Shown here: positions 1 to 38,710 of the stretch, piece by piece
Layout of the letters: every line of letters begins with the position of its first letter
Numbering within the stretch: the stretch's first letter is position 1
Assembly: GCA_018830225.1 (NCBI GenBank)
Contig: JAHJSS010000022.1
Span: 1 to 38,710 of the forward strand
Length of the DNA stretch: 38,710 bases
Direction: 5' to 3'
DNA from: Nanobdellota archaeon
Lineage (GTDB): Archaea; Nanobdellota; Nanobdellia; Woesearchaeales; UBA11576
Program-made: the position numbers and the translations under genes
The notes under the pieces: model-generated
What the model saw: the letters and a program-made list of their open reading frames with translations, nothing else
What the model was told of the DNA's origin: nothing
Database searches by the model: none

Positions 1-146
1 ATAAATTATATAGTTTTGCAAGGTTTTTTATCATGTGATTTATCCTGTGTATTGTTCTTCTCCTTCTGGCCCGTCATTGTTTCGATTTTCATTTCCGCTT
101 CTTTTTTCCGCAATTCTTTTATACAACGGTTAGTTGTTCTTCTTCC

Positions 147-707
147 ATGATCATAACTATTTCGGGGATGCCTGGTTCTGGCAAGACCACTGTCGCGAGG
201 ATGCTCTCTGAGCGGCTCAATCTGAATCATTACTACATGGGCGCGATAAGGAGGAAGATCGCTGAGGAGAGGGGCATCACCCTGAATGAGCTGAACAGGC
301 TTGGCGAGAAGGATCCTGAGTCTGACAAGGTTGTTGATGACCAGCTCATCAAGCTAGGCAAGACAGAGGACAACTTCATCGCAGAGGGCAGGACTGCTGC
401 GCATTTCATTCCCAACAGCATCAAGCTTTTCATCGCAGTCGACCTTGAGGAGGGCGCGAGGCGCATCATGAATGAGGTGGGTGATAAAGGCAACAGGAGG
501 AATGAGGAGGTAGCAGGCAATGTCAAGGACATGGCAAAGCTGCTGAAGGCGCGCATCGCCTCGGACAAGGTCAGGTACAAGAGATACTATGACATAGACA
601 TCTTTGACCCTGAGCTCTATGACCTGTGGATAGACACCACTGACATGACTCCTGAGCAGGTAGTTTCCCAGATACTCGCATTCATAGATGAGTGCCAGTG
701 CGCCTGA
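147..707 (+). CDS. cmk: Cytidylate kinase (archaeal type)
   Basis: P-loop GMPGSGKTTVARML, YYMGAIRRKIAEERGITLNEL, AEGRTAAHF; typical ~180 aa archaeal CMK. Confidence 0.9.
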   Translation: MIITISGMPGSGKTTVARMLSERLNLNHYYMGAIRRKIAEERGITLNELNRLGEKDPESDKVVDDQLIKLGKTEDNFIAEGRTAAHFIPNSIKLFIAVDLEEGARRIMNEVGDKGNRRNEEVAGNVKDMAKLLKARIASDKVRYKRYYDIDIFDPELYDLWIDTTDMTPEQVVSQILAFIDECQCA

Positions 708-710
708 AAC

Positions 711-907
711 TGCTCTGTCCCAAGACTTGCTCTTGCGCAGCCACAACCGCCTAGCGAGCTGTGGACTGAACAGCAGAGAATGCCGCAGTTGGGCACCTTC
801 AAGCTGTGCTTGAAGGTCAGCGCCTACGGGGAAAGCGCAATAAGAAGCGGTTCAAGAATTGGTGCGAGCGCGGTTGTGGCTGTGCGAATGTGACTCTGAA
901 CAGAGCA
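711..907. mobile_element. Non-autonomous hairpin element (family 1) with 9-bp flanking direct repeats GCCTGAAAC
   Basis: Ends TGCTCTGT.../...ACAGAGCA are inverted; 13-bp stem CAGCCACAACCGC (738-750)/GCGGTTGTGGCTG (870-882); GCCTGAAAC at 702-710 and 908-916. Confidence 0.7.
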
Positions 908-999
908 GCCTGAAACCTGAAACCAAAACTTTAAATATACTCCGTCAATCCTTACCCTTGTCCTTCTACGATTTATAAATCGAGGTAGAGGGAGGTAAA

Positions 1000-1749
1000 A
1001 TGGCTGAAAAGGTTAATAAAGGCGATTTTGTCGAATTGGATTACGTAGGTCTGCTTAAAGAGCCCAATGTAGTTTTTGACACTAATATCGCGGCTGTAGC
1101 AAAAAAAGAAGGGTTATTTGACCCTAAAATGACCTACGGACCTGTCTCTATTTGTATAGGCCAGGGCCAGATATTGCAGGGCCTTGACGCAAGCCTTGAG
1201 GGGCTTGAGATAGGCAAGGAAGCTGAGCTGCTGCTCCCTCCAGAGCGTGCCTTCGGCAGGAAGGACGGCAAGCTGATGAAGCTCGTACCCACGTCAGCGT
1301 TCAAGAAGCAGAACATCAACCCGGTCGTGGGTCTTCAGATAAACATTGACGGCATGGTCGGCACTGTGCGCACAGTCACCGGCGGCAGGACAGTGGTGGA
1401 TTTCAACCATCCTTTCGCAGGCAAGGAGATCATCTACAAGGTCACGATAAAGCGCAAGCTGACTGATGACAAGGAGAAGGTGATGGCCCTTGTCGAGCTC
1501 GCACTCAACCAGAAGAGGGATGCGATAGGCATCGACGTCAAGGAGGGCAAGGCGACCATCTCCATCAAGAAGGAGTTGCCTGAAGAGCTGCTCAACATGC
1601 TTAAGGAGAGGATAACCAAGCTCATGCCTTCGATAAAGTCCGTCGAGTTCAGGACAGAGAAGCCCGAGGGAAAGACAGATGCAAAGAAGAAGGAGCAGCC
1701 TGCCAAGACTGCAAAGCCTGCAGAGAAGCAGGAGCATAAGGATGCTTAA
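1000..1749 (+). CDS. FKBP-type peptidyl-prolyl cis-trans isomerase (SlyD-like) with C-terminal domain and charged tail
   Basis: KGDFVELDYVGLLKE...GQGQILQGLDASLEGLEIGKEAELLLPPERAFGRKD is characteristic of archaeal FKBP/SlyD. Confidence 0.9.
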   Translation: MAEKVNKGDFVELDYVGLLKEPNVVFDTNIAAVAKKEGLFDPKMTYGPVSICIGQGQILQGLDASLEGLEIGKEAELLLPPERAFGRKDGKLMKLVPTSAFKKQNINPVVGLQINIDGMVGTVRTVTGGRTVVDFNHPFAGKEIIYKVTIKRKLTDDKEKVMALVELALNQKRDAIGIDVKEGKATISIKKELPEELLNMLKERITKLMPSIKSVEFRTEKPEGKTDAKKKEQPAKTAKPAEKQEHKDA

Positions 1750-1861
1750 AAGCCTTGAAAAAAGCTTTATATAGCTGGTTACTTTTTGATTGTCAAACAG
1801 GAAGTCGAGAAAGAGGTGCTGATGAGACGCCTGTCAGGTGTTTCAATTGAGTGAGGTGGAC

Positions 1862-3046
1862 ATGTTGGACAGCTTTATTCGGGAGGCAACCCAGAGGATC
1901 GAGCAGCAGGAGGTCGTTGCGAAACCTGTTCATGCGGAGCAGGAGCACGCGCACGTCCCCCAGTCTAGGGCATCAAAATCGCACGCGCCGTCCATTATGG
2001 ACGAGGTCGACGCAGAGCTTGCCGCGCTTCTCGTGAAGCAGATGGCGAGGATAAAGGTCGTCGGCGTAGGCGGCGCAGGCAACAACACGATCAATAGGAT
2101 AACAGAGATCGGCGTCAAGGGCGCTGAGATAATCGCGGTCAATACAGATGCGCAGGACCTGCTCTATGCCAACGCGAAGAAGAAGATACTCATCGGCAGG
2201 GAGATAACAGGAGGTCTTGGCGCTGGCTCGCAGCCTAAGATCGGCGAGGAGGCTGCCAAGGAGAACGAAGCTGACCTGAGGCGTGTGCTCCAGGAGTCTG
2301 ACCTGGTCTTCGTGACCTGCGGGCTTGGCGGAGGGACAGGCACCGGTGCCGCTCCGGTCATAGCTGATGTCGGCAAGAAGGTGGGTGCGCTTGTCGTCGG
2401 TGTCGTCACGCTTCCATTCGCGATGGAGGGCCAGAGGCGTTACGAGAACGCTGTCGTAGGCCTTGAGAAGCTTGAGAACATCGTCGATACGCTCATAGTC
2501 ATACCGAATGACAAGCTCCTTGAGCTTGCTCCTGACCTTCCGCTCCAGACAGCGTTCAAGGTCGTGGATGAAATACTCGCTAATGCCGTTAAGGGCATCG
2601 CAGAGCTGATAACCAAGGCAGGCCTTGTGAACCTGGACTTTGCGGACATCCGCACTGTCATGGGCAAGGGCGGTGTCGCTCTAATCGGCGTGGGAGAGTC
2701 CGACTCTGAGAACCGCGCTGTCGAGGCTGTCGAGAAGGCGATAAACAACCCGTTGCTGGATGTGGACATCAGCGGCGCTAATGGCGCGCTGATAAACATC
2801 TGCGGCGGGCCTGACATGACGCTCGAGGAGGCCAGGAAGATCGTGGAGACGATCTCTGACAAGCTTGACCCTGACGCGAAGGTGATCTGGGGCGCGCAGA
2901 TATCAGAGGACCTCCATGACACTATAAGGATCCTGCTCATAGTGACCGGCGTGCGGTCGACGCAGATATTCGGTCCTGAGAGGAAGGTCTCTGACAAGAA
3001 GAGGCGCGAGATGGAGACTGAGCTCGGCATCGAGTTCATCGACTGA
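1862..3046 (+). CDS. ftsZ: Cell division protein FtsZ
   Basis: VGVGGAGNNTINR, NTDAQDL, GLGGGTGTGAAPVIA tubulin signature. RBS GAGGTG precedes ATG at 1862; the ORF track extends to a GTG at 1838. Confidence 0.97.
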   Translation: MLDSFIREATQRIEQQEVVAKPVHAEQEHAHVPQSRASKSHAPSIMDEVDAELAALLVKQMARIKVVGVGGAGNNTINRITEIGVKGAEIIAVNTDAQDLLYANAKKKILIGREITGGLGAGSQPKIGEEAAKENEADLRRVLQESDLVFVTCGLGGGTGTGAAPVIADVGKKVGALVVGVVTLPFAMEGQRRYENAVVGLEKLENIVDTLIVIPNDKLLELAPDLPLQTAFKVVDEILANAVKGIAELITKAGLVNLDFADIRTVMGKGGVALIGVGESDSENRAVEAVEKAINNPLLDVDISGANGALINICGGPDMTLEEARKIVETISDKLDPDAKVIWGAQISEDLHDTIRILLIVTGVRSTQIFGPERKVSDKKRREMETELGIEFID

Positions 3047-3084
3047 GCGGTCGGCGGATAATCAAACATCAAGAGGGAATCAAT

Positions 3085-3270
3085 ATGGATGTCGCATCAT
3101 GGCCTGGAAGGATAAAGATATATTTGCTGGAATGCAGGCGAGTGCTTAAGATAACCAAGAAGCCTACTACTGAGGAGTTCAAGACCATCGTGAAGGTGTC
3201 AGGTCTGGGCATACTTCTTATCGGTTTCGTGGGCTTCCTCATAGTGATGGTCAAGGAGCTGCTTTTGTAA
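3085..3270 (+). CDS. secE: Preprotein translocase SecE/Sec61-gamma subunit
   Basis: 61 aa, RVLKITKKPTTEEF followed by one TM helix; located between ftsZ and spt5 as in many archaea. Confidence 0.88.
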   Translation: MDVASWPGRIKIYLLECRRVLKITKKPTTEEFKTIVKVSGLGILLIGFVGFLIVMVKELLL

Positions 3271-3293
3271 AAAAGAGGTAAGGGTAGTTGAAA

Positions 3294-4109
3294 ATGGGCG
3301 ATGAGATTCAGGAAAAACCAGAAGAGATGGTAGAAGAGAAGATGGAAGAGAAGACTGAAGATAACATGGAAGATACTATTGCTGGTGCTGCAGGAGAGAC
3401 TGTTGTCAATGATTCTGACAATGGTTCAGGGGATGATTCTGATGACGGGGCCTACGTGAGTGAGGCTTCAGGTCAGGTCGTCGAGAAGCCGTCTGATTAC
3501 TACAGCGATGAAAAGGAGCCTGCGAAGAAGGCCAAGCCTAAGAGAGAGAAGAAAGAGAAGAGAGAGAAGAGAGAGAAGAGAGAGAAGAAAGAGAAGAAGC
3601 CTGAGGAAGAGGAAGGCAAGGAAGAGGATAAGCCTGCCGCAGAGGAGAAGAAGTCAGGCCCTAAGATATTCGCTCTCCGCACGACAGCCAACAGGGAAGA
3701 CCAGGTCATGGATTTCGTGACCAGCAATGTGGTGAAGAAAGGGGTTGAGGTCTTCTCAGTCATAAGGCCCCACGGCATGAGGGGTTACATATTCCTGGAG
3801 GCCAGGTCCAAGCTCGACGCAGAGCAGGCGGTCCACGGCATACCTTACGCAAGGGGGATACTTCCTAAGGAGATCGACTACAGCGAGATGGAGCACATGA
3901 TCGAGCCGGTCAAGCGCGAGCTCAGCATAAGGAAGAACGACATCGTCGAGATCATATCCGGCCCGTTCAAGCGCGAGACAGCGAAGATAACAAGGATCGA
4001 CGAGCAGAAGGAGGAAGTCGTTGTCGAGCTCGTCGAGGCCGCAGTCCCGATCCCCATAACCTTGAAGATAGACGCTGTCAAGGTCATCAGGAGAGACACT
4101 GAGGACTGA
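3294..4109 (+). CDS. spt5: Transcription elongation factor Spt5/NusG with long acidic and Lys/Arg/Glu N-terminal extension
   Basis: NGN domain KIFALRTTANREDQVMDFV...RGYIFLEA and KOW-type IVEIISGPFKRETAKITRID; preceded by a low-complexity extension of about 120 aa. Confidence 0.92.
   Translation: MGDEIQEKPEEMVEEKMEEKTEDNMEDTIAGAAGETVVNDSDNGSGDDSDDGAYVSEASGQVVEKPSDYYSDEKEPAKKAKPKREKKEKREKREKREKKEKKPEEEEGKEEDKPAAEEKKSGPKIFALRTTANREDQVMDFVTSNVVKKGVEVFSVIRPHGMRGYIFLEARSKLDAEQAVHGIPYARGILPKEIDYSEMEHMIEPVKRELSIRKNDIVEIISGPFKRETAKITRIDEQKEEVVVELVEAAVPIPITLKIDAVKVIRRDTED
3541..3600 (+). repeat. Purine-only low-complexity tandem repeat encoding KREKKEKREKREKREKKEKK
   Basis: Repeated gagaagagagag units in the spt5 5' region. 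Confidence 0.85.
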
Positions 4110-4332
4110 ATCTTTTTCATGTTTTTTCATTGGCGACAATAGCAAAACAAGAACAGAACCGGTTGCCCGTTTGTACGAGCAGCAGATTTACACGGTCAAG
4201 TCATGTCCGCGAACAGAAATGCGGAAGGTGATGCGGCTCGTGTGGCTGAGCGAGCGTAGCGAGCGAATGCCGCACTCGCGTGCCAGCTGAGCGTGCAGCT
4301 GCGGGAATCCAACACAGGTCTGCCTGTGGGAG

Positions 4333-5058
4333 ATGATGGAAATGGGAAAGGAATCAGTTGATGTGTTGATTGAGGGCGGCAAGGCGACTGCTGCTCCGCC
4401 GTTGGGTCCTGCTTTGGGCCCTCTGGGAGTGAATATAGGCAAGGTCGTCGCTGACATAAACAAGAAGACCGAGTCTTTCAAGGGCATGCAGGTGCCTGTC
4501 AAGGTCACTGTCGACAGTTCTACCAAGGAGTATGAGATAACAGTCGGTACTCCGCCTGCTTCTGCGCTCATAAAGAAAGAGGCAGGGATAGAGAAGGGTG
4601 CGGCGAACCCGAAGACAGAGAAGGTCGCTGACCTGAGTGTAGAGCAGATCATCAAGATTGCTAAGATGAAGGAGGATGCCCTGCTCGGCAAGAACCTGAA
4701 GCAGAAGGTCAAGGAGGTCATAGGGACCTGCCAGGCGATGGGCGTGCTTGTGGAAGGCATGATTGCGCACGACGCCATCAATGCGGTGAACGAAGGCAAG
4801 TTTGACGCGGAGATCAAGGCAGAGAAGACCGAGCTCACTGTTGAGGAGAAGAAGAAGCTCGATGAGGAGAGGAAGAAGCTCCAGGAAGAGCTCAAGGTAA
4901 GGAAGGATGAGTTCATGACAAAGGCCAAGAACATCCTCGCGAGCCTGGAAGGCAAGCCTTCTTCCGAGAAGCGTAAGAAGCTCGAGGAGGCAGAGATCCC
5001 TGCGCCTATCATACAGGAGTTGGTGCCTGCCGAGAAGGAAGAGAAGGGAAAGAAATAA
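4333..5058 (+). CDS. rpl11: 50S ribosomal protein L11 with long charged C-terminal extension
   Basis: GGKATAAPPLGPALGPLGVNIGKVVADIN; C-terminal Lys/Glu-rich coiled-coil-like tail of ~80 aa. Confidence 0.93.
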   Translation: MMEMGKESVDVLIEGGKATAAPPLGPALGPLGVNIGKVVADINKKTESFKGMQVPVKVTVDSSTKEYEITVGTPPASALIKKEAGIEKGAANPKTEKVADLSVEQIIKIAKMKEDALLGKNLKQKVKEVIGTCQAMGVLVEGMIAHDAINAVNEGKFDAEIKAEKTELTVEEKKKLDEERKKLQEELKVRKDEFMTKAKNILASLEGKPSSEKRKKLEEAEIPAPIIQELVPAEKEEKGKK

Positions 5059-5103
5059 TTTTTTAATCTCTTTTTTTATCCTTTTTCTTGTTTTTTATCT
5101 CTT

Positions 5104-5283
5104 CAGCAGCGCCGCCGTGAATATGTGCAGGCGCTTTGGATTAATACTCTCTTCCGGCAGGGGGATGTCCTGTTTCCGAATCGAAGATTCGGTAACAATT
5201 CGTAAATCCACAGGATTTTCGAATCTTACGGGGATGCCGGACCAGCGCAATAACAGCAGACGCCGAGCCTCACGCGGCGCTGT
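5104..5283. repeat. Family-2 hairpin element with internal hairpin insert
   Basis: Ends CAGCAGCGCCGCCGTGAATATG / GACGCCGAGCCTCACGCGGCGCTG; GGGGGATGTCC (5160-5170) and TTACGGGG (5226-5233) separated by a 55-nt insert containing CCGAATCgaaGATTCGG. Confidence 0.65.
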
Positions 5284-5401
5284 GAAATCAAAAGCTGAAC
5301 AAGCGTATTTTTTCACGTTTCATGTTTTCTTATAACCATTTGCGAAAGGGTAAAATTCGTCACCCCGCGGTTTTATATATCGCGCGCCCGTATTTTCCCT
5401 C

Positions 5402-6193
5402 ATGGCGCACCGTCTGAAGGCGATATACATTGCGAAGGAATTGCCTATATCCAAGCTAAAGAGGGCGCTGGACTTCAGCGAGGTCTCCTTGACAAGGGAG
5501 ACAGCGGTCTACCGCCTGGACGGGACTGTGCTGTACGCTTATTCTTTCGGTTCGATAGTCTTGGTCGACTGCCCTGCTGACAGGGAGAATGAGGTGTTCG
5601 CCAAGCTTGCCGCAGCAGGGATGATGCTGAAGGAGAGGCCGTTGACAGAGGAGTACTCTGTCATCGAGGACCCGAAGGCGAGGAATTTTGCGGTCAGCAG
5701 TTCCTGCGTCGCTGTCAGGAAGCTGGAGCAGGGCATGATGAAGGTCGTCGCGAGGGTGCTTGCGCAGTCTGTGGCCCTTGAGAGTTATGAGGAGGAGTTT
5801 GACCGGATTGAGGAGAGGTTCACTGAGCTCAACCAGGAGCTCGAGAGGCGGGGCAGGATAGGCCTGTCGAGCAGGGAAGTGATGAGGATGATCGCGAGGA
5901 ACAACACTGTTGTCAAGGAGATAGTCTCTGGCATCGGCGTGCTTGACAAGCCCGAGTCTGCCTGGGACAGCCAGCTGATCGACGCGCTCCACGATAAGCT
6001 CTCTGACGAGTTCGAGCTCCAGGAGAGGTTCCAGAACCTGGACTCCAAGATAGATTTTGTCCAGGAGAACTACAAGGTCTTCCTCGAGAGCCTGAGGAGC
6101 AGGTACGAGGCCAAGCTCGAGTGGATCATAATAATCCTTATCGCTCTTGAGATAATCCTGTTTGTCTATGATCTTTTTCCCTTCGGTGGCTAG
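5402..6193 (+). CDS. RMD1/DUF155 family protein with C-terminal TM segment
   Basis: YSFGSIVLVDCP, ...AESVALESYEEEFDRIEERF-like coiled coil, C-terminal EWIIIILIALEIILFVYDLF matching RMD1/YagE/RMND1 layout. Confidence 0.75.
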   Translation: MAHRLKAIYIAKELPISKLKRALDFSEVSLTRETAVYRLDGTVLYAYSFGSIVLVDCPADRENEVFAKLAAAGMMLKERPLTEEYSVIEDPKARNFAVSSSCVAVRKLEQGMMKVVARVLAQSVALESYEEEFDRIEERFTELNQELERRGRIGLSSREVMRMIARNNTVVKEIVSGIGVLDKPESAWDSQLIDALHDKLSDEFELQERFQNLDSKIDFVQENYKVFLESLRSRYEAKLEWIIIILIALEIILFVYDLFPFGG

Positions 6194-6199
6194 AAACAG

Positions 6200-6337
6200 T
6201 CAGTAGTCGAAGTCGTCCACTTCAGAGTCTTCCAGGTCGTCGTCCTCGTCCTCTTCTTCGTTCTCGTCGTATTCCTCTTCTTCGGACAAGGTTTCGTCGT
6301 CTTCAAGCTTCTGGTTTTCCCATTTGAACTCTGCCAT
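6200..6337 (-). CDS. 45-aa highly acidic small protein
   Basis: MAEFKWENQKLEDDETLSEEEEYDENEEEDEDDDLEDSEVDDFDY*; read manually, below the 60-aa ORF-track cutoff. Confidence 0.6.
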   Translation of the reverse strand: MAEFKWENQKLEDDETLSEEEEYDENEEEDEDDDLEDSEVDDFDY

Positions 6338-6345
6338 GGACTCCC

Positions 6346-6477
6346 TCAGTATGCGTACTTGTGCTCAGAGATGAAGTCTGCCCCGCATTCCGGGCAGTAC
6401 TCTGCATCCTCCTCTATCTCAGAACCGCAGATGTTGCATTCCTTTAGCGGAATCTTGGGCTTTTTATCACCCGCCAT
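6346..6477 (-). CDS. 43-aa zinc-ribbon micro-protein
   Basis: MAGDKKPKIPLKECNICGSEIEEDAEYCPECGADFISEHKYAY*; two CxxC knuckles; read manually, below the ORF-track cutoff. Confidence 0.75.
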   Translation of the reverse strand: MAGDKKPKIPLKECNICGSEIEEDAEYCPECGADFISEHKYAY

Positions 6478-6557
6478 TTTCGCTCATTCTTAGGGTATCT
6501 GCATATTTAAATCTTTCTTGGGCATTTTTTCCAGGTTTATAAATGTGTTTCCTGCCA

Positions 6558-6718
6558 TATGGTTGGTGCGAAAATGTGCAGCGCCTCTGTTGCGAGCACC
6601 CTTTGCCAGATCATTGCGCGAGGCGGGGGATGTCCCTTACGGGGTGCCGAGCAATCGTCAGATTGGTCGTGGTGCGAGCCGGCGCTGCCGAGCGAAGCGA
6701 GAATTTCGCACCAACCTC
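6558..6718. mobile_element. Family-2 hairpin element flanked by 8-bp direct repeats TCCTGCCA
   Basis: 13-bp outer stem GGTTGGTGCGAAA (6561-6573)/TTTCGCACCAACC (6704-6716); core GGGGGATGTCCCTTACGGGG 6625-6644; TCCTGCCA at 6550-6557 and 6719-6726. Confidence 0.65.
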
Positions 6719-6753
6719 TCCTGCCAGAAATCGTTCTCAGGATAAGGGCGGAT

Positions 6754-7575
6754 TCACTCCTCTTTGCTCATCCTCTGCCATCGCTCGTGCTTTATGCCAA
6801 GCTTGTCAAGCATCTCGACTATCCTCTGCTTCTCTGCGCCGAGGCCTTTCCAGTCCAGCACCGCCATCTCGAACCTTTCGCCGTTCTTCTCGGCAGCCTG
6901 CTTGAGGAGTCTCTCGTCGAGCTGGTTGAGCAGGTGCTTCGGGCATATGTGCCCTGCTGCGTATTCTGTGTTGAGCATGATCTTGGTAGCGACCTGGTTG
7001 TAGTGCCCGCCGCCCAGGACGATGACGCTCTTGGATTTCTTCGCCGGGTTCATGACGATGTAGTTGACGACCTTTGCTATGACCTCTCCGGCGTCTTCCC
7101 TTTTCCATTCCTCTTCGCTGCTGCCGATCTCTATGAACATGCATGGCTTCTCAAGGTAAGGCCCGTGGTGCGTGCATTCCTGGATTATCTCGAACTCATC
7201 TCCTGCGTATGTGTTCGCTATCTTGTTGATGGCTTCTTTCATCACAGCTGGCAGCGCTGTGCAGAGCTTCCGGTCCTTGCCTCCTGTCTCTGCCTTTTCC
7301 CAGTTGCCCGGCACATGCACTGAGAATGACTTCTGCCCGGATGCTGCCTTGTGCCGCGTCGCGAAGATTATCCAGTCACCCTCGACTTCGGTGTCTATGC
7401 CTTCAGAATGTATTGTCTCAGAATCAATGGTGTACAGCTTGATGCCTTCTTTCATGTGCACAGGGTGACCGTGGAATGTCTCTGTGGTCTCCCTGAACCC
7501 GTGCAGCCCTGTGAGGATGCCCTTTATGTTCATCCCTGCGATATCCTTTGTGGATACTATGATTGAGGGTTTCAT
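6754..7575 (-). CDS. dtdA: D-aminoacyl-tRNA deacylase (archaeal DtdA/GEK1 type)
   Basis: IIVSTKDIAGMNIK, IIFATRHKAASGQKSFSVHVPGNW, ECTHHGPYLEKPCMFIEIGSSEEEW, GGGHYNQVATKIML. ATG at 7575 preferred over upstream TTG. Confidence 0.93.
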   Translation of the reverse strand: MKPSIIVSTKDIAGMNIKGILTGLHGFRETTETFHGHPVHMKEGIKLYTIDSETIHSEGIDTEVEGDWIIFATRHKAASGQKSFSVHVPGNWEKAETGGKDRKLCTALPAVMKEAINKIANTYAGDEFEIIQECTHHGPYLEKPCMFIEIGSSEEEWKREDAGEVIAKVVNYIVMNPAKKSKSVIVLGGGHYNQVATKIMLNTEYAAGHICPKHLLNQLDERLLKQAAEKNGERFEMAVLDWKGLGAEKQRIVEMLDKLGIKHERWQRMSKEE

Positions 7576-7708
7576 ATCCCTGCCCAATTCTCATGTCTTT
7601 AAATGGTTTACGCTGTTGGAACAGCAAAACTTATAAATAAGTAAATTAATAAGCATAAAAATAAGTAACTATAAAAAGAAACATTAATAAATAAGTATAT
7701 ATTAAAGT

Positions 7709-7975
7709 ATGAAAATAAGTATAGATTTTCCGCGGGGATCCAACATGGTCACATTGAGACGCAAGATATACAGGCGCGGTTCGAGCTTCGAGACCACAGT
7801 ACCTATGCCGCTCCTGTTCGCGCTCGATCTTTCTAAGAGGCATGACATCCTGTTCAATTTCGACCAGCAGAGCAACCGTTGGTACGTTGAGTTCGAAGAG
7901 GCTGGGGAACCAAAAGAGGCAAAGGAAAAAGAGGCGGCAAAAAAAGGGGTCGGCAAAAAAAGAGGTGTGCGATGA
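7709..7975 (+). CDS. AbrB/SpoVT-like small DNA-binding protein
   Basis: RRKIYRRGSSFETTVPMPLLFALDLSKRHDILFNFD fits a swapped-hairpin AbrB fold; basic C-tail. Start could be ATG 7745. Confidence 0.6.
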   Translation: MKISIDFPRGSNMVTLRRKIYRRGSSFETTVPMPLLFALDLSKRHDILFNFDQQSNRWYVEFEEAGEPKEAKEKEAAKKGVGKKRGVR

Positions 7976-9243
7976 TGCAGCTTATCTTCCACGGTGGGGC
8001 GAGAGAAGTGGGCCGGAGTTGTATAGAGATAGCGACAGGCAGCAGGCGGCTCTTGCTCGACTGTGGATTGAAGCTGACAGAGCAGGACTCTGAGTACCCG
8101 ATAGGTTTCAGCTTCGTGAATGACATCGACGCGGTCTTCATAAGCCATGCCCATCTCGACCATACTGGTGCGCTCCCGCTTCTTGATCACAAGGGCATGG
8201 ATTGCCCGATCTTCGCGACAAAGTCGACCAAGGCCATCACGCGGATACTGCTCAAGGACGCGTTCAAGATAGGCAGGATAAACCACCAGCACCTCGGCTA
8301 TGAGGAACTGGACATAAGGGAGGTCCTGTCCTGCATGAGCCGCGTCAAGGTGGACACCAAGGGTAATTTGGACGGCATCTCATACGAGTATTTCGACGCA
8401 GGCCACATACCTGGCTCTGCATCGGTGTTCCTCAATGTCGACGGCACCACATTCCTCTACACAGGGGACATCAACAACTCAGAGACGCGCCTGCAACATG
8501 CTGCCGAGACAGGTTTCCCTGAGGTGGACGTGCTGATCTGCGAATCGACATACGGTGACAGGGAGCATCCTGACAGGATGAAGACAGAGGAGGAGTTCCT
8601 TGACAGTGTCGAGGCCGCGCTGAAGGCCGGCGGGTCTGTCATGGTCCCTGTGTTCGCTGTCGGGAGATCGCAGGAGATTCTCATGGTCCTCGCGAGGAGG
8701 AAGTTCACAGCCCCTATATACCTGGACGGCATGAGCATAGAAGTCACGAACCTGGTCCTAGACAACCCTGATGAGATAAAGGACGCGAAGTCACTGTCTG
8801 CGGCCCTCAAGAGGGTGAAGCTGGTGAAGAGTAACGCTGACCGGATGGGCGCAATAAGGAAGCAGTCCATCATAGTCACGACATCAGGCATGCTGACCGG
8901 CGGGCCCATAATGCACTACATGAAGTATCTAACCAACGACCCGAAGAATGCCATACTGCTGACAGGCTACCAGGCAGAGTACACGAACGGCAGGCTCCTG
9001 CTCGAGAAGGGGCAGGTCTTCATCGACGGCGTGAAGAAGAATGTCAAGTGTAAGGTGAGGCAGTTCGACTTTTCCGCCCATGCGGGAATGTCCCAGCTCA
9101 AGGCGCTCGTTAGGGCTGTTAAGCCGAAGAAGGTGTTTTTTGTCCATGGTGAAGAGCCTTCGGTGCTGAAGATGCACGAATGGGCTGAGGCCCTGGGCAT
9201 GGAGTCTTATGCTCCGGGATTGGGTGACGTGATAGATGTCTGA
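7972..9243 (+). CDS. MBL-fold beta-CASP ribonuclease (CPSF/aCPSF2-like, no KH domains)
   Basis: HAHLDHTGALP, FDAGHIPGSASVFL, YTGDINNSETRL, PVFAVGRSQEILMVL, TTSGMLTGGP, DFSAHAG, VHGE. Confidence 0.92.
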   Translation: MMQLIFHGGAREVGRSCIEIATGSRRLLLDCGLKLTEQDSEYPIGFSFVNDIDAVFISHAHLDHTGALPLLDHKGMDCPIFATKSTKAITRILLKDAFKIGRINHQHLGYEELDIREVLSCMSRVKVDTKGNLDGISYEYFDAGHIPGSASVFLNVDGTTFLYTGDINNSETRLQHAAETGFPEVDVLICESTYGDREHPDRMKTEEEFLDSVEAALKAGGSVMVPVFAVGRSQEILMVLARRKFTAPIYLDGMSIEVTNLVLDNPDEIKDAKSLSAALKRVKLVKSNADRMGAIRKQSIIVTTSGMLTGGPIMHYMKYLTNDPKNAILLTGYQAEYTNGRLLLEKGQVFIDGVKKNVKCKVRQFDFSAHAGMSQLKALVRAVKPKKVFFVHGEEPSVLKMHEWAEALGMESYAPGLGDVIDV

Positions 9244-9280
9244 CAGTAAGACTGCTGTTGTGTCAAAAAAGGTGATATGA

Positions 9281-9631
9281 TTGAAACTGAAACTGCATGA
9301 TGCGATCGGGAGCCTCGATTATACAGACCTTGTGGACCTTCATGAGGACCTGAAGGAAGGAGGCCACAGCCTCCGGAGCATGGTCGAGAAGAAGATAGTG
9401 GATAAGGAGAAGGAGCAGGGCAAGCAATGCTGTGTCTGCAATTCAGAGATCGATGTCCACTCGACGAACAATTTCACATTGCTGCTCGGCCCAGAAGGAC
9501 TTCGCCGCAAGGCATGCTTCTGCGCCATAGACTGCATGAAGTATTTCATCGACGGGCTGGAGAAGCGGAAAGAGGCGCTGAAGAAGAAGGCTGCCTGGCA
9601 GGAAGACGGGGGCGGGATGAAAGATGCGTAG
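9281..9631 (+). CDS. Uncharacterized protein with Cys-rich treble-clef-like segment
   Basis: TTG start; CCVCNSEIDVH...KACFCAIDCMKYFIDGL; overlaps the start of the following lipoprotein gene. Confidence 0.6.
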   Translation: MKLKLHDAIGSLDYTDLVDLHEDLKEGGHSLRSMVEKKIVDKEKEQGKQCCVCNSEIDVHSTNNFTLLLGPEGLRRKACFCAIDCMKYFIDGLEKRKEALKKKAAWQEDGGGMKDA

Positions 9632-10064
9632 GATGATGATGCTCCTGGTCCTTGCGCTTGTCGCGCCTGCTTTTTTCGTGGCAGGCTGCTCCATAACAGG
9701 GAGGACTGCTGAGGTCATGGATGAGGAGATAGTCGGGTGCTCGCTCAACACAAGGATAGGTTTCCTGGAGATGAATGGTGATGCTCAGGCGTGCTACAGG
9801 GATACAGGCATATATTTCGTGATCGAGAATCTCGGGAGCAACAGGATATCTGGCCTGAGCGTGAGGCTCGAGTCAGACTATGACCTGACCATGGTCATCA
9901 AGGGCTCGGCAGTCCCTGGTGAGACTGTCCAGCAGAGCCTGAACTTCGGAAGCCAGGCGCTCACTGGTGTGAGGTCATTGACTGTCTACCCTCTTGTTGG
10001 TAGCGCCGAGGAGAAGAGCATCTGCCAGGGCGCAGGCATAACAGTCGCGCTTGAGAGGTGCTGA
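9624..10064 (+). CDS. Predicted lipoprotein
   Basis: Signal peptide MRRMMMLLVLALVAPAFFVAGCS with lipobox VAGC. Confidence 0.65.
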   Translation: MRRMMMLLVLALVAPAFFVAGCSITGRTAEVMDEEIVGCSLNTRIGFLEMNGDAQACYRDTGIYFVIENLGSNRISGLSVRLESDYDLTMVIKGSAVPGETVQQSLNFGSQALTGVRSLTVYPLVGSAEEKSICQGAGITVALERC

Positions 10065-10069
10065 TTCGG

Positions 10070-10329
10070 AGGCTGCGGTGAAAATGTAGCCACCGCCTTT
10101 TGCGAGGCCCAACGCTGAAAGAAGCGAGGGCGTCGCGGGGGATGCCTCCGAGCGGAGTGAGCGAGGCACCAAAGCGCTTGCCGCTTTGAGTGCCCCCTGC
10201 GGGGAGGCAGCCCACTCAGTAAATGGTTGCTGGCCGAGCCTGGCGGTGCTCGCGAGCGGAGCGAACGCGAGCCTTCCACCGCAGTGGAATTGGCCGACGA
10301 GCGAAGCGAGGAGATTTTCACCGGAGCCT
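10070..10329. repeat. Large family-2-like composite hairpin element
   Basis: Outer arms AGGCTGCGGTGAAAAT (10070-10085)/ATTTTCACCGGAGCCT (10314-10329), 15/16 complementary; GGGGGATGCC (10137-10146) ... CCTGCGGGGAGGCAG; several GAGCGnAGCGAG motifs. Confidence 0.6.
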
Positions 10330-10415
10330 GACTCAGGGGAATGATTTATAAATGAGGAGGTATTGGACGCCCTTAAGGGTGTGTTTGGCAATACGTTTTT
10401 TGTGAAGGTGATTTC

Positions 10416-12089
10416 ATGGTAAAAAGAGGTGAAGTTAAAGTCAGTGCCAGTCATGGGCTCGGACCGAAGAAGGCCGATAAAAAGGCCGGAAAGAAGGCCG
10501 CAAATAAGGCCAAGCTGAAGAAGCAGGCCAGGCGCAAGGTTTCTGTCTCTGCTGCCATCACAAGGGATGAGGCTGCTGAGGTCAAGGCTGCCGCGAGGGT
10601 CCTTGAGAGGGAGGAGCGTGTCATAAAGAAGGAGGTCCGCTTCATACTGAGCCCTGAGGAGTTCCATGTGGTGACTTTCGTCTCCTCTTTGATAATTCTC
10701 TCGTTCCTGTTCGCATCGATGAGCCTTGTGTTCTATGCAGTGCTGACCATCGCCGCTCTGCTCTTCGCCCATTTCCTGAAGGAGCATCACAGGCCTCATG
10801 ATGTTCTCACGATACTGGGTGTGTTCTTCCTCCCGCTTGCGGTGACGCTGGCCGCTTTCAGGGACTGGCTTGTATTGCTCCTGCTGGCGATCTATGTCAT
10901 CTCGGCGATATCGACTGTCATAATCTATTACCATCACAAGAAGGCTCACGCCCTGCTGAAGATAATGTGGCAGGTCACCTACTCCCGCGTCGTCGCAGTG
11001 ACTCTTGCGCTCCTGCTGGCGTGCATCCTGCCATTGTTGGTATTCCCTGACGCGTTCCTCAGCGTCTTCGAGCTGATATTCCTGTTTGTGATGCCGGTGG
11101 CGTTCCTGTTCTTCTTCGCGTCGAAGTTCCTGTACATATATTTCTTCGACCGCGTGCACATCCGCTCTGACTTCCTCAGGAGCCTGCGGCACACTGTGAT
11201 ATATACCCTTGTCTTTGTGGTTCTGCTCATGTGCGTGTATTCGTTGTTTGCGGTCGGCTTCTACAACTCAAGGGCTGAGTTTCACAAGGGATACCTCGAC
11301 AAGGCGCTCATCGACGTCTCGAACATCGAGAAGGTCGTGGCCAGGAACCCTGAGATACAGCGGCTGATGGTCACGGATGACCTGCTTGCGCTTGCCGCTG
11401 ACCTGCGTGGGGATATATCTGTCGAGAAGAGCATGGCAGATGAGAGGACAATATCATTTGCAGACATACTTGACGACTCTTACTTCATCACTACAAGCGA
11501 CGCAGTCTTGAATACTATCCGGTTCACTGTCTTGAATTTCGAGCTTCTTGAGTTGAAGTCAGATATTGTCGACTGGACTGGCAATCTGACAGAGACTGCA
11601 AATAAGAACATGACTTTCCCTGACGGCAGCAGCACTCTTGAGGAGTACACCGCAGACCTTAATGCCTATGTTGAGGAGGGGTTTGTCGACTTCTCGCAGA
11701 ACCCTGACGTGATTGACCTGGTCGCGAAGCTGAACGACCCTTCAGCCACTTATTCATATTTCGAGGGGGAGGGTTTCTTCTATTGGTTCGCGAAGAACGT
11801 GCGCCTTGATTTTGTCTATGATTCCGGGTCGATATTCGGCAGGCAGATGTCCATAGTGATCAGGCACTCAGAGCCTTTCAGGCAGATGGCGCGCCTATAC
11901 ATCAACATCATCATATTCACGAACAACGAGCGAGCGTCCCCGTCAAGCATCAGGCGCCTATACATGGACAGGGAGTCTGACCTTCTTCCGGTGAGCAGCG
12001 CGGTGAGGTACAGCATCATCAAGGATGATATGGACAAACGCGCTGATAGTTTGAGAAGAGCCGGCAAGATAAGATTTGAGGTCGATTGA
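10416..12089 (+). CDS. Multi-pass membrane protein with Lys/Ala-rich N-terminus (paralog A)
   Basis: AKKADKKAGKKAANKAKLKK N-terminus, about 6 hydrophobic segments, FASKFLYIYFFDRVHIRSDFLRSLRHTVIY, extracytoplasmic C-terminal domain. Confidence 0.7.
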   Translation: MVKRGEVKVSASHGLGPKKADKKAGKKAANKAKLKKQARRKVSVSAAITRDEAAEVKAAARVLEREERVIKKEVRFILSPEEFHVVTFVSSLIILSFLFASMSLVFYAVLTIAALLFAHFLKEHHRPHDVLTILGVFFLPLAVTLAAFRDWLVLLLLAIYVISAISTVIIYYHHKKAHALLKIMWQVTYSRVVAVTLALLLACILPLLVFPDAFLSVFELIFLFVMPVAFLFFFASKFLYIYFFDRVHIRSDFLRSLRHTVIYTLVFVVLLMCVYSLFAVGFYNSRAEFHKGYLDKALIDVSNIEKVVARNPEIQRLMVTDDLLALAADLRGDISVEKSMADERTISFADILDDSYFITTSDAVLNTIRFTVLNFELLELKSDIVDWTGNLTETANKNMTFPDGSSTLEEYTADLNAYVEEGFVDFSQNPDVIDLVAKLNDPSATYSYFEGEGFFYWFAKNVRLDFVYDSGSIFGRQMSIVIRHSEPFRQMARLYINIIIFTNNERASPSSIRRLYMDRESDLLPVSSAVRYSIIKDDMDKRADSLRRAGKIRFEVD

Positions 12090-13839
12090 GGACATGGCAA
12101 GAAAAAAACCCAATAAGGCTGCAACTGCCGGTGCAAAGGCTGAGAAAAGGTCTGTTTCAAGGTCCAGGCTTGACGATGAACTGAAGAATGTAGAGGCAGA
12201 GATAGGCAGGTACAAGAGGGATGTCGAGCTGCCTCCCCCGGATATAGTCCCTGTTCCGGTGGTCTCTGCAGAGAAGGTTGAGGAGAAGATAAAGGAAGAG
12301 GTGCGGGTCTTCGAGAAGGAGGCTTTCTTCAGCAGTGGGAGGCTGAAGGGTGTGGGTCACATAGGCTTCTATTTCATCTCTTCGCTCATCTGCTTCGCAG
12401 TGCTTGCCTTCCTTTTCGGGAGCTGGGAGAGCTTTGTGTTCTATCTCGCTTTCGGGATATTCCTGTGGTGGTGGTCCCACCAATTCCATCTCTCCAGGTC
12501 TGGGGTCCTGAAGCCGTTCATCTCGCTTGGTGCACTTGTCATCCTGCTCTACATCTCGCACTGGTTCTTCAACGAGCTTCTCAGCCTTCTGATGGCTGTG
12601 CTCTACGCGCTCTCGTTTGTCATAGCAGGGGTGCTGTATTTCTATCACTTCAAGAGGGAGCTCTCAGAGGAGATACATAGGTCATTCCCCCATACGTTCC
12701 TTGTCATGTTCTACACTCATGTGATTGCGTTCACAGTGGCTTCGGTGGTCGCTTTCCTTCTGCCGAAGATATTCCTGTCTGACTCATTTGTCAGTGTCAC
12801 CTACCTGATATTGACGTGGTTGCTGCCTGTCCTTCTTGTGTATTTCTTCCTGACCAAGTTCCTCTACCTGAGTTTCTTCGACAGGGGGCACGCGGGCAGG
12901 GACATCAGGAAAGGGCTTGTCCACGCGCTGATCTATTCTGCGGCCTTCATCGCGCTCATCGTCCTCGCCTACCTGCTGACTGCGATGCAGTTCTCTGTGA
13001 TGGAGAGGGCAGGCTATGATGAGTCTTTCAGCGACGTCTTCACAGTGCTGCAGAACATCAAGCCAGAGATAGACAAGACCCAGTTTGATTATGGGGATGT
13101 GGAGATGGTCAAGTTACCTGTCTCGCAGCAGATCATCGGCATGGCTGATGCGTTGAACAGGAACGCGACCGAGGTCAGGGCCTCCCTGGAAAGGTCTGCT
13201 TTCTCTGCAGGGGACTACTTCTCTGACTATTATTTTACGGTCTTGTCCAGGAACAGGATGTCACTGGCCAGCATTTCGGTGGCAGCATCAGATATGGATG
13301 ATGTCAAGTCAGACCTGCTGAGGGAGTATTCCCGGCTGAAGAGGATGGAGGCTGCAGGAGAGTTCGACGACGGAACGACCGGCCTGGAGCAGCATTATCA
13401 TGTGCTCTCTGATTATGTCGCCAACGCTAGGGCTTCCTACAGCAGACCTGCTGAGTTCATCAGCCTGAGGAAGAGGATTGCTGAATATCCAGGATCTTAT
13501 TCAGGGCTTCTGGCCGACGGCGAACTGATCGGCTTCAACCTTGTGTACGACACTGACATGTCTGTCTTCCTGGCAGGGAAGTCCTGTTTCAGCAGGGGAT
13601 TCTACGACATGATATACCACACCAGGCTGTTCAGGGACATCATGCTGATGTCGTCCGAGACCATCATGTTCCAGGTTGAGGAGTTCATGGACCCACAGCC
13701 GGTAAGCGCTTTGTACGCTGCGGCCCCTGACGAGCCTTTGCAGAGCAAGGTGCTCAGGTACAGGATAATCAAGTCGAATGTCGACGCTACGCTTTCATTG
13801 TCTGCTGGCGCGCTGCCTGCTGATTTATTGGGGTTGTGA
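12076..13839 (+). CDS. Multi-pass membrane protein (paralog B)
   Basis: Same layout as the upstream ORF (FLTKFLYLSFFDRGHAGRDIRKGLVHALIY); genes overlap by 14 bp. Confidence 0.7.
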   Translation: MRSIEDMARKKPNKAATAGAKAEKRSVSRSRLDDELKNVEAEIGRYKRDVELPPPDIVPVPVVSAEKVEEKIKEEVRVFEKEAFFSSGRLKGVGHIGFYFISSLICFAVLAFLFGSWESFVFYLAFGIFLWWWSHQFHLSRSGVLKPFISLGALVILLYISHWFFNELLSLLMAVLYALSFVIAGVLYFYHFKRELSEEIHRSFPHTFLVMFYTHVIAFTVASVVAFLLPKIFLSDSFVSVTYLILTWLLPVLLVYFFLTKFLYLSFFDRGHAGRDIRKGLVHALIYSAAFIALIVLAYLLTAMQFSVMERAGYDESFSDVFTVLQNIKPEIDKTQFDYGDVEMVKLPVSQQIIGMADALNRNATEVRASLERSAFSAGDYFSDYYFTVLSRNRMSLASISVAASDMDDVKSDLLREYSRLKRMEAAGEFDDGTTGLEQHYHVLSDYVANARASYSRPAEFISLRKRIAEYPGSYSGLLADGELIGFNLVYDTDMSVFLAGKSCFSRGFYDMIYHTRLFRDIMLMSSETIMFQVEEFMDPQPVSALYAAAPDEPLQSKVLRYRIIKSNVDATLSLSAGALPADLLGL

Positions 13840-16463
13840 GGAATATGGAGCACTACAGGGCCAGTGTCAAAGAGCTGTTCAGCGAGCTGAGCACTTCTGA
13901 TGATGGTATCTCTTCAGAGGAGGCCGCCCGCCGCATCCAGAAGTACGGCAGGAACGAGATAGAGGAGGTGCCTCCGGAGCCCTGGTGGAAGCTGCTTCTT
14001 GGTCAGTTCAATTCTCCTGTAATATGGATACTCATTGCTGCGGTCGTCGTCTCCTTTTTCATCGGTGAGGCTGTCGATGCCATTGTCATAGCGGTTATAC
14101 TCGTGCTGAATGCCGGGCTGGGTTTTTTCCAGGAGTTCAAGGCAGAGAAGGCTATAGAGGCGCTGAAGAAGATGGCCAGCCTGAAGGCCTTGGTCATACG
14201 TGACGGCAAGCAGCAGAAGATCGACGCCACAGAGTTGGTCCCTGGGGATATGATAATACTCGAGACTGGTGAGAAGATCCCTGCTGACTCTCGGCTTTTT
14301 GAGGCGAGCAATCTTGAGACCCAGGAGGCTGCGCTCACAGGCGAGTCCACTCCTGTATCTAAAGAGGTTGTGGACATCGAAAAGGATGCAGGCATCGGCG
14401 ACAGGCATAACATGGTCTTCTCCAGCACGATAATAGTGAGGGGGCATGGCAAGGCTCTTGTCTGTGACACGGGCATGAGGACAGAGATAGGGAAGATTGC
14501 GCACATGATACAGACCACTGAGACTGAGATGACCCCTCTGCAGAAGCAGTTGGCGAAGCTGGGCAAGTGGTTGGGCATCCTGACCATTGTCATTTGCGGC
14601 ATTGTTTTCCTCACAGGGATATTCATGCATGAAGGCAAGGTGCTTGAGCTCTTCTTCGCTGCTGTTGCGCTGGCTGTGGCTGCGATTCCTGAAGGACTCC
14701 CGGCAGTGGTCACAATATCATTGTCTATGGGTGTGCGGCGTATGGTTAAGCGCAACGCGCTTGTGCGCCACCTTCCGAGCGTCGAGACCCTCGGCTGCAC
14801 CACAGTCATATGCTCTGACAAGACAGGCACACTTACCCATAATGAGATGACTGTGAAGCACGTTTTCATGAACGGCAAGGACGCGACAGTTGATGGTTCA
14901 GGTTATAGGCCTGAGGGTAAGTTCTCTGTGGACCCGAAGGAGCTTGACATGCTGCTGAAGATAGGTGTGCTCAACAATGACGCCAAGCTGGACAGGGACG
15001 AGTGGAGCGTGATGGGCGACCCTACTGAAGGCTGCCTGATAACCTCTGCGCTGAAGGCAGGCATAGATAAGACCGAGCTTGATAAGAATTTTCCCAGGAT
15101 AGATGAGATACCTTTCGATTCTGAGCGCAAGCGCATGACCACTGTGCATGAGATCAGCGGGAAGCGTTTTGCCTATGTCAAGGGAGCTCCTGACCTTCTT
15201 CTCGGCCAGTGCGATAAGCTGTGGGTCAATGGTAAGATAGTCAAGCTCACCCCGAAAGACAAGAAGAATATCATCGCCAGGAACGAGGATTATGCAAAGA
15301 ATGCGTTGAGGGTGCTCGGTTTTGCTTTCAAGGAGCTGAAGAAGTCAGAGAAGAAGGAGACTTGGGAGAAGAACCTTGTTTTCGTCGGGCTTCAGGCCAT
15401 GATTGACCCGCCGAGGGATGAGGTCAAGGATTCTATCGCCAAGTGCAAGGCTGCAGGGATCAAGGTGGTGATGGTCACTGGTGACCTGAAGACCACTGCT
15501 GAGGCAATTGCCAAAGAGTTGGGCATTGAGGGCAAGTCCCTGACTGGCGCAGACCTTGAGAAGATGAGCGATGAGGAGCTTGCCAAGATAGTCAATGATG
15601 TGTCAATCTACGCAAGGGTCAATCCTGCCCATAAGATGAAGATAGTGACTGCTCTGAAGAGCAGGGGGCATGTTGTCGCGATGACTGGTGATGGAGTGAA
15701 TGACGCTCCTGCGATAAAGAAGGCTGATATCGGCATCGCTATGGGCATCACAGGCACTGATGTCGCAAAGGAAGCGAGCGAGATGATACTTACTGATGAT
15801 AATTTCACGTCTATAGTCAATGCTGTCGAGGAGGGCCGCGGTATATATGATAATATACGCAAGTTCGTGAACTATCTGCTCTCGTGCAATGTCGGTGAAG
15901 TTTTGGTGATATTTATCGGCTCATTGTTGGGCTGGCCTCTCCCCTTGATTGCGGTGCAGCTATTATGGGTGAATCTGGTGACGGATGGGCTGCCTGCTGT
16001 TGCTTTGGGCATAGATCCTGTGGCTGACGATGCCATGAAGCGTCCGCCGAGGAAGCTCTCCGAAAGGATAATGTCCAAAGGGATGTCGCTGAACATATTC
16101 ACCATGGGCATTCTCATAACATTGTCTACGCTGTTGATGTACTACATCGGCCTCCAGCACAGTGTTGAGCTTGGCAGGACCATGGCTTTCATGACATTGG
16201 TGCTCCTCGAGATAGTCAGGCTTCAGATGATAAGGTCATCTTACCATACCGGCCTGTTCTCCAACAAGTGGTTATTGGGTGCAGTGGTCCTCTCGTTGGG
16301 CCTGCAGCTGCTTGTCGTCTATACTCCTTTGAGCGCGTTTTTCAGGACAGTGCCTCTCGGCCTGCATGAGTGGCTCTGGATGGGTGGAGCTCTTGCAGTG
16401 GTGTCTGTATTGGGGACGATATCCACGTGGCTGATCAAGCAGGTCACGCAGGAGTTTTACTGA
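13836..16463 (+). CDS. P-type cation-transporting ATPase (Ca2+-type)
   Basis: TGES, PEGLPAVVT, CSDKTGTLTHNEM, MTGDGVNDAPAIKKADIGIAMG. Confidence 0.93.
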   Translation: MRNMEHYRASVKELFSELSTSDDGISSEEAARRIQKYGRNEIEEVPPEPWWKLLLGQFNSPVIWILIAAVVVSFFIGEAVDAIVIAVILVLNAGLGFFQEFKAEKAIEALKKMASLKALVIRDGKQQKIDATELVPGDMIILETGEKIPADSRLFEASNLETQEAALTGESTPVSKEVVDIEKDAGIGDRHNMVFSSTIIVRGHGKALVCDTGMRTEIGKIAHMIQTTETEMTPLQKQLAKLGKWLGILTIVICGIVFLTGIFMHEGKVLELFFAAVALAVAAIPEGLPAVVTISLSMGVRRMVKRNALVRHLPSVETLGCTTVICSDKTGTLTHNEMTVKHVFMNGKDATVDGSGYRPEGKFSVDPKELDMLLKIGVLNNDAKLDRDEWSVMGDPTEGCLITSALKAGIDKTELDKNFPRIDEIPFDSERKRMTTVHEISGKRFAYVKGAPDLLLGQCDKLWVNGKIVKLTPKDKKNIIARNEDYAKNALRVLGFAFKELKKSEKKETWEKNLVFVGLQAMIDPPRDEVKDSIAKCKAAGIKVVMVTGDLKTTAEAIAKELGIEGKSLTGADLEKMSDEELAKIVNDVSIYARVNPAHKMKIVTALKSRGHVVAMTGDGVNDAPAIKKADIGIAMGITGTDVAKEASEMILTDDNFTSIVNAVEEGRGIYDNIRKFVNYLLSCNVGEVLVIFIGSLLGWPLPLIAVQLLWVNLVTDGLPAVALGIDPVADDAMKRPPRKLSERIMSKGMSLNIFTMGILITLSTLLMYYIGLQHSVELGRTMAFMTLVLLEIVRLQMIRSSYHTGLFSNKWLLGAVVLSLGLQLLVVYTPLSAFFRTVPLGLHEWLWMGGALAVVSVLGTISTWLIKQVTQEFY

Positions 16464-16479
16464 GGTTTGTTGAGGTGAT

Positions 16480-17454
16480 ATGATGGTCCTTGAGCCTGTC
16501 TTCAGTTTCTTCCAGGCTCACCCTTTCTTCTTCCATAGCCTGATCGCCGCGTTCAGCCTCGTGATAATCGGCAAGGCATCCGACATCGCGGTGTTCGGCA
16601 TCTCTGATTACGCCAAACGCCTCGGCCTGTCAGATTATATAGTGGGCATCCTTGTAGTCTCTCTCGCCTCTTCTGTGCCTGAGCTGGTCTCTTCGATCAA
16701 CGGCGCTCTTATAGGGGAAGGTGGCATCATCTTCGGCACTATCCTCGGCTCGAACATAGTCGAGCTGACCATCGTGCTGGGCAGCGTGGCTATTGTCGGC
16801 AGGAAGCTTGCGCTTGGTTGCAAGGTTCTTGATGACACCAAGGCAGATATATTCATACTGCTTATGCTGCCTTTCATCTTGATAACTGACGGCAGGATAT
16901 CGAGGGTCGACGGCGCTGTGCTTGTCTTCGCTTTCATCCTTTACGTGTTCATCCTGTGGAACAAGGAGGGCGAGCTCGGCAGGATAAAGAAGTCCATCCC
17001 GTTCAAGGTACTCTGGCGTGACACGTTCCTTTTCCTGGGATGCCTGGTCGCGATAATGCTGGCCTCGCGCTGGCTGGTGCATTCTTCTATATCTATAGCG
17101 AATGATATAGGCGTCTCGCCTTTCATCGTGGCTCTTGTTGTGATAGGCATCGGCTCTTCTGTGTCTGACGCCAGCATAGGGATACGTGCTGCTATCAGGG
17201 GGCACCAGGATGTGGGCATCGGCAATGTGCTCGGCAGCAACGTGGTCAAGGTGACATTGTTCTTGGGTGTGCTTGCGCTTGTCAGGCCGATAGAGTTCCC
17301 TTTCAGCAGCCTTTGGATAATACTGATATTCACTGTGGTTGCCACAGGACTTACTCTTTACTTCATGTCGAAGAAGATTATGTTCTGGTGGCATGGCATT
17401 GTCATGCTTCTGCTCTACGCGACCTTCCTGGGCGTGCAGTGGCTGCTGGGATGA
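16480..17454 (+). CDS. Sodium/calcium exchanger family antiporter (CaCA)
   Basis: Duplicated alpha repeats: LASSVPELVSSINGALIGEGGIIFGTILGSNIVEL and VVIGIGSSVSDASIGIRAAIRGHQDVGIGNVLGSNVVKV. Confidence 0.88.
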   Translation: MMVLEPVFSFFQAHPFFFHSLIAAFSLVIIGKASDIAVFGISDYAKRLGLSDYIVGILVVSLASSVPELVSSINGALIGEGGIIFGTILGSNIVELTIVLGSVAIVGRKLALGCKVLDDTKADIFILLMLPFILITDGRISRVDGAVLVFAFILYVFILWNKEGELGRIKKSIPFKVLWRDTFLFLGCLVAIMLASRWLVHSSISIANDIGVSPFIVALVVIGIGSSVSDASIGIRAAIRGHQDVGIGNVLGSNVVKVTLFLGVLALVRPIEFPFSSLWIILIFTVVATGLTLYFMSKKIMFWWHGIVMLLLYATFLGVQWLLG

Positions 17455-17523
17455 TGTGGTCTGTCCTCCCTGTTACAAAAGCATTTCTAAACCTTTATAA
17501 ACAACCTTCTTACCTTCTGTTTC

Positions 17524-19227
17524 ATGCAGAAGGAGTTTTTTGACGAGATCATCGAAGCGATAAAGCATGAGCCGCACTCTAAGATGGATGTCTCTAGGCT
17601 GAAGCTCAAGCTCTGCGAGAGGTATAAGATACGCCAGCCTCCGACTGACATCGAGATACTCCTCAATGCTGAAGAGAAAGACCTGCCTCTGCTGAAGAAG
17701 ACCCTTCTTACCAAGCCTACCCGTTCCATCAGTGGTGTGGCTGTCGTCGCGATAATGTGCAGGCCGCACAAGTGCCCTCATGGTAAGTGCAGTGTCTGTC
17801 CTGGCGGGCCTGCTTCGCATTTCGGTGATGTGCCTCAGTCTTACACAGGAAGGGAGCCTGCGACTATGCGCGCTTTGCGCCATAACTTTGACCCTTACCT
17901 CCAGGTCTTCAACAGGCTTGAGCAGTATGTTGTCGCTGGACACATACCTGATAAGGTCGAGCTGATAATCATGGGAGGCACTTTTCCCAGCACCAGCAAG
18001 AGTTACCAGAAGAGCTTTGTGAAATACGCCCTCAAGGCCATGAATGATTTCTCCGGGCTCTTCTTTGCCGACCACGAACTCAGGCTTGCGGAATTCAAGA
18101 CATTTTTTGAGCTCCCCGGAGGGGTGGGTGATGAAAAAAGGATTGATTCTATAATGAAGAGACTCCTGAAGCTAAAAAACAAGACAAAATCATCCCTTGA
18201 GAAGGAGCAGGCACGGAACGAGACTTCTAAGATAAAGTGCGTCGGCATGACTGTCGAGACAAGGCCTGACTACGGCCGCCTGAAGCAGGGCAACTTCGCT
18301 CTTTCTCTGGGCGCTACCCGCGTCGAGCTTGGTATAGAGTCTGTCTTTGATGACATCCTCGTGAACATAGAGCGGGGGCATGATGTCGCTGAGTCTAAAA
18401 GGTCGATACAGGAGCTGAAAGACATAGGTTTCAAGCTGAACTTCCATTATATGCTGGGCTTGCCTGGCTCTTCTCCGCAGAGAGATATTGATGGCCTGAA
18501 CCGGCTTTTCTCAGACCCTGATTTCCAGCCCGACATGCTGAAGATATACCCTTGCATGGTCTTGAAAGGCACAAAGCTCTACGACCTGTGGAAAGCAGGG
18601 AGTTATTCTCCTTTGACCACTGACCAGGCAGCCAGGATAATCTGTGAGTTCAAGAGGGTTGTGCCTAAGTATGTCAGGATAATGCGCATCCAGCGTGACA
18701 TACCTACAAAACAGACTGAAGCGGGTGTGGACCGGACGAACCTGCGCCAGTATGTGGATCAGCTGTGCAGGGCAAAGCGCATAAGGTGCAGGTGCATACG
18801 CTGCAGGGAGGTCGGCCGTGCTGAGAAGCTCGGCAAGGTGGGCATTACTGTCATGAAATACCCTGCGAGCGGCGGCACTGAGTTCTTCATCGCTGCAGAA
18901 GACACTAAGAATGATGTTCTCGTCGGATTCACCCGCCTCAGGTTCCCGGGCAGTCAGCTGCGGAAGGAGATCACGAAGAAGTCAGCGCTCCTCAGGGAGC
19001 TCCATGTTTACGGCCAGACTGCTGCTGTCGGCGAGAAGACTGCCACAGGCGCAGAGGCCAAGTCCCAGCACAGGGGATACGGCAGGCAGCTAGTCAGGAA
19101 GGCAGAGCAGATAGCTAAACAGCACGGCTACAACAAGATGATAATCATCTCAGGCATCGGTGTGAGAGAGTATTACAGGAAGTTCGGCTATAAGAAGGAA
19201 GGTCCGTACATGGTCAAGCGTATTTAG
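17524..19227 (+). CDS. elp3: Elp3 radical SAM/GNAT tRNA-modifying enzyme
   Basis: CRPHKCPHGKCSVCPGG radical SAM motif, MGGTFPSTSKSYQ, VETRPDYG, C-terminal GNAT GYGRQLVRKAEQIAKQHG. Confidence 0.95.
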   Translation: MQKEFFDEIIEAIKHEPHSKMDVSRLKLKLCERYKIRQPPTDIEILLNAEEKDLPLLKKTLLTKPTRSISGVAVVAIMCRPHKCPHGKCSVCPGGPASHFGDVPQSYTGREPATMRALRHNFDPYLQVFNRLEQYVVAGHIPDKVELIIMGGTFPSTSKSYQKSFVKYALKAMNDFSGLFFADHELRLAEFKTFFELPGGVGDEKRIDSIMKRLLKLKNKTKSSLEKEQARNETSKIKCVGMTVETRPDYGRLKQGNFALSLGATRVELGIESVFDDILVNIERGHDVAESKRSIQELKDIGFKLNFHYMLGLPGSSPQRDIDGLNRLFSDPDFQPDMLKIYPCMVLKGTKLYDLWKAGSYSPLTTDQAARIICEFKRVVPKYVRIMRIQRDIPTKQTEAGVDRTNLRQYVDQLCRAKRIRCRCIRCREVGRAEKLGKVGITVMKYPASGGTEFFIAAEDTKNDVLVGFTRLRFPGSQLRKEITKKSALLRELHVYGQTAAVGEKTATGAEAKSQHRGYGRQLVRKAEQIAKQHGYNKMIIISGIGVREYYRKFGYKKEGPYMVKRI

Positions 19228-19555
19228 TCTTGTGATATCTCATCATGTGCTTCCTGAATTCGCTGTCTGTGTTCCTGAAGTCAAGCGCAAGAGCATAGAA
19301 CCGTCTGTCGCATTCTCTCTTGTGCTGTTGAATCCTTCCTTTAAATTCTTTCATCTCGCCTATAAAGCTTACCATGACTGCTATCAGTGCAAATACTCCT
19401 GTGATTGTGATGCTGACTATGACAAGTATCACTTCTTCAATTGTAGGGCTGTGGTTGGTCAGTTTAAGGATGATCCAATAGATTGCAAGGATTGACAGTC
19501 CCCACATCAGTAGTTTGCTGGTTATTATTGCCCAGTCAATAACATCTTTGTTCAT
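19214..19555 (-). CDS. Small two-TM membrane protein with charged C-terminus
   Basis: 113 aa with two hydrophobic segments; convergent 14-bp overlap with elp3 3' end. Confidence 0.6.
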   Translation of the reverse strand: MNKDVIDWAIITSKLLMWGLSILAIYWIILKLTNHSPTIEEVILVIVSITITGVFALIAVMVSFIGEMKEFKGRIQQHKRECDRRFYALALDFRNTDSEFRKHMMRYHKTKYA

Positions 19556-19668
19556 AGTGACACCTTTATTAGCAGGAGTATTGTCAATATTGTGAGTATC
19601 CCGAATACTGCTAAGGTGATAGGTTCAGGACCAGTCATGAACTCCTTGAACTTATAGTACGCATCCAT
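19552..19668 (-). CDS. 38-aa single-TM micro-protein
   Basis: MDAYYKFKEFMTGPEPITLAVFGILTILTILLLIKVSL*; ATGA stop/start overlap with the 113-aa gene; read manually, below the ORF-track cutoff. Confidence 0.55.
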   Translation of the reverse strand: MDAYYKFKEFMTGPEPITLAVFGILTILTILLLIKVSL

Positions 19669-19784
19669 GAGAATCAATAAGTTTTTCCGCTTAATAAAAC
19701 TTTCCCGCAAAAAACCGAAAACCACGACGACAGAGTCGGAATATTTCCGAATAAAATAAATACTTCCTCGACTATGTAGGGGTT

Positions 19785-20318
19785 ATGCCAGACATCGACT
19801 CCAAATTCATGCAGATCAAGCAGGCCTACGCAGAGCTGGAGGCAACTCTCAAGGGATCAGGCAAGGGTCTGGTCTACCGCACAGAGAAAGGCATCTACGG
19901 GACCACTAATCTTGACAACATATTCAGGTTCTTCAGGGAGATCGGGCTCCAGAACTACAGGCATTTCCTTGACCTTGGCTGCGGTGACTGCCGCGTTGTC
20001 CTGGTCGCGAGTCTTTTCACGGATGCGACAGGCATTGAGTTCAACAGCGAGCTTGTCAGTCACGGCCAGGAGATAAAGGACAGGCTCAACATTATGTGTG
20101 AGCTCATTGTCGGTGACTATCTTGATCACGACCTGACCAAGTATGATATCATCTTCATGAACCCTGACCATGAGTTCGGGGAGCTGGACGCGAAGCTGAA
20201 GGCAGAGCTGCGTGGCCCGCTTTTCATCTACAACGAGATATTCGCCCCGAATACGCTTAAGAAGGGGAAGAAGTTCTGGGCAGGCCAGATACCCATAGTT
20301 AAATACACTAATGATTAA
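19785..20318 (+). CDS. Class I SAM-dependent methyltransferase-like protein
   Basis: FLDLGCGDCRVVLVASLF...ATGIEFNSELV...IIFMNPD; DOT1-like layout. Confidence 0.7.
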   Translation: MPDIDSKFMQIKQAYAELEATLKGSGKGLVYRTEKGIYGTTNLDNIFRFFREIGLQNYRHFLDLGCGDCRVVLVASLFTDATGIEFNSELVSHGQEIKDRLNIMCELIVGDYLDHDLTKYDIIFMNPDHEFGELDAKLKAELRGPLFIYNEIFAPNTLKKGKKFWAGQIPIVKYTND

Positions 20319-20349
20319 GTTTAAATAATTCTGCAGATTATTTCGTGGT

Positions 20350-21126
20350 ATGATAATAGTCAAGATACCTTTCTATGAGGGAGGGGATGTGTCGCCTGAA
20401 GGGGCTGATGCTGTCGCTGACCAGGCAGAGGGCTTTGCCCTGAACGAGTCAGGCCTGACTCCGCGCATCTTCCAGGGCAACATATCCTTGAAGGGCCAGG
20501 ATGTCGATGGCCTGTGCAGTTCTGTCGCTGATGCTGTGGCAAGGCAGCCTTTCGGTGACAGGCTCTGCCTTGTGGGCGGTGACCATTCTGTGACCTATGC
20601 TGGCTTCAAGGCTTTTGCTGCGAAGAACAGCGGCGCGGGAATTGTTGTCCTGAGCTCTTTCCCTGGCTGCGAGGCAGGTGGTGATTCTGCTGTCCACAGG
20701 AGCTTTGTGAAGAGGATACTTCGTGAGGGCATTGTATCTGCTGACAGGGTTGTGCTTTTCGGGTTGAGGGAGTGGACAGGTGATGAGAAGCAGTTCATCG
20801 AGTCTTCGAAGGTCAGGTCTTTCTCGATGAGGCAGATAGAGATGAACAGCCTGTCTGATGTCGCTGACGGCCTGACTGAGCTGCTGAACAGCTGGCAGTC
20901 GATATATCTTTCTGTGGGGATTGATGTCGCTGACCCGTCTTGCGCCCCTGGTGTTGATGATACCAGCCCTGGCGGGCTTTCTGCGAGGCAGCTTCTTTAC
21001 CTGGTCCAGCGCCTGAGGCTGATGCGTAACCTGAAGATGATTGATGTCATCGGTGTCGATGCCGGCAAGGATATCAACTGCATGACTTCAAGGCTTGCCG
21101 CGAAGATCATTGTAGAATTGTCCTGA
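20350..21126 (+). CDS. Arginase/agmatinase-fold protein with degenerate metal site
   Basis: GGDHSVTY, SVGIDVADPSCAPGV..SPGGLSARQLLYLV align to the ureohydrolase family, but DAHxD and part of DxD are replaced. Confidence 0.8.
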   Translation: MIIVKIPFYEGGDVSPEGADAVADQAEGFALNESGLTPRIFQGNISLKGQDVDGLCSSVADAVARQPFGDRLCLVGGDHSVTYAGFKAFAAKNSGAGIVVLSSFPGCEAGGDSAVHRSFVKRILREGIVSADRVVLFGLREWTGDEKQFIESSKVRSFSMRQIEMNSLSDVADGLTELLNSWQSIYLSVGIDVADPSCAPGVDDTSPGGLSARQLLYLVQRLRLMRNLKMIDVIGVDAGKDINCMTSRLAAKIIVELS

Positions 21127-21161
21127 TACTATACGTTTTCTTGGTGTATTTCTGGTGTACT

Positions 21162-21752
21162 TCAGAGGTGTTTTACGCAGTTCACGAGATGGACTTGATG
21201 GTTGCCTTCTGTGTCTAGCTCTACGATGCTCACTGCAGTATTCTTTGTTTCGAGGTTGTTCTTTCTCACTTTGATGCCAAGTATACTATGTAGCACGCTG
21301 TATATGACTCCGCCATGCGTGACCCATAAGACTTTGTCGTTGGCGTGTTCTCTGAGCATCCTTTCCAGGAATCGCTTGACTCTGCGGGTCTTCTGAGCTC
21401 CTGACTCTCCTCCTTTAGGTTTCCACGTGCCGAATCTTATGTTGTGTCTTTTCAGGTGGGCATCGATCTCCTGGTGGGCCCTGCCTTCGAAAACCCCGAA
21501 GCCTCTCTCGCGCAACTCTTTCGCGTAACGAACCCGTGTCTTAGGGTGGTGCTTACGTATCTCCTTAAGGGTGTCTTTGCATCGTAGAAGGTCGCTTGAA
21601 TAGATGATATCGAAATCTTCTTTCCTGAACCTGCGCGCGAGCCGCTTTGCTTGTGCTATGCCTTTTTTTGTCAGGTGACCAGGTGTCTGGCCCTGCATTA
21701 TCTCGTCGATGTTCTCTTGCGTCTCCCCATGCCTGGCCATGATGAGCCGCAT
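21162..21752 (-). CDS. Histidine phosphatase family (phosphoglycerate-mutase-like)
   Basis: MARHGETQENIDEIMQGQTPGHLTKKGIAQAKRLA; VLWVTHGGVIYSVL. Confidence 0.9.
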   Translation of the reverse strand: MRLIMARHGETQENIDEIMQGQTPGHLTKKGIAQAKRLARRFRKEDFDIIYSSDLLRCKDTLKEIRKHHPKTRVRYAKELRERGFGVFEGRAHQEIDAHLKRHNIRFGTWKPKGGESGAQKTRRVKRFLERMLREHANDKVLWVTHGGVIYSVLHSILGIKVRKNNLETKNTAVSIVELDTEGNHQVHLVNCVKHL

Positions 21753-22604
21753 CTATTTCACCACTGCCTTGAATGCTGCTATCGCCACTTCTATCTGTCT
21801 CTTGTCCGGCTCCTTTGTGGTTATCTTCTGCAGTCCTAGTCCTGGCCAGACAAGGATGTTGAGCAGTGTGCTCTTCGGGAACTTTGCTCCCAGCTTGAGC
21901 AGCTCATAGCTTATCCCTGCTATCACAGGTAGCAGCAGTATCCTTCCTGCGAGCTTCATCCAGAAGCTGTCGCTCACTATGAAAGAGAATATGATTATGC
22001 TTGTGACCAGTACTATCAGCAGGAATGTCGTGCCGCATCTCCTGTGGAGCGTGGTGTACTTTTTGACATTGGCCACTGTGAGCTTCTTGCCGTCCTCGTA
22101 GCAGTTGACTGTCTTGTGCTCTGCTCCGTGGTACTCGAACAGCCTGCGCACGTCTTTTAGGAGCGATATCGCGAGGATGTAGATGATGAATATGACAACC
22201 CTTATCACGCCGTCGATGAGGTTGAACAGCACACCCTTTGTCTGGGTTACCTTCGTCAGGTAGAGGGGCAGGAACACGAAGAGGCCTACTGCGACCGCTA
22301 TTGCGATGATTGTGGTTATCGCGAACTCTGTCTTTGTTATCTTTGTCTCTTTCTCGCCGAGCGACTCGTTCGCGGAGTAGTTGAGCGCCTCTATGCCCAT
22401 CACGAGCATCTCTACCAGGTTGACTACGCCCCTGAAGAACGGCCATCCGAGGAACTTTATCCTTTTTGATATGAGTGTCTTCTTCTCTTTCTTGATCGAT
22501 ATCTTCTTGTCAGGCCTCCTGACTGCTATCGCTATTTTATCATCATTCTTCATGAGAACGCCTTCGATGACAGCCTGTCCCCCGATGTGCAGCTTCTTGG
22601 CCAT
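21753..22604 (-). CDS. DUF1385 (YqhQ-like) membrane protein
   Basis: IGGQAVIEGVLMKNDDKIAIAVRRPD, EYHGAEHKTVNCYE, RRCGTTFLLIV. Confidence 0.88.
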   Translation of the reverse strand: MAKKLHIGGQAVIEGVLMKNDDKIAIAVRRPDKKISIKKEKKTLISKRIKFLGWPFFRGVVNLVEMLVMGIEALNYSANESLGEKETKITKTEFAITTIIAIAVAVGLFVFLPLYLTKVTQTKGVLFNLIDGVIRVVIFIIYILAISLLKDVRRLFEYHGAEHKTVNCYEDGKKLTVANVKKYTTLHRRCGTTFLLIVLVTSIIIFSFIVSDSFWMKLAGRILLLPVIAGISYELLKLGAKFPKSTLLNILVWPGLGLQKITTKEPDKRQIEVAIAAFKAVVK

Positions 22605-22644
22605 TGTAAAAAGCGATACCGCCTTATTATATATAGTTAACCCT

Positions 22645-23052
22645 TCAGAGCCTCAGCTCTCCATCTATCTCTTTTGCTATGTCTTCGAGGTCATCGCAGG
22701 TCCGCATTATGTCCTTTCGCAGCTCTTGTATGAGTAACTGCAGCCTGTCCACGCGTAAGAAGTATCTTTTGCTTTCATGGATTACTATGCCTGCTTCCAT
22801 GAGCCTGTTGATGTGGTGCACGACTGTCCCGCGGGTCAGCCCTAGCCGATAGGCAAGCTCGTCAGAAGATATCGGCTGTTTCCTTTTGGCTGCCTTCAGA
22901 AGTTCTATGAACACCCTGAAGCAGCTCTTGTCCTTGTCTCTGAGGTTGAACAGCCCCAGTGAGTTGCCCAGGAATTGGAGGTCGTCATTGACATTCTTCT
23001 CTGTAGGTCTTCGGATCTTTACTATTGTTATCTTCTGGTGTATGAATGCCAA
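22645..23052 (-). CDS. Winged-helix (ArsR-like) transcriptional regulator
   Basis: ISSDELAYRLGLTRGTVVHHINRLMEAGIVIHESKRYFLR; divergent to grpE. Confidence 0.8.
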   Translation of the reverse strand: MAFIHQKITIVKIRRPTEKNVNDDLQFLGNSLGLFNLRDKDKSCFRVFIELLKAAKRKQPISSDELAYRLGLTRGTVVHHINRLMEAGIVIHESKRYFLRVDRLQLLIQELRKDIMRTCDDLEDIAKEIDGELRL

Positions 23053-23096
23053 TTACCCACCCAAATTTTGCTCTTGTTGATATGTTGTTGTTCTGA

Positions 23097-23126
23097 TATA
23101 TAAACTTTTTCCAAAACATTTATATA
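23097..23126. promoter_or_regulatory. Divergent TATA-like inverted pair between HTH regulator and grpE
   Basis: TATATAAA (23097-23104) and TTTATATA (23119-23126) with 14-nt spacer. Confidence 0.5.
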
Positions 23127-23140
23127 TTAGTAGAGTTTAC

Positions 23141-23677
23141 ATGGTTTCTGTTGATTTAAGCTCGACCAAAATGGGGGGTATGACTATGTCTAAAGACCCT
23201 AAAGAACCAAAGAAAAGCGACAAAAAAGAAGAGAAAGCCGACAAGGCTGACAATAAAGGATCTCAGATTGAAGAGCTCACAAATGACCTCAAGCGCGTCC
23301 AGGCTGATTTCGAGAACTACAAGAAGCGCGTTGAGCGCGACAACTCAAAGCTTTGTGAATACTCTAAGGCAGACATCATAAAGAAACTGCTTTCAGTGCT
23401 TGACTCTTTTGAGATGGCCCTCAAGAACACCGACAATCATGAGGAGTTCGTCAAGGGCGTTGAGCTGATCTACTCACAATTATACACCTTGCTGAATGAG
23501 GAGGGCCTGCAGCACATAGAGACTGTGGGAAAGAGGTTTGACCCTTACCTCCACGAGGTGCTTCTCTCTGAGAAGTCTGACAAGGAGGATGACATGATAC
23601 TTGAGGAGCTCCAGAAGGGGTACATGCTGAAGGACAAGGTATTGCGCCACAGCAAGGTGAAGGTGGCGAAGAAATGA
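23141..23677 (+). CDS. grpE: Heat-shock nucleotide exchange factor GrpE
   Basis: LTNDLKRVQADFENYKKRVERD, LLSVLDSFEMALKN, FDPYLHEVLLSE. Real start probably ATG 23180 or 23186, downstream of the TATA element. Confidence 0.9.
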   Translation: MVSVDLSSTKMGGMTMSKDPKEPKKSDKKEEKADKADNKGSQIEELTNDLKRVQADFENYKKRVERDNSKLCEYSKADIIKKLLSVLDSFEMALKNTDNHEEFVKGVELIYSQLYTLLNEEGLQHIETVGKRFDPYLHEVLLSEKSDKEDDMILEELQKGYMLKDKVLRHSKVKVAKK

Positions 23678-23835
23678 TGGTGCACGCAGCAGCACTGCCG
23701 CGCCTGCGTCGGTCGGTAAGTGATGCGGAAACCGGCTTTGTGTCAGTTGACTTTGAAGTCGGCGTGAGCCTGTATCGTCAGGATATGCAGATGTTTGCCG
23801 GCACGCGCACCAGCCGCGCAGTGCTGCTGGGTTGA
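23677..23835 (+). other. 52-codon ORF with discordant codon usage, overlapping grpE stop (TGATG) and containing a 12-bp inverted repeat
   Basis: MVHAAALPRLRRSVSDAETGFVSVDFEVGVSLYRQDMQMFAGTRTSRAVLLG*; Arg codons all CGN; CAGCAGCACTGC (23687-23698)/GCAGTGCTGCTG (23818-23829). Confidence 0.45.
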
Positions 23836-23842
23836 GGATAAG

Positions 23843-24355
23843 ATGAGGATAACAAAAGACACATCACTTGAGGGAGTGAAAAAGATAGGTGAGAAGTGCG
23901 GCAGGTGCGGCAGGTGCTGCTCTTACGGCTCAGGTTTCATGCTCGAGTCAGAAGTCCCGCGCATCTCCGCGTTCCTGAATATCACCAAAGAGAAGTTCGT
24001 GAAGGATCTCCTCGAGGAGACAGAGATATTCCACACCAAGATATTCAAGATAAGGCCGTTCAAGAAGGAGGGCAGGCCTTACGGCCCGTGCATGTTCCTG
24101 GACAAGAACCTTTGTCGCATACATGCGGTCAAGCCGCTGCACTGCAGCATCGGCAACTGCGGGGAGCACGGCGATGACCTGCACGTGTGGTTCATGGTCA
24201 ACTATTGCCTGAACATCTACGACCCAGAATCCGTCCGCCAGTACGCGTCGTATCTTAAGACCGGCGGGCGCATGATTCCGGGTGCGGAGATGGAGAGGCT
24301 GTTCCCTGACAAGGATGTGCTCAAGAAGATATTGAGTTATGAGAGATTCAAATGA
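23843..24355 (+). CDS. YkgJ-family cysteine cluster protein
   Basis: CGRCGRCCSYGSGF...GPCMFLDKNLCRIHAVKPLHCS; ATG at 23843 preferred. Confidence 0.85.
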   Translation: MRITKDTSLEGVKKIGEKCGRCGRCCSYGSGFMLESEVPRISAFLNITKEKFVKDLLEETEIFHTKIFKIRPFKKEGRPYGPCMFLDKNLCRIHAVKPLHCSIGNCGEHGDDLHVWFMVNYCLNIYDPESVRQYASYLKTGGRMIPGAEMERLFPDKDVLKKILSYERFK

Positions 24356-24374
24356 TATTTGGAGGATGATTTCG

Positions 24375-24728
24375 ATGGAACAGAAGAACCTTAACGTATC
24401 AGTGAATGAGGGCGACGCATTTTTCTGCCATGAGCTCTCTGTGAACTATAACCCTTTGCAGTTCTTGCTTGATTTCAAGTGCATAACGCCGAGGGTGGAC
24501 GTGCGCTCGAAGCAAGGGCCTGTGATAAACATAAAGCATAATGTCATCATGCTGGACCCTTATCATACCAAGCAGATGCTTGAGCTGCTCACCAGGGTCG
24601 TGTCTGACTATGAGAATGATTTCGGCAAGATAGTGAAGCCCAAGTCTGTCGAGAAGATGGAGAAGAAGATAAAGACCAAGGAGAGCGGTGACAAGAAGAC
24701 CATCGCCGCCCCGACGTATTTCGGTTAG
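24375..24728 (+). CDS. DUF3467-like protein
   Basis: FFCHELSVNYNPLQFLLDFKCITPR...HNVIMLDPYHTKQMLELL. Confidence 0.7.
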   Translation: MEQKNLNVSVNEGDAFFCHELSVNYNPLQFLLDFKCITPRVDVRSKQGPVINIKHNVIMLDPYHTKQMLELLTRVVSDYENDFGKIVKPKSVEKMEKKIKTKESGDKKTIAAPTYFG

Positions 24729-24738
24729 GAGGGTGAAG

Positions 24739-25062
24739 ATGGATCACTGCCAGAATGATTTCAGGCGTTCAAGGTCTGCCCTGAACGAGTATTTCCTCGA
24801 TGCGGGGAAGATACTGCGCTACCTGATAGGCAATGATGAGAAGCTTGATACGCTCATCATCTGCAACCCGTACAGGCAGCGCTTCGTGACGACAGACCAG
24901 GAGGTCTATCACGCCCTGGGCAGCGTCAAGGAGTACGACACGTTCAGGCTCAACAGGCTTTCCAAGCTTTTCGAGGCGGTCTCTGTCCGCACTGTCGCGA
25001 GGAAGCAGCTCCTCACAGATGACACCGTCGACAAGCTCAGGGCAGATGCATTGAGGGAATAA
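24739..25062 (+). CDS. Uncharacterized archaeal protein
   Basis: MDHCQNDFRRSRSALNEYFLDAGKILRYL...; closely spaced in the heat-shock cluster. Confidence 0.55.
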   Translation: MDHCQNDFRRSRSALNEYFLDAGKILRYLIGNDEKLDTLIICNPYRQRFVTTDQEVYHALGSVKEYDTFRLNRLSKLFEAVSVRTVARKQLLTDDTVDKLRADALRE

Positions 25063-25063
25063 G

Positions 25064-25636
25064 ATGAAAGAGATTGAAGTGAAGATACTGGAGATAGATA
25101 CTAAGGTTATCCTTACAAAGATAAAAAGTATGGGTGCTACCTTTGTGGAGAAAGGTCTGGTCAGTCTCAAAGCGTATGACTTCCCTGATGACCGACTCGT
25201 CAAGAAGGGCCAGTTCATAAGGGTCCGCAAGATTGCGGGTCGTGTGGAACTGGTATTCAAGGATCCTCAGAAGGGAGACCGTATCAAGTATTGCGAAGAG
25301 ACACAGGTGACTGTCAGTGACTTTGACACTACTTGCGCACTGTTCGAGAAGATTGGCATGAAGAAGTTCGCTGAGATGGAGAAGTACCGTGCCACATATA
25401 AGGTCGGCGAATTCAGGATAGAGTTCGACAAGTATGCAGGCATACCTTGGTTTGTTGAAGTGGAAGCGCCTTCAGAAGAGGCATTGGTTGATTTTGTGCA
25501 GAAGCTTGGATTTGACCTTGATGACAAGGAGACGGTTGTCGCAAAGCTAATCAAAGATGTTTACGGAGAGCATATTCACTCTGTCAATTTCAAGGAGAAA
25601 GGCGAATTACCAGACTATGACAGTCTGTTTGAATAA
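25064..25636 (+). CDS. CYTH-domain protein (class IV adenylate cyclase / ThTPase superfamily)
   Basis: N-terminal EIEVKILEID, FIRVRK, FRIEFDKYAGIPWFVEVEAPSEE. Confidence 0.88.
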   Translation: MKEIEVKILEIDTKVILTKIKSMGATFVEKGLVSLKAYDFPDDRLVKKGQFIRVRKIAGRVELVFKDPQKGDRIKYCEETQVTVSDFDTTCALFEKIGMKKFAEMEKYRATYKVGEFRIEFDKYAGIPWFVEVEAPSEEALVDFVQKLGFDLDDKETVVAKLIKDVYGEHIHSVNFKEKGELPDYDSLFE

Positions 25637-25678
25637 TAAAAACTAACAATACAATACACAACTAGGAGGGTAAATAAA

Positions 25679-27619
25679 ATGTCAAAGATAATCGGAATCG
25701 ATCTGGGCACGTCTAATTCAGCTGCAGCTTTCCTGGAGGCAGGCAGGCCTAAGATAATCCCTTCTGCAGAGGGTGCTACGCAGTACGGCAAGGCTTTTCC
25801 CAGCGTCGTGGCCTTCACCAAGGACCACCAGATGCTTGTTGGCGAGCCTGCGAGGCGTCAGGCAGTGTCCAATCCTGAGCGCACCATCACTGCTGCGAAG
25901 AGGAAGATGGGCACCAGCTTCAAGTACAAGATGAACAGCAAGGAGTACACTCCGCAGCAGATATCTGCGTTCATCCTGCAGAAGATAAAGAAGGACGCTG
26001 AAGAGTTCCTCGGCGAGAAGGTCGAGAAGGCAGTCATCACTGTTCCTGCCTATTTCGACGACAACCAGCGCCAGGCCACCAAGGACGCAGGAACGATCGC
26101 TGGTCTGGAGGTTGTCCGTATAATAAACGAGCCGACAGCAGCTTCTCTTGCGTATGGCCTTGACAAGTCTGACCAGGAGCACAAGATCCTTGTGTTTGAT
26201 TTCGGCGGCGGAACCCTTGACGTTACGATAATGGAGTTCGGTGAGGGTGTCTTCGAGGTGAAGTCAACATCAGGTGATACACAGCTCGGCGGCACTGACA
26301 TGGACCAGATCATAGTCGACTGGCTCGTGTCGGAGTTCAGGAAGTCTGAGGGCATTGACCTGGGCAAGGACCCCACCGCAGTGCAGCGTCTCCGTGAGGC
26401 TGCTGAGAAGGCGAAGATAGAGCTCTCGACGACGCTCGAAAGCGACATCAACCTGCCTTTCCTCAGCGCGACTGACAAGGGGCCTAAGCACATGGTCATG
26501 AAGCTGACACGCTCGAAGCTTGAGCAGCTCATCATGCATATCATAGAGAAGTGCAGGCACCCGATGGAGCAGGCGTTGTCTGATGCCAAGCTCAAGCCCA
26601 AGGAGGTGGACAAGATAATCCTTGTCGGCGGGCCTACAAGGATGCCGATAGTCAGGAAGTTTGTCCAGGATTTCATCGGCAAGCAGGTGGAGCGAGGAGT
26701 TGACCCTATGGAGTGCGTCGCCATGGGCGCTGCGATCCAGGGCGGTGTGCTCGCAGGTGAGGTCAAGGATGTGCTTCTGCTCGACGTGACCCCGCTCAGT
26801 CTAGGCATTGAGACTCTTGGAGGCATCTTCACTAAGCTGATCGACAGGAATACCACTATCCCGACCAAGAAGTCGCAGATATTCTCTACTGCGTCTGACA
26901 ATCAGCCCGCGGTCACCATCAGGGTGTTCCAGGGTGAGAGGCCGATGGCTGTCGACAACAAGCTGCTCGGGAATTTCGACCTTGTCGGCATACCTCCTGC
27001 ACCGAGGGGCGTGCCTCAGGTAGAGGTCACGTTTGACATCGACGCCAACGGAATACTTAACGTGTCTGCGAAGGACATCGGCACTGGCAAGCAGCAGGCG
27101 ATGACGATAACCGCGCCGAACAAGCTGAATGACACTGATGTCGAGAAGATGAGGAAGGAGGCCGAGGCCCACGCAGAGGATGACAAGAAGCGCAGGGAGG
27201 ATGCTGAGACAATCAACAAGGCAGACACTCTTGTCTACACTGCTGAGAAGACCCTCAAGGACATGGAGGGTAAGGTATCCGAGGACAATCTTAAGCCCAT
27301 AACTGCTGAGATCGCTGAGCTGAAGAAGCTTCTTGAGCCTGAGCAGAAGGATGTCGAGACCATAAGGAAGAAGCTTGATGAGCTCGAGAGGCTTGTGCAG
27401 GCTGCTGCGACTGAGATGTACCAGAAGGCCCAGCAGGAGTATGCGAAGACGCACCCTCAGGGTGGAGCCAAGCAGTCCAATCAGTCGCCGCCTGGCGGAG
27501 AGTCCGAGGAAGAGGGGCCCCCGCCGAAGAAAGGGAAGAAGGAGAAAGTGGTCGATGCAGACTACGAGGTAGAGGGTGACGCTCCCAAGAAGTCCGGCAG
27601 GAAGAAGGAGAAGAAATGA
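25679..27619 (+). CDS. dnaK: Molecular chaperone DnaK (Hsp70)
   Basis: [71 protein letters not shown]. Confidence 0.97.
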
Positions 27620-27625
27620 TTTTTT

Positions 27626-27897
27626 CAGCAGCGCCGCCGTGAATATGCGGGTGCTGTCAAGTTAAGTGTCATGCCGCCTAGTGAGCTGAGTGCAAAATAG
27701 GCGCTAAATGTCGCAGTTCAGCAGAAATAGGCAGCGAGAGAATCGCAGCGAGCGCGGCATGACACACTTCTTGACTTTACCGAATATGCGAGGCGTTGCT
27801 GCTTTAATGACGAGGCCGTTGTCGGGGGACGTCCCTTACGGGGAGACAGGCCCCTTGACATGAATACGCGGACGCCGAGCTTCACGCGGCGCTGCTG
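27626..27897. repeat. Family-2 hairpin element interrupted by a 132-bp family-1 element
   Basis: Ends CAGCAGCGCCGCCGTGAATATG / GACGCCGAGCTTCACGCGGCGCTGCTG; core GGGGGACGTCCCTTACGGGG 27824-27843. Confidence 0.7.
27650..27781. mobile_element. 132-bp MITE-like element, copy 1 (TSD GAATATGCG)
   Basis: TIR GGTgctGTCAAGttaaGTGTCATGCCGC / reverse complement of end GGTaaaGTCAAGaagtGTGTCATGCCGC; GAATATGCG at 27641-27649 and 27782-27790; matches 36420-36551 base for base by eye. Confidence 0.88.
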
Positions 27898-27948
27898 TTC
27901 ATCAGCTTAACAAATACATTAAGTTTAAATTGTCTTGATTTTTTCCAG

Positions 27949-28476
27949 TTGCTGAATATGGAATCCCGTATCCCGTCAGAGCAGGAATGCCTTGAGCTTA
28001 TGGCAGAGGCCGGCCTAGCTTCTGCTGTGGTAAGGCACTCCATATCTGTCAAGAACTTTGCTTTGGGGCTCGCTGATGATGTGGAGAGGAGAGGCATAGC
28101 TGTCAACAGGCCTTTGCTTTCTGCTGCCGCGCTTCTGCATGACATAAAGAAGCTTGACGCAGAAGTCTGCCATGGCATTGAGGGTGGGGATTTTCTCCGG
28201 AGGAAAGGGTTTCCTGAGGTTGCTTCTGTTGTGGAGAAGCATTGCCTGATAAACCTTGATGACCCCAGCTTCGTGCCGAAGACTGCTGAAGAGAAGCTAC
28301 TGATGTATGCTGACCTGAGGGTCAGCACAGGGAAGATAGTCTCGCTTGATGAGCGTTTCGATTACATAAGGAAGCGATACAGGCCCAAGAGCCCGCAGGA
28401 GTTACAGGAGTACCTGGCTTTCGCGAAGAAGCTCGAGTGGGATCTGTTCGGCAGGGTTGATGGCGGGAAGGATTGA
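27949..28476 (+). CDS. HD-domain phosphohydrolase
   Basis: [13 protein letters not shown]...[15 protein letters not shown]...[11 protein letters not shown]. Confidence 0.85.
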
Positions 28477-28481
28477 TTGGG

Positions 28482-29621
28482 ATGGCCAAGGACTACTACA
28501 AGATGCTGGGCGTCGAGAAGAACGCTTCGAGGGATGAGATAAAGAAGGCTTACAAGCGTCTCGCAAAGAAGTTCCATCCTGACATTAACAAGGAGCTCGG
28601 CGCTGCTGAGAAGTTCAAGGAGATAAATGAGGCTGCTGCTGTGCTCGGTGATGACCAGAAGCGCGCCCAGTATGACCAGTTCGGCACTGCGGAGTTCCCT
28701 GGCGGCTTTGGCCCTGGCGCAGGGTTCGATTTCTCTGGATTCGATTTCAACAAGGAGTTCGATTTCGGCGATCTTTTCGAGAGCCTTTTCGCAGGAGGCC
28801 CTTTCGGCGGTTTCGGCCAGTCAAGGAGGCGCGGCCCGAGGCGAGGGGCTGACCTGCGTTATGATATGGAGATCGACCTTGAGGATGCTGTCACTGGTTC
28901 TGAGAAGCACATCACCATCCCGCGCTACGAGACATGCGGAAAGTGCAGGGGCACTGGTGCGGAATCCGATTCCGCGATACGCAGGTGCCCTGACTGCAAT
29001 GGCTCTGGCGTCGTGACCAGGACGCAGCGGACTCCCTTCGGCATGTTCCAGACGTCTTCAACCTGCAGGAACTGTCATGGTGATGGCAAGGTCATCGAGG
29101 AGAAATGTCCTATCTGTCATGGCACTGGCAGGGTCGAGGAGGAGCGCAAGATAAAGGTTGACCTCCCTGCAGGTGTCGAGACAGGAACTACTCTCAGGCT
29201 CAGTGGTCAGGGCGAGGCCGGTGAGAAGGGCGGAAGGCAGGGTGACCTGTACGTCGTGGTCCATGTGAATCCCCACAATGTCTTCGAGAGGAGAGGGAAT
29301 GATATCCATGTCGAGGTGCCTATATCTTTTGTCACTGCTGTCCTGGGCGACACTATAGAGGTGCCGACCATCGACGGCAAGGCAAAGCTGAAGATACCTG
29401 CAGCCACCCAGTCGAATACGCTGTTCAAGATGAACGGCAAGGGTGTCCCGTATATCAGGGGGTCAGGCACCGGCGACCAGTATGTGCGCGTCGTCGTTCA
29501 CACACCTGAGAACCTGAGCGTGAAGCAGAAGGAGTCTTTGAAGGTCTTCGCCAAGTCTATGGGAGATAAGATATCTCCGCAGAAGTCTTTCTTGGATAAG
29601 GTCAAGGAGAAGTTTGTCTAG
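28482..29621 (+). CDS. dnaJ: Chaperone DnaJ (Hsp40, type I)
   Basis: J domain [32 protein letters not shown]; four CxxCxGxG zinc motifs. Confidence 0.96.
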
Positions 29622-29628
29622 GCCTTGC

Positions 29629-30501
29629 CTAGACACTCAATGCAGGCTCCCCTGCAGGCACTGTTATGTCTGATCCTTTTTTCGGCCATTCTCCGAGGTA
29701 GTGTTCCCAGAAGACCCAGGTTTTGTCTCCTTCGCCCTTGACCGTGAAGTTGAACGGAAGGTCTATCTCGCCTCTGGAGGTGGCGTCTACCATCATGTCG
29801 TCGAATCTTATTGTTCTTTTTGTCTCGTCGTCATTTTTTACTATGATTTTGATCGGGAACCCGTAGTACTCCTGCAGCCATATCCTCGCGTCTTTGCCTT
29901 CAAAAATTATGTTGAATACCTTTGTGGCCTGGTTGCCGACCATCTCTTCCTTTACGAACTCAGGTTTGGTGGTCTTGTACAGGTACTCCATAGGGTCGTT
30001 CACATAGTAGTCTGCATATTCGACCTTCTCCACTTCCTTGTCTAGGTTAGGTTTCGGGCAGAGGTGCTTGCTGCAGTGTGAGAATGCAGTCTTTGTGGTC
30101 CTTTCCATGAATACTTCATCGTACATCTCTCCTGTGCTGTGCTGGTGCGCTTCAGGCAGCTGCGTCTTGACGAACCTTCCGAGCATGTAGAACCTCTGGT
30201 TAGTGATGCCCAGCTCGGTGTCTGTCAGGTTGTACTTGTATGATTGTATTGAAGATGCTCTTCTCAGCAGTTCGCTGAATTCTGTTATGTTTGTCTGGTA
30301 TCCTCTTTTCTCTGCGATATCATGGTACTGCTCTCCTGTGATAGGATTTATATCCGGATTTATATCACCTGTCCCTGTTGATGTGTTCATCTCAGGGCTG
30401 ACTGTTATGTTTGTATTGAATTCAGGCTTGCATCCTGCTGAGAGCGCAAGCGCGAATATTATGATGACAATTGCGGTTCCGGTTATGATTGTGTTTCTCA
30501 T
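29629..30501 (-). CDS. Predicted secreted lipoprotein
   Basis: Signal peptide with lipobox ALSAGC; extracellular domain of unknown family. Confidence 0.6.
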   Translation of the reverse strand: MRNTIITGTAIVIIIFALALSAGCKPEFNTNITVSPEMNTSTGTGDINPDINPITGEQYHDIAEKRGYQTNITEFSELLRRASSIQSYKYNLTDTELGITNQRFYMLGRFVKTQLPEAHQHSTGEMYDEVFMERTTKTAFSHCSKHLCPKPNLDKEVEKVEYADYYVNDPMEYLYKTTKPEFVKEEMVGNQATKVFNIIFEGKDARIWLQEYYGFPIKIIVKNDDETKRTIRFDDMMVDATSRGEIDLPFNFTVKGEGDKTWVFWEHYLGEWPKKGSDITVPAGEPALSV

Positions 30502-30602
30502 GTTAGGGTGTTGTTTTTCAGCAGGAGTATAAATAAATTTCCATAGCTTTTAAAATGCTTAAAAGCTTAAACTATAAATACCACCGAATCTTTTTCCAGG
30601 CC

Positions 30603-31355
30603 ATGATCCGCAGCTCTTTCATATTTCTTGACAGGATAAGCCACAATACAGAGAAGAGGCTTTGGCAGCAGGGCATAACTGACTGGAATGCCTTTCTCGA
30701 TGCGAAGAGCATCCCTCGCCTGTCGCCTGCCAGGAAGGGATACCATGATAGGAATCTCAAGGAAGCGAAGGCGCGTCTCGCTGACCATGACTCCTCTTAC
30801 TTCAAGGGCAGGCTTCCCAGTTCAGAGGCTTGGCGTCTCTATGACCATTTCAGCGATGATTGCCTGTTCCTTGACATCGAGACTACAGGGTATTATGGTG
30901 ACATCACTGTTGTCGGCATGTACGATGGGAGGGAGGTCATGACTCTTGTCAGGGACAGGAGCCTGACAAAGGAGAACATGAGGGATATACTCTCGCGCTA
31001 CAAGATGCTCGTGACATTCAACGGCCTATCTTTCGATGTGCCTGTCATCAACAGATACTTCAATGGGGTCATGCCTGACATCCCGCATCTTGACCTGCGT
31101 TTCCCTCTTGCGAAGCTCGGATTTACAGGCGGGCTGAAGAGGATAGAGGAGAGGATGGGCATCCGGCGGAGCGAAGAGACCCAGGGCCTTTCAGGCGAGG
31201 ATGCTGTCCGTCTCTGGCGCAATCACATGCGCGGAGATCCTCGTGCGCTGGATATTCTCGTCGAGTATAACACAGAGGATATCGTGAACCTCAAGCCGCT
31301 TGCAGGTTTTGTCTTCGATGAGATGAAGAAGAGGATGATGGAGCAATTCAGGTGA
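30603..31355 (+). CDS. Ribonuclease H-like (YprB/RNase_H_2) exonuclease-like protein
   Basis: CLFLDIETTGYYGDITVVGMYDG, LVTFNGLSFDVPVINRYF, LVEYNTEDIVNLKPL; start refined from 30555 to ATG 30603. Confidence 0.85.
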   Translation: MIRSSFIFLDRISHNTEKRLWQQGITDWNAFLDAKSIPRLSPARKGYHDRNLKEAKARLADHDSSYFKGRLPSSEAWRLYDHFSDDCLFLDIETTGYYGDITVVGMYDGREVMTLVRDRSLTKENMRDILSRYKMLVTFNGLSFDVPVINRYFNGVMPDIPHLDLRFPLAKLGFTGGLKRIEERMGIRRSEETQGLSGEDAVRLWRNHMRGDPRALDILVEYNTEDIVNLKPLAGFVFDEMKKRMMEQFR

Positions 31356-31654
31356 TTGTGCAGTTTTTTTATCATTTTTCATCACCCATCTGATGTTTAT
31401 CAGATTTTCCTGTTTTTCTGTTTTTTTCTGTCTTTTATGTCATTTTTCGCATTTTTTTCGCGTCTGATGTTTTTTTTGTTTTTGTCGTCGAGAAATCGGT
31501 TGCGTGATTATTTCATGTGATATCTTTTTACAAGAATATTTTATTTTTTTCCATATTTTTTTCGAAAAAAACAAAACATTTAAATAGTAAAATGCCCATG
31601 ATTAGTATTGGAGCGCATCAATTGCGTTCCGAATTCCGAAACGAGGTGATTGTT

Positions 31655-31783
31655 TTGGCGAAAAAGAAGAAAGCCGTTAAGAAAAAGAAGCCAGCCAAGA
31701 AGAAGGCAGTGAAGAAGAAGGCCAAGAAAAAGGCCGTCAAGAAAAAGCCTGCCAAGAAGAAGGCTGGAAAGAAGAAGAAGTAA
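31655..31783 (+). CDS. 42-aa Lys/Ala-rich histone H1-like DNA-binding peptide
   Basis: TTG start preceded by GAGGTGAT; (M)AKKKKAVKKKKPAKKKAVKKKAKKKAVKKKPAKKKAGKKKK*. The 88-aa ORF-track version extends upstream of the RBS. Confidence 0.7.
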   Translation: MAKKKKAVKKKKPAKKKAVKKKAKKKAVKKKPAKKKAGKKKK

Positions 31784-31875
31784 GTTCTGGTTTTTTTTGT
31801 TGACGCCCGGCCCCCCAAAACCGGTCGGGTTAGTTTTTTATTCTGGTTCTAGACTCATTTAGAATGCTCTGCTGC

Positions 31876-33237
31876 TCAGAAATCGCCGAGTCCTTTCTGT
31901 GCATCATCTGTCTTCTTTGGTCTTCCGCGTGGTCTCTTGCTGGTGCTTTCGCCTGCGCTCCCGCCCTTCTCTGCGCCTGCTTCCTTCTCTGCCCCTTCTC
32001 CGAAGAACTTCTGCGGGCCTGCGTACTCCCTCTCGCTCTCATCGAAGAGTGGCACGCCGTACACCCCATCATATCCGGGTCTTATTTTTATCCTTCTTTC
32101 GCGGTTCGCGATTATCGCCCTTGCCATCTTTTCTGTGGTGACCTTTGCGATATCCTCGGATGGCGCCTTGAGCAGCACGTGCATCTCTGGTCCGAGCTTG
32201 AGTATCCTGTTGTATTCTTCCCATGTGCCTTTTGTCGCTATGCCCTTGCCGAATATGTTCGCGATGAGCTCTGACAGCGGGATTATCCTGTAGAACTTCT
32301 TGGCGTCCTTCGGCACATATCCTTCTGGCCTGTCTGCGAGCTCTTCGACCCTGCTGTGCACTCCTATCGTCATCTGCCTTCTGCATTTTGGGCAGATGCC
32401 TTTCGCTGCGATGGTCTCTTTCGGTGTCATGCAGACATTGCACGCGCGATGGCCGTCCTCGTGGTACTTGCCGTATGCCGGATCAACTTCGATCGTCCCT
32501 GCAAGGCCTTCGCCGGTGCGTATTGCCTTTATGACATTGGAATATGTCAGCTCTTTGCCGCTGAAGTCGAGAAGGGTCGCTTCTCTCCCTATCCTCCACG
32601 GCCAGTATGAGTGCAGGTCAGAGAATGAGAGTATCTGTTTTCCGTCGAGCTGGCTCAGCCTCCAGTTCATCGGCGGGTCGCTGCTCAGCCCTGTCTCTAT
32701 CGCGTGTATGTTCTTGAGCTGGTCGCCGAACGCCTCTTTCATCGTGTTGAATCCTGATTTGGAGCCGAACAGCGAGAACCATGGTGTCCATATGTGCGCG
32801 GGTATGACCTCTGTGTCTGGGCTTATCTTGTTCAGCATCTCTACGAACTCTATGCAGGATATCTTGAATATGGGCCTTCCGTCATAGTCCACCCGCCCTC
32901 TCTTCTTGAGCTCGTCGGTTATCTGCTCTGCGACTTCTATGCTGGGCGCGAGCACGACGTTGTGCACCCTTCTCCCTTTCCCGCCCTGTGAATATATGAG
33001 GGATATCTCTGTCTGCATGATGAAAGGGTATCCTGTGGCTGTGCGCAGCACTCCGCTCCCGTCATCTGTGAGCTTGGCTTTGATATCCTTTATCCATTCA
33101 GGGTGCGTGAAGTCCCCTGTGCCGAGAAGGTCGACTCCTTTCACTTTGGCATACTTCTCGAGGTTCTTCAGGTCGAGGTCCTTGCTGCACCCTCTTGAGT
33201 GCTTAGAATGTATGTGCAGGTCTGCTATGATTGTCAT
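31876..33237 (-). CDS. endoQ: Endonuclease Q (EndoQ; PHP-domain) with AT-hook-like and PIP-box-like C-terminal tail
   Basis: DLHIHSKHSRGCSKDL, GTGDFTHPEW, PAHIWTPWFSLFGSKSGF, SFSDLHSYWPWRIGREA, zinc CNVC..CPKC; tail KRPRGRPKK...QKGLGDF. Confidence 0.88.
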   Translation of the reverse strand: MTIIADLHIHSKHSRGCSKDLDLKNLEKYAKVKGVDLLGTGDFTHPEWIKDIKAKLTDDGSGVLRTATGYPFIMQTEISLIYSQGGKGRRVHNVVLAPSIEVAEQITDELKKRGRVDYDGRPIFKISCIEFVEMLNKISPDTEVIPAHIWTPWFSLFGSKSGFNTMKEAFGDQLKNIHAIETGLSSDPPMNWRLSQLDGKQILSFSDLHSYWPWRIGREATLLDFSGKELTYSNVIKAIRTGEGLAGTIEVDPAYGKYHEDGHRACNVCMTPKETIAAKGICPKCRRQMTIGVHSRVEELADRPEGYVPKDAKKFYRIIPLSELIANIFGKGIATKGTWEEYNRILKLGPEMHVLLKAPSEDIAKVTTEKMARAIIANRERRIKIRPGYDGVYGVPLFDESEREYAGPQKFFGEGAEKEAGAEKGGSAGESTSKRPRGRPKKTDDAQKGLGDF

Positions 33238-33267
33238 GAGGGTGCTGTGTAGCTGCTGATATAAAAA

Positions 33268-34476
33268 TTATTCCATCGGTGCGTGGTCCAGGAGTATGAA
33301 CGGCTGGAGGTATGCTATCTCTATCGCGACGCGCTTTCCGTCGCTGTGCCTGCTCCCGTCAGCAATGAACTCGAGCACTTTTGCCTGTTCTATCTCCACT
33401 TTCTTCGCGAGAGTGTCTTTTATCCCTGGTATCCCTGCCGGCCTGCCGCGGTAGATGTTTGGTATCCTCCAGACTATATCCAGCGGGTCAGGGTTGCCTG
33501 CGAGAAGGTGGAATGAGTATGCGGCAGGGTCGAGAGCTTCTTCCTTCTCAGGCTCTCCTGCCTTGAAGTATGCCTGGAACTCTTCCGGGCTCTTGGGCAT
33601 CTGGTGGAATGGTCTCAGGCCGTAGAGGCTTACTCCCATAGTACCTATAGCGAGCGCGTTCCTCTTCTCTTTCCTTCCTATTATCACCCGGTCGTCTGCA
33701 GTGACCTCTCCTTCAATCTCATCGAGTATCCTGTATATGTATCTCTGGCTGTATAGTGTTCCCGGGATACCTTTTCTCGGGGAGACCCTGTCGAGCAGGG
33801 CAGATGCAGACGAATTTGCGACCACCTTCAGCGCAGTGAGCATGTTCGAGCTTCCGCCCCGGTCCTTCGGCAGGTAGTATTCGCTGAAGAAGTTGTAGAG
33901 GAACCCGTCTGCGTATAGTGTCATGAGCTGTACATGGTCGAGGTCTTTCGGGTGTTCCTTGTCATAGAGCATGAGTACCGGGACATATACTCTCCTGAAC
34001 TGTCTTGTCCCTTGTTCAGGATGTATCCTGTTCGCTGCATCTATGTTTGCTGTGATATCCTCCAGGTCACCTTCCATCCTGTGGACGTCGCTGTATACAT
34101 TGACCGTGCCGCGTGGCCTGTGGTATATGCAGGGGAGGAAAAGTTTCGATCTCTTGTTTAGGGCCATGCGGTTCATCGCCCTTGCGAACTCGATAGGTGT
34201 CTTTCTTTTTCCGAATCTCCTGTATGCCTGCTTGAAGTATTCTGTCATGAAGTAGTGGACAGCGCCGTCCCCTCCGGAGAGGAACGCAATCATTATTCTT
34301 TCCATGAGGACCTTGTCGCATATCGCTGTCACTTCCTCTTCTGTGGCAGTGCTCTGGACTCCGGATCCGGGCAGTATGCCTATTGTCCTCCTGAGGTGCA
34401 TCAGTTCCTTCTCTACAGACCTGCCTCTGTTCTGTTTTGCCTTTCCATTGATTATCGCTTCGATGCTCAACACCAT
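33268..34476 (-). CDS. Uncharacterized protein (~400 aa)
   Basis: Long ORF with neighbour-like codon usage; no family recognised. Start ATG 34476 preferred over 34509. Confidence 0.6.
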   Translation of the reverse strand: MVLSIEAIINGKAKQNRGRSVEKELMHLRRTIGILPGSGVQSTATEEEVTAICDKVLMERIMIAFLSGGDGAVHYFMTEYFKQAYRRFGKRKTPIEFARAMNRMALNKRSKLFLPCIYHRPRGTVNVYSDVHRMEGDLEDITANIDAANRIHPEQGTRQFRRVYVPVLMLYDKEHPKDLDHVQLMTLYADGFLYNFFSEYYLPKDRGGSSNMLTALKVVANSSASALLDRVSPRKGIPGTLYSQRYIYRILDEIEGEVTADDRVIIGRKEKRNALAIGTMGVSLYGLRPFHQMPKSPEEFQAYFKAGEPEKEEALDPAAYSFHLLAGNPDPLDIVWRIPNIYRGRPAGIPGIKDTLAKKVEIEQAKVLEFIADGSRHSDGKRVAIEIAYLQPFILLDHAPME

Positions 34477-34537
34477 TCCTCGCAGGTCCGTCCTGTTTTT
34501 TATAAACATTTGCTGTCATTATCATTTGACGAAAGCA

Positions 34538-34641
34538 GCGCCACTGCCGCCTAGCGAGCTGACTGCTGAGATACGCAGCTAATATTGCAGTTGGGCAAAA
34601 AGAAGCAGTTCAATACGCGACAGCGAGCGCGGCAGTGGCGC
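34538..34641. repeat. Family-1 hairpin element (third sequence variant)
   Basis: Stem GCGCCACTGCCGC (34538-34550)/GCGGCAGTGGCGC (34629-34641) around CCGCCTAGCGAGCTG...GCGAGCGCGG core; no TSD found. Confidence 0.6.
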
Positions 34642-34698
34642 GGTGCCTGACTTCACGGCGCCATCAACCACTTCTCACAAAAAGATTTAAATACTTAA

Positions 34699-34714
34699 AC
34701 TACTTTGAAGTAGT
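34699..34714. promoter_or_regulatory. Near-palindrome ACTACTT-TG-AAGTAGT between a TATA-like element and the signal peptidase start
   Basis: 7-bp perfect arms, 2-bp centre, 6 nt upstream of ATG 34721; TTTAAATACTT just upstream. Confidence 0.4.
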
Positions 34715-34720
34715 CAAATA

Positions 34721-35272
34721 ATGCTTTCCAGGCCTGTCCTGGTGCTGTTTGGGGGTTTTATTTTGGGAAGAATACGGCTTTTTTTGGTATTATTGTCAGT
34801 TTTCAGCCTTGGATGGCTTCTCAATACTGTCCTGACTAACTTTGTCTATTATGACGCAGAAAAACCCCTTTCTTTCGGTTTTGTGCCATTCATGAAGAGC
34901 CCTGAGCGGCTCTCGCCTTCAGATCATGTCAAGGAGAGCCAGATACACGTATATGACGACAGGGTGGTCATTGACGCTCCTGGCGCCAGCTGGGCCTCTT
35001 TCACTGACACCAATTCCATGGACCCTTTCTTTGATGAGACCTCTAACTCTATAGAGCTGCGGCCTGCGTCACCTGCGGACATAGACCCGGGTGATATCAT
35101 ATCTTACAGGTCTGGCATCACAGGAGACCTGATAGTACATCGCGTGGTCTCAAGGGGTGTTGATGATTCTGGTGTCTTCTATCTTGTCAAGGGCGACAAC
35201 AACCCTACACAGGATCCTGAGAAGGTCAGGTTCGATCAGGTGCATGGTGTCTTGATAGGGATCATCTACTGA
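34721..35272 (+). CDS. Signal peptidase I-like (S26, archaeal type)
   Basis: N-terminal TM, TNSMDPFFDETSNSIEL, DPGDIISYRSG, LIVHRVVSRG, YLVKGDNNPTQDPEKV. Confidence 0.8.
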   Translation: MLSRPVLVLFGGFILGRIRLFLVLLSVFSLGWLLNTVLTNFVYYDAEKPLSFGFVPFMKSPERLSPSDHVKESQIHVYDDRVVIDAPGASWASFTDTNSMDPFFDETSNSIELRPASPADIDPGDIISYRSGITGDLIVHRVVSRGVDDSGVFYLVKGDNNPTQDPEKVRFDQVHGVLIGIIY

Positions 35273-35344
35273 TGGTCTGCCGAGTATTTAAACATCGGTT
35301 AAAAATTTAAACCAGGCTGATATATCTTTTTCAGGGGGGCTTGA

Positions 35345-36382
35345 ATGAAGAAATATTTCGAGGATATTGTCGGTATTTTTCTGAGGTTATTCTCTACTCC
35401 CCAGACGGTACCCCCGTCAAAAGACAAGATTGTATATGGCACAAACCTGAGGATGGTGCGTGCAGGTGCAGTCATAAGGAAAAGGTTCAACGGCACTTAC
35501 AAATATCTTCTTGGCAGGGCTGAGAAAGACGGTGAGGCTCACAACCCTGCGCTCAAGACCGCTGGCGGCTATCTTCACCTGTCGTCAGATTACCATGATG
35601 AGATAGACAGGTCATCCATAGACGGCCTTATTAGGGAGGGGCAGGAGGAGGGATTGAGCAGCATCATACCCGGGACCATATCTCCCTGCGGAGTCGCCTA
35701 CTCTCCTTCGAAAGGTGTGCTGCAGTTCTTCTCTGCTGATCTGGAACGCTACCCTGAGAAAGGGTTCAACAAGGAGGTCCTGTTGAGGAGGAGGAAGGGT
35801 CAGAGAGTGTACATTCGGTGGTGTTCTATCGACGAAATCGTCTCGTCCATGAGTGGCAACGGTTCAGGCCTTGTCGTGCAGCCCGAGACTGTCAATGTCA
35901 TAGCTTCGACGCATTTCTTCGAGAGCAGCAAGAGGGTCAGGTTCGGCAGGGAGTACATGCCTGATTTTGTTAGGCCTGACAGCAGCCTGTCTATCCCTCA
36001 GAGCGTCAGGAGAAAGGTCATCCGCGAAAGCGGTGTCAAGTGGCTTGACAATGAAGACTGCCTGCAGAGCTGCCGCGTGTATTACACTATCCCTGAGCTG
36101 GCGCGCCAGAATCTTGATGACTCTGAGGTCTCCAGCATCTTCAGCAGGTTCCTGAGCATGACAGGCACTGTTCCGCACATCAGGATATTCTTCATGGCTG
36201 ATTTCTTCCTTTATGAGACTGTGCTTGGTGCACAGGATATAGCAGATCTCCTCGGTTCCCATGAATTTGGGAAGAAGAACAAGCAGTTCGCTGAATGGGC
36301 CCCTGATATCGTGAGGGGCTTCGTCAAGAAGAACTATGCGAAGATACTCAAGGAAGAGATGTTCAAGGAGTATATCCTCTAG
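35345..36382 (+). CDS. Nudix-like domain protein (degenerate Nudix box), uncharacterized C-terminal region
   Basis: AGAVIRKRFNGTYKYLLGRAEKD...TAGGYLHLS...GLIREGQEEGLSS resembles Nudix but the box is imperfect. Confidence 0.45.
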   Translation: MKKYFEDIVGIFLRLFSTPQTVPPSKDKIVYGTNLRMVRAGAVIRKRFNGTYKYLLGRAEKDGEAHNPALKTAGGYLHLSSDYHDEIDRSSIDGLIREGQEEGLSSIIPGTISPCGVAYSPSKGVLQFFSADLERYPEKGFNKEVLLRRRKGQRVYIRWCSIDEIVSSMSGNGSGLVVQPETVNVIASTHFFESSKRVRFGREYMPDFVRPDSSLSIPQSVRRKVIRESGVKWLDNEDCLQSCRVYYTIPELARQNLDDSEVSSIFSRFLSMTGTVPHIRIFFMADFFLYETVLGAQDIADLLGSHEFGKKNKQFAEWAPDIVRGFVKKNYAKILKEEMFKEYIL

Positions 36383-36419
36383 TGCGTTTTATGGATCCTT
36401 TTTTGTTTCGGATCTTCAG

Positions 36420-36551
36420 GGTGCTGTCAAGTTAAGTGTCATGCCGCCTAGTGAGCTGAGTGCAAAATAGGCGCTAAATGTCGCAGTTCAGCAGAAATAG
36501 GCAGCGAGAGAATCGCAGCGAGCGCGGCATGACACACTTCTTGACTTTACC
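36420..36551. mobile_element. 132-bp MITE-like element, copy 2 (TSD GATCTTCAG)
   Basis: Matches 27650-27781 base for base by eye; GATCTTCAG at 36411-36419 and 36552-36560. Confidence 0.88.
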
Positions 36552-36598
36552 GATCTTCAGTAAAATATATAAATGCAGCTCTTTATCGTCCAGCTACA

Positions 36599-37168
36599 AT
36601 GAAAACAGCTAATCTTATCGGGATTATTGTCATGCTGTCTTTCCTTTTGGCCATATCTGGCTGCGGCGGAAAGGAGGCAGAGCCTGCTCCGCTTCCTGCT
36701 GAGGATGTGACTGAGGCTGCTGCTGAACCAGAGCTGCCTGAGGAAGGTGTGCATGATGCTGGACCTGATGTGACTGAGGAGGTTGTTTCTCCGGAGGGTG
36801 CAGAGGAGTCTGCAGAAGAGACTGTCGAGGAAGTCGAACAGGTTGAAGAAGTTGAATCTGCCCCAGAAGAGGTGGAGGCTTCTGATTCTGAGCTCACTGC
36901 AGAGAACTACAGGGTCATTTCCTTGAAGGACCTCAAGGCATACCCTGAGGAGATGAACATCAAGGTCGGCACGACAGTCGAATGGCGCAATGTCAACGAC
37001 AACCTTCAGCACATAATCGGCTGGAACGGCCAGAGATCGCAGGGTGTGAAGCCTGAGCCCATGCTTGCGGGTGAGAGCTGGAGCTACACTTTCAACAGTC
37101 CTGGAAAGGTGGTGTGGTTCTCCACAGCAAGGCCGACGATCCAGGGTACGATATATGTAGAGGAGTGA
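36599..37168 (+). CDS. Cupredoxin-like lipoprotein with acidic linker, Cu ligands mostly lost
   Basis: Lipobox AISGCGG; Glu-rich linker; MNIKVGTTVEWRNVNDNLQHIIGW ... GKVVWFSTARPTIQGTIYVEE. Confidence 0.75.
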   Translation: MKTANLIGIIVMLSFLLAISGCGGKEAEPAPLPAEDVTEAAAEPELPEEGVHDAGPDVTEEVVSPEGAEESAEETVEEVEQVEEVESAPEEVEASDSELTAENYRVISLKDLKAYPEEMNIKVGTTVEWRNVNDNLQHIIGWNGQRSQGVKPEPMLAGESWSYTFNSPGKVVWFSTARPTIQGTIYVEE

Positions 37169-37246
37169 TTGCTGATTTTTAATGTTTTTTTCATGAATTT
37201 TTTTCATAATCTTTTTTATTTTTCAACAATTATAAGGGGTGTGACA

Positions 37247-38266
37247 TTGAGGAATATTAGACATGTGTGTGGGATTCTGTTTTTGCTTTCTTTGATGGTT
37301 CTGGCCGTAGGCTGTGGCCAGAAGGTGGTCTGCGCTCCGCCGAACGTGATGGTCGGCGACACGTGCTGCCTTGACGCTGACGACAACAGCCTGTGCGACA
37401 CTTGGCAGGAGAAGGAGAAGGAGCCTGAGATAGTGTACACAGAGCCGGTCGCTGAAGAGCAGGTCTTAGAGGTCAAGGGAGGTGAAGAGTCTTTTGCAGA
37501 GACTTTTGCCCAGACCTGGGACAGGAAGAGCTACACTGCGCTCCGCAACCTTTTCGTCAAGGATGTCAGGCTGAAGTATTCTCCGCAGGAGTTCAACTTC
37601 CTTGCGAGGAGGGTCGATTCCAAGCTCGGCATAACATCAGTCTCGTTGGTCGGTGTCGAGGACGGAGCTGCCCAGTACAAGGTGTATGTAGGCAGCAAGT
37701 CGACGTATGTCTCTGCTGACATCGATGAGGAGGATGGCGGGTTCAGGCATGAGGCTTTCTATCTCTTTGAGGACCTGACCGCTGATGCAGCTTGCGGTGA
37801 TGACAGCGGCTGCTTCATGAGCTTCGCCAAGCTCTCTGGCGACAGGAACTACTGCGACAAGGCTGGCAGCCTGAAGACTGACTGCGTAGCCCAGTTCGGC
37901 GTCTCGAAGAGCATCATCGAGAAGATCGACAACTGCATCGATATACTTGAGTACTATGACAGGGCAGAGTGCCTCACCCAGCTTGCTGTGAATGAGAACA
38001 ACATAGAGCCTTGCTGGCAGGCAGGGCAGGACAAGCAGGTGTTCGAGTGCATGGGACAGGTCGCTGCCGCGAGGAAGGATGTCGATGAGTGCAATGCGTT
38101 TGTCGCCTCAAGAGGGTATCCTGGCACGCGGCTTCAGAAGACCTACTGCATCCTCGGGTATGTGCGCGAGACTACTGACACTGATGCCTGCGCGAAGATA
38201 GACAGGCGTGGCGATGTGATGCTCGGTGCCATGCAGGAAGGCTGCTACAAGTTGAGCTTCCCGTAA
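37247..38266 (+). CDS. Lipoprotein with Cys-paired helical repeats
   Basis: TTG start after GGGGTGTGA; lipobox VLAVGCGQ; C-terminal half has regularly spaced Cys pairs. Confidence 0.65.
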   Translation: MRNIRHVCGILFLLSLMVLAVGCGQKVVCAPPNVMVGDTCCLDADDNSLCDTWQEKEKEPEIVYTEPVAEEQVLEVKGGEESFAETFAQTWDRKSYTALRNLFVKDVRLKYSPQEFNFLARRVDSKLGITSVSLVGVEDGAAQYKVYVGSKSTYVSADIDEEDGGFRHEAFYLFEDLTADAACGDDSGCFMSFAKLSGDRNYCDKAGSLKTDCVAQFGVSKSIIEKIDNCIDILEYYDRAECLTQLAVNENNIEPCWQAGQDKQVFECMGQVAAARKDVDECNAFVASRGYPGTRLQKTYCILGYVRETTDTDACAKIDRRGDVMLGAMQEGCYKLSFP

Positions 38267-38295
38267 ATGTTTTTTAGAATTTTTTTCTTTTTTTG

Positions 38296-38577
38296 TTATG
38301 TTCTATCTGCAGATTGTCTTGGTTTTGGGAATACTTCATCAGCTATTTCCCTGCGGGCAGACTTGCGGCATTCGAAAAAAGCTTGATAAGTGCTTGGCGA
38401 ACGACCTGCCCGGTCTGTCGGATCTGCCAGCTCAAGGCGTCCTTGACTTTCAAGGAAGTCAGTTTGGGCATAGGCAAATAGACGCTCATACATCTCTACG
38501 TCTTTGATTGCAGCTATAAATTTGTTGGAAGAGGGGTACGTTCCTCTTAACATTTCTTCCCATGAGCTAAAACCCAA
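38296..38577 (-). CDS. Hypothetical ORF of uncertain reality
   Basis: 93-aa ORF in a lower-GC end region; no recognised family. Confidence 0.25.
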   Translation of the reverse strand: MGFSSWEEMLRGTYPSSNKFIAAIKDVEMYERLFAYAQTDFLESQGRLELADPTDRAGRSPSTYQAFFECRKSARREIADEVFPKPRQSADRT

Positions 38578-38600
38578 GTTTGACAGTTAAATAGAAAAGG

Positions 38601-38646
38601 TTCGTAGTTTTGTATGAATCTGCTATGAAACAAACAAAACTACGAA
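38601..38646. repeat. 13-bp perfect inverted repeat spanning the start codon of a truncated ORF
   Basis: TTCGTAGTTTTGT (38601-38613) and ACAAAACTACGAA (38634-38646), 20-nt loop containing ATG 38625. Confidence 0.7.
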
Positions 38647-38710
38647 TTGACTCTTTAGATACAAACAACAATATATCTTTTCCGGTTGGAACTGCCATTG
38701 CAGTAAAGAA
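38625..38710 (+). CDS. 5' end of a truncated ORF (MKQTKLRIDSLDTNNNISFPVGTAIAVKK...)
   Basis: Open to the window edge; AT-rich. Confidence 0.35.
   Translation, partial: MKQTKLRIDSLDTNNNISFPVGTAIAVK

Follow-up and report, generated by a model that had tools for sequence, protein, structure and literature searches.

The MITEs of bacteria and archaea, for example QMITE2 of Coxiella, are elements of 100-200 bp with terminal inverted repeats and 7-9 bp duplications, present in many intergenic copies whose transcripts are predicted to fold (PMC10969869). Kink-turns, in their standard form, consist of a stem, a three-base bulge and two G.A pairs (PMC5539422). L7Ae, which is said to occur universally among archaea, is a kink-turn-binding protein whose targets include mRNAs (PMC5539422); the kink-turns of archaeal mRNA leaders combine a C-helix, the three-base bulge, the two G.A pairs and an NC-helix (PMC5539422, PMC6298567). 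Box C/D sRNAs contain a kink-turn built from box C (RUGAUGA) and box D (CUGA), which lie close to the ends, and a free, variable terminal stem closes it (PMC5539422). REP/BIME, ERIC and BOX sequences are dispersed, intergenic and imperfectly palindromic. Transposons are usually recognised through their constant DNA ends.

Here we describe a family of archaeal elements that resembles MITEs in all the respects listed above but differs from them in one unusual feature, namely that one structured core is common to several MITE subfamilies whose ends differ. The core, with its compensating arms and kink-turn-like motif, persists across genera, whereas the ends do not. In other words, while the ends vary, natural selection preserves a folded motif, probably at the RNA level, across several genera of barely cultured archaea. 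The elements are dispersed and intergenic like REP/BIME, ERIC and BOX, and are likewise imperfect palindromes; unlike these, they have 9-bp duplications, an asymmetric core with kink-turn boxes and covarying, copy-specific arms. On balance we favour the reading that they are non-autonomous transposons whose transcript stays foldable into a kink-turn hairpin for the host's L7Ae. A limited literature search (Woesearchaeota with MITE or noncoding RNA; kink-turn with transposable element) returned no description of such a family, and Rfam gave no match in the window at the gathering cut-off. The mobile structured family thus appears to be undescribed, as the original prediction had supposed, and the combination of MITE and kink-turn is new to us.

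The window, i.e. the whole stretch of DNA analysed, comprises 38,710 nt (positions 1 to 38,710 of contig JAHJSS010000022.1) of assembly GCA_018830225.1, from a Nanobdellota archaeon (Woesearchaeales; UBA11576). This source genome (G000) measures 1.3 Mb in 81 contigs and is 92.6% complete; about 99% of it was examined as stretches, window included. Two models of the hairpin-core family were used, a sequence model (R1) and a structure model (R2).

Four copies lie in the window, all on the plus strand. Copy 1 (711-907, ends TGCTCTGTCCC and ACAGAGCA) is bounded by direct repeats of GCCTGAAAC, the left target-site duplication at 702-710, which shares bases with the stop codon of the upstream gene (147-707), and the right one at 908-916. 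The original prediction, whose motifs and arms all recur at the positions it gave, had delimited exactly this stretch between the 9-bp repeats. The hairpin of copy 1 (738-882, arms CAGCCACAACCGC and GCGGTTGTGGCTG) scores 57.2 bits with R2 (E 5.5e-13) and has an RNA fold z of -4.59. It contains a 5' box (CCTAGCGAGC, 750-759), whose columns are invariant or nearly so in alignments A1 and A2 and which is the proposed bulged kink-turn strand (bulge AGC, then GA); a middle box (GCAGTTGGGC, 785-794) conserved genus-wide; an extra loop hairpin (ACCTTCAAGC/GCTTGAAGGT, 795-817) restricted to long (127-nt) cores; and a 3' box, GCGAGCG (864-870), the proposed non-bulged strand. Copy 2 is a 132-bp element (27650-27781, GGTGCTGTCAAG...CTTGACTTTACC; R2 78.2 bits) with its hairpin at 27665-27766 and its core at 27674-27757, set between direct repeats of GAATATGCG (target-site duplications at 27641-27649 and 27782-27790). 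Copy 4, also of 132 bp (36420-36551; hairpin 36435-36536; R2 78.2 bits; fold z -5.12), is flanked by duplications of GATCTTCAG as direct repeats (36411-36419 and 36552-36560). These two have the same core and arms, copy 2 being the 'copy' of the element at 36436. Copy 3 is a hairpin at 34538-34641 (GCGCCACTGCCGC / GCGGCAGTGGCGC; R2 87.5 bits, E 9.3e-21; fold z -4.03), around which an intact target duplication was looked for and not found.

The same anatomy recurs across the source genome. Sixteen distinct copies have the common layout GGTGCTGTCAAGTTARGTGTCATG-core-CATGACACACTTCTTGACTTTACC (the GGTGCTGTC type), and a direct repeat of 8-11 bp, mostly 9 bp, flanks 15 of the 16 at a fixed place. 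Repeats of 9 bp also surround copies with other ends (L006, L013, L038), and in several cases identical copies occupy different loci. Other subfamilies in this genome end in GTATTTGTTTAGCT or CTCTGTCCCG. In another family of the order, two genomes (G343, G345) have copies with 9-bp repeats (CGATTACAC, ACAAAAAAA); like the copies of G105 and G314, these show GGNNNNGTCAASTTAAG-type ends that resemble those of the main subfamily in the source genome, and clear 9-bp repeats surround some of the copies in these four genomes. Terminal inverted repeats are present, e.g. GGTGCTGTCAAGTTA / GGTAAAGTCAAG and GCTCTGTCCC / GGGACAGAGC. Where both ends are known the element is 132-197 bp long, too short for an internal transposase gene, and the core measures 81-86 nt, varying by single bases. 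A coding core was rejected given these single-base length differences among copies and the stops in its frames (judged by eye).

Target duplications of 9 bp are a mark of staggered DDE-type integration, and together with the inverted ends they mark the elements as small transposons whose mobilisation is due to a transposase that makes staggered cuts (DDE type). The elements are therefore small non-autonomous DNA transposons of MITE type, recently mobile as double-stranded DNA. On this point the original prediction, which had taken the family for something other than a MITE, does not hold, since terminal inverted repeats and 9-bp duplications are present and the ends are constant within a subfamily (15 of 16 GGTGCTGTC-type copies duplicated). 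The same evidence bears on the idea of a single-stranded DNA hairpin element, whose folded strand would be read by HUH/Y1 or another hairpin enzyme. Pairing within the single strand is indeed constrained, and in a strand-specific manner, as such an element would lead one to expect; yet the 9-bp target duplications are those of staggered DDE-type integration, and the element ends carry inverted repeats. To our knowledge, IS200/IS605-type elements make no target duplications. We consider a single-stranded DNA element very unlikely.

Several observations concern the insertions themselves. Four of the 16 GGTGCTGTC-type copies were inserted less than 60 bp from an older copy, with gaps of 34-57 bp (L194:3332-3628, L205:6849-7103, L223:11355-11624 and L226:4006-4254); by hand calculation, a random choice of sites over the 233 kb between genes would give about 0.2 such close insertions. 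One of these four young copies took the resident's end as its target (AACAAATAC). Around the L026 copy the flanking direct repeat is about 19 bp long (TGTCAGAATTTCGGTTTTG), exceeding the usual 9 bp. In one genome, G001, cores such as those of L060, L063, L064, L078, L079, L057, L058, L085 and L088 carry a different sequence, common to several of them (e.g. ...TTAAGGTATCGTGCGG), in place of the middle part or the 3' box, which suggests recombination between element types.

The transposase would act in trans and is absent from the source assembly as far as searched. The association with DDE genes raised in the original prediction did not emerge: in this genome, whose incomplete assembly (92.6%) leaves room for mobilisation in trans, PF03400, PF12762, PF01609, PF00872 and an IS6-like protein gave no match, and a search for a full-length element with GGTGCTGTC ends returned matches that were all core-bearing copies. 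Among relatives, no candidate could be proved to be the partner: neither IS1 (PF03400; ends GGTAGTGTTA), which is missing from the genus and present in 12 of the order's 362 genomes, nor IS1595 (PF12762), likewise missing from the genus, nor IS4/IS5 (PF01609), which occurs only in G001 and has unrelated ends, nor IS256 (PF00872), nor the IS6/IS240-like elements, with 93 positive genomes among the same 362. The best lead is an IS6/IS240-like element of G001 (L363:1427-2370) with a zinc-ribbon transposase and an 8-bp duplication (CCTAAAAG). Its ends, GACATTGTCAATTAATCGGT and GATATTGTCAACTTATAGGT, appear closest to those of the family, resembling the element ends GGTGCTGTCAAGTTA and GACAAAGTCAAGTTAAG and having GTCAA-TTA in common with them. 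It is one of the archaeal IS6/IS240-like insertion sequences (PF13610; PMC6807381); its duplication is 8 bp where the elements have 9 bp, and no such sequence was found in the source genome.

We now turn to the arms. Alignment A2 comprises 47 diverged copies, and its covariation score of 0.522 lies above all 500 shuffles (0.189 +/- 0.013) and above all controls in which the partner was slid by 1-3 columns (at most 0.183), relatedness being kept by the slid controls and not by the shuffles. In A2, 82.0% of cells are paired (62.7% when shuffled), and changes on both sides number 179 (62.9 when shuffled). The outcome was the same in a second set of 51 copies, all below 80% identity, where arm positions 1-9 are Watson-Crick in 34-50 copies, with at most four pair types each, far above shuffles. 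Double changes recur both within and between genomes. Complementarity is thus kept by compensatory change, which places the single-stranded form under constraint, and the constant core within variable, self-complementary arms is borne out by the covariation of the 47 copies. The original prediction had also called the arms unrelated between variants: their pairing stands and several arms are truly different, but a loose C-rich pattern, of which GCGCCRCCACTG is an example, recurs in many 5' arms, and much of the variation is therefore compensated divergence.

Which strand is constrained is less plain from folding energies, which for the window copies reach z -4.0 to -5.1, with the reverse strand nearly as stable (z -4.59). 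Arm mismatches are G.T in 15 cases and A.C in 6 (p about 0.08), an asymmetry that is only suggestive of strand sense. Taken together, the excess of G.T over A.C and a conserved U.G in the core (A.C on the other strand) point to the kink-turn strand as the constrained one. In the loop, RNAalifold on the genus alignment recovered the outer stem with a small number of pairs further in, and no loop structure; the middle box reads GCAGTTNRGC in the genus, without supported pairs.

Beyond the stem, the constant boxes CCTAGYGAGC and GYGAGCG lie opposite one another. When paired they give C-G, C.C and U.G, then three unpaired bases (AGY) on one strand alone, followed by G.A, A.G, R-Y and C-G. GA is present in 50 of 51 copies on one strand and 49 of 51 on the other; nearly all copies have a three-base bulge ([AT]GY), and the opposite strand has none. 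The pair adjoining GA (3b:3n) is G-C in 40 of 51 and A-T in 7 of 51, and it covaries (shuffle p below 0.0005). The NC-helix beyond the G.A pairs has two pairs, one of them covarying, and a third that is partly formed (73.8% of cells paired). On the other side, the C-helix meets the bulge with a U.G wobble at position -1 (46 of 51) and a nearly invariant C.C mismatch at -2, then continues as a Watson-Crick stem. The bulged strand is accordingly 5'-CCU-[AGY]-GA-R-C and the non-bulged strand 5'-G-Y-GA-G-C-G, with a Watson-Crick 3b:3n pair (G-C or A-U). In a second subtype (G111, G123, G273 and two copies in the source genome) GAA faces GRA with a GT/AC helix, and a third purine pair replaces the Watson-Crick pair.

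This layout, which was absent from the original prediction, makes it well supported, on comparative sequence grounds, that the core boxes would form a kink-turn in a long stem. The bulge, the G.A pairs and the C.C mismatch have all been retained, which argues against a DNA-level palindrome, as that would lose them. A U.G at -1 and a C.C at -2 are odd for a kink-turn. The elements agree with the archaeal mRNA-leader kink-turns bound by L7Ae (PMC5539422, PMC6298567) in three-base bulge, two G.A pairs, NC-helix and possibly C-helix, and in a Watson-Crick 3b:3n pair for which folding is predicted to need the protein; they differ in belonging to mobile DNA present dozens of times in a genome, in the C.C and U.G of the putative C-helix and in a loop of about 55 nt. 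The source genome also contains a second core family in eight places (L174:8059, L178:3862, L181:3273, L190:784, L194:899, L207:11008, L262:17725 and L265:4589), with GGCTCTGTCC ends, boxes TTTGYGAGGC / GCCGAAC and differing self-complementary arms. Here, too, the boxes produce a bulge with GY at its end, followed by tandem GA and a GGC/GCC helix. In our view, the same motif in two unrelated cores with similar ends is the best argument that the motif matters, small as the set is. In other intergenic hairpins of this genome, both families excluded, no enrichment of GA/GA was found.

The resemblance to box C/D sRNAs suggests another explanation, that of a mobile small-RNA gene in which UAGYGA would be box C and GYGA box D, and the variable loop would carry guides. 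A box C/D kink-turn is likewise closed by a terminal stem, and L7Ae interactors include box-like kink-turns (PMC5539422). Against this, neither box fits the RUGAUGA or CUGA consensus, and besides the absence of Rfam matches at cut-off, a relaxed search with two members gave nothing credible. The elements also differ from box C/D sRNAs in being mobile. We give a box C/D-related gene very little credence.

On the other hand, the plain mobile anatomy raises the question of an ordinary MITE without RNA function, in which template switching or gene conversion maintains the likeness of the arms, complementary only as inverted repeats, and the boxes serve as DNA sites for a transposase or host protein. 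Identical arms among young copies, the leftover similarity in many arms and the nearly equal folding of the reverse strand would all fit. However, if the arms corrected one another, whatever is not complementary in them should disappear; in fact the bulge and the G.A/G.A and C.C sites show the strongest conservation. Moreover, the pair beyond the G.A sites covaries, G.T exceeds A.C in the arms, the GYGAGC boxes are in direct and not inverted orientation, and a core common to elements with different ends is not simply the site of one transposase. Such an element is rather unlikely in our judgement. A structured RNA or single-strand hairpin, as originally predicted, remains the best reading.

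In the preferred reading, a transposon with a foldable transcript, the first steps are shown by the data: recent movement as double-stranded DNA has left the 9-bp duplications in intergenic DNA, and the core has been kept with complementary arms whatever the ends, its single-stranded form being constrained. It is well supported that this form would be an extended stem into which a standard kink-turn is set. The RNA hairpin, transcribed by read-through from neighbouring genes, is then presumed to be bound by L7Ae. In this regard, a Watson-Crick 3b:3n pair leads to poor folding in metal ions, and most kink-turns still fold on L7Ae (PMC8191799); the main subtype is therefore predicted to need protein, and we infer L7Ae binding from the motif. 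Finally, the L7Ae-bound hairpin is proposed to act as a shield or terminator of the host transcript, so that read-through transcripts might be made stable, terminated or silent; alternatively, the RNA may aid the element itself. A shielded or terminated transcript would make intergenic insertion tolerable, and this would explain one core with different ends. A bolder version, in which the transposon family depends on kink-turn RNA recruiting L7Ae (or an sRNP) as a required or protective partner and the cassette is swapped between transposons with different ends, spreading new regulatory sites bound by the host, seems to us improbable. If the kink-turn is real, the elements have seeded dozens of intergenic binding sites for L7Ae, a central RNA protein of archaea, and nature would have set up an experiment on whether harmlessness or usefulness at the RNA level lets mobile DNA persist.

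As to copy number, CCGCCTAGYGAGCTG with at most one mismatch has 32 matches in the source genome and the reversed pattern none. With either model, R1 or R2, 34 copies are detected elsewhere in the genome in addition to the four of the window, so the family is genuinely multi-copy, as predicted. About 37 of the roughly 38 are secure; the weakest R1 match (L201) is without the 3' box, and the weakest R2 match (L197:14483) has a fully paired helix where other copies carry the bulge. Predicted genes contain none of 37 copies, though 82% of the sequence is coding. The exact pattern of the hairpin core occurs in only one genus among 61 near relatives, and in a separate scan of 85,488 species it matched only three Woesearchaeota assemblies and five chance-looking bacterial sequences. 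The five bacterial matches were rejected as members, being without 3' box or arms, as was the single viral contig match, which is likewise without them. R1 extends the family to other genera within the order. R2, applied to a draw of 382 genomes of the phylum, detected members in 15 (the source genome and 14 others; best ten candidates per genome scored), with at least 10 in some; all belong to the same order, in line with the expected restriction to related archaea. R2 is thus a ready means for finding further copies.

With respect to neighbouring genes, about 62 of 97 downstream genes point the same way as the element (two copies enter this count twice), a weak bias and at most a hint. Of the upstream genes only about half do so, without bias, which does not speak for the proposed shield or terminator role. 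Two further repeats are worth recording. The short motif CCYTACGGGG occurs 39 times in the source genome, 36 of them intergenic (in the window, for example, at 27844-27853 and 825-834); it looks like another dispersed hairpin and is present within long cores too. A palindromic repeat at 4250-4266 of the window (GAGCGTAGCGAGC) has 9 copies in the genome, and all 9 are intergenic.

Follow-up and report, generated by a model that had tools for sequence, protein, structure and literature searches.

The 132-bp repeat that occurs twice in the window (the whole 38,710-nt stretch of DNA analysed here) is a recently active MITE. We found that it very probably belongs to a Woesearchaeal group of IS6-like ISs that make 9-bp target duplications (TSDs), and that its interior is a separately evolving structured module. 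As a MITE the element is of a known kind; the structured module in its interior is undescribed.

A multicopy element with individual target duplications

Direct reading of the window agreed with the first-pass annotation that two segments are identical base for base over 132 bp, each with its own 9-bp TSD (Table 1). The ends form imperfect inverted repeats, as had also been described, with 21 of 28 positions identical. In the left repeat of copy 2, the outer ~22 bp are IS-like, while the inner 12 bp are part of the module stem. The annotation had counted two copies of the element. The window's genome, a Woesearchaeota MAG (1.32 Mb, 81 contigs, 92.6% complete), was found to hold 16 full copies on 14 contigs and in both orientations, and the interior proved to be a separate repeat with two more copies in the window. 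Six copies are identical, three are at 99% identity and the remainder at 92-96%, and they fall into two sequence subfamilies. The 16 copies occupy 16 different targets, with perfect 9-bp TSDs in 13 cases, 8/9 matches in two and a 7/9 match in one (L015 being counted as a 131-bp copy with TSD CTGAAAACA). No transposase ORF is present in the element. It therefore has the features of a MITE: it is short and multicopy, with inverted ends, no transposase gene and a TSD for each copy. Copy 1 seemingly lies within a longer palindrome (window 27627-27900; CAGCAGCGCCGCCGTGAA ... TTCACGCGGCGCTGCTG), perhaps another repeat.

Table 1 Positions in the window of the 132-bp MITE, its parts and the other module copies.
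Feature	Position	Strand	Sequence or remark
MITE copy 1, 132 bp	27650..27781	+	same sequence as copy 2
Copy 1 left 9-bp TSD	27641..27649	.	GAATATGCG
Copy 1 right 9-bp TSD	27782..27790	.	GAATATGCG
Copy 1 structured module	27674..27757	+	
MITE copy 2, 132 bp	36420..36551	+	
Copy 2 left 9-bp TSD	36411..36419	.	GATCTTCAG
Copy 2 right 9-bp TSD	36552..36560	.	GATCTTCAG
Copy 2 left terminal inverted repeat	36420..36447	+	GGTGCTGTCAAGTTAAGTGTCATGCCGC
Copy 2 right terminal inverted repeat	36524..36551	-	GGTAAAGTCAAGAAGTGTGTCATGCCGC
Copy 2 conserved structured module	36444..36527	+	
Second MITE type, longer module version	711..907	+	ends TGCTCTGTCCC...GAACAGAGCA
TSD of the 711..907 MITE	702-710 and 908-916		GCCTGAAAC
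Module core of the 711..907 element	747..873	+	127 nt, extra hairpin insert
Module copy, no recognisable transposon ends	34547..34632	+	own outer stem, GCGCCACTG...CAGTGGCGC

A structured module with several carriers

The module corresponds to element positions 25-108 and occurs also without the element ends. Its best-conserved parts are CCTAGCGAGC, TCGCAGTT and GCGAGCG, and one loop holds an additional hairpin in some copies. Using a covariance model built on the 84-nt core, we identified 34 copies in the window's genome, and 17 and 6 in two genomes of its genus, G002 and G001, respectively. Five more genomes of the order, and G009 from the family of the window's genome, had one or two copies each. 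The total in other Woesearchaeota is ~30 copies. Four copies lie within the window, one in each 132-bp copy and two elsewhere (Table 1). At locus L022 the module has an 18-bp direct repeat, GTCAGAATTTCGGTTTTG, on both flanks, which is too long for a 9-bp TSD.

We searched Rfam with module copies from window 34400-36700 and from L086, L089, L090, L092 and L100 and found no match above the gathering score. A scan for the module pattern in 84,980 genomes gave 49 matches, 15 of them in Woesearchaeota; nine matches from elsewhere were put to the covariance model and none fitted. Module matches in a phylum sample of 371 genomes were confined to the order, and three pattern matches in viral contigs were not significant to the covariance model.

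MITEs usually have common ends around a meaningless interior. Here, the module was found inside MITEs with at least three end types. The first type has GGTGCTGTCAAG ends and a 9-bp TSD. The second has GTATTTGTTTAGC ends and a TSD of about 8 bp (AATAAAAC at L019). The third has ends of GGCTCTGT followed by CCC or AGA and a 9-bp TSD; it includes the 711-907 element of the window and L092 (with CTGTTCAGC/CTGTTCAAC). The module was absent from the transposase-bearing partner ISs described below and from those MITEs of other genera that have GTCAAG ends (L120, L124, L125, L134 and L135). Since several end types carry the module, and ISs and MITEs with matching ends lack it, module and ends assort separately.

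Fold and possible role of the module

The outer stems differ between module copies yet pair, with a mean of 7.0 of 8 positions versus 3.8 when arms were swapped between copies (maximum 4.4 in 1000 shuffles). In the core, two-sided changes were found at 7 pairs and in 23 cells, versus 3.1 and 4.2 in shuffles (0 of 500 reached the observed value), and slid structures were 20-46% paired versus 92.7% for the modelled core fold; fitting the core alignment to the model's structure has tilted these core figures in its favour, a bias from which the outer-stem test is free. At one gene junction, with the neighbours kept on both sides, the copies L098 in G002 and L103 in G001 have both stem arms changed. 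Together, the outer-stem pairing, the two-sided core changes and the changes at L098/L103 support a conserved fold, as predicted from comparison of the copies.

The compensatory pairs in excess of shuffled and slid controls, the outer-stem pairing and the paired arm changes at L098/L103 would also fit a structured RNA or DNA element that functions in the host, such as a protein-binding site or a processing or termination element, and travels as MITE cargo. We regard this as possible rather than probable, and it does not conflict with reading the element as a whole as a MITE. Against it, module copies have no common neighbour and occur in both orientations, in gaps between convergent, divergent or tandem genes, and palindromes can self-correct through template switching. 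Selection at the RNA level is not established by the weak excess of G-T over A-C (32 versus 18 outside one pair that is nearly fixed as G-T). The same comparison in the outer stems changed sign, from 7 versus 10 in a first count to 11 versus 4 with gapped pairing, and is thus a weak test. A cis-regulatory role tied to one orientation or one neighbouring gene was rejected, as neither pattern was seen. Seemingly recurrent neighbours of ~480 aa turned out to be ORFs truncated where the 1.5-kb loci end. The pairs L022/L112 and L003/L102 were rejected as orthologous positions: the neighbour gene is common but the module is placed differently.

If the module itself were the mobile unit, a REP/REPIN-like hairpin with a dedicated enzyme such as a HUH transposase, and its outer stem had become the ends of the 132-bp form, this would agree with the dispersed extragenic copies, the conserved fold and the many copies without recognisable transposon ends. 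We consider this unlikely, because a DDE IS group that lacks the module has 9-bp TSDs and ends like those of the 132-bp form, and because the module lies within three end types that are unrelated to one another.

Going beyond the identification of the element as a MITE, we tentatively propose that this undescribed Woesearchaeota module has been kept by compensatory change and has repeatedly become MITE cargo under unrelated ends, serving either the elements or the host. It may serve the elements in target choice, stability or host-factor binding, or it may serve the host and be spread by the MITEs.

Matching ISs in other Woesearchaeota

Of 353 genomes in the order, 25, from 19 genera, contain the left end GGTGCTGTCAAGTTAAGTGTCA when at most 3 mismatches are allowed; a reversed control gave 2 matches. 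In the window's genome, the element ends were confined to the 16 copies and a single end remnant, and no partner IS was seen. Contig G249:C17 was found to carry a complete 934-bp IS with ends GGCGCTGTCAAGTTAATTGGCA and GGTATAGTCAAATTCCCTGTG and TSD AAATAAACG. This IS encodes a 264-aa transposase that matches DDE_Tnp_IS240 (PF13610) at 66 bits (cut-off 27), scores 129 for IS6 (cut-off 125) and has an N-terminal zinc ribbon of the IS1/IS1595 type. Relatives of this transposase were found across the order by protein search, and six of them (L186, L187, L188, L190, L197 and L199) have both ends and perfect 9-bp TSDs. The partner ISs are about 890-940 bp long, and perfect 9-bp TSDs were found in 7 of the 11 with recognisable ends, a tally biased towards duplications by a script that required flanks agreeing at 7 or more of 9 bases; L191, L193, L194 and L196 have recognisable IS ends and no TSD. 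A PDB sequence search with a partner transposase gave no transposase among the matches.

Ends closely similar to those of the 132-bp element are present on transposase-bearing ISs of G249 and G297, and the start of L197, GGCAAAGTCAAGTTAAGTGTCA, agrees with the window element at 18 of 22 bases. The nearest partner ISs belong to other families of the order than the window's genome. MITEs with GTCAAG ends were also identified in other genera, with perfect 9-bp TSDs at L124, L134 and L135 and 8/9 matches at L120 and L125; L124, L125, L134 and L135 are 132-143 bp long. In a genome of the same genus (G003, L029 1501-1522), the left 22 bp of the element occur base for base, followed by other sequence and no module.

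The first-pass annotation had suggested a search for a transposase gene with the same terminal inverted repeats. Matching-end ISs do exist in other Woesearchaeota, but the window's own assembly had no match to the G249:C17 protein, PF13610 or PF03400, which at 92.6% completeness and in 81 contigs is a weak absence. Because no such transposase was found in this assembly, we infer the helper of the 16 copies.

Family assignment

The NCBIfam IS6 scores of four partner transposases are borderline (129, 127, 126 and 113 bits versus a cut-off of 125). Both the MITE copies and seven intact partner ISs have a 9-bp TSD, not the 8-bp duplication that IS6 elements are described as making (PMC7986276), and archaeal IS6-like members have been argued to fall outside IS6/IS26 (PMC6807381). 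For these two reasons, we describe the partner group as IS6-like without placing it in IS6. When compared with the end features of IS6, the 132-bp element has the GG tips and G7, and CTGT is present in its left end, while TTGCAAA is absent.

The annotation had leaned, with the family left unassigned, towards an IS of the IS1/IS1595 type. The 9-bp TSD, the GGT ends and the zinc ribbon agree with that lean, but the matching-end ISs encode DDE_Tnp_IS240. A classical IS1 or IS1595 element as the mobiliser is improbable. The TSD of about 9 bp and the GGT tips do suit IS1, and the partner transposases, with their IS1/IS1595-type zinc ribbon, reach 40-64 bits on the IS1 model NF033558. These scores are below the cut-off of 100, however, whereas the IS6 scores are at or near theirs, and the intact matching-end ISs carry an IS240-type DDE domain. 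PF03400 (IS1) had no match in the window's genome and 19 relatives, 20 genomes in which the search controls were positive, and IS1 was rejected as the partner on this empty search. The TSD of the IS1595 family is 8 bp, versus 9 bp here.

Recent transposition and placement beside other elements

Copy L001 is inserted at the end of another repeat, whose outermost 9 bp, AACAAATAC, form the target that was duplicated. This 9-mer is present once in the sister repeats L019 and L020, which thus preserve the empty site. The 16 targets with their own 9-bp TSDs and the surviving empty site argue for recent transposition, as the annotation had concluded from two copies; they also bear out its view of a non-autonomous element moved in trans. 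Chance cannot produce 16 such copies in different TSD-flanked targets. Although two base-identical copies only 9 kb apart on the same contig might suggest segmental duplication or an assembly artefact, the probability of this is negligible given 16 copies on 14 contigs, in both orientations and two subfamilies, with individual TSDs and flanks that all differ when tabulated, and the 16 different targets rule out same-flank duplication.

For five of the 16 copies (L003, L009, L010, L012 and L016), a GGCTCTGT end of another element type was found at a distance of 9-11 bp, with the copy on the outer side of that end in every case. Against a background density of 0.0009 per copy, drawn from the window and other fetched loci and not from the whole genome, five of 16 corresponds to p ~ 3e-12. 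In addition, L001 directly adjoins a GTATTTG element at its end, and next to L015 there is a remnant of an end of the same type as its own. Bacterial ISs are known whose targets are extragenic palindromes (PMC1525189). The contigs of L009, L010 and L016 (C5, C14 and C10) end ~150-180 bp past the GGCTCTGT end, which would fit an assembly break at an unassembled repeat.

In the mechanism that we propose, an IS240-type DDE transposase whose N-terminus carries a zinc ribbon would act in trans, binding and cutting the ends GGT-N3-GTCAAG-N4-GTGTCA, and joining at a 9-bp stagger would create the TSDs. The helper transposase may now be lost, unassembled or on another replicon. The interior, rather than decayed transposon DNA, is probably a REP-like extragenic repeat of older origin that came to be enclosed by two IS ends. 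Insertion beside the ends of other MITEs could be the route by which the module is captured under new ends.

Comparison with known systems

With a conserved interior and differing ends, selection inside a MITE becomes directly testable, and the covariance model allows the module to be tracked across DPANN genomes. The results also point to a Woesearchaeota IS group that combines an IS6-like DDE domain with a zinc ribbon and a 9-bp TSD. Archaeal IS6-like ISs (PMC6807381, PMC7986276) share with the partner ISs a single ORF, GG tips and an IS240-type catalytic DDE domain with E...K-R and W---F motifs close to its end. The partner ISs differ from them in the length of about 890-940 bp, in the N-terminal CxxC zinc ribbon of the IS1/IS1595 type and in the 9-bp TSD.

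The IS6-family MITEs MITEBth2 and MITEHarch3, listed in PMC6807381 and compared here by description, resemble the 132-bp element in having IS6-type ends without a transposase gene, with GG tips and G at position 7. Unlike these MITEs, the element has a 9-bp and not an 8-bp TSD, its ends continue GTCAAGTTAAGTG, and its interior is a conserved structured module common to other MITE types. The module in turn resembles the REP/REPIN sequences, which are known together with REP-targeting ISs (PMC1525189, PMC3116915) and are likewise dispersed extragenic structured repeats at or beside which mobile elements insert. By eye, the GTAG/CGTC tag of REP was not seen in the module core. The module further differs from REP/REPIN in that it has an 84-nt branched core, versus a hairpin of 20-40 bp, is archaeal and lies inside MITEs.
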